A DNA stretch of 37,142 nt. Origin: Sporichthya brevicatena (lineage in GTDB: Bacteria > Actinomycetota > Actinomycetes > Sporichthyales > Sporichthyaceae). This document shows positions 1-37,142 of this stretch, piece after piece. Below the pieces are notes generated by a model. The model saw nothing but the letters and a program-made list of their open reading frames with translations, was not told where the DNA came from and ran no database searches. The position numbers and the translations under genes are program-made. Location of the stretch: positions 47,475 through 84,616 of the forward strand of contig NZ_BAAAHE010000008.1 of NCBI RefSeq assembly GCF_039525035.1. Direction: 5' to 3'. Numbering within the stretch: position 1 is the first letter of the stretch; each line of letters begins with the position of its first letter.

Positions 1-12
1 GACGTCAGGGCC

Positions 13-1671
<1,659 letters not shown>

Positions 1672-1877
1672 GAGCCGGCCTTTCGGGCTGGGGGACCAGG
1701 ACCTCCTCAGGTGGCGGAATCCTCGCATTGACCTGCCACGTTGTCATCGCGGACTCCGATGACTGAATCTTGATCACCCCGGGTCTTGCGCTCCGACGCG
1801 AGTCCGTTTCAATCGACTTAGTCAAAGGTGTCGGTCGGCTCAGCGTGGAGCCTGGACTTTTCTGTGGGGCTTTCGCG

Positions 1878-3773
1878 ATGGGTGCGCACAGTGCTTCGGG
1901 TGGCGGTCGACGCCGCTCCGGTGTGCACCGGGAAGGGCCGGCACCCGAAAGTTCTCCACGGCGGGGTCGGCACGCGGCAGCCGCCCCGGTCGACCCCGTA
2001 GCCGAGACCCCCGTAGCCGAGACCCCCGTCGCCAAGGCGCCCCTCGAGGCGCCCGTCGCCGAGTCCCTCGCCGCGACCGTCGAGTCCCTCGCCGCTGACG
2101 CCGTCGCCGAGCAGAACTCCCTCGTCGACGCGCTGCTGACCGAGGCCCCCGCGGTCCCGGCCCCCGTCCTCGACGAGGTCATCGACCTGCCGCCGCGGGT
2201 CAGCCGCCGGCGCAAGCCGGTCCAGACCGTCGCCCGGGCGCTGCGCTGGACGATCGCCGGGGCGCTGATCCCGGGCCTGGCCCACATCGCTGCCGGCCGC
2301 CGCCGGGTCGGTCTGGTCATGGCCGGGTCGTTCGCGACGCTGCTCGTGGCCGTCGCCTTCGTGCTCCTCGCCGTCCCGCGGACGCGGCTCGTCGAGCTGT
2401 CGGTCCAGCCGACCGAGCTCGAGCTGATGATCGCGCTGTTCTCCGCCCTCGGCCTGATCTGGGTCCTGGTCGTCCTCAGCTCCTGGTCGGTGCACAAGCC
2501 CGAGCAGTTGCGGGCCGGCCAGCGCGCCCTCGCGACCGGTGTCGTGGCGGCGCTGTCCATCGGCGTCGCCGCCCCGTTCGCGATGGGTGCGCGCACGGCC
2601 TACGTCCAGCTGGACCTGCTCAACACGATCTTCGACAACCCGACGACGACCACCCAGATGGCGATGCCCGCGCTGCCGGTGAAGCAGCAGCCGCAGGCGA
2701 CGCCGGGCTTCGGGCCGCCCACCGGGTTCTTCGCGAACAAGCCGCGCGTCAACGTCCTGCTGCTCGGCGGCGACGGCGGGGACAACCGCATCGGCGTCCG
2801 CACCGACACGATGATCCTGGCGAGCATCGACACCCAGACTGGGCGCACGGTCCTGACGTCCCTGCCGCGGAACATGATGAAGGTGCAGTTCCCGACCGGC
2901 AGCGAGATGGCGCGCCGATTCCCCAACGGCTTCAACGACATGCTGAACGCGGTCTACCTGTACGCGTCCAACGACAAGTCGGTCATGCCGGGGGCGAAGT
3001 ACCCGGGCGGCGAACTGCTGAAGCAGACCTGGGCCTGGACCATCGGGCAGCCCGTCGACTACTTCATCCTCGTCAACCTCGACGGGTTCCGGGACATCGT
3101 CGACGCGTTCGGCGGCGTGACGATCAACGTCGAGCGGCGGCTGCCCATCGGCGGCAGCCACGACGCCAACGGGCGGGTCCTGGAGCAGCCGCACAACTAC
3201 CTGGAGCCGGGCCGTCGCAAGCTCAACGGCTACGAGGCGCTCTGGTACGGCCGCTCCCGGTTCGACTCCGACGACTACTCCCGGATGAACCGCCAGCGCT
3301 GCCTGCTCGGCGCGATCGCCCGCCAGGCCAGCCCGATGAAGGTGCTCACGAACTTCTCCGAGCTCGCCGGGGCCGCGAAGCGGATCATCCTCACCGACAT
3401 CCCGCGCCAGGCGCTGCCTGATCTGCTCGAACTCGCCGGCAAGGCCAAGAGCGCCCGCGTCACCAGCCTGACGTTCGTCCGCTCGGCGGCCTTCGACCCG
3501 GCGAACCCGAACTTCGCCTACATCCAGGAGCAGGTCCGCCTCGCGCTCGACGAGGCGGCCCGGACCCGCTACGCCCAGGGCTCGGGGCCGGCGACGACCC
3601 CCGCGACTCCCGCCACGGGGACCCCGACCGGGACGCCGACCGGGACTCCGGCCGGGACGAAGACCGGGACGAAGACCGGGACCAAGACGGCGGTGAAGGG
3701 TGCCGCCGCTCCGACCCCGACGCCGACCCCGTCCTCGGCGGCGACGCAACTCGACAAGGTCTGCGGTTACTGA
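1878..3773 (+). CDS. LCP (LytR-CpsA-Psr) family protein with four-helix N-terminal membrane domain
   Basis: LCP proteins attach undecaprenyl-linked glycopolymers (teichoic acid, arabinogalactan, capsule) to peptidoglycan on the outer face of the membrane. The LCP core is clear: GVRTDTMILASID, the Arg in TSLPRNMMK, and the late ALWYGRSRFDSDDYSRMNRQR-type segment with its conserved Arg/Asp residues. Unlike simple LCPs with one anchor, four hydrophobic segments precede the core, the first carrying a PGLAHIAAGRRRVG motif. The N-terminus is Ala/Pro/Glu-rich with short VAETPVAE-like repeats. The C-terminus is a Thr/Pro/Gly/Lys repeat tail (GTPTGTPTG, then GTKTGTKTG), probably wall-spanning. I chose the ATG at 1878 over the TTG at 1770, because the 36 residues between look non-coding; the ribosome site is weak (GTGGGG). 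The exact glycopolymer is unknown. Confidence 0.9.
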   Translation: MGAHSASGGGRRRSGVHREGPAPESSPRRGRHAAAAPVDPVAETPVAETPVAKAPLEAPVAESLAATVESLAADAVAEQNSLVDALLTEAPAVPAPVLDEVIDLPPRVSRRRKPVQTVARALRWTIAGALIPGLAHIAAGRRRVGLVMAGSFATLLVAVAFVLLAVPRTRLVELSVQPTELELMIALFSALGLIWVLVVLSSWSVHKPEQLRAGQRALATGVVAALSIGVAAPFAMGARTAYVQLDLLNTIFDNPTTTTQMAMPALPVKQQPQATPGFGPPTGFFANKPRVNVLLLGGDGGDNRIGVRTDTMILASIDTQTGRTVLTSLPRNMMKVQFPTGSEMARRFPNGFNDMLNAVYLYASNDKSVMPGAKYPGGELLKQTWAWTIGQPVDYFILVNLDGFRDIVDAFGGVTINVERRLPIGGSHDANGRVLEQPHNYLEPGRRKLNGYEALWYGRSRFDSDDYSRMNRQRCLLGAIARQASPMKVLTNFSELAGAAKRIILTDIPRQALPDLLELAGKAKSARVTSLTFVRSAAFDPANPNFAYIQEQVRLALDEAARTRYAQGSGPATTPATPATGTPTGTPTGTPAGTKTGTKTGTKTAVKGAAAPTPTPTPSSAATQLDKVCGY

Positions 3774-3895
3774 TCTTCGTCGACCCGGTGCCTGATCGCG
3801 ACCGAGTCGTTGCGGAGCGCAGCCGTGTCGGTCCGGGCGTCAGGGCCCGAATCTGCTGGAAAATCAGGGCTATTCGCCCAATCCGACCCCCGAGG

Positions 3896-3956
3896 GTCAA
3901 GCCCTTTGAAAGCCGGGGCTGTCCGGCTTGACGGCTATGTCCCACGGGCCGACTCT
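3896..3956 (+). promoter_or_regulatory. Inverted repeat overlapping a putative promoter upstream of the 4057 gene
   Basis: GTCAAGCC (3896-3903) and GGCTTGAC (3925-3932) are perfect inverted repeats. A second, mutually exclusive hairpin AAGCCGG/CCGGCTT is possible at 3910-3916 and 3923-3929. The right arm contains TTGACG (3928-3933), which lies 17 nt before GACTCT (3951-3956), a plausible -35/-10 pair about 100 nt upstream of the ATG at 4057. That arrangement would suit a repressor site covering the -35 box. It could equally be a terminator-like structure behind the LCP gene, although no T-run follows. Confidence 0.3.
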
Positions 3957-4056
3957 GCTTAGGACCACCCCGAAGTTTCACGACACCAGCGCTGGGGCGG
4001 ACTGCTCGCTCGAGACCCGGGCCGGCACCCGCTACCGGTGAGGAGGCGTACTGTCC

Positions 4057-4845
4057 ATGGCCCGCCACGCAGGTTCCGACTCGTTCGACGCCGACCTCCC
4101 CGCGGACTGGGATCCGCTGGTCGACCCGTGGCCCCCGGCTGCTGCGGTCCCGCAGGCCACCCCGCTCGAACGTACGGTGCGTGACGAGGTCGATCCCCTG
4201 GGTCTCGCCTCCCTCTCGAACTGGACCTTCGCCTCCGAGTCGACGAACCTCCGCGACTCGCTCTCCGAGCTCGCGGCCCTCGAGGTCCGCGTCGCCCAGC
4301 CGGCGCCGGCGCCGGAGATCGTCGTCCCCCCGCGCGACCCGCGCCGCGAGGCGCAGCTGGCCATCGAGACCCAGCCGGTCGAGCTGGACCTCGGCGAGCA
4401 CCCCTCCGGCCCGCTGCCCCGCGCCGGCACCTGGCCGCCCCTGGGGGGCGTCCCCGAGTCGCCCGCGGCCCTGGACCGCCTCCGGACCGAGACCCCCGTC
4501 GAGACCCGGCCCGAGCCCCGGCCCGAGCCGCGCGTCGAGTCCCGGGTCGAGGTCGACCCGACGCCGCAGTTCGACGTCACCCTCGTCGGCCCGCTCGGCG
4601 ACCCGGAGTTCGGGTTCACCAAGGGCCAGTGGTACGCCCTGGCGGGCAGCAGTGCCCGTGAGGTGACGGTCGGCGAGGCGATCCTGGCCCACCCCGACAA
4701 GGCCGGCCCGATCGTCCAGCTCGCCTGCTGGTACCTCCGCGAGAAGCCGAGCACCGGCCGCGCCCTCGACCTCGCCACCGAGCTCGCGATGGCGGTCTCC
4801 GACCTCGCCCGCCGGGAACTGGTCCGCGAGCGCCGCTCCGCCTGA
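4057..4845 (+). CDS. Hypothetical acidic Pro/Glu-rich protein
   Basis: I do not recognise a family. The 262-aa product has no signal peptide or membrane segment. It starts with an Asp/Pro/Trp-rich stretch (DWDPLVDPWPP) and has a low-complexity middle of Pro-Glu-Arg repeats (ETRPEPRPEPRVESRVEVD). It ends in an apparently folded region of about 85 residues, from TLVGPLGDPEFGF onward, that includes a Trp/Tyr-containing segment and a predicted amphipathic helix (ALDLATELAMAVSDLARREL). Codon bias is typical of its neighbours, so it is probably a real gene. The start is well supported: GTGAGGAGG at 4038-4046 lies 10 nt before the ATG. It is probably cytoplasmic, with a disordered linker joining short terminal modules. 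The stop codon sits in a 13-bp tandem duplication. Confidence 0.8.
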   Translation: MARHAGSDSFDADLPADWDPLVDPWPPAAAVPQATPLERTVRDEVDPLGLASLSNWTFASESTNLRDSLSELAALEVRVAQPAPAPEIVVPPRDPRREAQLAIETQPVELDLGEHPSGPLPRAGTWPPLGGVPESPAALDRLRTETPVETRPEPRPEPRVESRVEVDPTPQFDVTLVGPLGDPEFGFTKGQWYALAGSSAREVTVGEAILAHPDKAGPIVQLACWYLREKPSTGRALDLATELAMAVSDLARRELVRERRSA

Positions 4846-4864
4846 CGCCTCCGCCTGACGCCTC
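4839..4864 (+). repeat. Two 13-bp tandem units spanning a stop codon
   Basis: CGCCTGACGCCTC occurs twice head-to-tail. The first unit holds the TGA stop of the preceding gene (4843-4845). The second supplies another TGA shifted by 13 nt, hence in a different frame. Confidence 0.8.
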
Positions 4865-4894
4865 CGTCGGGCCCGCTCCGCCTGGTCGTGAAAG

Positions 4895-4938
4895 AAAGGG
4901 TGACACCCCTTACTACGCAGTAAGGGGTGTCACCCTTT
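4895..4938. terminator. 44-bp palindromic bidirectional terminator, copy 1
   Basis: Two perfectly complementary 20-nt arms (4895-4914 and 4919-4938) enclose the loop ACGC. The arms begin AAAGGGTGACACCCC and end with a short T-run on each strand. The element lies between two convergent genes, so it can terminate both. An almost identical copy is at 9347-9390; the only difference is one loop base. Confidence 0.85.
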
Positions 4939-4955
4939 TGTGACGGCGAGGGTCG

Positions 4956-6167
4956 CTACTGCTTGTAGGTCTCGAGGAAGCGGCCGATGCGGGTGATCGC
5001 CTCGCGGAGGTCGTCGACGTGGGGGAGCGTGACGATCCGGAGGTGGTCCGGACGCGGCCAGTTGAAGCCGCGCCCCTGGACGAGCAGGATCCGCTCGCTG
5101 CGGAGCAGGTCGAGGCACAGGCGCTCGTCGTCGACGATCGGGTGGACCTTCGGGTCGATCCGCGGGAAGCAGTACAGCGCGCCCTTCGGCTTCACGCAGG
5201 AGACGCCGGGGATCTGGTTGAGCATCTCGTAGCAGACGTCGCGCTGCTCCATCAGGCGTCCGCCCGGCAGCACCAGGTCGTCGACGCCGTGGGCCGCGGA
5301 CAGGGCGGTCTGGATCGCCCACTGCGACGGGACGTTCGCGCACAGGCGCATGTTCGCGAGGACCTGCATGCCCTCGAGGTAGCTGCGGGCGTGCTGGCGT
5401 GGACCGGTGACGACGGCCCAGCCGGAGCGGAAGCCCGCCATCCGGTAGACCTTGCTCAGGCCGCCGAAGGTGATCGTGAGGACGTCGTCGGCGAGCGACG
5501 CGGCGGGGACGTGGACCGCGTCGTCGTAGAGGATCCGGTCGTAGATCTCGTCGGCGAACACGATGAGGTTGTGCCGGCGCGCGATCGCGAGCAGGTCCTC
5601 GAGCAGGTCGCGGGAGTACACCGCGCCCGTCGGGTTGTTCGGGTTGATGATCACGATCGCCTTGGTCTTGGCGGTGATCTTGGCCTCGACGTCGGCGAGG
5701 TCCGGCATCCAGTCGGCTTCCTCGTCGCAGAGGTAGTGCACCGGCCGGCCGCCGCACAGGGACGTGATCGCCGTCCACAGCGGGTAGTCCGGCGCCGGGA
5801 TCAGCACCTCGTCGCCGGTGTTCAGCAGCGCCTGCAGGCACATCGCGATGAGCTCGGAGACACCGTTGCCGAGGTAGATCTGGTCGACGTCGATGTCCGC
5901 AATGCCCTGATTCGCGTAGTACTGCGCGACGGCGGTGCGTGCGGAGAAGATGCCCTTGGAGTCGCTGTACCCGGCGGCGGCGGGCAGGTTCCGCACGATC
6001 GCCTGGAGGATGTCGTCCGGGGCCTCGAAGCCGAACGGGGCCGGGTTGCCGATGTTCAGCTTGAGGATCCGGTGGCCGGTCTGCTCGAGACGCATCGCCT
6101 CTTCGAGCACCGGGCCACGCACGTCGTAGGCGACGTTCGCGAGCTTGCTGGACTGAATGATCTCCAC
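4956..6167 (-). CDS. alaA: Alanine aminotransferase, AlaA-type, PLP-dependent
   Basis: Class I/II aminotransferase expected to interconvert pyruvate/glutamate with alanine/2-oxoglutarate in the cytoplasm. It closely resembles E. coli AlaA from memory: the N-terminal SSKLANVAYDVRGPV, LKLNIGNPAPFGF, GNGVSELI, PAPDYPLWTA, NPNNPTGAVYS, FADEIYDRILYDD and the PLP lysine in GGLSKVYRMAG (Lys239), then CVKPKGALYCFP and the C-terminal RIVTLPHVDDL. Length, 403 aa, matches the family at about 405. I chose the GTG at 6167 because the homologous N-terminus begins a few residues later and a TACACT -10 box lies exactly 6 nt upstream, indicating a leaderless mRNA. In-frame sequence further upstream looks non-coding. 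It is convergent with the unknown 4057 gene and divergent from the flavodoxin-like gene. Confidence 0.94.
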   Translation of the reverse strand: MEIIQSSKLANVAYDVRGPVLEEAMRLEQTGHRILKLNIGNPAPFGFEAPDDILQAIVRNLPAAAGYSDSKGIFSARTAVAQYYANQGIADIDVDQIYLGNGVSELIAMCLQALLNTGDEVLIPAPDYPLWTAITSLCGGRPVHYLCDEEADWMPDLADVEAKITAKTKAIVIINPNNPTGAVYSRDLLEDLLAIARRHNLIVFADEIYDRILYDDAVHVPAASLADDVLTITFGGLSKVYRMAGFRSGWAVVTGPRQHARSYLEGMQVLANMRLCANVPSQWAIQTALSAAHGVDDLVLPGGRLMEQRDVCYEMLNQIPGVSCVKPKGALYCFPRIDPKVHPIVDDERLCLDLLRSERILLVQGRGFNWPRPDHLRIVTLPHVDDLREAITRIGRFLETYKQ

Positions 6168-6179
6168 CGCCCGAGTGTA
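6168..6179 (-). promoter_or_regulatory. Leaderless -10 box of the aminotransferase gene
   Basis: TACACT (6174-6179 on the minus strand) is followed by 6 nt and then the GTG start, so transcription should begin at or next to the start codon. No convincing -35 box is visible. Confidence 0.55.
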
Positions 6180-6451
6180 GGACCGCGCCCACCGCGGCCG
6201 CGCGGAGATTTGCGCCGTCCGGGCCCGGGGTCCGAATCGGGGGGTCAAGGCGGCCGCTCGAGGTGCCGAAGTTCCGGACGTTCCTGCTGTGCGTTCCTGA
6301 TGCGGGATCACGGAATTCGTGGCGATTCGGGCGGGATTCTCCCCTCGGAAGGCTCTCGAATTTCCGTGCCGCCACCGATAGATTCGCTGCTTCGCTCGCC
6401 GCCGCACCTACCATCGGCGGCAGTGGGGCTGAACCCATCCGGAGGGGACAC

Positions 6452-6916
6452 ATGTCGGCTCGGGTGCTTGTCGCCTACGCCGCGAGCGCGGGCTTCACGG
6501 CTCGGCACGCTGCCGATGTCGCCAGTGAGATCGCCGAGGTCGGCGGTCTCGAGGTGGACGTCAAGCCGATCACGTACGTCGCGTCGATCGAGCCGTACGT
6601 CGCGGTGTACCTGGGGTGGTCGAGCCAGTCCGGGGCCGGGCAGCGCGCGGTGGCCCGGTTCCTCGAGCGCAACGCCCCGCACCTCGCCGACCGTCGCATC
6701 TGGGTGGTGCAGCGCAAGGCGCCGGGCGAGGGGTCGGCCCGCGGTGGGCTCCGGCTCTCGCGGCTGCTGGTCCGCAACGGCGTCGCCGCCGAGGCGTTCG
6801 CCGGCACCGGCACCCACCGGCGCAGCGAGGTCCTCCCGACGATCGCCCCCGCCGTCCCCGGGCCGTCCCCGGCCGGCGACGAGGTCATCGCCCACACGCG
6901 TCCCATCTCCGCCTGA
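6452..6916 (+). CDS. Flavodoxin-like domain protein
   Basis: Small cytoplasmic protein (154 aa) with a flavodoxin-type N-terminus: a beta strand followed by a phosphate-loop-like segment, LVAYAASAGFTARHAADVAS, comparable to the flavodoxin/HemG pattern (aYaSxxGsTxxiA). Later segments EPYVAVYLGWSSQSGAG, RFLERNAPHLADRRIWV and GTHRRSEVLP fit the order of strands in flavodoxin-domain proteins of actinobacteria. It probably binds FMN in a redox or regulatory role, but the loop is Ala-rich where flavodoxins have Ser/Thr, so FMN binding is not certain. The start is firm: GGAGGGG (6441-6447) lies 4 nt before the ATG. The intergenic region shared with the divergent aminotransferase is 284 bp and shows no other clear element. 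Confidence 0.65.
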   Translation: MSARVLVAYAASAGFTARHAADVASEIAEVGGLEVDVKPITYVASIEPYVAVYLGWSSQSGAGQRAVARFLERNAPHLADRRIWVVQRKAPGEGSARGGLRLSRLLVRNGVAAEAFAGTGTHRRSEVLPTIAPAVPGPSPAGDEVIAHTRPISA

Positions 6917-6942
6917 CGCGACCGGCCCGGCCCGCCGGGTCC

Positions 6943-6955
6943 TAGAGTCGCGGCG
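6943..6955 (+). promoter_or_regulatory. Leaderless -10 box
   Basis: TAGAGT (6943-6948) is followed by 7 nt and then the ATG at 6956. No ribosome site precedes this ATG. Confidence 0.5.
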
Positions 6956-8524
6956 ATGAGGTCGACGGCCGGACGCGAACCCGCGATCCTGGCCGCCCTG
7001 TTCTGGGTCCCGTTCGCCCTCGCGGCGGCCTGGATCGTCGCCTCACCGCCGCACTCCGTCGACGGGCCGGCGCACCTGCTCGGGGCGCGGGCGATCGCCG
7101 ACCACGGCGAGCCGGTCTACGCCCGGTACTACGAGCTCGACTGGTTCCCGACGCCGAACCTCGCCGGGACGCGGGTGCTCGCGGTGCTGGTCGACGTCGG
7201 CGGACTGCGCCTCGCCGCGACGGTGATGCTGCTGCTCGCCGCGCTCGGGACGCCGCTGGCGCTGCGGTACGCCCTGCGCGCGATCCGGCCCGAGTCGACG
7301 TGGCTCGCGATCGCCGCCCTGCCGCTGTGCTTCGGCTACCTCTACTTCTACGGGTTCTGGAACTACTGCCTCGGCACTGCGCTCGCGCTGGCGTGCGTCG
7401 GCCTGACCCTGCGCGCCGCCCCGGCCTGGCGGCCCGGCCCGACGCTCGCCCTCGCCGCGCTGCTGACCCTGACCTGGCTGACGCACCTGGTCCCGTTCGT
7501 CGCCGCGGTGCTGTTCCTCGGGGCGACGGTGGTGACCGGGCCCCGCCGGCTGGGGGCGTGGTTGGCACCCGCGGCGACGGTGCTCCCTGGTGCGGTACTC
7601 AGCCTCGCGTACCTGCTCCACACCGACTCCGGCGACGGACCGACCTGGACCAGCCCCCTCGGTCGGGTGGTCGGGCTGGTCTCGCTGCACACCACGGTCA
7701 CGACGTACTCGCGGTGGGAGGACGTCGTCGCCGCGGTGATCGCTCTCGTGCTGGTGACGCTGGCGCTGGTGGCCCGGCGGGCGGTCCCCGCCTCGGGTGC
7801 GCGGGCCGCGAGTGCCGCGGCGGGGCTCGCGGCGACGGCCGCGGCGGTGCTGGTCCTGGCCACGCCGGCGAGTTTCGGCCTCGACTTCGGCCTGATCGAC
7901 GAGCGCCTCGCGGTGTTCCCGGTGCTGTTCGCCCTGCTCTGGCTCGCCGCCCGGCCCCCGGAGCCCCGGATCGCCCTCATAGCCGCGGTCGCGCTCGTCG
8001 TCGCGACCGGCGCCCTGGCCCTGGTCCGTCTGCCGAAGCTCGCCGACTACGACGACCTCGCCGCCGAGTACCTCGCGGCGGGCGAGTTCGTCGAGCCGGG
8101 CTCCACCCTGGTTGCGCTGCGCTTCGCGAACCTCGGCCCCGATGCCGGCCGCAACCGGGAGTGGGACCCCACCCGGCACCTGGCCAGTGAGCTCGCGGCC
8201 CGCCGACACGCCGTCGACGTCGGACACTACGAGGCGGTCCTCGACTACTTCCCCGCCCGCTTCCGGCCCGAGGTGAACCCCCGGACCGTGCTCGATCCCG
8301 AGTTAACCGGCCTCGGGTCGGTGCCGCCGCAGATCGCGCTCGCGCAGTTGCCGGCGTTGGCGCCGGTCTACGTCCTCGTCGTGGGTGCGGCGGACGCCTC
8401 CGGCCCGGCGGCGCACGTGCTGGAGGAGACGCGGTTGGTGCTGGCGCGGCACTTCGAGAAGGTCGGCACGACCGGGCGCGGGCTGGTCGAGGTCTGGCGC
8501 TCGGTACCGGCGGGTTCGGGATAG
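6956..8524 (+). CDS. Polytopic membrane protein, possible GT-C glycosyltransferase
   Basis: Integral membrane protein of 522 aa with about ten hydrophobic helices (residues about 10-350) and a soluble C-terminal domain of about 165 residues. An acidic motif, SVDGPAHLLGA with Asp36 and His40, falls in the first extracytoplasmic loop after helix 1. That is where GT-C enzymes, which use lipid-phosphate sugars, carry their catalytic Asp. I therefore infer, without certainty, a lipid-linked sugar transferase or related envelope enzyme. The C-terminal domain shows regular alpha/beta character (STLVALRFANLG, VYVLVVGAADA) as in other GT-C-like proteins. The start is set by the leaderless -10 box. The TAG stop (8522-8524) is also the first half of the -10 box of the next gene. 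A sugar or lipid substrate cannot be assigned. Confidence 0.72.
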   Translation: MRSTAGREPAILAALFWVPFALAAAWIVASPPHSVDGPAHLLGARAIADHGEPVYARYYELDWFPTPNLAGTRVLAVLVDVGGLRLAATVMLLLAALGTPLALRYALRAIRPESTWLAIAALPLCFGYLYFYGFWNYCLGTALALACVGLTLRAAPAWRPGPTLALAALLTLTWLTHLVPFVAAVLFLGATVVTGPRRLGAWLAPAATVLPGAVLSLAYLLHTDSGDGPTWTSPLGRVVGLVSLHTTVTTYSRWEDVVAAVIALVLVTLALVARRAVPASGARAASAAAGLAATAAAVLVLATPASFGLDFGLIDERLAVFPVLFALLWLAARPPEPRIALIAAVALVVATGALALVRLPKLADYDDLAAEYLAAGEFVEPGSTLVALRFANLGPDAGRNREWDPTRHLASELAARRHAVDVGHYEAVLDYFPARFRPEVNPRTVLDPELTGLGSVPPQIALAQLPALAPVYVLVVGAADASGPAAHVLEETRLVLARHFEKVGTTGRGLVEVWRSVPAGSG

Positions 8525-8533
8525 CCTCCCTCG
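8522..8533 (+). promoter_or_regulatory. Leaderless -10 box overlapping the upstream stop codon
   Basis: TAGCCT (8522-8527), then 6 nt, then GTG at 8534. Its first three bases are the TAG stop codon of the membrane-protein gene. Confidence 0.55.
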
Positions 8534-9304
8534 GTGCTCATCCTGCTCCCGCCCTCGGAGGGCAAGACCGAAGCGCGCCGGGGGAAGCCGCTCGACCTGT
8601 CGACGCTGGTGTTCGCGGACGCGCTGACCGAGACGCGCCGCACCGTGATGGCCGCGCTCGCCGACCTGTGCGCCGGCGACGCCGAGAAGGCCCGTGAGGT
8701 CTTGGATCTGACGGCTGGTCAGGCCGCTGACCTCGTCCGCAACCTCCGGCTGGAGACGGCCCCGACGCTGACCGCGGCGCAGCTCTACAGCGGCGTCCTG
8801 TTCGACCACCTCGGCCTGTTGGACCTCCCGTCCGACGCGAAGCGCCGGGCCAACCGGAGCGTCCTGATCTCCAGCGGGTTGTGGGGCGTCGTGCGCCCGA
8901 ACGACCGCGTCCCGCCGTACCGGCTCTCCGGCGGCGCGACGCTGCCGACGCTCGGCACGATCGCCGGGACCTGGCGCGGTCCCCTCGGCGAGGTCCTGCC
9001 GGGCTGGGTCGGCCGCAAGGTCCTGCTCGACCTGCGCTCCGGTGCCTACGTCGCGGCCTGGCGTCCGTCCGGTGCCGTGGCGGAGCGGACCGTCACCGTG
9101 CAGGTCACGCACCAGGGCAAGGTCGTCAGCCACCACAACAAGGCGACGAAGGGCCGACTCGCCCGCGCCCTGCTCTGCTCCGACGCCGACCCCCGGACCC
9201 CGGCCGCCCTCGCCGAGGCCTGCGCCGCCGTCGGCTTCCCCGGCCTCCTCACCGCCCCGCCCCGCGCCGGCGGCACCTGGCAGCTGAGCATCGACCAGGT
9301 CTGA
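8534..9304 (+). CDS. yaaA: YaaA family protein (DUF328), peroxide-stress/iron-control type
   Basis: In E. coli YaaA lowers intracellular unincorporated iron during H2O2 stress and has a DNA-binding fold; the biochemical activity of actinobacterial homologues is less clear. The family hallmark LLPPSEGK is at residues 4-11, followed by YSGVLFDHLG, SGLWGVVRPNDRVPPYRLSG (abridged here), VLLDLRSGAYVAAW and a basic C-terminal VVSHHNKATKGRLARALL. Length, 256 aa, equals the family norm. The GTG start at 8534 is only 9 nt beyond the preceding stop and directly follows a leaderless -10 box. This start places the PPSEGK motif at the usual distance from the N-terminus. The stop codon opens a 14-bp tandem array and the gene is convergent with the hydrolase-like gene. 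Confidence 0.9.
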   Translation: MLILLPPSEGKTEARRGKPLDLSTLVFADALTETRRTVMAALADLCAGDAEKAREVLDLTAGQAADLVRNLRLETAPTLTAAQLYSGVLFDHLGLLDLPSDAKRRANRSVLISSGLWGVVRPNDRVPPYRLSGGATLPTLGTIAGTWRGPLGEVLPGWVGRKVLLDLRSGAYVAAWRPSGAVAERTVTVQVTHQGKVVSHHNKATKGRLARALLCSDADPRTPAALAEACAAVGFPGLLTAPPRAGGTWQLSIDQV

Positions 9305-9337
9305 CCCGCCCGGCCTGACCCGCCCGGCCTGACCCGC
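9301..9337 (+). repeat. 14-bp tandem array carrying stop codons in three frames
   Basis: CTGACCCGCCCGGC occurs at 9301-9314 and 9315-9328, with a partial third unit at 9329-9337. Each unit contains a TGA. With 14-nt spacing the three stops occupy all three reading frames. Confidence 0.85.
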
Positions 9338-9346
9338 GATGTCACG

Positions 9347-9390
9347 AAAGGGTGACACCCCTTACTGCGCAGTAAGGGGTGTCACCCTTT
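9347..9390. terminator. 44-bp palindromic bidirectional terminator, copy 2
   Basis: The arms at 9347-9366 and 9371-9390 are perfect complements and identical to the arms at 4895-4938. The central GCGC makes the whole 44 bp one uninterrupted palindrome. It lies between convergent genes and ends in TTT on both strands. Confidence 0.85.
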
Positions 9391-9413
9391 CTTGACATTG
9401 GCGGGGCTGCGGG

Positions 9414-11534
9414 TCAGAACAGCGGGCCGATCCCGCCGGGGCCGTCGTCGTCGTCGTTGCCGCCGGGGAACAGGCCGCCGCCGCCGGGGGTGCTGCGGCG
9501 CTCGGGGAGGCGGAACTCCACCGCGCGCCAGGTGCTGAACCCGGTGTGGACCATGCCGAGCAGGGCGTAGTGCCCGTCGGGCAGCGCGATCAGGCAGAAG
9601 CGGTCGCCGTGCTGGAGACCGTCCTGCGGCGGCCAGTCGTCGAAGTCGTCGAGGGCCTGCTCGGGCCAGTTCGAGTTCGGCGCGGTCGACGGGCCGTAGC
9701 AGGTCGCCTCACCGAACGGCGTCTGCCGGTGGGCCGCGATCATCGCGGAGATGATCTCCGGCGGCGCGAGCTTGCGGACCTCGGCGCCGGAGCGGCCGGC
9801 CCGGATCTTCTCCAGCAGCTTCCCGACCGGACCGGTGACGTTGAAGCTCTTCAGCGCACCGGCGCGCAGGCCGAGGTTGGAGTCGAAGGTGAAGCTGGCC
9901 TCTGCGTCGACGACGGTCTCGACCGTCGACGGCTCCTCGGTCGTCCGCCAGCGCATGATGGCCTGGCCGCGGCTGACCTGGACGTTGTAGATCTCGTTGA
10001 TCGGACGCCCGGTCACGTCGGCGAGGTTGATCGAGCCGAGCAGACGCGCGCCGCTGTCGTAGGCGACGACGACGTCCGCGCCCGGTCCGGCGGCGGTCGA
10101 GCACTTCAGCACCGCGACGGTGTCGGCGACGCCGTCGCCGGTCAGGTCGCCGAACGTGGTGAAGTCCTGGAAGCGGTCCGGGTACAGCGTCGAGGCCAGG
10201 GCGACCTCGCCGTTGCCGGGCGCGATGCCCGGCAGGCGGCCACCGGCCAGCGTCCCCGCCGGGTGCCCGCACACCGACGGGACGGCGAGCGACTCGAGCT
10301 CACGCAGGTCCAGCGGCTGGCGGTTGCGGATCTCGTTGGTGAGCAGCTCGCGGATGCGGTCCGCGAACTGCGAGACGCGCGGCAGGCTCGGCGCGAAGCA
10401 CGGCCGGATCGTCGACGGGAACGGCCAGGCCGCGCCCTGCGCCCCGATCTCCGCGAGGCGGATACCCGCGCTCTGCGCCGGCGTCCCGAACGCGTCGAGC
10501 GTGAACCGGCAGGACGCACGCAGCTGCGAGAGGGCCTGGATCGTCGTCGACGCCGTCGAGGAGACCAGGTCGCCGAGGGGGATGTCGTTGGCGCGGAAGG
10601 GCTTGAGCCCGAACCACCCGAGGTTCGTCGCGTTCACGACGACGTCGCCGGCGAACGCGTGGACCCGGACGGTGTTCGGGTACGGCCGCAGCGCGAGGTG
10701 CTGGGGCGACTGGCCGCGGAACGCCTCGCCGCCGGCCCGGGCGAACGCGCCGGCCTGGACGGGGAGGAAGCCGCACGGGGCCTGCTCGGTGAACACGGCC
10801 GGCTTGAGCGCCCGGCACGCGCTGACCAGCAGCCGCAGCACGGTGCGCGGCTCGGACGCGGTCGCGCCGACGCCGGTGTTCAGGAGCTCGGCGAGCTGCG
10901 AGCCGGTCTGCGGCGACCCGTAACCGATGACGGTGGTGACCTGCGACCCGCGGTCGCGGCCCTCGACCTGTCCCCCCACCGCCCAGCGCGCGGCGAGGCC
11001 GCCGACGCCGTGCGTGATGAGGATGGCCTTCTGCCCGAGCGCGCTGGTGACGCAGTCGATCGCGTCGCCGAGCGCCGGGCCGATGCCCGGGTCGTCGACC
11101 CAGTTCCCGGCGCTGGCGCGGTAGTCGAAGGTGTAGACGGCGGCGCCCGGGATCTGCTGCAGCTGCCCGATCAACGACGCGCGCGGCGCGGCCGGCGCCG
11201 GACCGCCGGCGCCCATGTCGATCGGGTGCGAGAAGTCGCCGGTGCGCGAGTCGTCGTGCTTCGCGCGGCCGTGGTAGTCCGGGACCATGATGATCGGCAC
11301 GTAGACCCCGCGCCGGTCGGCCTTCTGCTGGATCGGCTGGCCCGTGTCGGTGACGTCGGTCTTGAGCACCGGCGCCAGTTCGACCTGGCCGCACGGGACC
11401 TGCCGCGGCGGCGCAGCCGTCGCGGTCTCCGGCGCGGCGATCGTGACCAGCGGCATCGCCAGCGTCGCGGCGACGGCGACCCCGAGGGGACGGCGCCACC
11501 GACGGGGGGTGGTGGTCCTGCGGAAGAGCGTCAC
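9414..11534 (-). CDS. Secreted alpha/beta-hydrolase (lipase/PGAP1-like) protein lacking the nucleophile serine
   Basis: Exported 706-aa protein. An Arg-rich n-region (RRTTTPRRWRRP) and a hydrophobic core end at a likely signal-peptidase site near ATATAAPP (residues about 38-43). The first half looks like a lipase/esterase fold: VPIIMVPDYHG, AAVYTFDYRASAGNWVDD, then the nucleophile-elbow position ILITHGVGGLAARW. In active relatives this elbow reads xHSxGG; here residue 176 is Gly (codon GGC), so the usual serine is absent. A later segment (TFGDLTGDGVADTVAV) resembles an FG-GAP-like calcium loop, and the C-terminus is Gly/Asp-rich. The GTG start has GGAGG 6-7 nt upstream and overlaps the previous gene's stop by 4 nt, so translation is probably coupled. 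It may be a binding or structural pseudoenzyme; an alternative nucleophile is possible. Confidence 0.78.
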   Translation of the reverse strand: MTLFRRTTTPRRWRRPLGVAVAATLAMPLVTIAAPETATAAPPRQVPCGQVELAPVLKTDVTDTGQPIQQKADRRGVYVPIIMVPDYHGRAKHDDSRTGDFSHPIDMGAGGPAPAAPRASLIGQLQQIPGAAVYTFDYRASAGNWVDDPGIGPALGDAIDCVTSALGQKAILITHGVGGLAARWAVGGQVEGRDRGSQVTTVIGYGSPQTGSQLAELLNTGVGATASEPRTVLRLLVSACRALKPAVFTEQAPCGFLPVQAGAFARAGGEAFRGQSPQHLALRPYPNTVRVHAFAGDVVVNATNLGWFGLKPFRANDIPLGDLVSSTASTTIQALSQLRASCRFTLDAFGTPAQSAGIRLAEIGAQGAAWPFPSTIRPCFAPSLPRVSQFADRIRELLTNEIRNRQPLDLRELESLAVPSVCGHPAGTLAGGRLPGIAPGNGEVALASTLYPDRFQDFTTFGDLTGDGVADTVAVLKCSTAAGPGADVVVAYDSGARLLGSINLADVTGRPINEIYNVQVSRGQAIMRWRTTEEPSTVETVVDAEASFTFDSNLGLRAGALKSFNVTGPVGKLLEKIRAGRSGAEVRKLAPPEIISAMIAAHRQTPFGEATCYGPSTAPNSNWPEQALDDFDDWPPQDGLQHGDRFCLIALPDGHYALLGMVHTGFSTWRAVEFRLPERRSTPGGGGLFPGGNDDDDGPGGIGPLF

Positions 11535-12178
11535 TGTCCGCCTCCGGGTGCGGCGGGCTGCTGCTGGGCGGGTGCGGGCTGGGTCCCCTGGGGTTGGGTT
11601 CCCTGGGGCTGGCCGGACTGCGCCGGGGCGCCCGGCGGGATGACGCCGGCCCCGGAGGACGGGATCGTCGCGCCGCCCGGCGGGACCTGGGCGACCCCCG
11701 GCGGGTTCGCGGCCGGGGCCTGGCCGGGCTCAGCCGGGGTGGAGCCGGCGTTGGCCGGGTTCATCGGCACGGTGCCGACGACCTTCCAGCCGGACTGCTC
11801 CTTCACCATGACCGCGGTGTACGTGACCGCCGGCTGGCCGGGGCTGGTGACGGTGACCGTCATCGTGCCGCCGCCGAGGCCGTCGGGCTGCCAGGTCGCG
11901 GGGTTGGCCGAGACCGTGGACCCGGCCGGGACCGCCTCGCGGGCGCGACCACCGATCGCCGACCGGACGTCCGAGGCAACGAGGTTCGCCGGGTCGTCCG
12001 CCAGCTTGCCGAGGGCCTCCGCCACCGCGGCGGCCTCCTCCAGGCCGGGCTTGTTGCCCGAATTGTCCGATCCGTTGCCGCCGCCGCCCGAGACGGCGAG
12101 GGTGACCCCCGCCCCCAGGACGACCGCTGCGACCACTCCCGCGGTGATCAACTGCGGCCTGCTCAGCTGCTTCAACAC
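11531..12178 (-). CDS. Membrane-anchored Pro/Gly/Gln-rich hypothetical protein
   Basis: I recognise no named domain. There is a short basic N-terminus, one transmembrane helix (LITAGVVAAVVLGAGVTLAV), a Gly/Ser/Asn linker and an exported region of about 100 residues. That region has a small alpha+beta pattern (VTVTSPGQPAVTYTAVMVKEQ, WKVVGTVPMN) like the conserved globular domains of many actinobacterial secreted proteins. A low-complexity Pro/Gly/Gln tail (PQGTQPQGTQPAPAQQQ) follows. I chose the GTG at 12178 because AGGAG lies 4 nt upstream; an ATG at 12208 would add ten residues but has almost no spacer after its GGAGA. The stop overlaps the start of the hydrolase-like gene (GTGA), so the two proteins are probably made together and act outside the membrane. 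Confidence 0.72.
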   Translation of the reverse strand: MLKQLSRPQLITAGVVAAVVLGAGVTLAVSGGGGNGSDNSGNKPGLEEAAAVAEALGKLADDPANLVASDVRSAIGGRAREAVPAGSTVSANPATWQPDGLGGGTMTVTVTSPGQPAVTYTAVMVKEQSGWKVVGTVPMNPANAGSTPAEPGQAPAANPPGVAQVPPGGATIPSSGAGVIPPGAPAQSGQPQGTQPQGTQPAPAQQQPAAPGGGQ

Positions 12179-12310
12179 CGAACTCCTGCTCGCGGACGAA
12201 GCCCCCATTCTCCACAGGGCGATCGGCCCGGTCCGCGCCCGTGCACCAATTGAGACCTCCGGTCACCCGGCCGGGTGGTCACCGGTCGGGCGATTCCGGG
12301 CGCGATGGGC

Positions 12311-12323
12311 AAGACTGCACCCG
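12311..12323 (+). promoter_or_regulatory. Weak leaderless -10 box
   Basis: AAGACT (12311-12316) lies 7 nt before the ATG at 12324, and no ribosome site is visible. The first base departs from TAnnnT. Confidence 0.35.
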
Positions 12324-12941
12324 ATGGACAGCCTCGACGACGTCGTCTCCCGGCTCGAGTCGGCGCTGGGATCGCCGTGGGGGCTGCTCGTCATCCTGGC
12401 CGTCTGCATCGTCGACGGCTTCTTCCCCGTGGTCCCGAGCGAGACGCTGGTGATCTCCGGCGGCGTGCTCGCGGCGCAGGACGAACTGCCGCTGAGCGGA
12501 GTCATGGCCGTCGCCCTGATCGGGGCGATCACCGGGGACCACATCTCGTACCTGATCGGACGCAAGGTCGGGAAGCCGTTCGTCGACCGGCTCGCCCGGC
12601 GGCCCGGCATCGCGAAGCTCCGTGACAACGCGCAGGCCCAGCTGGGCAAACGCGGCGGGCCGGCGCTGATCGTGCTGCGGTTCGTCCCGGGCGGGCGGAC
12701 GATCAGCACGGCGCTGTCCGGGATCCTGCACTTCCCGCTGCGCAAGTTCACCCCGTACGTCTGTGCCGGCGGTGTGCTGTGGGCGCTGCAGGCCAGCCTG
12801 CTCGGGTTCTTCGCCGGCAACCTCATCCACGACAACTACCTGCTGGCGGTCACGGTCGGGATCGTGGCGTCCGTCGTCCTGGCGCTGGGCATCGAGTTCA
12901 CGCGCCACAAGCTCCTCGCCCGGCGCCGTCGCGCGGCATAG
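12324..12941 (+). CDS. DedA/VTT family membrane protein
   Basis: DedA-family proteins are membrane proteins linked to lipid-carrier (undecaprenyl phosphate) or phospholipid translocation and to proton-motive-force homeostasis. The 205-aa product has the family's features: an early VDGFFPVVPSETLVISGG re-entrant segment, GAITGDHISYLIGRKVG, the signature LRFVPGGRTISTALSG (R-F-x-P-G-x-R) and hydrophobic C-terminal helices before a basic tail (RHKLLARRRRAA). Length is typical. The ATG at 12324 is preceded by an AAGACT -10-like box at 7 nt. It lies head-to-head with the membrane-anchored Pro/Gly-rich gene across about 145 bp. Which substrate it flips cannot be told from sequence. Confidence 0.92.
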   Translation: MDSLDDVVSRLESALGSPWGLLVILAVCIVDGFFPVVPSETLVISGGVLAAQDELPLSGVMAVALIGAITGDHISYLIGRKVGKPFVDRLARRPGIAKLRDNAQAQLGKRGGPALIVLRFVPGGRTISTALSGILHFPLRKFTPYVCAGGVLWALQASLLGFFAGNLIHDNYLLAVTVGIVASVVLALGIEFTRHKLLARRRRAA

Positions 12942-13032
12942 CGTGGGCTTGCTCACACCCCACCGGACGCGGTAGAACGGCGTCCTGAATTTCTGACACG
13001 CCATCGTTCCCGAATCCCGGCGGGAGACTCCG

Positions 13033-14292
13033 GTGACCACGACGCTGCGCCCGTACGACCCGCTCGACATCTCCAGCCTCGCCTTCTGGGGTAAGACCCC
13101 GGCCGAGCGCGAACCGGCCTTCGACGAACTGCGGCGCGAGCGGCCCCTGTCGTGGCACCGCCCGGTCGAGACCGAACTGATCCCGGACGAGGACGACCCC
13201 GGCTTCTGGGCCCTGGTCACCCACGCCGACGTGACGGCCGTCAGTCGCGACGCCGAGACGTGGGGCTCGGGCATGGAGTTCGGCGGCGTGATGATGGAGA
13301 ACGTCCCCGAGGACATCATCGAGATGGCGCACTCGATCCTCTCGATGGACGACCCCCGCCACGGCCGCCTGCGCATGATCATCTCCTCGGTCTTCACGCC
13401 CCGGCGGGTCAAGCTGATCGAGGACCAGATCGCCGCGCAGGCCGCCGCGATCGTCGACGACCTCGGTCCGTCGGGCGAGGTCAACTTCGTCTCCGCCGTC
13501 TCCGCGCGACTGCCCATGTGGACGATCTCGGAGATGATCGGCGTCCCGCCCGAGGACCGGCAGACCTTCACCGACGCCGCGAACGCCATGGTCGCCTGGA
13601 ACGACGAGGAGTACCTCGCCGGGCGCGACGGACTCCAGTTGCTGTTCGACTCGCTGATGACGCTGCACGGCGGCGCGTACCGGATGGCCGAGGAACGCGC
13701 CGAGAACCCGCGCGACGACCTCATCACCGCCCTCGTCCAGGCCGAGGTCGACGGCCAGAAGTTGACGCCCGAGGAGATCGCCGCGTTCTTCGTCCTGCTC
13801 TCGGTCGCGGGCAACGACACCACGCGCCAGACGACGACGCACGGCCTGCTCGCCCTGCACCGCCACCCGGAGCAGTGCGAGTACCTGATGGCGGACTTCG
13901 AGGGCCGCATCGACCGCGCGATCGACGAGTTCCTGCGGTGGGGCACACCGGTGCTGACCTTCAAGCGCACCGCGCGCAAGGACACCGAGATCCGCGGCCG
14001 GCACATCGCGGCCGGGGAGAAGGCGGTGCTCTTCTACCAGTCGGCGAACCGCGACGAGGCGGTCTTCGCCGACCCCTACCGCTTCGACCTCACGCGCGAC
14101 CCGAACCCGCACGTCGCGTTCGGGGGCGGTGGTCCGCACTTCTGCCTCGGCGCCAGCCTGGCCCGGGTGCAACTGCGCGCGATCTTCCACCAGGTGCTGC
14201 ATCGGCTGCCCAACCTCGAGGTGATCGGGGAACCGGTGTTCCTCCGCGGCAACTTCATCCACGGCATCAAGCGCCTGCCGGTCCGGTACTGA
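13033..14292 (+). CDS. Cytochrome P450
   Basis: Class I bacterial P450 (419 aa), soluble, expected to hydroxylate or otherwise oxidise a hydrophobic substrate using electrons from ferredoxin/ferredoxin reductase; no redox partner is encoded nearby. The I-helix oxygen-activation motif is AGNDTT at residues 259-264, the K-helix ExxR is E299-R302, and the heme loop FGGGGPHFCLGASLAR has the ligand Cys371. The N-terminal MDDPRHGRLR and VFTPRRV segments are also typical. It resembles the steroid/fatty-acid P450 group common in mycobacteria and relatives, but the CYP family cannot be assigned by eye. The GTG start has GGGAGA 5 nt upstream. A weak TTGCTC/TAGAAC pair at 12949-12978 may be the promoter. 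Confidence 0.94.
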   Translation: MTTTLRPYDPLDISSLAFWGKTPAEREPAFDELRRERPLSWHRPVETELIPDEDDPGFWALVTHADVTAVSRDAETWGSGMEFGGVMMENVPEDIIEMAHSILSMDDPRHGRLRMIISSVFTPRRVKLIEDQIAAQAAAIVDDLGPSGEVNFVSAVSARLPMWTISEMIGVPPEDRQTFTDAANAMVAWNDEEYLAGRDGLQLLFDSLMTLHGGAYRMAEERAENPRDDLITALVQAEVDGQKLTPEEIAAFFVLLSVAGNDTTRQTTTHGLLALHRHPEQCEYLMADFEGRIDRAIDEFLRWGTPVLTFKRTARKDTEIRGRHIAAGEKAVLFYQSANRDEAVFADPYRFDLTRDPNPHVAFGGGGPHFCLGASLARVQLRAIFHQVLHRLPNLEVIGEPVFLRGNFIHGIKRLPVRY

Positions 14293-14314
14293 CGCCCGCC
14301 CGGCCGGCGTCCGC

Positions 14315-14326
14315 CACACTGAGCGC
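14315..14326 (+). promoter_or_regulatory. Leaderless -10 box of the histidine kinase
   Basis: CACACT (14315-14320), then 6 nt, then the GTG at 14327. Confidence 0.45.
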
Positions 14327-16573
14327 GTGAGCGACGACGGGGAGCTGCGGCAGCGCGTGCTGCGTGCGTCGATGGACGCGCTCGACGGCTTCGCCGTCCT
14401 CGTCTACGACCGCGACCTCCGGGTGCTCGACACCTACGGCGGTGCCTTCGTCCGGCACGGTTACGACCCCGTCGCGATGGTTGGTCGCCCGGCGGCCGAG
14501 GCGTTGCTGCCCGCGGTGTGGGAGCCCCTGGCGGACCGGATCCGCCGGTCGGTGGACGGCGAGCGGTTCACGGTCGACCGGATCGCCCAGGACGACATCG
14601 CGGTCTACGAGGTGACGATCGGGCCGGTCGAGCTCGACGGGGAGATCGTCGGCGGGTCGCTCGTGGCCCGCGAGGTCTCCGAGCTCCGCAGCGCCCAGGC
14701 CGGCCGCGCCCAGGACGACGAGCTGCGGCGGCAGTGGCAGCTCAGCTTCGAGGTGACGAAGCGCGGGATCATGTTCACCGACCCCCACACCGACGTCATC
14801 ACCCGCGTCAACGCGGCTTTCGCCGCGGACCACGGCGGCCGGCCCGAGGACTTCGCCGGTAAACCGCTGGCCGAGGTCTTCAGCCCCGCCGCCCGCGACC
14901 GGGTCGCCGAGCTCGCGGACTTCGTCAACCGCGAGGGCTACCTGCGCTACGAGACCGAGCACATGCGGCTCGACGGCTCGGTGTTCCCGGTCGAGACCGA
15001 GGTCGTCGCCGCGCGCGCCGAGGACGGACGGCTGCTCTACCGCGTCGCTTACGTCGATGATCTGACGGAGCGTAAGGCGCGCGAGGCGTCGGAGCGTCAG
15101 GCCGTCTCGATGTTCACCACTGCGCTCGACAAGGCCCAGATCGGTATGTGCCTGATCGGCCTCGAGGGCCAGTTCCTGCGGGTCAACGAGGCGTTGTGCC
15201 GGCTGGCCGGGCGCAGTGAGGACGAGTTGCTCGGCCTGACCTTCCAGGAGCTCACGCACCCGGACGACCTCGATCGTGACCTGACGCTCCTTCAGGAGAC
15301 GAAGGACGGTCTCCGGACCGGCTACGAGATCGAGAAGCGGTACCTGCGCCCGGACGGCGAGGTGATCGAGGCCCGGCTCTCGGTCGCGCTGGTCCGGGAC
15401 GGGGAGGGTCGTCCGCTGCACCTCGTGTGCCAGATCGTCGACCTCACCGAGCACGCGCGGCTGGAGGAGCAGCTGGAGGCGTCGATCCGGATCGCGCGGG
15501 ACCTGCTCTCCGACGTCAGCGAGGACTCGCTGCAGCACATCGCGGCCGAGGCGGCGGCGATCGCGCGCGCCGACCGGGTGCTCGCCCTGCTCCCGACGCG
15601 CGACCCCGAGCACCTGCGCGTCGCCGTCGCGGTCGGTGCGGACGTGCAGGACCTGACCGGCACCTTCGTCCCCCTGACGGGGACGATCAGCGGCGAGGTC
15701 GCCCGGACCGGCACTCCGCGCGTGCTCGGGGAGACCGAGGCGACGGCGGCCGCGGCGTCCGAGGTGCACTTCGCGCCGGACGGCGGCCTCGGGCCCAGCA
15801 TGGTGATCCCGCTGCTTGGGGAGCGTGGGTCCCGCGGGGTGCTCGCCGTCGGCCGGGACCGGGGGCGCCCGCCGTTCACCGGCGTCGAGGTCGAGCTCGT
15901 GAAGGCGTTCGCCCAGCAGGCGGCCGTCGCGCTCGAACTCGCCGACGCCCGCGAGCTCGCCCAGCACCTCGAGCTGCTCGAGGATCGCGACCGCATTGCC
16001 CGCGACCTCCACGACCACGTCATTCAGCGCCTGTTCGCCGCCGGTCTCACCCTGCAGGCGATGGCCGCCGGGATGGACGAGGAGCGGGCCGAGCGGATCG
16101 GTCGTTGCATCGAGGACATCGACGAGACGATCACCCAGATCCGCTCGGCGATCTACGGTCTGCGCACGCCCCTCGGTCCGACCGTGAGCTCGACCCGTGA
16201 GCGGATTCTCGGCGTCCTGTCCGACGTCACGCCCCTGCTGCCCGCGGCGCCCGTCGTGCAGTTCGCCGGCCCGCTCGACGTGATGCCGCCCGACGACCTC
16301 GTCGACGACCTGGTCGCGGTGCTGCGCGAGGCGCTCACCAACGTCGCCCGGCACGCGCAGGCGCGGACGGTGCACGTGCTCGTCGCCGCGGTCATCGACA
16401 CGCGGACGCTCACCGTCGAGATCGTCGACGACGGCGTCGGCCTCGGCGACTCGACCCGGCGCAGCGGTCTGGCCAATCTGCGCAAGCGCGCCGAGGGGCG
16501 CGGCGGAACGTTCGAGGTGACCGCACCGGAGGCCGGGGGGACCCGGCTGGTGTGGGCCGTCCCGATCCCCTGA
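14327..16573 (+). CDS. Cytosolic multi-PAS/GAF sensor histidine kinase (NarX/DevS-type)
   Basis: Two-component sensor kinase of 748 aa with no transmembrane segment, so probably a cytoplasmic sensor of redox, gas or a small ligand. Domain order: PAS at about 10-115, PAS at about 130-250 (DPHTDVITRVNAAFAADHGG), PAS at about 255-375 (LRVNEALCRLAGRSEDELLG) followed by a PAC-like segment, GAF at about 390-540, a HisKA_3 dimerisation helix with phosphoacceptor His562 in IARDLHDHVIQRLF, and an HATPase_c domain with the N-box REALTNVARHA and G-box VDDGVGLGD. The kinase core matches the NarX/DevS class, which normally pairs with a LuxR-type response regulator. None is encoded in this window, so it is an orphan here. 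The GAF domain shows no clear heme-ligand signature. The phosphatase gene follows after 14 nt. Confidence 0.93.
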   Translation: MSDDGELRQRVLRASMDALDGFAVLVYDRDLRVLDTYGGAFVRHGYDPVAMVGRPAAEALLPAVWEPLADRIRRSVDGERFTVDRIAQDDIAVYEVTIGPVELDGEIVGGSLVAREVSELRSAQAGRAQDDELRRQWQLSFEVTKRGIMFTDPHTDVITRVNAAFAADHGGRPEDFAGKPLAEVFSPAARDRVAELADFVNREGYLRYETEHMRLDGSVFPVETEVVAARAEDGRLLYRVAYVDDLTERKAREASERQAVSMFTTALDKAQIGMCLIGLEGQFLRVNEALCRLAGRSEDELLGLTFQELTHPDDLDRDLTLLQETKDGLRTGYEIEKRYLRPDGEVIEARLSVALVRDGEGRPLHLVCQIVDLTEHARLEEQLEASIRIARDLLSDVSEDSLQHIAAEAAAIARADRVLALLPTRDPEHLRVAVAVGADVQDLTGTFVPLTGTISGEVARTGTPRVLGETEATAAAASEVHFAPDGGLGPSMVIPLLGERGSRGVLAVGRDRGRPPFTGVEVELVKAFAQQAAVALELADARELAQHLELLEDRDRIARDLHDHVIQRLFAAGLTLQAMAAGMDEERAERIGRCIEDIDETITQIRSAIYGLRTPLGPTVSSTRERILGVLSDVTPLLPAAPVVQFAGPLDVMPPDDLVDDLVAVLREALTNVARHAQARTVHVLVAAVIDTRTLTVEIVDDGVGLGDSTRRSGLANLRKRAEGRGGTFEVTAPEAGGTRLVWAVPIP

Positions 16574-16575
16574 CG

Positions 16576-16587
16576 CATGCTGGAGTC
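16576..16587 (+). promoter_or_regulatory. Possible leaderless -10 box
   Basis: CATGCT (16576-16581) lies 6 nt before the ATG at 16588. GGAG in the spacer could instead act as a close ribosome site. Confidence 0.3.
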
Positions 16588-17322
16588 ATGAGCGCGGACA
16601 CCCGATTCCTGGCCGCGGAGGGACTGCACAACCTCCGGGACGTCGGCGGCTACCCGACGGCGGGCGGCGGCCGCATACGCGCCGGGCTCCTGCTGCGCGG
16701 GGGAGCGCTGGGGGAGCTGACGACCGCGGCGCACCCGATGCTGCTCGAACTCGGGCTGCGCACGGTCATCGACCTGCGCGAGGACAAGGAGCTGGTGGGG
16801 CTGCCGGACTCCGTGCTTCCGGACGGGCTCGCGCTGCACCGCAACCCGCTCTACCGCGGCCGCATCCGCCTCGGCGAGATCGACGACCTCGCCGAGCTCT
16901 ACACGCAGATCCTCGAGCGCTGCGCGGACCAGGTCGTCGCCGCGATCGAGGTGCTCGCGGGCGAAGGCGCACTGCCCGCGCTCGTGCACTGCAGTGCCGG
17001 CAAGGACCGCACCGGTCTGATCGTCGGGGTGCTGCTCTCCGCCCTCGGGGTCCCGGACGACGTGGTGGCCGTGGACTACGCGCGGTCGGAGGAGGCCTAC
17101 GTCGGCGAGCTGCGCGAGCGCACCATGCGGAAGGGCATCGCCCTCGGGGCGAGGGAGGACCGCATGGAGGAGCTGATGAGCTGCCCGCCGGAACTGATGC
17201 ATGCCGTCCTCGCCGACCTGCGCACCGCGCACGGCAGCGCCGAGGGCTACCTCGTCGCCGGCGGTCTGCGGGCGGAGTCGCTCGCGGCCCTGCGCGAGCG
17301 GATGGTCGAACGGGCTTCCTGA
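16588..17322 (+). CDS. Tyrosine/dual-specificity phosphatase (Y_phosphatase3, MptpB-like)
   Basis: Cysteine-based phosphatase of 244 aa. The active-site loop is HCSAGKDRTG with nucleophile Cys135 and phosphate-binding Arg141, the exact form of the atypical bacterial phosphatases related to mycobacterial PtpB, which hydrolyse phosphotyrosine and phosphoinositides. The N-terminal NLRDVGGYPTAGGGRIRAGLLLRGG and VIDLREDKEL are the standard entry strands of the family. No signal peptide is visible, so action is probably cytoplasmic unless secreted by a non-classical route. It starts 14 nt after the kinase gene and could be co-transcribed or use its own leaderless promoter. Its stop codon lies in a small palindrome shared with the convergent small gene. 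Confidence 0.9.
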   Translation: MSADTRFLAAEGLHNLRDVGGYPTAGGGRIRAGLLLRGGALGELTTAAHPMLLELGLRTVIDLREDKELVGLPDSVLPDGLALHRNPLYRGRIRLGEIDDLAELYTQILERCADQVVAAIEVLAGEGALPALVHCSAGKDRTGLIVGVLLSALGVPDDVVAVDYARSEEAYVGELRERTMRKGIALGAREDRMEELMSCPPELMHAVLADLRTAHGSAEGYLVAGGLRAESLAALRERMVERAS

Positions 17323-17334
17323 CGCTGCGTCAGG
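17318..17334. terminator. 17-bp palindrome containing both convergent stop codons
   Basis: CCTGACG-CTG-CGTCAGG. The TGA of the phosphatase gene (17320-17322) lies in the left arm and the reverse TGA of the 89-aa gene (17330-17332) in the right arm; only 7 nt separate the genes. The stem is short and has no T-run, so terminator activity is uncertain. Confidence 0.4.
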
Positions 17335-17599
17335 CGTCGACGGCATCCTCGTCGAGGACGTCCAGCAGCAGCGGGCGGGTGCCGGTGTGGAGAAAGGCGC
17401 GGTCGTTGAACGCCGCGACGGCTTCGGCGAGTTGCTGGTTGCGCTCGGTCAGGGCCGGGAGCTCAGCGCTCTCGCCGTGCATGCTCACGACGTCGTCGGT
17501 GTAGCTGCGGATCGTCTCGATGAGCTGGATCGCCGCGGCCACGATCTCCTGCGCGCTCTGCTCGGAGTACTGCTCGACGTTGTCCCAGACGTCGTCCAT
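17330..17599 (-). CDS. Small acidic hypothetical protein (89 aa)
   Basis: I do not recognise a family. The product is acidic and probably all-helical. A long amphipathic helix (QSAQEIVAAAIQLIETIRSYTDDVVSM) is followed by a second (ALTERNQQLAEAVAAFNDRAFL) and an acidic C-terminus rich in Leu/Asp (LLLDVLDEDAVDA). No signal peptide or membrane segment is present. It is very likely a real gene: codon usage is typical and a textbook TAGCCT -10 box lies exactly 6 nt before the ATG at 17599. The coiled-coil-like helices suggest a dimeric or partner-binding protein. It is convergent with the phosphatase gene. Confidence 0.75.
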   Translation of the reverse strand: MDDVWDNVEQYSEQSAQEIVAAAIQLIETIRSYTDDVVSMHGESAELPALTERNQQLAEAVAAFNDRAFLHTGTRPLLLDVLDEDAVDA

Positions 17600-17611
17600 G
17601 ACCTCAGGCTA
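17600..17611 (-). promoter_or_regulatory. Leaderless -10 box of the 89-aa gene
   Basis: TAGCCT (17606-17611, minus strand) lies 6 nt from the ATG. It is identical to the boxes at 8522 and 31774. Confidence 0.6.
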
Positions 17612-17748
17612 TGCCGTCTCCCTGTGCGGCTTCCCCGGATCGGCCGACCCGCCAACCGGGTGACAGCACCCGGCGATGGCCGAACCCCGTGCCTACGCTG
17701 TCCGATCAGGGCGGTTCGCGGGGATTCGGGCCGCAGTCGGAGGTCGCG

Positions 17749-18735
17749 ATGCGCCGGGCACACCTCGTCGTGGCGATGAGCCTGACCGTTCCCGCTCTCG
17801 TCGCCCTCGCGCCCGCGGGTCACGCTGCGCCGGCGGGGTGCACGACCGAGTCGGCGGTCCTCACCTGCTTCCTCGGCGGCGGGGAGTCCCACTCGTTCAC
17901 GGTGCCCGCGAACCCCGGCCCGCTCGAGGTCTTCGTCCAGGGCGGGCACGGCGGGAGCTTCGGCCCGGCCGACGGTCCGTTCCCCGGCGGTGAGGGTGCC
18001 GGCGTCGGTGCGACCTTCGCGGTGCGCGCCGGTGACGTCGTGACGATGCGGGTCGGCGGCGCCGGTGCGGACCGCACCACGGTCGGCGGGACCGCCGCGG
18101 GTGGTGCCAACGGGGGCGCCCCCGGCGGTGCGCACGGTGCCGGCGGCGGGGGCTGGACAGGCGTGCAGATCGTCCGCGCCGGCCAGGTCGTCGGGCTCGC
18201 CGTCGCGGGCGGCGGGGGCGGTGCCGCCGACGGCGACTACGGCTACCCCGCGGTCGGGCGGGGGGAGACCTCCCCACTCCCGATCGACGCCTCCGCCACC
18301 GAGCCCGGCTGGCGCGCTGACCCGGAGTGCCCCGAGTGCCCGGTCGGGCCCGACGGCGCCGCCGCGCCCGCATTCACCGGCGAGACCGGGGGCAGCGGGG
18401 GCAGCGGCATCCCCCGCGACGGGGGCGGGGGCGGCGGCGGGTACTTCGGCGGCGGCGGTGGCCTGACCGACGCCGAGGAGTCCGGCGACCCCCAGGACGA
18501 CGGCTCCACCAACGGCGTCGCCCGCACCGGCGGCGGCGGTGGCTCGACCCTCGTCCGCGGCGCCACCCAGGTCACCGACGGCCCCTGGGAGAACGCGGCC
18601 CCGGCCGACCCCGGCTTCGGCGCGCTCCGCCTCGGCCCCGGCGCCCCCGCGAAACCCGCCGCAACGTCAGCGGGATCGCGCGTCATAGCGCTCGGTCTCG
18701 CTGACGTTGCGGGGGTGCGGGAGCGCCCGATCTAG
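17749..18735 (+). CDS. Secreted glycine-rich protein
   Basis: Exported protein of 328 aa. The signal peptide (MRRAHLVVAMSLTVPALVALAPAGHA, shown in part) probably ends after GHA (residue about 25). The mature part begins with a short Cys-containing strand pair (CTTESAVLTCFLGGG), then FTVPANPGPLEVFVQGG and repeated Gly-rich loops with alternating hydrophobic strands. This resembles the Gly_rich (ALK/LTK-like) fold seen in secreted bacterial proteins; the resemblance is by eye only. A CPECPV motif sits in the middle. Function is unknown; cell-surface adhesion or matrix are possibilities. The ATG at 17749 has CGGAGG 5 nt upstream. The last 25 or so residues (after LRLGPG) are encoded by an inverted repeat and may be an extension rather than an original part of the protein. 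Confidence 0.78.
   Translation: MRRAHLVVAMSLTVPALVALAPAGHAAPAGCTTESAVLTCFLGGGESHSFTVPANPGPLEVFVQGGHGGSFGPADGPFPGGEGAGVGATFAVRAGDVVTMRVGGAGADRTTVGGTAAGGANGGAPGGAHGAGGGGWTGVQIVRAGQVVGLAVAGGGGGAADGDYGYPAVGRGETSPLPIDASATEPGWRADPECPECPVGPDGAAAPAFTGETGGSGGSGIPRDGGGGGGGYFGGGGGLTDAEESGDPQDDGSTNGVARTGGGGGSTLVRGATQVTDGPWENAAPADPGFGALRLGPGAPAKPAATSAGSRVIALGLADVAGVRERPI
18659..18712. repeat. 14-bp inverted repeat inside the 3' end of the Gly-rich gene
   Basis: CCGCAACGTCAGCG (18659-18672) and its exact complement CGCTGACGTTGCGG (18699-18712) are separated by 26 nt. They lie within the reading frame just before the stop at 18733-18735. The structure could be a terminator or a REP-like element read into the gene. 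Confidence 0.65.
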
Positions 18736-18745
18736 GCTCGACCCC
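18733..18745 (+). promoter_or_regulatory. Leaderless -10 box overlapping a stop codon
   Basis: TAGGCT (18733-18738), then 7 nt, then the GTG at 18746. Its TAG is the stop codon of the Gly-rich gene. Confidence 0.5.
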
Positions 18746-18952
18746 GTGCAGCAGCCCGTCGCGTCTCGCAACCTGCCCTGGATCTTCGTCGGCATGTCGG
18801 CCTGGGTCGGCATGTGCCTGTTCGCCGGCTTCGCGATCCTCGCGGACGCCGACCTCGTGTGGCGGCTGCTGGCGGGCGGCGCGGCCCTCGCCCTGGCCGG
18901 CGCGTACACCGTCTGGGTGCGGCCGTTCTACGCCGCGCGCAAACGCCGCTGA
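18746..18952 (+). CDS. Small membrane protein (68 aa, two helices)
   Basis: I do not recognise a family. Two hydrophobic segments, IFVGMSAWVGMCLFAGFAIL and LLAGGAALALAGAYTVWV, are joined by a short acidic/Arg loop (ADADLVWR) and end in a basic tail (FYAARKRR). The positive-inside rule places the C-terminus in the cytoplasm. The GTG at 18746 is chosen because it directly follows the TAGGCT box and yields a neutral N-terminus; the longer in-frame stretch upstream lies in the inverted repeat. A hairpin terminator follows within 10 nt. It is probably a genuine small gene, role unknown. Confidence 0.65.
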   Translation: MQQPVASRNLPWIFVGMSAWVGMCLFAGFAILADADLVWRLLAGGAALALAGAYTVWVRPFYAARKRR

Positions 18953-18960
18953 CAGAAGAA

Positions 18961-18989
18961 CGCCGTTGGAGATGACATCTCCAACGGCG
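18961..18989. terminator. Bidirectional hairpin terminator
   Basis: A 13-bp perfect stem (18961-18973 and 18977-18989, CGCCGTTGGAGAT arm) with the loop GAC lies between the small membrane-protein gene (+) and tRNA-Phe (-). Confidence 0.75.
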
Positions 18990-19007
18990 GGGTGGGTCGA
19001 ACAAAGG

Positions 19008-19081
19008 TGGCCAGGGGCGGGGTCGAACCGCCGACCTACCGCTTTTCAGGCGGTCGCTCGTACCAACTGAGCTACCTGGCC
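19008..19081 (-). tRNA. tRNA-Phe (GAA)
   Basis: The acceptor stem GGCCAGG pairs with CCTGGCC. The D-arm contains AGCTCAGTTGGTA. The anticodon stem ACCGC/GCGGT encloses the loop CTGAAAA with anticodon GAA, and the T-arm contains GGTTCGACCCC. The discriminator is A, and CCA is not encoded. Confidence 0.96.
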
Positions 19082-19155
19082 GGGTGGGACTGGGTGAGTT
19101 TAGCCGACCCGTCCGGTCGCTCGAACGGCCGCTCGGTCCCGGGACCTGAGTGACG

Positions 19156-19167
19156 TACCGTTCGCCG
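19156..19167 (+). promoter_or_regulatory. Leaderless -10 box of the MFS gene
   Basis: TACCGT (19156-19161), then 6 nt, then the GTG at 19168. This decides the start in favour of 19168 over the GTG at 19150. Confidence 0.5.
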
Positions 19168-20361
19168 GTGAGCACGAGCCCGACGATGGATCGCCGGCTC
19201 GTCGTTCTCTTCGCGATCGCGTGCGGTGCGAGCGTGGCGAACCTGTACTACGCCCAGCCGCTGCTGGACCGGATCGCCGACGACCTGGACGTCTCGCCGG
19301 GGGCCGCGGGGCTCCTGGTGACCGCCTCCCAGATCGGGTACGCGCTCGGGCTGGTGACGGTCGTCCCGCTCGGGGACCTGATCGCCCGCCACCGGCTGGT
19401 GGCGCCCCTGATGACGCTGTGCACGCTCGCGCTGCTCGGGGCCGCGGCGGCGCCGAACCTGCCGGTGCTGCTGCTCGCGGTCCTCGGCGTCGGGGTCACC
19501 GCGGTGGTCGCGCAGGTCCTCGTCCCGCTCGCCGGGGCGCTGGCGGCGGACCACGAGCGCGGGACGGTCGTCGGCACCGTGATGAGCGGCCTGCTGATCG
19601 GCATCCTCGCGGCCCGGACGATCTCCGGGTTGCTCGCCGCCGCCGCGGGGTGGCGCACCGTCTACGTCGCCGCCGCGGGACTCTGCGCGCTGCTGGGGAT
19701 CGTCCTGCACCGGATGCTCCCGCGTCTGCCCGCCGCCGATCCCGCGTTGACCTACCGGGGCCTGGTCCGCTCGCTGTGGCCCCTGGTCCGCGACGAGCCG
19801 GTGGTGCGGCGCCGCATGGTCTACGGCGCGCTCGGCATGGCCGGGTTCACCGTGGTCTGGACCTCGCTCGCGTTCCTGATGGCCGAGGACTACGGCAAGG
19901 GCGAGGCGGAGACGGGTCTGCTCGGGCTCGCCGGGCTCTTCGGTGCCGTCGCTGCGCTCGGGGCCGGGCGCCTCGCCGACCGCGGCTGGGCCCACCGGTC
20001 CACCGGCAGCTTCCTGCTCTGCGTCGCCCTCGGGTGGGCACTGCTCTGGGCCGGCGGGGAGTCGATCGCGGCGCTCGTCGCCGGGCTCGTGCTCGTCGAC
20101 CTCGGCATGCAGGGCCAGCACATCACCAACCAGTCGACCCTCTACGCGCTCCGGCCCGAGGCGCGCAGCCGCCTGACGACGCTCTACATGACCGGCAACT
20201 TCGCGGCCGGTGCCGTCGCGTCGGCGTTCGCCGGTGTCGCCTGGAGCGCGGGCGGCTGGGACGCCGTCTGCCTGGTCGGCGGCGGGCTCGCCCTGGTCGG
20301 CTGCCTGGTCTGGCTCGACGAGCACCTGCGGGCCCACCCCGCGGCGGCCCGCCGGTCCTGA
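19168..20361 (+). CDS. MFS transporter, drug/sugar-efflux type
   Basis: Twelve-helix major facilitator of 397 aa in the inner membrane, probably a proton-driven exporter. The first helix carries NLYYAQPLLDRIADDL, followed by ASQIGYALGLVTVVPLGDLI with the helix 2-3 loop consensus (GDLIARHRLV), as in DHA1-like efflux carriers with the YYAQPLL signature. A large cytoplasmic loop after helix 6 contains LPAADPALTYRGLVRSLW. The second half has GLFGAVAALGAGRLADRGW (matching loop repeat) and QGQHITNQSTLYAL. The substrate cannot be predicted. Upstream it is bounded by tRNA-Phe on the other strand, and downstream it is 39 nt from another membrane-protein gene with its own -10-like box. Confidence 0.9.
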   Translation: MSTSPTMDRRLVVLFAIACGASVANLYYAQPLLDRIADDLDVSPGAAGLLVTASQIGYALGLVTVVPLGDLIARHRLVAPLMTLCTLALLGAAAAPNLPVLLLAVLGVGVTAVVAQVLVPLAGALAADHERGTVVGTVMSGLLIGILAARTISGLLAAAAGWRTVYVAAAGLCALLGIVLHRMLPRLPAADPALTYRGLVRSLWPLVRDEPVVRRRMVYGALGMAGFTVVWTSLAFLMAEDYGKGEAETGLLGLAGLFGAVAALGAGRLADRGWAHRSTGSFLLCVALGWALLWAGGESIAALVAGLVLVDLGMQGQHITNQSTLYALRPEARSRLTTLYMTGNFAAGAVASAFAGVAWSAGGWDAVCLVGGGLALVGCLVWLDEHLRAHPAAARRS

Positions 20362-20388
20362 ACACTCGGCCGCGGCCCGCCGCGGTGC

Positions 20389-20400
20389 CATCATCTGCCG
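20389..20400 (+). promoter_or_regulatory. Possible leaderless -10 box
   Basis: CATCAT (20389-20394) lies 6 nt before the ATG at 20401. No ribosome site is visible. Confidence 0.35.
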
Positions 20401-21111
20401 ATGCGAGACATGCGACGGGTCGTCGTCAACACGATCATCGGCTCGTTCTCCCTGGCCGCGCTGCTGGGCATCATCGCGCTGCTCGGCGGCGGGGACTTCG
20501 GGAAGACCGAGGTCCGCGTCCTGTTGACGACGCTGGTCGTCGGCGTGCAGTCGGTCGCGGCGCTCTGCTACCTCTCGCTCGCCGACTCCCCCCGGTACCG
20601 CTGGGTCGGGGTCGCCGGTGGCGCGATCTCGCTGGTCTGCTCGGTGATCGCGCTGATCCTGATCTGGGGCGGTGAGGACTCCGAGCCGCTGCTGCGCGCC
20701 TTCTTCGTGACGCTGACGGTCGCCGCGACCCTCGCCCAGACCTCCCTGCTGCTCGCGCTCGCCGGGCGGGAGCGGATCGGCCCGTTGCTGGGCGCGACGT
20801 TGGCCGTCGCCGCCGGTGTCGCCGGGCTGATCGTGGGGCCCGTCCTGGAGATCGGGTCCGACCCCGGTGGCGGCTACGCCCGCCTGCTGGGCGTGCTGGG
20901 GATCCTCGACGTGCTCGGCACGGTCGTCGTCATCGCGACCGCCGTGTTCGCGCGGGCCCGTGCCGACGACTCGCCCGCACCGCCGTCGGTCGACGCCGAG
21001 CCGCGCCTGCTGAGCACGGCGCTCGAGGTCCGCGTCCGCGAGGCGGCGAAAGAGCGGGGCACCTCACCCGCCCAGTTGATCAGCGACGCCCTGGACCAGT
21101 ACCTGCGTTGA
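20401..21111 (+). CDS. Membrane protein with a C-terminal ribbon-helix-helix-like segment
   Basis: The 236-aa product has about six transmembrane helices (residues about 8-180): for example VVVNTIIGSFSLAALLGIIALL, VLLTTLVVGVQSVAALCYLSL and LLGVLGILDVLGTVVVIATAV (last two abridged). A cytoplasmic tail of about 50 residues follows. The tail ends with a pattern like CopG/Arc-type ribbon-helix-helix proteins: a short strand (LLSTALEV), helix RVREAAKERG, a turn (TSP) and helix AQLISDALDQYLR. Such a domain normally dimerises and binds DNA, so this could be a membrane-tethered regulator; alternatively it is only a dimerisation helix pair. The start follows a CATCAT box by 6 nt. A strong terminator lies downstream. 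Confidence 0.75.
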   Translation: MRDMRRVVVNTIIGSFSLAALLGIIALLGGGDFGKTEVRVLLTTLVVGVQSVAALCYLSLADSPRYRWVGVAGGAISLVCSVIALILIWGGEDSEPLLRAFFVTLTVAATLAQTSLLLALAGRERIGPLLGATLAVAAGVAGLIVGPVLEIGSDPGGGYARLLGVLGILDVLGTVVVIATAVFARARADDSPAPPSVDAEPRLLSTALEVRVREAAKERGTSPAQLISDALDQYLR

Positions 21112-21138
21112 CGCCGGCGCACGGACCCCGGAACGACG

Positions 21139-21164
21139 AAGGCCGACCCGCGAGGGTCGGCCTT
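21139..21164. terminator. Bidirectional hairpin terminator
   Basis: An 11-bp perfect stem (AAGGCCGACCC with its complement GGGTCGGCCTT) encloses a 4-nt GCGA loop. It lies between the membrane-protein gene (+) and tRNA-Asp (-). Confidence 0.8.
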
Positions 21165-21187
21165 GTGTCTGTTGCGATCGAACTGTG

Positions 21188-21262
21188 CGGTCCCGACGGG
21201 ATTTGAACCCGCGGCCTTCACCTTGACAGGGTGACGAGCACTCCAAACTGCTCCACGGGACC
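21188..21262 (-). tRNA. tRNA-Asp (GTC)
   Basis: The acceptor GGTCCCG pairs with CGGGACC, discriminator G. The D-arm is GAGC..GCTC. The anticodon stem TCACC/GGTGA has the loop CTGTCAA (anticodon GTC), and the T-arm contains GGTTCAAATCCC. CCA is not encoded. Confidence 0.96.
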
Positions 21263-21342
21263 TGGTCTGCGCGCCTAAGTGTGGCACACATGGTCAGGCG
21301 GTCGTGCAGGTGTTCTGTTGTTGTTCTTGCGCTGGTACTGCG

Positions 21343-21415
21343 TGCCCCCAACGGGATTCGAACCCGTGCTGCCGCCTTGAAAGGGCGGTGTCCTGGGCCT
21401 CTAGACGATGAGGGC
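21343..21415 (-). tRNA. tRNA-Glu (TTC)
   Basis: The acceptor GCCCTCA pairs with TGGGGGC (one G-T pair), discriminator A. The anticodon stem CCGCC/GGCGG has the loop CTTTCAA (anticodon TTC), and the T-arm contains GGTTCGAATCC. It is probably co-transcribed with tRNA-Asp, 80 nt downstream on the same strand. Confidence 0.96.
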
Positions 21416-21528
21416 CTGTGGCTTTCGACCACGGGTGCCGTGGAGGACCGCGTCAGCATAGGGGACGGTCTCGCCCGCGGCCAAAATGACCCCGCCCCAC
21501 CCGGCCCCGGCGCGGGGAAAGCCGCAGG

Positions 21529-23055
21529 TCACGGCCCGGCCCACGGGTCGGCCTGCTGGCTGCGGGAGTACTGCTCGAAGCGCTTGGTCTCCTCCGGGGC
21601 GAGGGTGCGGTTGATCTGGGCCGAGCTCAGCCCGAGGCCGCCGATCGTGAGGTCGTCCCAGGCCTGCAGGCGCTTGGTCGTCGCGTCGAAGTACAGGATC
21701 GAGCACTGGATCGGCAGGGGCGTCTCGCTCTCCAGCGCCCGCAGGCCGGCGCCGCCGGTGCTGCCCTGGACGAACATCCGGGTGCCCTCGGGCAGCAGCT
21801 TGGTCGACCGCTGGTGCGTGTGGCCGGCGAGGACCAACGGGACGACCCCGTCGAAACCGGTGCCCTGCGTCGGGTCGTGGACGACCGCGATGTCGGGGTG
21901 CGTGCCCGCGAGGCGGACGCCCGCCGCGACGGCGTTGCCGACGGCCGCGACCTCCTCGTTCGAGGCACGCTCGACGGACCGGTCGGGGGTGAACCGCGGA
22001 TCGCCGTCGCCGGTGATGCGGAGGCCCGCGACCTCCTTGGTGACGCCGTCGTCGAGCACGAGCGCGTTCGGCTGCGCCGCCACCGCGTCGGCGATCGCCT
22101 TCGAGTCGTGGTTGCCGCGGACGTAGACGTAGGGGACGGGCAGGTCGGAGATCGCGTCGACGAACCGCCGCTCGGCCTTCGAGCCATGGTCGGAGATGTC
22201 GCCGGAGTCGACGATCAGTGCCACGTCGAACTGCTGGGTGATCGAACTGATCACCTCCCACGACGCCGGGTTCAGGTGGATGTCCGAGACGTGCAGGACG
22301 CGGATCGTCGTCGGGTCCGGCTCGTACGCGGGCAGCGTCGAGGTGACGTCGTAGAGCTTGGAGACGTTGCCGACGAGCTTGGCCAGGCTGCGGCTGTAGT
22401 CGCCGAAGCCGGCGACGATGTCCTGCGCGTTGCCGACGACGGACGGGGCCGAGACCAGGAGCCCGGAGTACTGGGGCTGGGAGACCGAGCGCGGGTTCCA
22501 CGTCCACGCGGCGGTGCCGATCGTGGCCGTGATCATCGCGACCGCCGTCCCGCACACGAACGCCACGCGCCGCGCCTTCCGGCGGTAGACGAGCACCGAG
22601 AGGATGAACGCGCCGAGCAGGGCGGAGACCGCCGACCGGATCACCAGCCGGATGATCGCGTCCTTGGCGTCGGCCGAGACCCATTGCTCCAGCCCCTCGA
22701 GCGACTCCGGGTCCTCGAAGATCGTCCGCGCGTCGGTGACGTTGAGCGCGTCGACGGTGACCGTGACCCCGATCGGGCCCTCGTGGGTGTCGAGCTTGAG
22801 CGTCCCGAGCGGTCCGACGCGGATCTCGGTGTCCCCGGACCACGAGAAGTGCGCGGTCATGTGGGTGTTCACCGGGCCGATCGGTGTGCTGTCCCGCCCG
22901 CCGACCATCAGGCCGAGCCACGCCCCGACGACCGCGACCAGAACGAACCCGACCACCCCGGCGATGCGCCGGGCCGGGACCCACCGCGGGACGAGCCGGC
23001 GCAGCCCACGGCGCAGCACCAGCACGGTGCTGGGCTTGCGTAGGCGGTCGAGCAC
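21529..23055 (-). CDS. Membrane-bound metallophosphoesterase
   Basis: Calcineurin-like phosphoesterase of 508 aa with at least three membrane helices before the catalytic domain: IAGVVGFVLVAVVGAWLGLM near the N-terminus, then SAVSALLGAFILSVLVY and VAFVCGTAVAMITATIGTAAW. An extracytoplasmic segment lies between the first two. The catalytic half shows the dimetal motifs in order: VLHVSDIHLNP (DxH), DSGDISDHG (GDxxD-like), VRGNHDS (GNHD) and VLAGHTHQRS (GHxH). Helix topology would put the catalytic domain outside the cytoplasm. Substrates could be nucleotides or lipid-linked phosphates; this cannot be decided here. The GTG at 23055 is chosen because GAGGAG (23064-23069) lies 8 nt upstream and this gives a basic N-terminus; the longer form would add 38 Arg-rich residues. 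Confidence 0.88.
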   Translation of the reverse strand: MLDRLRKPSTVLVLRRGLRRLVPRWVPARRIAGVVGFVLVAVVGAWLGLMVGGRDSTPIGPVNTHMTAHFSWSGDTEIRVGPLGTLKLDTHEGPIGVTVTVDALNVTDARTIFEDPESLEGLEQWVSADAKDAIIRLVIRSAVSALLGAFILSVLVYRRKARRVAFVCGTAVAMITATIGTAAWTWNPRSVSQPQYSGLLVSAPSVVGNAQDIVAGFGDYSRSLAKLVGNVSKLYDVTSTLPAYEPDPTTIRVLHVSDIHLNPASWEVISSITQQFDVALIVDSGDISDHGSKAERRFVDAISDLPVPYVYVRGNHDSKAIADAVAAQPNALVLDDGVTKEVAGLRITGDGDPRFTPDRSVERASNEEVAAVGNAVAAGVRLAGTHPDIAVVHDPTQGTGFDGVVPLVLAGHTHQRSTKLLPEGTRMFVQGSTGGAGLRALESETPLPIQCSILYFDATTKRLQAWDDLTIGGLGLSSAQINRTLAPEETKRFEQYSRSQQADPWAGP

Positions 23056-23157
23056 GGCGCGCGCTCCTCGGGACCCGGCGTGCGGCGTCCGGTGGACGGA
23101 GCCGATCCCCCACCGGCTCGATCTTCGACGGTAGGCGAACTCGGGTCGCGGCAGGCG

Positions 23158-23169
23158 GACAATGACCAA
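23158..23169 (+). promoter_or_regulatory. Leaderless -10 box of the mini-zincin gene
   Basis: GACAAT (23158-23163), then 6 nt, then the GTG at 23170. Confidence 0.45.
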
Positions 23170-23520
23170 GTGCTGAACATCCCTCGCGAGGACTTCGAGG
23201 CGCTCGTCGCCGAGGCGCTCGACTCCATCCCGCCCGAACTCACCGGGCTGATGACGAACGTCGCCGTCTTCGTCGAGGACGACCCGCCCCCGGACGACCC
23301 CGAGTTGCTGGGGATCTACGACGGCGTGCCGCTCACCGAACGTGACGGCTGGTACTCGGGCGTCCTACCCGACCGGATCACGATCTACCGCAACCCGACC
23401 CTCGCGATCTGCGAGAACCGGGACGACGTCGTCGCCGAGGTCGAGATCACCGTCGTGCACGAGATCGCGCACCACTTCGGCATCGACGACGCTCGCCTGC
23501 ACGAGCTGGGATACGACTGA
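23170..23520 (+). CDS. Minimal zinc metallopeptidase (zincin, DUF1025-like)
   Basis: Small cytoplasmic protein (116 aa) with the zincin motif HEIAHHFGIDDARLHELGYD near the C-terminus: HExxHxxG supplies two zinc-binding His and the catalytic Glu, and the downstream acidic/Gly segment fits the compact metzincin-like family PF06262. The N-terminal half, FEALVAEALDSIPPEL and NVAVFVEDDPPPD, and the central GIYDGVPLTERDGWYSGVLPDRITIYRNP (abridged) are the usual family order. Its peptidase substrate is unknown, and some members may be non-proteolytic. The GTG start follows a leaderless -10 box and is head-to-head with the metallophosphoesterase gene. The stop is 6 nt from the convergent DM13 gene. 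Confidence 0.88.
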   Translation: MLNIPREDFEALVAEALDSIPPELTGLMTNVAVFVEDDPPPDDPELLGIYDGVPLTERDGWYSGVLPDRITIYRNPTLAICENRDDVVAEVEITVVHEIAHHFGIDDARLHELGYD

Positions 23521-23526
23521 CCCCGA

Positions 23527-24108
23527 TCACTGAGTGGCGCTCACCAGGGCGGCGGCACCGAACGAGACGTTGAAGCGGTCGCACCAGATCGACACGCTGC
23601 GTAGCTGTGTCAGGTCGACGTCGGCGGGGATCGCGTAGTTCTGCGAGCCCTTGTTGCCCTTGAGGTTGCCGATCTTGCGGTGGGCGTTGTCGTCGAAGAC
23701 GTGCCACCCGCCGCGGCCCTCGATCACCGGGGCGTCGGAGAGCACGACCTTCAGGTCCGGCCCGTTGCTGGTGTCGAGGTTCTCCAGGCGCAGCACCCGT
23801 GACCCGTCGGCCAGGCGGATCACCCGGACCGTCCCGGTCGTCGCGTGCTCGTGGGAGATCAACTCCCCGCGGTAGAGCTCCACCCAGGCCGGGGCGGGCT
23901 TCGGGGCGGACGTCGGAGTCGGGGCGGCGGTCGGCGTTGCCGTCGGGAGCACGGCCGGTGCCTCGGCGACCGCGACCGGGAACGCCTCGACGACGGTCTT
24001 GTCGATCCACAGCTTCCACGGCTCGAACGCCGCGAGCGAGACGGCGACGAGGACGGAGAACAGCGCGAGCCCGGCCTGGACCCCGCGGTGGCGCAGCAGA
24101 CGCTTCAT
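23527..24108 (-). CDS. Membrane-anchored DM13 domain protein
   Basis: Exported 193-aa protein. A basic N-terminus (MKRLLRHRG) precedes one membrane anchor (LALFSVLVAVSLAAF). A Pro/Thr/Ala-rich spacer (VLPTATPTAAPTPTSAPKPA) follows, then a DM13 domain of about 110 residues: YRGELISHEHATTGTVRVI, LENLDTSNGPDLKVVLSD, KIGNLKGNKGSQNYAIP and the closing SVSIWCDRFNVSFGAAAL. DM13 domains are thought to be electron-transfer or redox-related extracellular modules; one conserved Cys is present in IWC. I chose the ATG at 24108 since TTCACT lies 6 nt upstream. A GTG at 24141 would add 11 residues and have a very close AGGGG. Confidence 0.85.
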   Translation of the reverse strand: MKRLLRHRGVQAGLALFSVLVAVSLAAFEPWKLWIDKTVVEAFPVAVAEAPAVLPTATPTAAPTPTSAPKPAPAWVELYRGELISHEHATTGTVRVIRLADGSRVLRLENLDTSNGPDLKVVLSDAPVIEGRGGWHVFDDNAHRKIGNLKGNKGSQNYAIPADVDLTQLRSVSIWCDRFNVSFGAAALVSATQ

Positions 24109-24120
24109 GCCAGCAGTGAA
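24109..24120 (-). promoter_or_regulatory. Possible leaderless -10 box
   Basis: TTCACT (24115-24120, minus strand) lies 6 nt before the ATG at 24108. The second base is T rather than A, so support is weak. Confidence 0.25.
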
Positions 24121-24162
24121 CGCGTCGGCGGGCGCCGGCACAGCCCCTGCGGGCTTACGGAA

Positions 24163-24199
24163 CTGCTACGGAGGCACTGCTACGGAGGCGCTGCTACGG
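24163..24199 (-). repeat. 14-bp tandem array with stop codons in three frames
   Basis: CTGCTACGGAGGC(A/G) occurs at 24163-24176 and 24177-24190, with a partial unit at 24191-24199. On the minus strand each unit contains TAG (24194-24196 is the DUF2752 stop; then 24180-24182 and 24166-24168), giving stops in all three frames. Confidence 0.85.
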
Positions 24200-24607
24200 C
24201 GCGAGCCAGGACCCCGCGGGGACGTTCCGCGCGACCCAGAAGGCGGCGACGGTGGCCGCGAGCGTCCAGCCCACAGCGGTGGGCAGGCGGAGCGCTGCTC
24301 GCCCGGTGACAGAGCGGCGCAGCCAGGCCGCCCACGCCAGGACGAGGAGCGGGACGGCGAGCACGACGAGGACGTTCCGGGCGACCGCGGTGCTCAGATC
24401 GCCGTGGGCGAGGGCGTGGACGGCGCGCAGGCCGCCGCAGCCGGGACACCACCAGCCGGTCATCGTGTGGAACGGGCAGGGCGGGTAGGTCCCCGGCTCT
24501 TCCGGGCTGACCAGGGCCACCGCTGCCGTCGCGGCCACCACCGCCGCGCCGACCGCCACGGGGGCGGCCGGCCGGGTGGACGCGAACAGCGGCGGGGCCG
24601 GAGACAC
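24194..24607 (-). CDS. DUF2752 family membrane protein
   Basis: Small membrane protein of 137 aa with the DUF2752 signature: CPFHTMTGWWCPGCGGLRA (Cys-rich motif with CPGCG), HALAHGDLSTAVARN and then two C-terminal helices (VLVVLAVPLLVLAWAAWL and TLAATVAAFWVARN). The Cys residues may bind metal or form a disulphide; the function of the family is unknown. It starts 2 nt after the RDD gene stop, so the two are co-translated. The GTG at 24607 is used because longer in-frame sequence lies entirely within the RDD gene and AAGG is found 7-8 nt upstream. Confidence 0.88.
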   Translation of the reverse strand: MSPAPPLFASTRPAAPVAVGAAVVAATAAVALVSPEEPGTYPPCPFHTMTGWWCPGCGGLRAVHALAHGDLSTAVARNVLVVLAVPLLVLAWAAWLRRSVTGRAALRLPTAVGWTLAATVAAFWVARNVPAGSWLAP

Positions 24608-24609
24608 GG

Positions 24610-25464
24610 TCAGGCCTTGATGACGACGGTGCCGGCAACCTTGTCGTGCAGACCCTGCTTGCGGCCGCTGCTGTCGAACAGCGGCGACAGCGCGACGACG
24701 ATCGAGCCGATGTAGCAGGCGATCCACGAGAAGTTGTAGAGCGCGGCCCGCTTGCCGGCGGCGGTCTGGTCCGGAATCGCGCCGTTCTCCAGCTGCACGA
24801 CCTTCAGACCGAGGGCCTGTTTGCCGATCGTGGCGCCCCGGGCCGAGACGAAGTACGCGTCGTAGCCGAAGAAGATCGCGGTCTGGACGACCGTCCCGAG
24901 CAGCTGCACACCCAGGTTCGTGTTCCAGGTGGCGATCGCGACGACGATCCACACCGGCGAGAGAACCAGCGAGTCCAGGATCCGCGCGAGCAGTCGCTTG
25001 CCCAGCGACCCGACCTCGACGCCCGGCGGGATGCCCGGGATCTGGCGCTGCCCGTAGGTCGGCTGCCCGAACCCCGGCTGCTGCCCGAACCCCGGCTGCT
25101 GCCCGAACCCCGGCTGCTGCCCGAACCCGGCCGGCTGGCCGTAGGGCGGGGGCTGCTGGTCGTACCCCGGGGGCGGGCCGTACCCCGGCGGGGGCGGCGG
25201 CTGCTGGCCGTAGCCGGGCTGCTGACCGTAGGGCTGCTGCCAGTGGGGCGGGACCTGCTCCGGCGGGATCTGCTCCTGCGGCGGGCCGAGCGGGCCGCTC
25301 GGCGGCGCGCCCCACTGGGGCGGGGGCTGGGTGTACTCCCACGACTGCCCCGGGCCGGACTGCGTCCAGCCGGGCGGCGTCTGAGCGGGCGGCGTCTGAC
25401 CGGGGGTGGCGAACGGGTCCTCGGGCTCGCGGCCTTCCTCGGACGGTTCCTTCGACTCGGCCAT
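24610..25464 (-). CDS. RDD family membrane protein with Gln/Pro/Gly-rich N-terminus
   Basis: Protein of 284 aa. The N-terminal half (about 130 residues) is cytosolic and disordered, very rich in Pro/Gln/Gly/Tyr, with the repeat GFGQQP copied four times. The C-terminal half is an RDD domain: LGKRLLARILDSLVLSPV with the namesake Arg and Asp, IFFGYDAYFVSARGATIGK, ALGLKVV and the end motif LHDKVAGTVVI. RDD proteins have two to three helices, and some transport small molecules or act as Na+/H+ antiporters; most are uncharacterised. The ATG at 25464 is taken because GGGGGAATTC provides a ribosome site; an ATG at 25476 is possible. It forms an operon with the DUF2752 gene downstream. Confidence 0.88.
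   Translation of the reverse strand: MAESKEPSEEGREPEDPFATPGQTPPAQTPPGWTQSGPGQSWEYTQPPPQWGAPPSGPLGPPQEQIPPEQVPPHWQQPYGQQPGYGQQPPPPPGYGPPPGYDQQPPPYGQPAGFGQQPGFGQQPGFGQQPGFGQPTYGQRQIPGIPPGVEVGSLGKRLLARILDSLVLSPVWIVVAIATWNTNLGVQLLGTVVQTAIFFGYDAYFVSARGATIGKQALGLKVVQLENGAIPDQTAAGKRAALYNFSWIACYIGSIVVALSPLFDSSGRKQGLHDKVAGTVVIKA
25067..25120 (-). repeat. Three perfect 18-bp coding repeats in the RDD gene
   Basis: CCGAACCCCGGCTGCTGC occurs at 25067-25084, 25085-25102 and 25103-25120, with a degenerate fourth copy at 25121-25138. It encodes the hexapeptide repeat GFGQQP and is in frame, so copy-number change keeps the frame. Confidence 0.9.
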
Positions 25465-25498
25465 GAATTCCCCCATCTCGGCTGTCTTCGGTTCGACC

Positions 25499-28024
25499 CT
25501 AGTGCGGGCCGACAGAGGTGATACGAACGACAGCCGCCCCGAGTTCGTCCGAGGCGTCGAGATCCACCTCACCCGAGAATCCCCAGTCGTGGTCCCCGTT
25601 CGGGTCGTCGAAGATCTGACGGACCGTCCAGATCCGCTTGCGCCCTTCGGGTTCCTTCTCGACGACGAGCAGGTGCGGTCCGCGCGCGTCGGGACCGGTC
25701 GAGATCGGGCCGTACTCGGCGAAGTAGGGCTGCATCGCGCTCGCCCAGTCCGCGGCGGCCCACCCGGACTCGCCGTCGAGCTGTCCGAGTTCGGCCCACC
25801 GGTGCCGGGCCGCGAGCAGAACCCGTCGGAAGAACGCGTTCCGGACGAGCACGGTGAACGCGCGCGTGTTCGCGGTGACGCCCTTCGGTTCGCGGGGCTC
25901 CGCGGCCGCGGCGAGCGTCGCCCGGTCGACGCCCTCGGCGAGGGCCTCCCACTCGTCGAGCAGGCTCGAGTCGGTCTGACGGATCAGTTCGCCGAGCCAC
26001 TCGATGAGGTCGGTGAGCTCAGAGGTCTTGATCTCGTCCGGCACGGTCTGTCGCAGGGCCTTGTAGGCGTCGCCGAGGTAGCGCAGCACGATGCCCTCGC
26101 TGCGGGCGAGGCCGTAGTGGGAGACGAACTCGCCGAACGTCATCGCGCGCTCGACCATGTCGCGCACGACGGCCTTCGGTGAGAGCGGGAACTCCGCGAT
26201 CCACGGGTGCCCGCCGCGGTAGGTCTCGTACGCGGCCTCGAGCAGCTCCTCCAGCGGCTTGGGCCAGGTGATGTCCTCGAGCAGTTCCATCCGCTCGTCG
26301 TACTCGATGCCTTCGGCCTTCATCGCGTTCACGGCCTCGCCCTTGGCCGCGTACTGCTGGGCCATCAGTACCGGGCGCGGGTCCTCCAGCGTCGCCTCCA
26401 GGACCGAGACGACGTCGAGGGCGAAGGTCTCGGACTCCGGGTCGAGCAGCTCGAGCGTCGCCAGCGCGAACGGCGAGAGCGGCTGGTTCAGCGCGAAGTT
26501 CGTCTGCAGCTCGACGCGGGGGACGACCCAGCGCCCGGTCTCGTCCGGCTGGGCGAGTTTCGCGACGACGCCGCCCGCGACCAGCTCGCGGTAGATCCGG
26601 ATCGCACGGCGGATCAGCTTGTTCTGCCGGGTGCGGTCCTCGTGGTTCTCACGCAGGAGATGGCGCATGTGCTCGAACCCGTCGCCGGGGCGCGCGATGA
26701 CGTTGAGCAGCATCGAGTGTGTGACGCGCATGCGCGAGACCAGCGGCTCGGGCTCGGCGTTCACGAGGCGGTTGTAGGTGTCCTCGTTCCAGGACACCTG
26801 GCCGTCGGGCGGCTTCACCTTCTGGACGCGCTTGAGCTTCACCGGGTCGTCGCCGGCCTTCGCGACCCGGCGCGCGTTCTCGACCAGGTGCTCCGGCGCC
26901 TGCACGACGCAGTAGCCGGTGGTGTCGAAGCCTGCCCGGCCGGCGCGGCCGGCGATCTGGTGGAACTCGCGCGCCTTGAGGATCCGCGTCCGGTGCCCGT
27001 CGTACTTCGCGAGCCCGGTGAGCAGCACCGTGCGGATCGGCACGTTGATCCCGACGCCGAGGGTGTCGGTCCCGCACACGACCTTGAGCAACCCGGCCTG
27101 GGTCAGCTGCTCGACCAGGCGCCGGTACTTCGGCAGCATCCCGGCGTGGTGGACCCCGACCCCGTGGCGCACGAGCTTGGACAGCGTCGCCCCGAACCCG
27201 CGGGCGAAGCGGAAGTCTCCGATGGCGGCGGCGATCTCGTCCTTCTGCTCGCGCGTGCACAACGTGACCGACAGCAGCGACTGGGCGCGCTCGAGTGCCT
27301 CCTTCTGCGTGAAGTGCACGACGTAGATCGGAGCCTGACGCGCCATCAGAAGATCCTCGATCGTCTCGTGCACCGGCGTGAGCGCCCACGAGTAGAGCAG
27401 GGGGATGGGTCGGGTCGCGGACGTCACCACGGCGGTGGCGCGGCCGGTTCGCGCCGTCAGGTCCTCCTGAAAACGCGTCACGTCGCCGAGGGTCGCCGAC
27501 ATCAGGAGGAACTGGGCCTGGGGCAGTTCCAGCAGGGGGACCTGCCAGGCCCAGCCGCGGTCGGGCTCGGCGTAGAAGTGGAACTCGTCCATCACGACGC
27601 CGCCGATGTCCGCGGCGGCACCCTCGCGCAGCGCGATGTTCGCGAGCACCTCGGCCGTGCAGCACACGATCGGCGCGGTCGGGTTCACCGCCGCGTCGCC
27701 GGTCAGCATGCCGACCCGCTCGGCGCCGAAGATGTCGCAGAGCGCGAAGAACTTCTCGCTCACCAGGGCCTTGATCGGCGCCGAGTAGAACGTGCGCCGT
27801 CCCTGCGCCAGGCCGGCGAAGTGCATCCCGGTCGCGACCAGGCTCTTCCCCGACCCGGTCGGCGTCGTGAGGATGACGTTCGACCCCGAGACGAGCTCGA
27901 TCAGCGCCTCGGTCTGGGCCGGGTACGGCTCCAGCCCGGTCCCCGTCGCCCATTCGGTGAAGGCGTCGAAGATCGCGTCGGGGTCGGGTGGTGCCGGGAG
28001 CAGGTCCGCGAGCAGTCGCGTCAT
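25499..28024 (-). CDS. DEAD/DEAH-box helicase with DUF3516 C-terminus
   Basis: Superfamily 2 RNA/DNA helicase of 841 aa. Motif I is TTPTGSGKS (Lys60), motif II is DEFH at residues 146-149 (a variant of DEAD/DExH), motif III is MSATLG (residues 175-180), and motif VI is HQIAGRAGRAG. The Ski2-like arrangement, with a VGVHHAGMLPKYRRLVE segment and GTDTLGVGINVPIRTV, points to RNA processing or decay. The C-terminal half is the DUF3516 region of actinobacterial helicases of this group. The ATG at 28024 follows the LCP stop by 5 nt, so it is in one operon with the LCP gene; the SD is weak (GATCGGG). Physiological substrate is unknown. Confidence 0.93.
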   Translation of the reverse strand: MTRLLADLLPAPPDPDAIFDAFTEWATGTGLEPYPAQTEALIELVSGSNVILTTPTGSGKSLVATGMHFAGLAQGRRTFYSAPIKALVSEKFFALCDIFGAERVGMLTGDAAVNPTAPIVCCTAEVLANIALREGAAADIGGVVMDEFHFYAEPDRGWAWQVPLLELPQAQFLLMSATLGDVTRFQEDLTARTGRATAVVTSATRPIPLLYSWALTPVHETIEDLLMARQAPIYVVHFTQKEALERAQSLLSVTLCTREQKDEIAAAIGDFRFARGFGATLSKLVRHGVGVHHAGMLPKYRRLVEQLTQAGLLKVVCGTDTLGVGINVPIRTVLLTGLAKYDGHRTRILKAREFHQIAGRAGRAGFDTTGYCVVQAPEHLVENARRVAKAGDDPVKLKRVQKVKPPDGQVSWNEDTYNRLVNAEPEPLVSRMRVTHSMLLNVIARPGDGFEHMRHLLRENHEDRTRQNKLIRRAIRIYRELVAGGVVAKLAQPDETGRWVVPRVELQTNFALNQPLSPFALATLELLDPESETFALDVVSVLEATLEDPRPVLMAQQYAAKGEAVNAMKAEGIEYDERMELLEDITWPKPLEELLEAAYETYRGGHPWIAEFPLSPKAVVRDMVERAMTFGEFVSHYGLARSEGIVLRYLGDAYKALRQTVPDEIKTSELTDLIEWLGELIRQTDSSLLDEWEALAEGVDRATLAAAAEPREPKGVTANTRAFTVLVRNAFFRRVLLAARHRWAELGQLDGESGWAAADWASAMQPYFAEYGPISTGPDARGPHLLVVEKEPEGRKRIWTVRQIFDDPNGDHDWGFSGEVDLDASDELGAAVVRITSVGPH

Positions 28025-28029
28025 CCCGA

Positions 28030-29304
28030 TCAGTTGAACTGCGCGGACTTCGGCACCGGGCGGTCCTGCCGCAGGGCCTCGAACAGGGCACGGGAACGGC
28101 TGCTGTCCCACTCGATCACCGCACCGACGCCGGACGCCGTGAACTCGCGTCCGATGGGGACGGTCGTCGTGGTCCCGAGCCCCTTCGCGGCCCAGGCCAG
28201 GCGAACCAGGTCGATCAGGTGGTCGCCGTCGTCGACGGCCAGCGCGCCGGCGCCCTTGGTGGCCACCGACCACATGCGGAACGGGTTGAGCAGGGTCGTC
28301 GGCGAGGTGACCTTGTCCATCAGGGAGCTGATCAGCTCGCGCTGGTTGCTCACGCGGTCCAGGTCGCCGCGCGTCGACGCGCGGGAGCGGGCGATGCCGA
28401 GCGCCTCGCCGCCGTCCAGGTTCTGGCAGCCCTTCTTGATGTCCAGGCCCGCCTTCGGGTCCTTGCGGGCCTCGTCGATGCACATGTGCACGCCGCCGAC
28501 GGCGTTGACGAGGTCGAACAGCCCGCCGAACCCGATCTCCGCGTAGTGGTCGATGCGGATGTTCGTCAGCTGCTCGACGGTCTGGATCAGGAGCTTCGGG
28601 CCGCCGAACGCGAACGCGGCGTTGAGCCGGTTCTTCGAGTGTCCCGGGATCGCGACGTACGAGTCACGCGGCAGGCTGACCAGCGTCGGCTTGCCGCCGC
28701 CGTCCGGGATGTGGAGCAGCATCATCGTGTCGGTGCGCTGCCCGGTCGCCCGGCCGGTCTTGAGCTTGGCGCGCTCCTTCGCCGACAGGCCCTCGCGGCT
28801 GTCGGAGCCGACGATGAGCCAGTCACTGCCCGGGGTCTTCGCCGGGCGCGAGCTCGCCGCCGGGAAGGCGTCGATGCGCTCCAGGCGGGAGTCCGCCCAG
28901 AAGTACAGGCACATGGGCAGCACGAGGAAGAGCACGACCGCGATCGCGATCGGCTTCTTCCAGCCGAAGCGGCGCCGCTTGCGCTTGACGATCGTCCGCG
29001 GCGGCTGGGGCGGGGGCGGCGGTGCCTCCCCGACCGGGCGGCGCATCGGCGGCCGGTGCTGCGGCGGCGCGGCCGGCGGCTGGGTGGGGGGCTGGGCGGG
29101 GGGCTGGGCGGGGTAGGCGTCGGCGGGGCGTTGCGGGGGAGCCGCGGGCGGGCGCGCGTACGGGTCCTGCCGCGTGACCGGCGGGAACGGCCGGTTCGCG
29201 GCGGGCCGCGAGACCACCGTCGGCGCCTCCTGCGGCTCCGGCCGGCGGGGGCGCTGCGGCGCGACTTCGTCGCGGAACCAAGGTCCCGCCCCGCGGTCGC
29301 TCAT
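28030..29304 (-). CDS. LCP (LytR-CpsA-Psr) family protein
   Basis: Second LCP ligase of the window, 424 aa. The N-terminus of about 150 residues is cytosolic and disordered, rich in Pro/Arg (AAPPQRPADAYPAQPPAQPP). It precedes one membrane anchor (IAIAVVLFLVLPMCLYFWA), and the catalytic domain is external. LCP features: WLIVGSDSREGL, RTDTMMLLHIPDGG, LVSLPRDSYVAIPG, RLNAAFAFGGPKL and the late GEALGIARSRAS..DLDRVSNQR with the conserved Arg cluster. It should transfer a polyprenyl-linked glycopolymer to peptidoglycan. The ATG at 29304 has AGGAGGG (29309-29315) 4 nt upstream. It is the first gene of an operon with the DUF3516 helicase and is divergent from the S9 peptidase gene. Confidence 0.92.
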   Translation of the reverse strand: MSDRGAGPWFRDEVAPQRPRRPEPQEAPTVVSRPAANRPFPPVTRQDPYARPPAAPPQRPADAYPAQPPAQPPTQPPAAPPQHRPPMRRPVGEAPPPPPQPPRTIVKRKRRRFGWKKPIAIAVVLFLVLPMCLYFWADSRLERIDAFPAASSRPAKTPGSDWLIVGSDSREGLSAKERAKLKTGRATGQRTDTMMLLHIPDGGGKPTLVSLPRDSYVAIPGHSKNRLNAAFAFGGPKLLIQTVEQLTNIRIDHYAEIGFGGLFDLVNAVGGVHMCIDEARKDPKAGLDIKKGCQNLDGGEALGIARSRASTRGDLDRVSNQRELISSLMDKVTSPTTLLNPFRMWSVATKGAGALAVDDGDHLIDLVRLAWAAKGLGTTTTVPIGREFTASGVGAVIEWDSSRSRALFEALRQDRPVPKSAQFN

Positions 29305-29408
29305 CGAGCCCTCCTGCATCCCCGAGTCATTTCCCGAGAAGTTCTCCGGCAACGTACACGCGATTCCTGAGGCGGCGTGGTGGTTGGCGAGGTCGCCCGG
29401 GGGTGCCG

Positions 29409-29420
29409 CAGGCTGTCCCG
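29409..29420 (+). promoter_or_regulatory. Leaderless -10 box of the S9 peptidase gene
   Basis: CAGGCT (29409-29414), then 6 nt, then the GTG at 29421. This selects 29421 over the GTG at 29403. Confidence 0.4.
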
Positions 29421-31313
29421 GTGAGCACTCCTGACCCGTCCGTTCCCGCCGGCGAGCCCGACATCCGGGCCTACCTCGAAACACGCACCGCAGGCCCGTC
29501 GGGGTTCTCCCCGACCGGCGAACGGCTGCTGATCAGCTCTGATGTGCCCGGAAGCGCCCAGCTGTATGCGCTGGAACTCGGTGACGTGCGTCCCGACGGG
29601 GTGCCGATCGAGGCGTTGCGGCAGGTCACGGACCTGCCGGAGCCCGCCGGCGGCGGCTTCCTGCCGGTGCCGCACGGGCCCGCGGGTGCGGCCGCGGACA
29701 CCGTGCTGATCGGCATCGACGCGGGCGGTAACGAACGGCACCAGCTCTACCTGCTCCCGGTCACGGCGGACGCCCCGGCGGCGCCCGTCCCCGATGTGGA
29801 CGCTTTGTCCCCCCTGGTGGTTGACCCGGAGCACATCCACCGTTCCGGGGGCGTGACGCGCGACGGCTCCGCGTTCGCCTACGCGACCAACCGGCGGACC
29901 GGGACCGACTTCGACGTCTGGGTCCGCGACCTGTCCACCGGCGAGGAGCAGCTCGTCCACGCCCCCGGCGGCTGGACCTGGGCCGGAAACTTCTCGCCGG
30001 ACGGCCGCTACCTCGCGCTCGGGGCCCTCACCGAGCAGCCCGGCGACTCGACCCTGCACCTGCTGGACCGCGCCGACGCCTCCCTCGTCGAGCTCGCGCC
30101 GCACACCGAGCCGGCGGAGATCGGGAGCCCGTCGTGGCTGCCGGACTCCTCGGCGTTCTTCTTCTCGCACGACGTCGGGCGGGACATGTCCGCGATCGCG
30201 CGCGGGACGCCGGACGGGGCGTGGGAGTTCGTCCTGACCCCGGAGTGGGACGCCGGCTGCGCGGTGGACTGGACGGGGCGGCACCTGCTGGTCGTCACCA
30301 ACGCCGACGGCCGCACCGAGGCCGCGCTGCACGACCCGACGACGCTGGAGAAGACCGCGGACGTGCCGCTGCCGGGTACCGGCGTCGCGGGTGGGTTCTC
30401 GTTCTCCCGGGACGGCCGGTACCTGGCGTACTCGTACTCCTCGCCGCTGGTGCCGGGTGACGGCTGGCTCTACGACACCGTCACGGGGACCTCGACGCGG
30501 CTGACGCGGTCGCCGCACCGGCTGGACTCCTCGACGCTCGTGGCCCCGGACCTGGTGCGCGTTCCCGCGCACGACGGGGAGTCGATCCCCCTCTACGTCT
30601 TCCGGCCGCGTGGCGCGGTGACCGGCAAGCGGCCGGTCGTGATGATCATTCACGGCGGGCCGGAGTCGCAGTACCGGCCGTCGTTCGCGGCGCTGACGCA
30701 GTACCTCGTCGCCCGCGGGTTCGTCGTGATCGCGCCGAACGTGCGCGGCTCCACCGGGTACGGCCGGCGCTACCAGGCCCTCGACGACGTCGAGAAGCGC
30801 TTCGACTCGATCCGCGACATGGAGTGGATCCACCGCTGGATCGCCACGACCGACGACCTCGACCCCGAGCGCTGCGCGCTCTACGGCGGGTCCTACGGCG
30901 GCTACATGGTGCTGTCCGGCCTCGCGTTCCAGCCGGACCTGTGGGCCGCGGGCGTCTGCATCGTCGGCATGTCCTCGCTGGTGACGTTCCTGCAGAACAC
31001 CGCCGACTGGCGCCGGGCCTTCCGGGAGCGCGAGTACGGCTCGCTCACCCACCACCGGGATCTCCTGGAGGAGCTGTCCCCGATCAACCGCCTGGACGCG
31101 ATGCGGGCCCCGCTCTTCCTCGTCCACGGCGTCAACGACCCGCGGGTGCCGGTCGGCGAGGCCCGGCAGATCCACGCCGCGCTCCAGGGCAAGGGCATCC
31201 GCACGGAGATGGCGATCTATGAGGACGAGGGCCACGGCCTCGCGAAACTGAAGAACCGTCTGGACGCATATCCCCGCGTCGCGGCCTTCCTTGAGGAGGT
31301 CCTGCGGCCGTAG
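29421..31313 (+). CDS. S9 family prolyl-oligopeptidase-type serine peptidase
   Basis: Cytosolic serine peptidase of 630 aa without a signal peptide. The N-terminal part (about residues 20-370) is a WD-like beta-propeller with repeated FSPDGRYLA-type blades (FSPDGRYLALG, FSRDGRYLAYSY). The C-terminal alpha/beta-hydrolase domain has the catalytic triad Ser491 in YGGSYGGYM, Asp573 in HGVNDPRVP and His605 in DEGHGLAK. PVVMIIHGGPESQYRP and VIAPNVRGSTGYGR form the oxyanion side. This fits acylaminoacyl/dipeptidyl-peptidase-like members that trim short peptides. The TAG stop is part of the next gene's -10-like TAGTCT box. Its start is set by the leaderless box and by good alignment of the N-terminus with the propeller. 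Confidence 0.93.
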   Translation: MSTPDPSVPAGEPDIRAYLETRTAGPSGFSPTGERLLISSDVPGSAQLYALELGDVRPDGVPIEALRQVTDLPEPAGGGFLPVPHGPAGAAADTVLIGIDAGGNERHQLYLLPVTADAPAAPVPDVDALSPLVVDPEHIHRSGGVTRDGSAFAYATNRRTGTDFDVWVRDLSTGEEQLVHAPGGWTWAGNFSPDGRYLALGALTEQPGDSTLHLLDRADASLVELAPHTEPAEIGSPSWLPDSSAFFFSHDVGRDMSAIARGTPDGAWEFVLTPEWDAGCAVDWTGRHLLVVTNADGRTEAALHDPTTLEKTADVPLPGTGVAGGFSFSRDGRYLAYSYSSPLVPGDGWLYDTVTGTSTRLTRSPHRLDSSTLVAPDLVRVPAHDGESIPLYVFRPRGAVTGKRPVVMIIHGGPESQYRPSFAALTQYLVARGFVVIAPNVRGSTGYGRRYQALDDVEKRFDSIRDMEWIHRWIATTDDLDPERCALYGGSYGGYMVLSGLAFQPDLWAAGVCIVGMSSLVTFLQNTADWRRAFREREYGSLTHHRDLLEELSPINRLDAMRAPLFLVHGVNDPRVPVGEARQIHAALQGKGIRTEMAIYEDEGHGLAKLKNRLDAYPRVAAFLEEVLRP

Positions 31314-31325
31314 TCTGGCCGGGCG
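31311..31325 (+). promoter_or_regulatory. -10-like box overlapping a stop codon
   Basis: TAGTCT (31311-31316) lies 9 nt before the ATG at 31326 and shares its TAG with the stop codon of the S9 peptidase gene. Confidence 0.35.
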
Positions 31326-31721
31326 ATGGGACGCATGGCGGTCGATCTCGTCATCGACCTCGAGAACACCCCGGGCGCGCTGGCCAAGGTCGCGACCGCG
31401 ATCAGTGACGCGGGGGTGAACATCGCGGCGGCCACGTGCCTGGGCAACGACAACCACGCCGAGCTGCACATCCTCGTCAAGCACGCCGAGGCGGCGCGGC
31501 ACTCGCTGGCGATCGTCGGACTGGGCGTCAGTCGCGAGCGTGAGGTCGTGATCGTCGAGGTGCACGACCGGCCCGGCGAGCTCGCCGACATCACGCACCG
31601 GATCGCGAAGGCGGGGGTCAACCTCGACCTCGTCTACGTCGCGACCGGGGACCGGGTGGTGTTCGGTTCGCCGGACCTCGAGGGGCTGAAGCAGGTCCTC
31701 GGCGCGGCCGACCGCGCCTGA
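31326..31721 (+). CDS. Tandem ACT-domain protein
   Basis: Small cytoplasmic protein of 131 aa with two ACT domains: DLVIDLENTPGALAKVATAISDAGVNI (residues about 7-33, shown for pattern) and EVVIVEVHDRPGELADITHRIAKAGVNL (about 78-105). The hallmark is the conserved NTPG/DRPG turn followed by the helix LAxVAxxIxxAGVN. ACT domains bind amino acids or other small ligands and control metabolic enzymes; a stand-alone pair probably dimerises as a regulatory subunit. No partner enzyme is linked here. The first ATG is used; a second at 31335 (MAVDL) is equally plausible. Confidence 0.85.
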   Translation: MGRMAVDLVIDLENTPGALAKVATAISDAGVNIAAATCLGNDNHAELHILVKHAEAARHSLAIVGLGVSREREVVIVEVHDRPGELADITHRIAKAGVNLDLVYVATGDRVVFGSPDLEGLKQVLGAADRA

Positions 31722-31773
31722 GGAGTCCCTGCGCCGGTCGGCGCAACGCCGGTGGACGGAGCGCCGGAGGCAC

Positions 31774-31785
31774 TAGCCTGCGCTC
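31774..31785 (+). promoter_or_regulatory. Leaderless -10 box of the OLD-like gene
   Basis: TAGCCT (31774-31779), then 6 nt, then the ATG at 31786. A GTGGAC at 31752-31757 with a 16-nt spacer could serve as a weak -35. Confidence 0.6.
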
Positions 31786-34065
31786 ATGTCCGACCTGGCC
31801 CCCACCACCGGTGCGGCGTCGGTGCGGCTGCTCGGGGTGACGGTCTGCGGGCCGGCGCCGATCGGGCGGGTGCACGTCCCGCTGTTCGAGCCGTTGCTCG
31901 CCCTCTACGGCCGCAACGGCGCCGGCAAGACGCGGATCCTGACCGCGATGATCGCCGCCCTGCGCGGGGAGCAGCAGGCCGACAGCTGGGGTCTGGTGCA
32001 CGTCCACGTCCCCGACGCGGAGGCCGAGTTCGTCGGCCGCGGGCCCGACCCGTGGCGGGACAACCTCGCCCGCGCGATGCGCGAGCACCTCAACCGGCTG
32101 CGCGGCGACGTCGTCGCGCACTTCGCCCGTCGGCGTGACGAGGAGTTCGAGGTCGGACCGAGCGACGACTACGCCGAGGTCCTCGACGACTTCCGCTCGT
32201 TCACCCAGGCCGTCGTGGACGAGGCGCACAGCCCGACGTCGCTGCGCGAGCTCGTCGGCGCGCACCTGGCCGCGCAGCAGATGTTGATGTCCGAGTTCGA
32301 GCACATCAACGACTTCATGCGCTTCCACAAGGCGGTGGTCGGCGAGATCACCCGCGGCGGGCACTACGTGCTGCGGGCGATCGGCACCCGCGAGGAGCCG
32401 CGCTGGTCCGTCTACGCCGCCGCGTCGGAGGAGGACGCCGCCTGCGCCGCGCTGCTGGAGCAGGACCGCGCGCTACCCCTCGACGACGAGGAGGCCGGCG
32501 ACCGGCTGCGCGCCGCCCTCGACGACGGGACCGTGCTCTCGAACTCCGGCTTCCCGTGGCGGGAGCTCTCGGACATCTCGGACGCGTTCATCTCCGGCCG
32601 CGGGTTCGTCGGGCCCGGGACCTCGCCCGAGCTCGGGACCGACGTCCGCACCGTGCCGTGGCCGCTGTGGGCGACCGTGCCGGTCGTCGAGGTGGCGACG
32701 ATCAGTGCGCCGCTCGTCGAGCTCGTCACCGACGAGACCAGTGCGGCCGACGTCGACCGGCTGACCCGCGACGAGGTGCTCCGCGCCGCCGGTGGGCAGA
32801 TGCTCGCGTCGTTCGCCGACGGCGGGGCGCGGTTCCACCCGAAGGTCGACCCGCTGCTCGCGCGGCTGACCGAGCTCGCGACCAAGTACCTGCGCGCGGT
32901 CTTCCCCGACGCCCCGGAGCTGGTGTTCGCCCCCGGCGACCCGAACGACTGGCTGGCCGGCGTGCTGCCGAGCTGGGTCGCGCGTTTCCCGCAGGCCGGG
33001 ACGGCGGCGCCGTCCACGCTGCCGCTCGCGGCGCTGTCCACCGCGCAGCGGCGCTGGGCCGCGCTGTCCGCCGCGCTGGCGGTGTCCGTGGCCGGCTCCG
33101 AGGCCCTGCCGGTGGTGTTCCTCTGCGACGAGCCCGAGGCCGGGCTGCACCGCCGGGCGGAGTCCGCGCTGCCGGACGCCCTCGTGCGCATCTCCGCCGA
33201 GTCCGGGTTGCGCATGGCGGTGGCGACGCACTCGCCGGCGATGCTCGACCCGCAGCGGGTCGCGCTGATGCACGTCACGCGGCTGGCGTCCGGGGCCGCG
33301 ACCGCGCGCGGGATGGACTTCGCGCTGCGTGAGGAGCTCGAGCGCGACACGATGCGCGAGGACCTCGGCCTCACCCCGGCCGACCTGCTGCAGATGGTGC
33401 GGTGCTTCGTCATCGTCGAGGGCAAGCACGACGAGGTCGTCCTCGGCTCGCTGCTGGCGCCGGACCTGGACTCGTGGTCGGTCATCTACCCCGTCGGCGG
33501 CGCGAAGCAGATGCAGTCGCTCGCGACGGCCGGCCTGATCTGGGACTTCACCGACGCCGCGATCGTGCTGGTGCTCGACAACATCGCGCGGGCCGCGATC
33601 CAGCCGGTGTGGGACAAGGCGCAGGCGGCGATCGCCCGTGGCGGCACCGAGTCCGCGATCCGGGCGCTGGTGCCGCTGGGCAAGATGCCCGGCGCCGAGG
33701 CGCGGTGGCTGCAGAACCTGCTGACCCGCGCGATCCGGGCCCGGCGGGCACACCGCATCAAGCTCGAGACGCTCTCCGCCCCCGACGTCATCTGCTACCT
33801 GCCGGCCGACGAGTTCGTCCCCGGCTCGACCTGGGACGAGTTGCTCGCCGAGTGGCGGGCCGCGTTCGAAGGCCGCGAGGCGACGAACCTGAAGGCCTTC
33901 CTGACGCAGCGTCACGGCGTCCAGTTCACGACCAATCAGATCGCCCGGATCGCGGCGAGTGCGAAGCCCGACGCGGAGCTGCAGGCGCTCGGGGCGCGGA
34001 TCCGGGAGCTCGGGACGCAGGGGTCCTGGCCGGCTCCCACCGCGCGGGGCCCGCGCCCGCGGTAG
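31786..34065 (+). CDS. OLD-family-like ABC ATPase with C-terminal TOPRIM domain
   Basis: Protein of 759 aa with an SMC/RecF-type ATPase and a TOPRIM domain, the arrangement of the OLD (overcoming lysogenisation defect) family. Walker A is GRNGAGKT (42-49); a signature-like LSTAQRRWAAL lies near residue 420; Walker B is CDEPEAGLH (447-455), with a following ATHSP H-loop. The TOPRIM domain starts with CFVIVEGKHDE (Glu545) and contains VLVLDNIARA with Asp598. The usual DxD of active OLD nucleases is here D-N-I, so the second metal-binding Asp is missing. Many OLD proteins act in phage defence, often with a helicase (for example Gabija), but no such partner is adjacent. It may be an altered or regulatory member. 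The start is supported by the leaderless -10 box. Confidence 0.8.
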   Translation: MSDLAPTTGAASVRLLGVTVCGPAPIGRVHVPLFEPLLALYGRNGAGKTRILTAMIAALRGEQQADSWGLVHVHVPDAEAEFVGRGPDPWRDNLARAMREHLNRLRGDVVAHFARRRDEEFEVGPSDDYAEVLDDFRSFTQAVVDEAHSPTSLRELVGAHLAAQQMLMSEFEHINDFMRFHKAVVGEITRGGHYVLRAIGTREEPRWSVYAAASEEDAACAALLEQDRALPLDDEEAGDRLRAALDDGTVLSNSGFPWRELSDISDAFISGRGFVGPGTSPELGTDVRTVPWPLWATVPVVEVATISAPLVELVTDETSAADVDRLTRDEVLRAAGGQMLASFADGGARFHPKVDPLLARLTELATKYLRAVFPDAPELVFAPGDPNDWLAGVLPSWVARFPQAGTAAPSTLPLAALSTAQRRWAALSAALAVSVAGSEALPVVFLCDEPEAGLHRRAESALPDALVRISAESGLRMAVATHSPAMLDPQRVALMHVTRLASGAATARGMDFALREELERDTMREDLGLTPADLLQMVRCFVIVEGKHDEVVLGSLLAPDLDSWSVIYPVGGAKQMQSLATAGLIWDFTDAAIVLVLDNIARAAIQPVWDKAQAAIARGGTESAIRALVPLGKMPGAEARWLQNLLTRAIRARRAHRIKLETLSAPDVICYLPADEFVPGSTWDELLAEWRAAFEGREATNLKAFLTQRHGVQFTTNQIARIAASAKPDAELQALGARIRELGTQGSWPAPTARGPRPR

Positions 34066-34148
34066 GACGTCCGGTCCGGACCCGGATTCGGAGAACAGTC
34101 CGCGCTGACGGGATACTGGGGGCAGACGACCTTCTAAGGGGGCCTCCC

Positions 34149-35348
34149 ATGGCGCTGGACTTCACGCTTCCCGAGCGGGTGACCGAATGGCGTGACCGCA
34201 TCCGCGACTTCGTCGAGGAGGTCGTGGTCCCGCGCGAGCAGGAGGCCTTCGCCAAGGGCGCCGACGACGACCTGCGCCGTGAGCTGCAGGCCGCGGCCAA
34301 GGAGGCCGTGGTGTTCGCCCCGCAGGCGGCGGCGGACCTCGGCGGCGGCGGTTTCTCCCTCGCGGAGTCCGCGATCCTGCTCGAGGAGGCCGGCACCTCG
34401 CTGCTCGGTCCGCTGGCGCTGAACTGCCACGCCCCCGACGAGGGCAACATCCACATGCTCAACGTCATCGCGACGCCGGCGCAGCGCGAGAAGTACCTGC
34501 GCCCGCTCGCGCAGGGTGACGTCCGCTCCTGCTTCTCGATGACCGAGCCCCCGCCCGGCGCCGGCTCGGACCCGAGCGCGATGCGCACCACCGTCAAGAA
34601 GGTCTCCGGCGGCTGGGTCATCAACGGCGAGAAGCACCTGATCACCGGCGCCGAGGGCGCGGCGTTCTCGATCGTCATGGCCAAGGGCGGTGGCGGCGAG
34701 GACGGCACCCGCGGCGCGACGATGCTCCTCGTCGACACCGACAACCCGGGCTGGCAGATCAAGGGCCACCCGACCACGCTCGACTCGACCATGCCGGGCG
34801 GGCACTGCCGCGTCGGCCTGAACGAGGTCTTCGTGACCGACGAGGCCGTGCTCGGCGAGCCGGGCCGCGGCTTCGCGTACGCGCAGGTCCGCCTCGCGCC
34901 GGCGCGCCTGACGCACTGCATGCGCTGGCTCGGCGCCGCCCGCCGCGCGCACATGATCGCCCTGCACCGCGCCGTCCACCGCGAGATGTGGGGCAACTCC
35001 CTCGCCGACCTCGGCATGGCGCAGCAGATGATCGCCGAGAACGAGATCGACCTCACCGCCGCCCGCGCCCTGCTGCTGCAGACCTGTCTCGAGGTCGAGA
35101 ACTCCGAGGCCGCCGCCGCGACCGAGGCCTCCTCCAAGGCGAAGGTCTTCATCTCCGAGGCCACCAGCCGCGTCGTCGACCGTTCCGTCCAGCTCGCCGG
35201 CGGCATGGGCACCACCGACGACCTCGTCATCGGCCGCATCTACGCCGAGATCCGCGCCTTCCGGATCTACGACGGCGCCACCGAGGTCCACAAGATGTCG
35301 ATCTCCAAGCGCGCCGTCAGCCGCGTCCGCGACCAGCTCGGCGGCTGA
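34149..35348 (+). CDS. Acyl-CoA dehydrogenase (FadE-type)
   Basis: Flavoenzyme of 399 aa that introduces a 2,3-double bond in an acyl-CoA and passes electrons to ETF, probably as a soluble homotetramer. Typical segments: N-terminal helical domain from LPERVTEWRDRIRDFVEE, the FAD/substrate motif CFSMTEPPPGAGSDPSAMRT, the beta-domain TGAEGAAFSIVMAKGG with NGEKHLITG, and the C-terminal QLAGGMGTTDDLVIGRIYAE and FRIYDGATEVHKMSISKR, which includes the expected catalytic acid region. The closest type appears to be the ACAD10/11-like FadE group. The ATG at 34149 has AAGGGGG (34135-34141) 7 nt upstream. Chain preference is not predictable. A large inverted repeat follows its stop. Confidence 0.93.
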   Translation: MALDFTLPERVTEWRDRIRDFVEEVVVPREQEAFAKGADDDLRRELQAAAKEAVVFAPQAAADLGGGGFSLAESAILLEEAGTSLLGPLALNCHAPDEGNIHMLNVIATPAQREKYLRPLAQGDVRSCFSMTEPPPGAGSDPSAMRTTVKKVSGGWVINGEKHLITGAEGAAFSIVMAKGGGGEDGTRGATMLLVDTDNPGWQIKGHPTTLDSTMPGGHCRVGLNEVFVTDEAVLGEPGRGFAYAQVRLAPARLTHCMRWLGAARRAHMIALHRAVHREMWGNSLADLGMAQQMIAENEIDLTAARALLLQTCLEVENSEAAAATEASSKAKVFISEATSRVVDRSVQLAGGMGTTDDLVIGRIYAEIRAFRIYDGATEVHKMSISKRAVSRVRDQLGG

Positions 35349-35373
35349 CCCGCCCCCGCCCCCTCGCTTCACC

Positions 35374-35672
35374 ACCCCCACCCTCGCTTCACCGGCCCCA
35401 CCGCGCGCTTCACCAGCTGAACCCCCGCTTCACACGTCCGGCCGGGCGAGTGAAGGTGGTTCTGGCTGGTGAAGCTGCGCGCGGGGACGGCGGCCGGCCG
35501 CCTGCCGGCCCAGGTGAGGACGGCGTCGACAACCTCTCGTCCGCGGCGCCACCGCTGGACCGGAGCGCCGCCTTCACCGGCCGTGACCACCTTCACCGGC
35601 CCGGTCGGGCGGGTGAAGCGAGGGCTCAGCTGGTGAAGCGCGCGGGGGAGCCGGTGAAGCCGAGGTGGGGGC
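35374..35672. repeat. 299-bp intergenic element with two inverted 102-bp arms
   Basis: This accounts for the gene-free stretch 35349-35682. The left arm (35374-35475) and the reverse complement of the right arm (35571-35672) align without gaps, with 84 of 102 bases identical by hand count. A 95-bp spacer lies between them and contains the palindrome GGCGGCCGGCCGCC (35489-35502). Each arm carries GCTTCACC-type octamers first and GGTGAAG-type octamers after, so each arm can also fold on itself. One further CTTCACC lies just before the element (35366-35372). No protein-like gene is evident. Confidence 0.9.
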
Positions 35673-35682
35673 GGCGGCGTCG

Positions 35683-36363
35683 TCAGAGGGTGGCGGCCCA
35701 GGCGAGGAGGGCGGCGAGGTACTCGCGGCGGAGCTCCGGGGTCGCGAGGTGGTGCGGGCCGGACAGGGTGTGGCGGGTCAGCCGGGCCGGGTCGACGGCG
35801 TCGACGTAGCCGGCGATCGTCTCCCGGGGGATGACGGCGTCGCCGTCGGCGTCGACGAGCTGGACGGGGCCGCCGAACGCCCGCAGGACGCGCAGGGCTC
35901 GGCTGTCGGCGGGGTAGAGGTCCTCGGGGCGGCGGACGTCCGCGCGGAAGCGGGGCTCGTGCGGGGCGTCGAAGCCCTCGTCGAGGTAGTTCGCCGGGAC
36001 GCGCAGCGACAGTGCCGCGACCTCGCGCTCCCCGGCGGCGACGAGGCTCAGGTAGGCGCCGAAGCTCGCGCCGACGAGCCCGATCCGGGCGTCCGGGACG
36101 CGGACGCGCAGTTCGTCGACCATCCCGACGACGTCGGCGACCCAGTCCGCGCGGGAGATCTCCGTGCGCTCGCCGCCGCTCTGCCCGTGCCCGCGCAGGT
36201 CGTGAGCGAGGGCGGGGAAGCCGGCGCCGGCCAACGCGGCCGGGATGTCGGTGGGCCGCGCACTTCCCCAGCCGTGGGTCACGACGAACGCTAGATTCCT
36301 GGTGCCGGGGTAGAAGTCCGCGGCGAGTTCGACGCCGGCGGAGGTGCGAGTGATCCGGTCCAC
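35683..36363 (-). CDS. Alpha/beta hydrolase (esterase/peptidase-like)
   Basis: Cytosolic alpha/beta-hydrolase of 226 aa. The oxyanion strand is FVVTHGWGSA, then a HDLRGHGQSGG loop. The nucleophile elbow is LVGASFGAYLSL with Ser in GASFG, the acid is probably in LVDADGDAVIP, and the histidine is in SGPHHLATP. It looks complete for the family. A hydrolytic role on an ester or amide is likely, but the substrate is unknown. The GTG at 36363 is chosen since GAGAAT lies exactly 6 nt upstream and the N-terminus (DRITRTSAGVELAADFYPG) aligns with the first strands of such hydrolases. Its first 14 nt overlap the 5' end of the divergent L,D-transpeptidase gene. Codon use resembles its neighbours. Confidence 0.88.
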   Translation of the reverse strand: MDRITRTSAGVELAADFYPGTRNLAFVVTHGWGSARPTDIPAALAGAGFPALAHDLRGHGQSGGERTEISRADWVADVVGMVDELRVRVPDARIGLVGASFGAYLSLVAAGEREVAALSLRVPANYLDEGFDAPHEPRFRADVRRPEDLYPADSRALRVLRAFGGPVQLVDADGDAVIPRETIAGYVDAVDPARLTRHTLSGPHHLATPELRREYLAALLAWAATL

Positions 36364-37096
36364 GCGGCCATTCTCGACGCGTGCGTCCGTGGGCAGCCTG
36401 GCGGTCCTGCTGGTCGTCACCGCGCTCGGCCCGGTCGACGGGGCGCGGGCGCAGGAGACACGCGAGTCGGCGACCGTGGTGGCGAGCGGGTCCAAGCTCG
36501 CGGAGTCCCGGCTCAAGGGGCTGGGGTGCTTCATCGGACCCTCGGCGTCCGAGGGCATGCGGCTCAAGGCGGCGACCATCCGCTTCCAGGCCGCGAACGG
36601 CCTGAGACAGACGGGCCGGCTCGGCGGTCCGACGATGAAGCGCCTGACCTCCGGCAAGGGCAAGAGCTGCACGGACCGCCCGGTGCCGACGCGGACGGGC
36701 CAGGGCCGGCGCATCGTCATGAGCCAGGGCCAGAACTGGCTGTGGCTGGTCAAGGAGGACGGCACCGTCCTCGCCCAGGGCGGCATCGTCGACAACGACT
36801 GGCTGCCCCAGCGCACGTACCGGACCGGCGCGCAGTGCGGGAAGCCCGCCCGCTCCCGGTACCGCAGCGACCGCAGCGGAGCGCTCCGGATCGACTGGTT
36901 CGTCCGGTTCCACGACTGCATCGTCGGGTTCCACCAGATCCCGGTCAGCAAGCGCACCGGCCAGCCGATCCACCCGGACTACTACGCCGGCACCGACCTC
37001 TCGAAGTCCCACGGCTGCATCCGGATGCCCCTGCCGCTGATCAAGAAGCTCTACCGCTTCGCCGCCCAGCCGACGAAGGTCGTCGTCACCCGCTGA
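36350..37096 (+). CDS. Secreted L,D-transpeptidase (YkuD) with peptidoglycan-binding-like domain
   Basis: Exported 248-aa protein. A basic n-region (MIRSTRPFSTR) and hydrophobic core (SLAVLLVVTALGPV) end at a likely GARAQ cleavage site. A short peptidoglycan-binding-like module follows (LKGLGCFIGPS..RFQAANGLRQTGRLG), then the YkuD domain with HQIPVSKRTGQPIHPDYYAG and the catalytic SHGCIRMP motif (Cys223). It should form 3-3 crosslinks in peptidoglycan in the cell wall, or attach proteins to it. The GTG at 36350 is preferred because GGAGG (36340-36344) lies 5 nt upstream; starts at 36344 and 36389 are also in frame. The preferred start makes a 14-bp head-to-head overlap with the hydrolase gene. 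Confidence 0.87.
   Translation: MIRSTRPFSTRASVGSLAVLLVVTALGPVDGARAQETRESATVVASGSKLAESRLKGLGCFIGPSASEGMRLKAATIRFQAANGLRQTGRLGGPTMKRLTSGKGKSCTDRPVPTRTGQGRRIVMSQGQNWLWLVKEDGTVLAQGGIVDNDWLPQRTYRTGAQCGKPARSRYRSDRSGALRIDWFVRFHDCIVGFHQIPVSKRTGQPIHPDYYAGTDLSKSHGCIRMPLPLIKKLYRFAAQPTKVVVTR
36364..36375 (-). promoter_or_regulatory. Possible leaderless -10 box of the hydrolase
   Basis: GAGAAT (36370-36375, minus strand) lies 6 nt before the GTG at 36363. It lies inside the divergent gene's signal-peptide region. Confidence 0.35.
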
Positions 37097-37106
37097 CCTT
37101 CGGCCC

Positions 37107-37142
37107 CGCCCCGCCCCGCCCCCGCCCGCTTCACCAGCCACC
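37107..37142 (+). repeat. Probable third copy of the GCTTCACC repeat, cut by the window edge
   Basis: Directly after the L,D-transpeptidase stop, C-rich sequence leads into CGCTTCACCAGCCACC (37127-37142). This resembles the C-rich lead-in and first CGCTTCACC of the element downstream of the acyl-CoA dehydrogenase gene. Only the start is visible. Confidence 0.5.

Follow-up and report, generated by a model that had tools for sequence, protein, structure and literature searches.

How does a secreted protein built like a lipase come to carry a glycine where the catalytic serine is expected, and can it still be an enzyme? The question is raised by a gene of Sporichthya brevicatena that lies at 9414-11534 on the minus strand of the window (here, the whole stretch of 37,142 nucleotides that was analysed, from an assembly of 5.2 Mb). 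The gene starts with GTG and encodes 706 amino acids with no internal stop. The protein begins with a signal region (residues about 1-42), and the single hydrophobic window found in a hydrophobicity scan, near residue 16, is compatible with a signal peptide. This is followed by an alpha/beta-hydrolase-like part (residues about 43-408), a domain resembling LppP/LprE (PF14041-like, about residues 409-560, at 9855-10310 on the minus strand) and a C-terminal region peculiar to the Sporichthya family (residues about 561-706), all of these boundaries being approximate.

Glycine at the nucleophile elbow

The elbow consists of T174, H175, G176, V177, G178 and G179 (residues 173-183 read ITHGVGGLAAR). 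Gly176, which stands where the catalytic serine would be, has the codon GGC at 11007-11009 on the minus strand, within the nine bases 11004-11012 that span the codons of H175 to V177. Glycine is found here in all five genomes of the Sporichthya family sample (two genera, 57-96% identity, with G002 as a genome from the genus of the window), and all of the proteins read THGxGG. The codon is GGC in four of them and GGG in one, a silent difference, which means that the residue was retained while the codon shifted. Each of the five genomes holds one full-length copy of the gene; a further match, partial and weak, occurs in G001 (E 0.22) and another in G004 (E 0.03), and a search of the window's own genome gave no close paralogue, the sole other match (E 0.4) falling outside the hydrolase part.

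Compared with G001, the window gene has a dN/dS (NG86) of 0.11 over its full length and of 0.04 across the hydrolase part (residues 43-345), and the low value in the hydrolase part speaks against decay. Against G002 the values are 0.30 overall, 0.15 in the hydrolase part and 0.88 in residues 561-706, and between G003 and G004 they are 0.49 overall and 0.46 in the hydrolase part; at the divergence of these two pairs NG86 is rough. Judged from these comparisons the gene is constrained, with residues 561-706 the least clear case. The hydrolase part is also the region with the most invariant positions among the five family members (55%, against 41% for the whole protein). The original prediction had described an intact frame, a glycine in place of the catalytic serine and a gene that is not decayed, and it had proposed an alignment of homologues. 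That alignment was run and bears it out: glycine is conserved in five of five, serine is absent from the close homologues, and both the frame and the dN/dS value against G001 support a gene that has not decayed.

The catalytic triad in distant relatives

The window protein itself is hard to place by database searches. No Pfam or NCBIfam model matches it above its cut-off, DUF7379 (PF24096) reaching 14.3 bits against a cut-off of 33 and finding no match at 1e-5 in the five family genomes. NCBIfam names for the proteins of G003 and G004 (E at least 0.004, with toxin names at E 0.14-0.17) fall well short of the cut-offs and were put down to chance. Among PDB sequences the protein has no match, and its profile gives best E values of 0.73 and 1.2. 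AlphaFold2 models of the full protein and of the hydrolase part, made from two sequences each, have a pLDDT of 29.7 and 32.4. In the full-length model residues 81-205 run strand-helix-strand-helix-strand-elbow-helix-strand, an order that hints at an alpha/beta hydrolase fold and that is less complete in the model of the hydrolase part. With a pLDDT of about 30, the fold and the geometry of the triad are inferred from sequence alignment.

Such alignments do find homology to the alpha/beta hydrolase fold across the elbow. A comparison by hhalign with 17 serine-bearing hydrolases, themselves drawn from the matches of the profile, gives a probability of 95.5%, and two distant homologues of like layout score above Pfam cut-offs for hydrolase families. 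A profile of the hydrolase part has weak matches in 43 of 393 genomes of the class at E 0.05, a count that includes the five family members and some matches outside the elbow. Serine occupies the elbow in all 66 open-frame stretches of distant relatives that align through it, counted over best-match loci (at most 30 per search), where overlapping loci repeat some genes. In the phylum, four of 396 genomes have any match at 0.001, the window's own genome counted. One homologue is in G415, a genome from another class of the phylum (E 1.2e-34, model positions 100-508), and it is the only one among five genomes of that class. This protein exceeds the Pfam cut-offs for DUF676 (22 against 20.3 bits) and, narrowly, for LCAT (21.8 against 21). 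The nearest PDB sequences to it are those of bacterial hydrolases, namely 8xy5 and the lipases 1ys1, 1hqd and 1cvl (E 9.6e-6 to 8.2e-4), and the alignments to 8xy5 and 1ys1 have serine at the elbow, unlike the window protein.

The second homologue comes from a plasmid search, in which one of 72,556 records matched: NZ_CP109227.1 of Streptomyces albidoflavus, with WP_217467262.1, named 'alpha/beta fold hydrolase' (E 2e-10 over window residues 134-298, 23% of the query). Here PGAP1 (29.1 against 24.3), Abhydrolase_6 (28.7 against 26.3) and LCAT (25.8 against 21) are all above their Pfam cut-offs, and so is LppP/LprE at the C-terminus (35.3 against 25). When this protein was used as the query in 143 genomes of the class, five matches were found at 1e-10, four of them in family members and one through the C-terminal domain only. 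A 23-bit match of the Streptomyces hydrolase to one PADLOC model was read as general fold similarity; PADLOC gave no match for the lipase-like protein of the window, its upstream partner or G415.

These two proteins, at 27-30% identity the only triad-bearing homologues of equal layout found, allow the active site to be compared residue by residue. From knowledge of the family and from position, their serine, aspartate and histidine are presumably the catalytic residues. In the elbow column the window, G003 and G004 have glycine, and both G415 and Streptomyces have serine. Asp322 (codon GAC at 10569-10571, minus strand) aligns with the presumed catalytic aspartate of the homologues in a GDL or GDI motif; it is invariant in the five family members and in all five rows of the alignment, and would supply the catalytic acid of an active serine hydrolase. 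The presumed catalytic histidine of both homologues, two positions past a cysteine, aligns with Ala381 of the window (codon GCG at 10392-10394, minus strand), and the column holds alanine in G001, G002 and G003 as well and serine in G004. The alignment has gaps around this column, and the histidine fell elsewhere when the longer Streptomyces sequence was aligned; for G415 the placement agrees between the trimmed alignment and one of G415 with the five family members. Across the family no conserved histidine was found within residues 177-423. Of what an active serine hydrolase needs, the family therefore has glycine where a nucleophile (Ser, Cys or Asp) would stand, alanine or serine where a histidine would follow the last strands, and the acid. 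The Sporichthya family has lost two of the three putative catalytic residues, serine and histidine, and has retained the acid; as the alignments place it, the missing histidine is a loss beyond what the original prediction saw. Two other candidates were considered and rejected. Asp297 is invariant in the family and could have been the acid, but the homologues have Ser or Asn in its place, and His424, a potential base, lies inside the LppP/LprE-like domain and is replaced by Tyr in G415.

The LppP/LprE-like domain, the anchored partner and nearby frames

In Pfam, LppP/LprE (PF14041) has no match to the window protein itself. The protein of G004 reaches 21.6 bits, below the cut-off of 25, and the Streptomyces homologue alone exceeds it, so that the C-terminal domains of these two proteins resemble a lipoprotein family that is here fused to a hydrolase-like part. 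The C-terminal part of the G415 protein has no LppP/LprE match in Pfam; it aligns with the LppP/LprE-like domain of the window protein, and its assignment rests on this alignment to the family. The G415 and Streptomyces forms both end at or shortly past the LppP/LprE-like domain and have nothing that corresponds to region 561-706, which may carry a lineage-specific function. Two other frames contain stretches similar to the window protein: a frame of 694 aa with another N-terminal part, at L015 (in G375), has one like residues 407-480, and a small frame of 241 aa that begins like a signal, at L007 (in G007), has one like residues 409-535.

Directly upstream lies a gene for a protein of 225 amino acids (11531-12208, minus strand), with an N-terminal hydrophobic anchor, a small domain and a tail rich in Pro, Gln and Gly. 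Its stop codon TGA and the GTG start of the lipase-like gene share bases in the sequence GTGA. An overlap of this kind (GTGA or ATGA) is found in all five family members, at the first of two hydrolase copies in G415 and in Streptomyces. The partner is present at all four family loci that are long enough to show it; in G002 an open Pro/Gln-rich frame is present with no more than its final 42 residues on the contig. A profile of the four family partners scores the upstream protein of Streptomyces at 23.7 bits (E 1.1e-5 for a database size of 5000), where the maximum among shuffled sequences is 6.8 bits (488 of 500 reported). The upstream protein of G415 scores 11.6 bits (E 0.05, short of the HMMER inclusion threshold), with a maximum of 5.5 bits among the 448 of 500 shuffles reported. 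By these scores a protein related to the family partner appears to be present clearly in Streptomyces and weakly in G415. None of the partners, in the family, G415 or Streptomyces, reaches the cut-off of a family. The N-terminus of the G004 partner contains VAGC, which resembles a lipoprotein signal. The overlap and the conservation of the partner lend support to the translational coupling to a membrane-anchored protein that had been predicted.

Some further frames in the window deserve mention. At 6956-8524 on the plus strand lies a gene for a polytopic membrane protein (nine hydrophobic windows, and no Pfam match at 0.1), which faces the lipase-like gene in convergent orientation, both in the window and at the four other family loci. 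The open reading frame at 5019-6959 (plus strand) probably only shadows a gene that is read in a different frame, with a GC3 of 0.69 against 0.92-0.97 for the genes that were kept, and its conservation was left out of account. The 1131-aa frame at 9546-12941 (plus strand), antisense to both the lipase-like gene and its partner, was likewise read as a shadow (GC3 0.79 against 0.97 for the minus-strand gene); its end is a VTT-domain gene at 12324-12941. A glycine-rich protein of 374 amino acids, with one hydrophobic window near residue 49, is encoded at 17611-18732 (plus strand) and has no match in Pfam (0.001) or NCBIfam (1).

Function after the loss of serine and histidine

A literature search covering titles and the starts of abstracts found no paper on the lipase-like protein or the cassette. 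In our reading, the protein is quite probably a secreted fusion of an alpha/beta-hydrolase-like part and an LppP/LprE-like domain that was once the enzyme of a cassette with an anchored partner and now serves as a non-catalytic binding protein. As far as sequences can show, both residues are replaced, the glycine is conserved, the gene is under purifying selection, the cassette consists of overlapping genes and triad-bearing homologues exist elsewhere. The original prediction of a non-enzymatic secreted pseudohydrolase gains support from the replacement of both serine and histidine and from the glycine in five of five genomes, the lack of activity being deduced from these residues. The starting point would have been an enzyme with Ser, Asp and His whose gene already followed that of a small membrane-anchored partner. 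Serine would have changed to glycine and histidine to alanine or serine in the common ancestor of the two genera of the Sporichthya family, with the aspartate kept. The protein would be exported and held at the outer face together with its partner, which may act as an anchor or a chaperone, and the old pocket and the LppP/LprE-like domain would no longer cleave a ligand but bind it, for instance a lipid, a protein or a component of the wall. It is possible, though we propose it tentatively, that an undescribed envelope cassette of actinobacteria acts as a complex, with a lipid-active enzyme in some lineages and a non-catalytic sensor or scaffold in the Sporichthya family, where the added C-terminal region would give new binding.

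Other explanations fit parts of the same evidence. A change from serine to glycine takes a single base (AGC to GGC) and could reflect gene decay or a sequencing error, but this is hardly credible for a glycine that five genomes from two genera share, encoded by two synonymous codons, in intact frames and with a low dN/dS in the nearest pair. Quite improbable, too, is an enzyme with a rebuilt active site, in which a different residue takes over or Asp322, His93 or His175 activates water. Asp322, Asp297 and, within the hydrolase part, His93 and His175 are indeed invariant in the family, and the hydrolase part is its most conserved region. Serine and histidine are both replaced, however, and the loss of the aligned histidine together with the lack of a conserved one in residues 177-423 speaks against a nucleophile that has moved but still performs the classical chemistry of a serine hydrolase. 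Thr174 is no sign of a new nucleophile, since serine-bearing lipases have it as well (THSMGG at L039 and L051), and the HG motif of the homologues near residue 88 is not family-wide, G003 and G004 having Thr for His.

Decoy and regulatory roles are known for other pseudoenzymes, and a protein that has lost catalysis and retained both its sequence and its partner would fit either role, played towards an active lipase or towards wall synthesis in its own cell. We regard this as rather unlikely, as the own genome holds no close paralogue and so no obvious active counterpart. The ancestral cassette could also have paired a secreted lipase with an anchored immunity or foldase protein, only the role of binding the partner being left in the Sporichthya family. 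An overlapping anchored partner in three lineages, beside triad-bearing forms too, would fit, but the partner is kept at all four family loci despite the loss of the triad, and a partner that served immunity alone would not be expected to persist; all partners score below family cut-offs, and the second hydrolase copy of G415 is preceded only by the last residues of a partner. This explanation is unlikely.

For the preferred reading of a non-catalytic binding protein, the closest comparison is WP_217467262.1. It has the same domain order, an overlapping anchored upstream partner with a related domain and the retained aspartate, but it is about 28% identical, keeps the serine (HSMGG) and the histidine (CNH) and stops after the LppP/LprE domain. 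Triad-bearing and triad-less forms of equal layout, each with a coupled partner, make a clean pair for studying what a lipase-like protein does after catalysis. The LppP/LprE domain, for which the literature search found no function, is here connected with a secreted hydrolase and its anchored partner, and the role of the domain becomes testable. Neuroligin, neurotactin, glutactin and a domain of thyroglobulin are described, in the passages of PMC5943944 that concern them, as having the hydrolase fold with no functional triad and as serving in adhesion or as intramolecular chaperones; the window protein would be like them by this description. They come from animals and are relatives of the cholinesterases. 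We know of no LppP/LprE domain in non-catalytic alpha/beta hydrolases of the neuroligin type.

It is worth noting that contig C112 of G415 (L121) contains an exact direct duplication of 1172 bases (5118-6289 and 7184-8355), which takes in the greater part of the hydrolase gene together with the final residues of the partner. A complete partner gene precedes only the first copy. The copies diverge in the C-terminal domain, which is LppP/LprE-like in one and DUF6636-like in the other (25.1 bits, cut-off 27), and the duplication could be either domain swapping or an effect of assembly.

Follow-up and report, generated by a model that had tools for sequence, protein, structure and literature searches.

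The window, the whole 37,142-nucleotide stretch of Sporichthya brevicatena DNA that was analysed, contains a 299-bp intergenic element between two genes that converge, as the initial annotation had stated, with a plus-strand stop at 35348 and a minus-strand stop at 35683. The upstream flank is an acyl-CoA dehydrogenase-like gene within the plus-strand ORF at 33402-35348 (true start further downstream), which ends 18 nt before the first hexamer of the element, and the downstream flank is an alpha/beta-hydrolase-like gene on the minus strand at 35683-36362 (start approximate, recognised by eye in the minus-strand ORF at 35683-36957), whose stop lies 23 nt after the last hexamer.

The two arms of the element, at 35374-35475 and 35571-35672, align without gaps as reverse complements with 84 identities over 102 nt, confirming a count that had been made by hand, and sliding the register by 1-3 bases reduced a 103-nt arm comparison from 86 identities to 30-40. 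A repeat search of the window returned this arm pair as its longest inverted repeat (103 nt, 83%), and the sequence GCTTCACC occurred 12 times in the window compared to 1.0 ± 1.0 times in shuffles, with 7 of the 12 occurrences inside the 299-bp element. Each arm is a partial palindrome, as annotated, in which CTTCAC hexamers (>) come first and GTGAAG hexamers (<) follow. Unit 1, a palindromic array on the plus strand at 35367-35474, has CTTCAC at 35367, 35387, 35408 and 35428 and GTGAAG at 35450 and 35469, giving the order >>>><< with start-to-start spacings of 20, 21, 20, 22 and 19, and carries its extra hexamers outward. It is followed by a 97-bp spacer (35475-35571) and by unit 2, the inverted partner on the minus strand at 35572-35659, with CTTCAC at 35572 and 35591 and GTGAAG at 35613, 35633 and 35654, in the order >><<< with spacings of 19, 22, 20 and 21. 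The spacing of the octamers had been suspected of being conserved, and the hexamer starts do lie 19-22 bases apart; the palindrome itself is inexact, the adjoining linkers pairing only in part. Unit 1 has an orthologous copy in a sister species, with an inner part that is 97% identical, and the pair behaves as two repeat copies in opposite orientation, one of the origins that had been proposed for it. At the edge of the window, a C-rich lead-in followed by CGCTTCACCAGC, whose similarity to the element had been pointed out, proved to open a further array of the element's own family, with its first hexamer at 37129-37142 on the plus strand; the array runs on outside the window to about 37226 (84603-84700 of contig C8 of the genome). 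The element had not been recognised as a known family, in agreement with an Rfam search that gave no meaningful match, its sole match being a sub-threshold miRNA outside the element.

Dispersal and turnover of the repeat family

Copies were sought in the genome that contains the window (G000; 5.2 Mb in 89 contigs) and in the complete genome of a sister species of the same genus (G001), the alignable DNA of the two being about 92% identical. Searching the whole genome with the element found at least 16 loci in G000 (E < 1e-4, own locus included), as expected from the prediction of a dispersed family, and many of these loci match in both orientations because they are palindromes. Copy number was comparable in the sister species, with 19 positions of the element's subfamily, type A, in the 1.62 Mb examined. 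The core of the family is CTTCAC N14 CTTCAC N15-16 GTGAAG N13-14 GTGAAG, with a distance of 61 bases between the outermost hexamer starts in almost every copy of the genus, and extra hexamers, where found, sit on the outer side, usually 21 bases off, making units of 67-110 bp that are built of CTTCAC/GTGAAG hexamers. The half-pattern GTGAAG-N13-15-GTGAAG had 84 matches in the sister genome versus 1 for the reversed control. Hexamer distances cluster near whole helical turns (R = 0.82, a value to be taken with caution as the copies are related), and in the aligned copies no constant tetranucleotide, such as the GTAG/GGTG- or CGTC-type tag of REPs, was seen by eye outside the hexamers. The copies fall into two subfamilies, type A (CTTCACCAGC) and type B (CTTCACTCGCC). 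Related arrays in which CTTCCCTCGCC replaces CTTCACTCGCC adjoin CTTCAC arrays at four loci (L156, L141, L143 and L150) and perhaps represent a further specificity.

The specificity for CTTCAC is rare. An exact four-hexamer pattern, scanned against 85,000 species (a set from which the own genome and its near relatives may be left out), occurred in 15 stretches of Pseudonocardia sp. CNS-004, in 2 of Auraticoccus cholistanensis and once in each of two Bacteroidota MAGs, and a three-hexamer pattern was found only in the own genome among 396 genomes of the phylum and only in Pseudonocardia CNS-004 among 200 genomes of the Pseudonocardia order, with zero control matches in both sets. Hexamer and spacing are kept across genera and the linkers differ (CTTCACacac in Pseudonocardia, CTTCACagccg in Auraticoccus), and dispersed CTTCACACA arrays are present in the CNS-004 genome; this coincidence of hexamers between genera carries no weight in the argument that follows. 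The Bacteroidota matches (L085 2263-2328 and L084 2662-2728) are AT-rich with the same hexamers and spacing, and these two genomes gave no match to the AbiEi/nuclease-like protein described below and do contain Y1 transposases; the matches may be palindromes that share these hexamers by chance, or may belong to another system. The PHO boxes of Streptomyces (GTTCACC) are 11-bp repeats and differ from the CTTCAC arrays in spacing, and nothing in a paper examined on Porphyromonas-type repeats placed these among the relatives of the family.

Attachment to gene 3′ ends, which the initial annotation considered probable, is not supported as the rule, as arrays lie between convergent, tandem and divergent genes alike. 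Substitution-phase gene calls, used as a check after a simple codon-based caller had mis-called the gene beside the element, placed 10 of 35 array clusters between convergent, 16 between tandem and 9 between divergent genes, compared to 63:280:63 for all neighbouring genes, and some of these calls are uncertain, since individual ones can be wrong and those at the window element, whose flanking genes do converge, are among the errors. Convergent sites are enriched, yet they are not required, and several copies start no more than about 20 nt from stop codons.

Fifteen of the own-genome regions examined have syntenic regions in the sister species, and nearly all carry an array at the same place in both. 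Movement is therefore slow, since most copies share sites in the two species. Arrays at shared sites differ in hexamer number, in local duplications and by switches between type A and type B, and two arrays of the sister species have an empty site in the own genome. The first is a unit directly after a TGA stop that is absent in G000 and in the outgroups G003 and G004, and is therefore best read as a gain in the sister species; no target-site duplication was evident at either empty site. At one locus of the sister species (L148 9746-10172), an array has expanded with a period of ~31 bp, or three helical turns, at a place that holds one unit in the own genome.

A gene bracketed by the arrays, and its paralogues

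The own-genome site that matches one of the arrays specific to the sister species holds an AbiEi-type gene bracketed by another palindrome (TGTCAGCC with CTGCGGGATGACGTCCCGCAG), and a search with that AbiEi-type protein found a paralogue whose gene, in both species, occupies precisely the interval between two CTTCAC arrays. This partner gene of the CTTCAC family is a single-copy chromosomal gene (G001:C1:2769757-2770713; G000:C12:49783-50739) with type A arrays on both sides in inverted orientation. In the sister species (locus L257), an array >>><< at 1299-1386, the gene at 1480-2439 and an array >><<< at 2493-2580 are arranged like the window element (>>>><<, 97 bp, >><<<), the arrays being inverted and their extra hexamers facing outward; a contig end truncates the second array in G000. 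The type A flanks matched with a score of 68.0 against a control 99.5th percentile of 27.4, and inverted repeat copies likewise bracket the respective partner gene at L256, L232 and other loci. Type B arrays bracket another paralogue in both species (L246/L251), where the near symmetry of the palindromes makes the two copies score as direct. The two subfamilies therefore correspond to two paralogous genes, each bracketed by its own repeat. In Pseudonocardia sp. CNS-004, an AbiEi/nuclease-like gene (L285) is bracketed by near-identical arrays of the CTTCGCACA type (CTTCGCACAC...CTTCGCACAAGGCC), one base per hexamer from the dispersed CTTCACACA family of that genome; a gene bracketed by the exact CTTCACACA family was not found in Pseudonocardia, which gave only this CTTCGCACA sister, and none was found in Auraticoccus. 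Among the ORFs listed 3′ of the gene at L257, L246, L215 and L235, none was closely coupled, the arrays following at once at L257 and L246.

The partner protein of 319 aa has an AbiEi-type winged helix and an AbiEi C-terminal domain, followed by a PD-(D/E)XK-like (MTES_1575/DUF559-like) domain. PADLOC AbiEi models match residues 3-177 (E near 1e-16), Pfam gives AbiEi_4 (E 1e-11) and weakly AbiEi_1, and over the last 120-140 residues there are matches to MTES_1575 or DUF559 that fall below the Pfam cut-off; no relative was found in the PDB by sequence. The motifs ESxxES, RxD and ExDGxxKY are invariant in 11 paralogues that are 29-39% identical to the first (88% for the orthologue), as would be expected of a functional PD-(D/E)XK-type site, and form a putative active site. 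The partner genes are under purifying selection, with dN/dS of 0.155 and 0.118 between the two species at a dS near 0.5. Spread of the system by phage or plasmid was rejected, as the hexamer pattern was absent from viral contigs and the 299-bp element from plasmids, no relatives of the protein were found in viral contigs, and its relatives are rare in plasmids and phages.

Genes of this type and palindromic repeats are associated beyond the CTTCAC family. When the left and right flanks of paralogues were compared to each other against 600-1000 random windows, 12 of ~26 and 16 of 24 testable loci, in two overlapping locus sets, exceeded about the 99.5th percentile, and the matching flanks were nearly always palindromic and different from gene to gene. 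A case-control comparison across the class, taking one AbiEi_4 gene and one TetR gene as control per genome, found a flank match (score >= 22) for 13 of 28 AbiEi_4 genes versus 0 of 30 TetR genes (Fisher P = 1.2e-5), about half of the AbiEi_4 genes being without a flanking match. Dispersed loci of five such repeats were present in an unbiased 1.2 Mb of the sister genome (type B, 6; TGTCAG, 4; GGGTGACACC, 18; GTCGAC, 8; GGAGATGACATCTCC, 5), in which shuffled queries of these families had no matches, and 40 of the 43 copies of six families, counting 2 of type A, were intergenic in DNA of which 91% was called coding.

Two of these families also occur in the window. The GGGTGACACC family has one copy at 4891-4938 (AAAGGGTGACACCCCTTACTGCGCAGTAAGGGGTGTCACCC; 98% identity, E 3e-19) and a second at 9340-9397 (98%, E 2e-21), both of a ~58-bp palindrome (TGTCAAGAAAGGGTGACACCCCTTACTGCGCAGTAAGGGGTGTCACCCTTTCTTGACA) with an AbiEi/nuclease-like gene of its own (L239/L240), and a copy of the GGAGATGACATCTCC repeat lies at 18965-18985 (19/19, E 3e-5), its partner being a third paralogue (L245). 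The GGAGATGACATCTCC family shows clean insertions or expansions between the species at several syntenic places. In one such comparison (L175 6733-6785 with L152), a GGAGATGACATCTCC-type unit forms a clean 54-bp insertion in one species and the empty site reads CTCCACTG, which resembles the end of the element and is possibly a target half-site or a deletion scar. At another intergenic site (L157 4855-4911 and L144 5504-5559), one species has a GGGTGACACC-type palindrome and the other the palindrome of a different paralogue, as if sites were reused by different repeat families.

Interpretation and comparison with known systems

The pairing of repeat and gene suggests a kind of repeat-spreading system that has yet to be described. 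We read the 299-bp element as two non-autonomous copies, inverted with respect to each other, of a palindromic repeat of ~65-110 bp that belongs to a REPIN/RAYT-like system that has a nuclease-like partner in place of the HUH transposase, and assign this joint reading a probability of about 0.6. The partner protein, we infer, binds the CTTCAC/GTGAAG hexamers, cuts DNA and thereby causes copying. Its AbiEi domain would contact hexamers that lie on one helix face, two turns apart; such binding is suggested because AbiEi and Rv2827c bind multiple 23-bp inverted repeats (PMC7319586) and the hexamer distances are near whole helical turns. The nuclease-like domain may nick or cut at the array, and repair, strand transfer or template switching could copy a unit or a pair to another intergenic site, or expand an existing array, with related paralogues presumably acting likewise on their own palindromes. 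A hairpin or cruciform may also matter, or inverted-repeat correction may keep the arms alike, because linker pairing within units is modestly above chance.

The likeness to REP/REPIN-RAYT systems lies in a chromosomal partner gene bracketed by two inverted palindromes, as RAYT genes are by two inverted REPs (PMC2817692), in the many dispersed intergenic palindromes, often in inverted pairs with unrelated spacers, and in a private repeat for each partner gene (PMC2817692, PMC3116915). In contrast to RAYT, the partner here combines an AbiEi winged helix with a PD-(D/E)XK-like domain and is without Y1/HUH, and in contrast to the 20-40 bp palindrome of REPs the repeats are longer, consist of phased hexamers without a GTAG-type tag, and, in the CTTCAC family, have far fewer copies. 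Identity with REP/RAYT was rejected on the absence of the Y1 transposase and the difference in repeat anatomy, the Y1 (HUH) family PF01797 having no match in G000-G004, Pseudonocardia or Auraticoccus, with positive controls detected. The protein shares the N-terminal winged helix and AbiEi C-terminal domain of AbiEi and Rv2827c, the antitoxins of AbiE type IV toxin-antitoxin systems, but has an extra C-terminal nuclease-like domain, and the repeats lie on both sides of the gene and are dispersed in the genome. In AbiE the antitoxin is followed by the DUF1814 nucleotidyltransferase toxin AbiEii; no adjacent toxin was recognised here among the ORFs listed. Resemblance to DUF559 and MTES_1575 (Vsr-like) endonuclease domains consists of weak C-terminal profile matches and an ExDGxxK-type motif. 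Tn7 TnsA resembles the partner in its domain types, a PD-(D/E)XK nuclease and a winged helix used in DNA transposition; a TnsB/TnsC partner was not seen here.

A regulon is in our estimate unlikely; on that reading the AbiEi-like protein would act as a transcription factor with the arrays as operators, bracketing would reflect autoregulation, and the dispersed copies would be regulated sites. AbiEi and Rv2827c do control their own expression by way of multiple inverted repeats that precede their genes (PMC7319586), divergent genes flank some of the arrays, and the phasing of the hexamers suits a DNA-binding protein. However, arrays also occur on the downstream side of the gene, and others separate convergent genes, dispersed units resemble one another along their full length, which is more than binding needs, sister species differ in the presence and expansion of arrays, and the putative nuclease active site is invariant.

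We regard it as rather improbable that the arrays are MITE-like repeats of an undetected transposase, with the AbiEi/nuclease-like gene as cargo or chance neighbour. Like MITEs and BIMEs, the family forms non-autonomous inverted pairs and arrays in intergenic DNA, its gains and local duplications resemble those of mobile DNA, and the systematic transposase search covered Y1 only. Unlike those elements, it has no identified parental transposon, and its spacer is not an internal deletion product: derivation of the 299-bp element from the gene-bearing one by internal deletion (a simple internal-deletion MITE) was rejected, as the 97-bp spacer is unrelated, every score against the inner part of the gene-bearing element and against the spacers of other pairs being within the shuffled range. 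The class-wide tie to one protein family, with a private repeat for each paralogue, is hard to square with cargo, and the absence of Y1 matches in G000-G004, Pseudonocardia and Auraticoccus also argues against this explanation.

Bidirectional transcription terminators or 3′-end stabilisers, that is, structured RNAs at gene ends, would fit the strong hairpins (z -2.3 to -4.9) and the closeness of several copies to stop codons. That structure might be under selection had been raised at the outset and was upheld in part: linkers pair within a unit slightly more than when dealt among units, at 464 versus 432.5 ± 8.1 of 672 in this genus and 161 versus 150.4 ± 4.3 of 216 in Pseudonocardia, and so small an excess could come from subfamilies or inverted-repeat correction. 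Copies between divergent genes led us to reject a reading as terminators only, the hexamers are conserved rather than the paired linkers, the hexamer spacings, in copies that are related, are near whole DNA turns, and the bracketed genes are left without explanation, making structured RNA a very unlikely account. Least probable of all is a defence or selfish nuclease for which the arrays are tolerated or protective sites rather than mobile DNA, an idea in keeping with the match of the AbiEi domains to PADLOC models and with the nuclease-like active site, but one that fits less well than copying with repeat families that differ in age and copy number per paralogue and with turnover between the sister species.

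The REPIN/RAYT-like reading leads to a wider proposal, about which we are evenly divided, that AbiEi-PD-(D/E)XK proteins form a second class of enzymes, of independent evolutionary origin, by which dispersed palindromes in bacterial chromosomes are maintained and spread, each paralogue having its own repeat. To our knowledge, no system other than RAYT/REPIN has been well described in which the gene of a chromosomal enzyme is linked to a population of dispersed palindromes, and another one, based on an unrelated enzyme, would show repeated evolution of this lifestyle. Searches of the open-access PMC literature, preprints excluded, yielded no paper that connects AbiEi or DUF559 proteins with dispersed palindromes, which is weak evidence of novelty. 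The proposal is directly testable, as a binding sequence of its own is predicted for each paralogue. If it is true, a sizeable share of the intergenic palindromes in this class and in other actinobacterial genomes would be populations of such elements; a large group of genes whose present annotation goes no further than AbiEi-antitoxin-domain or DUF559 would gain a function, and many orphan palindromic repeats in actinobacteria would be accounted for.
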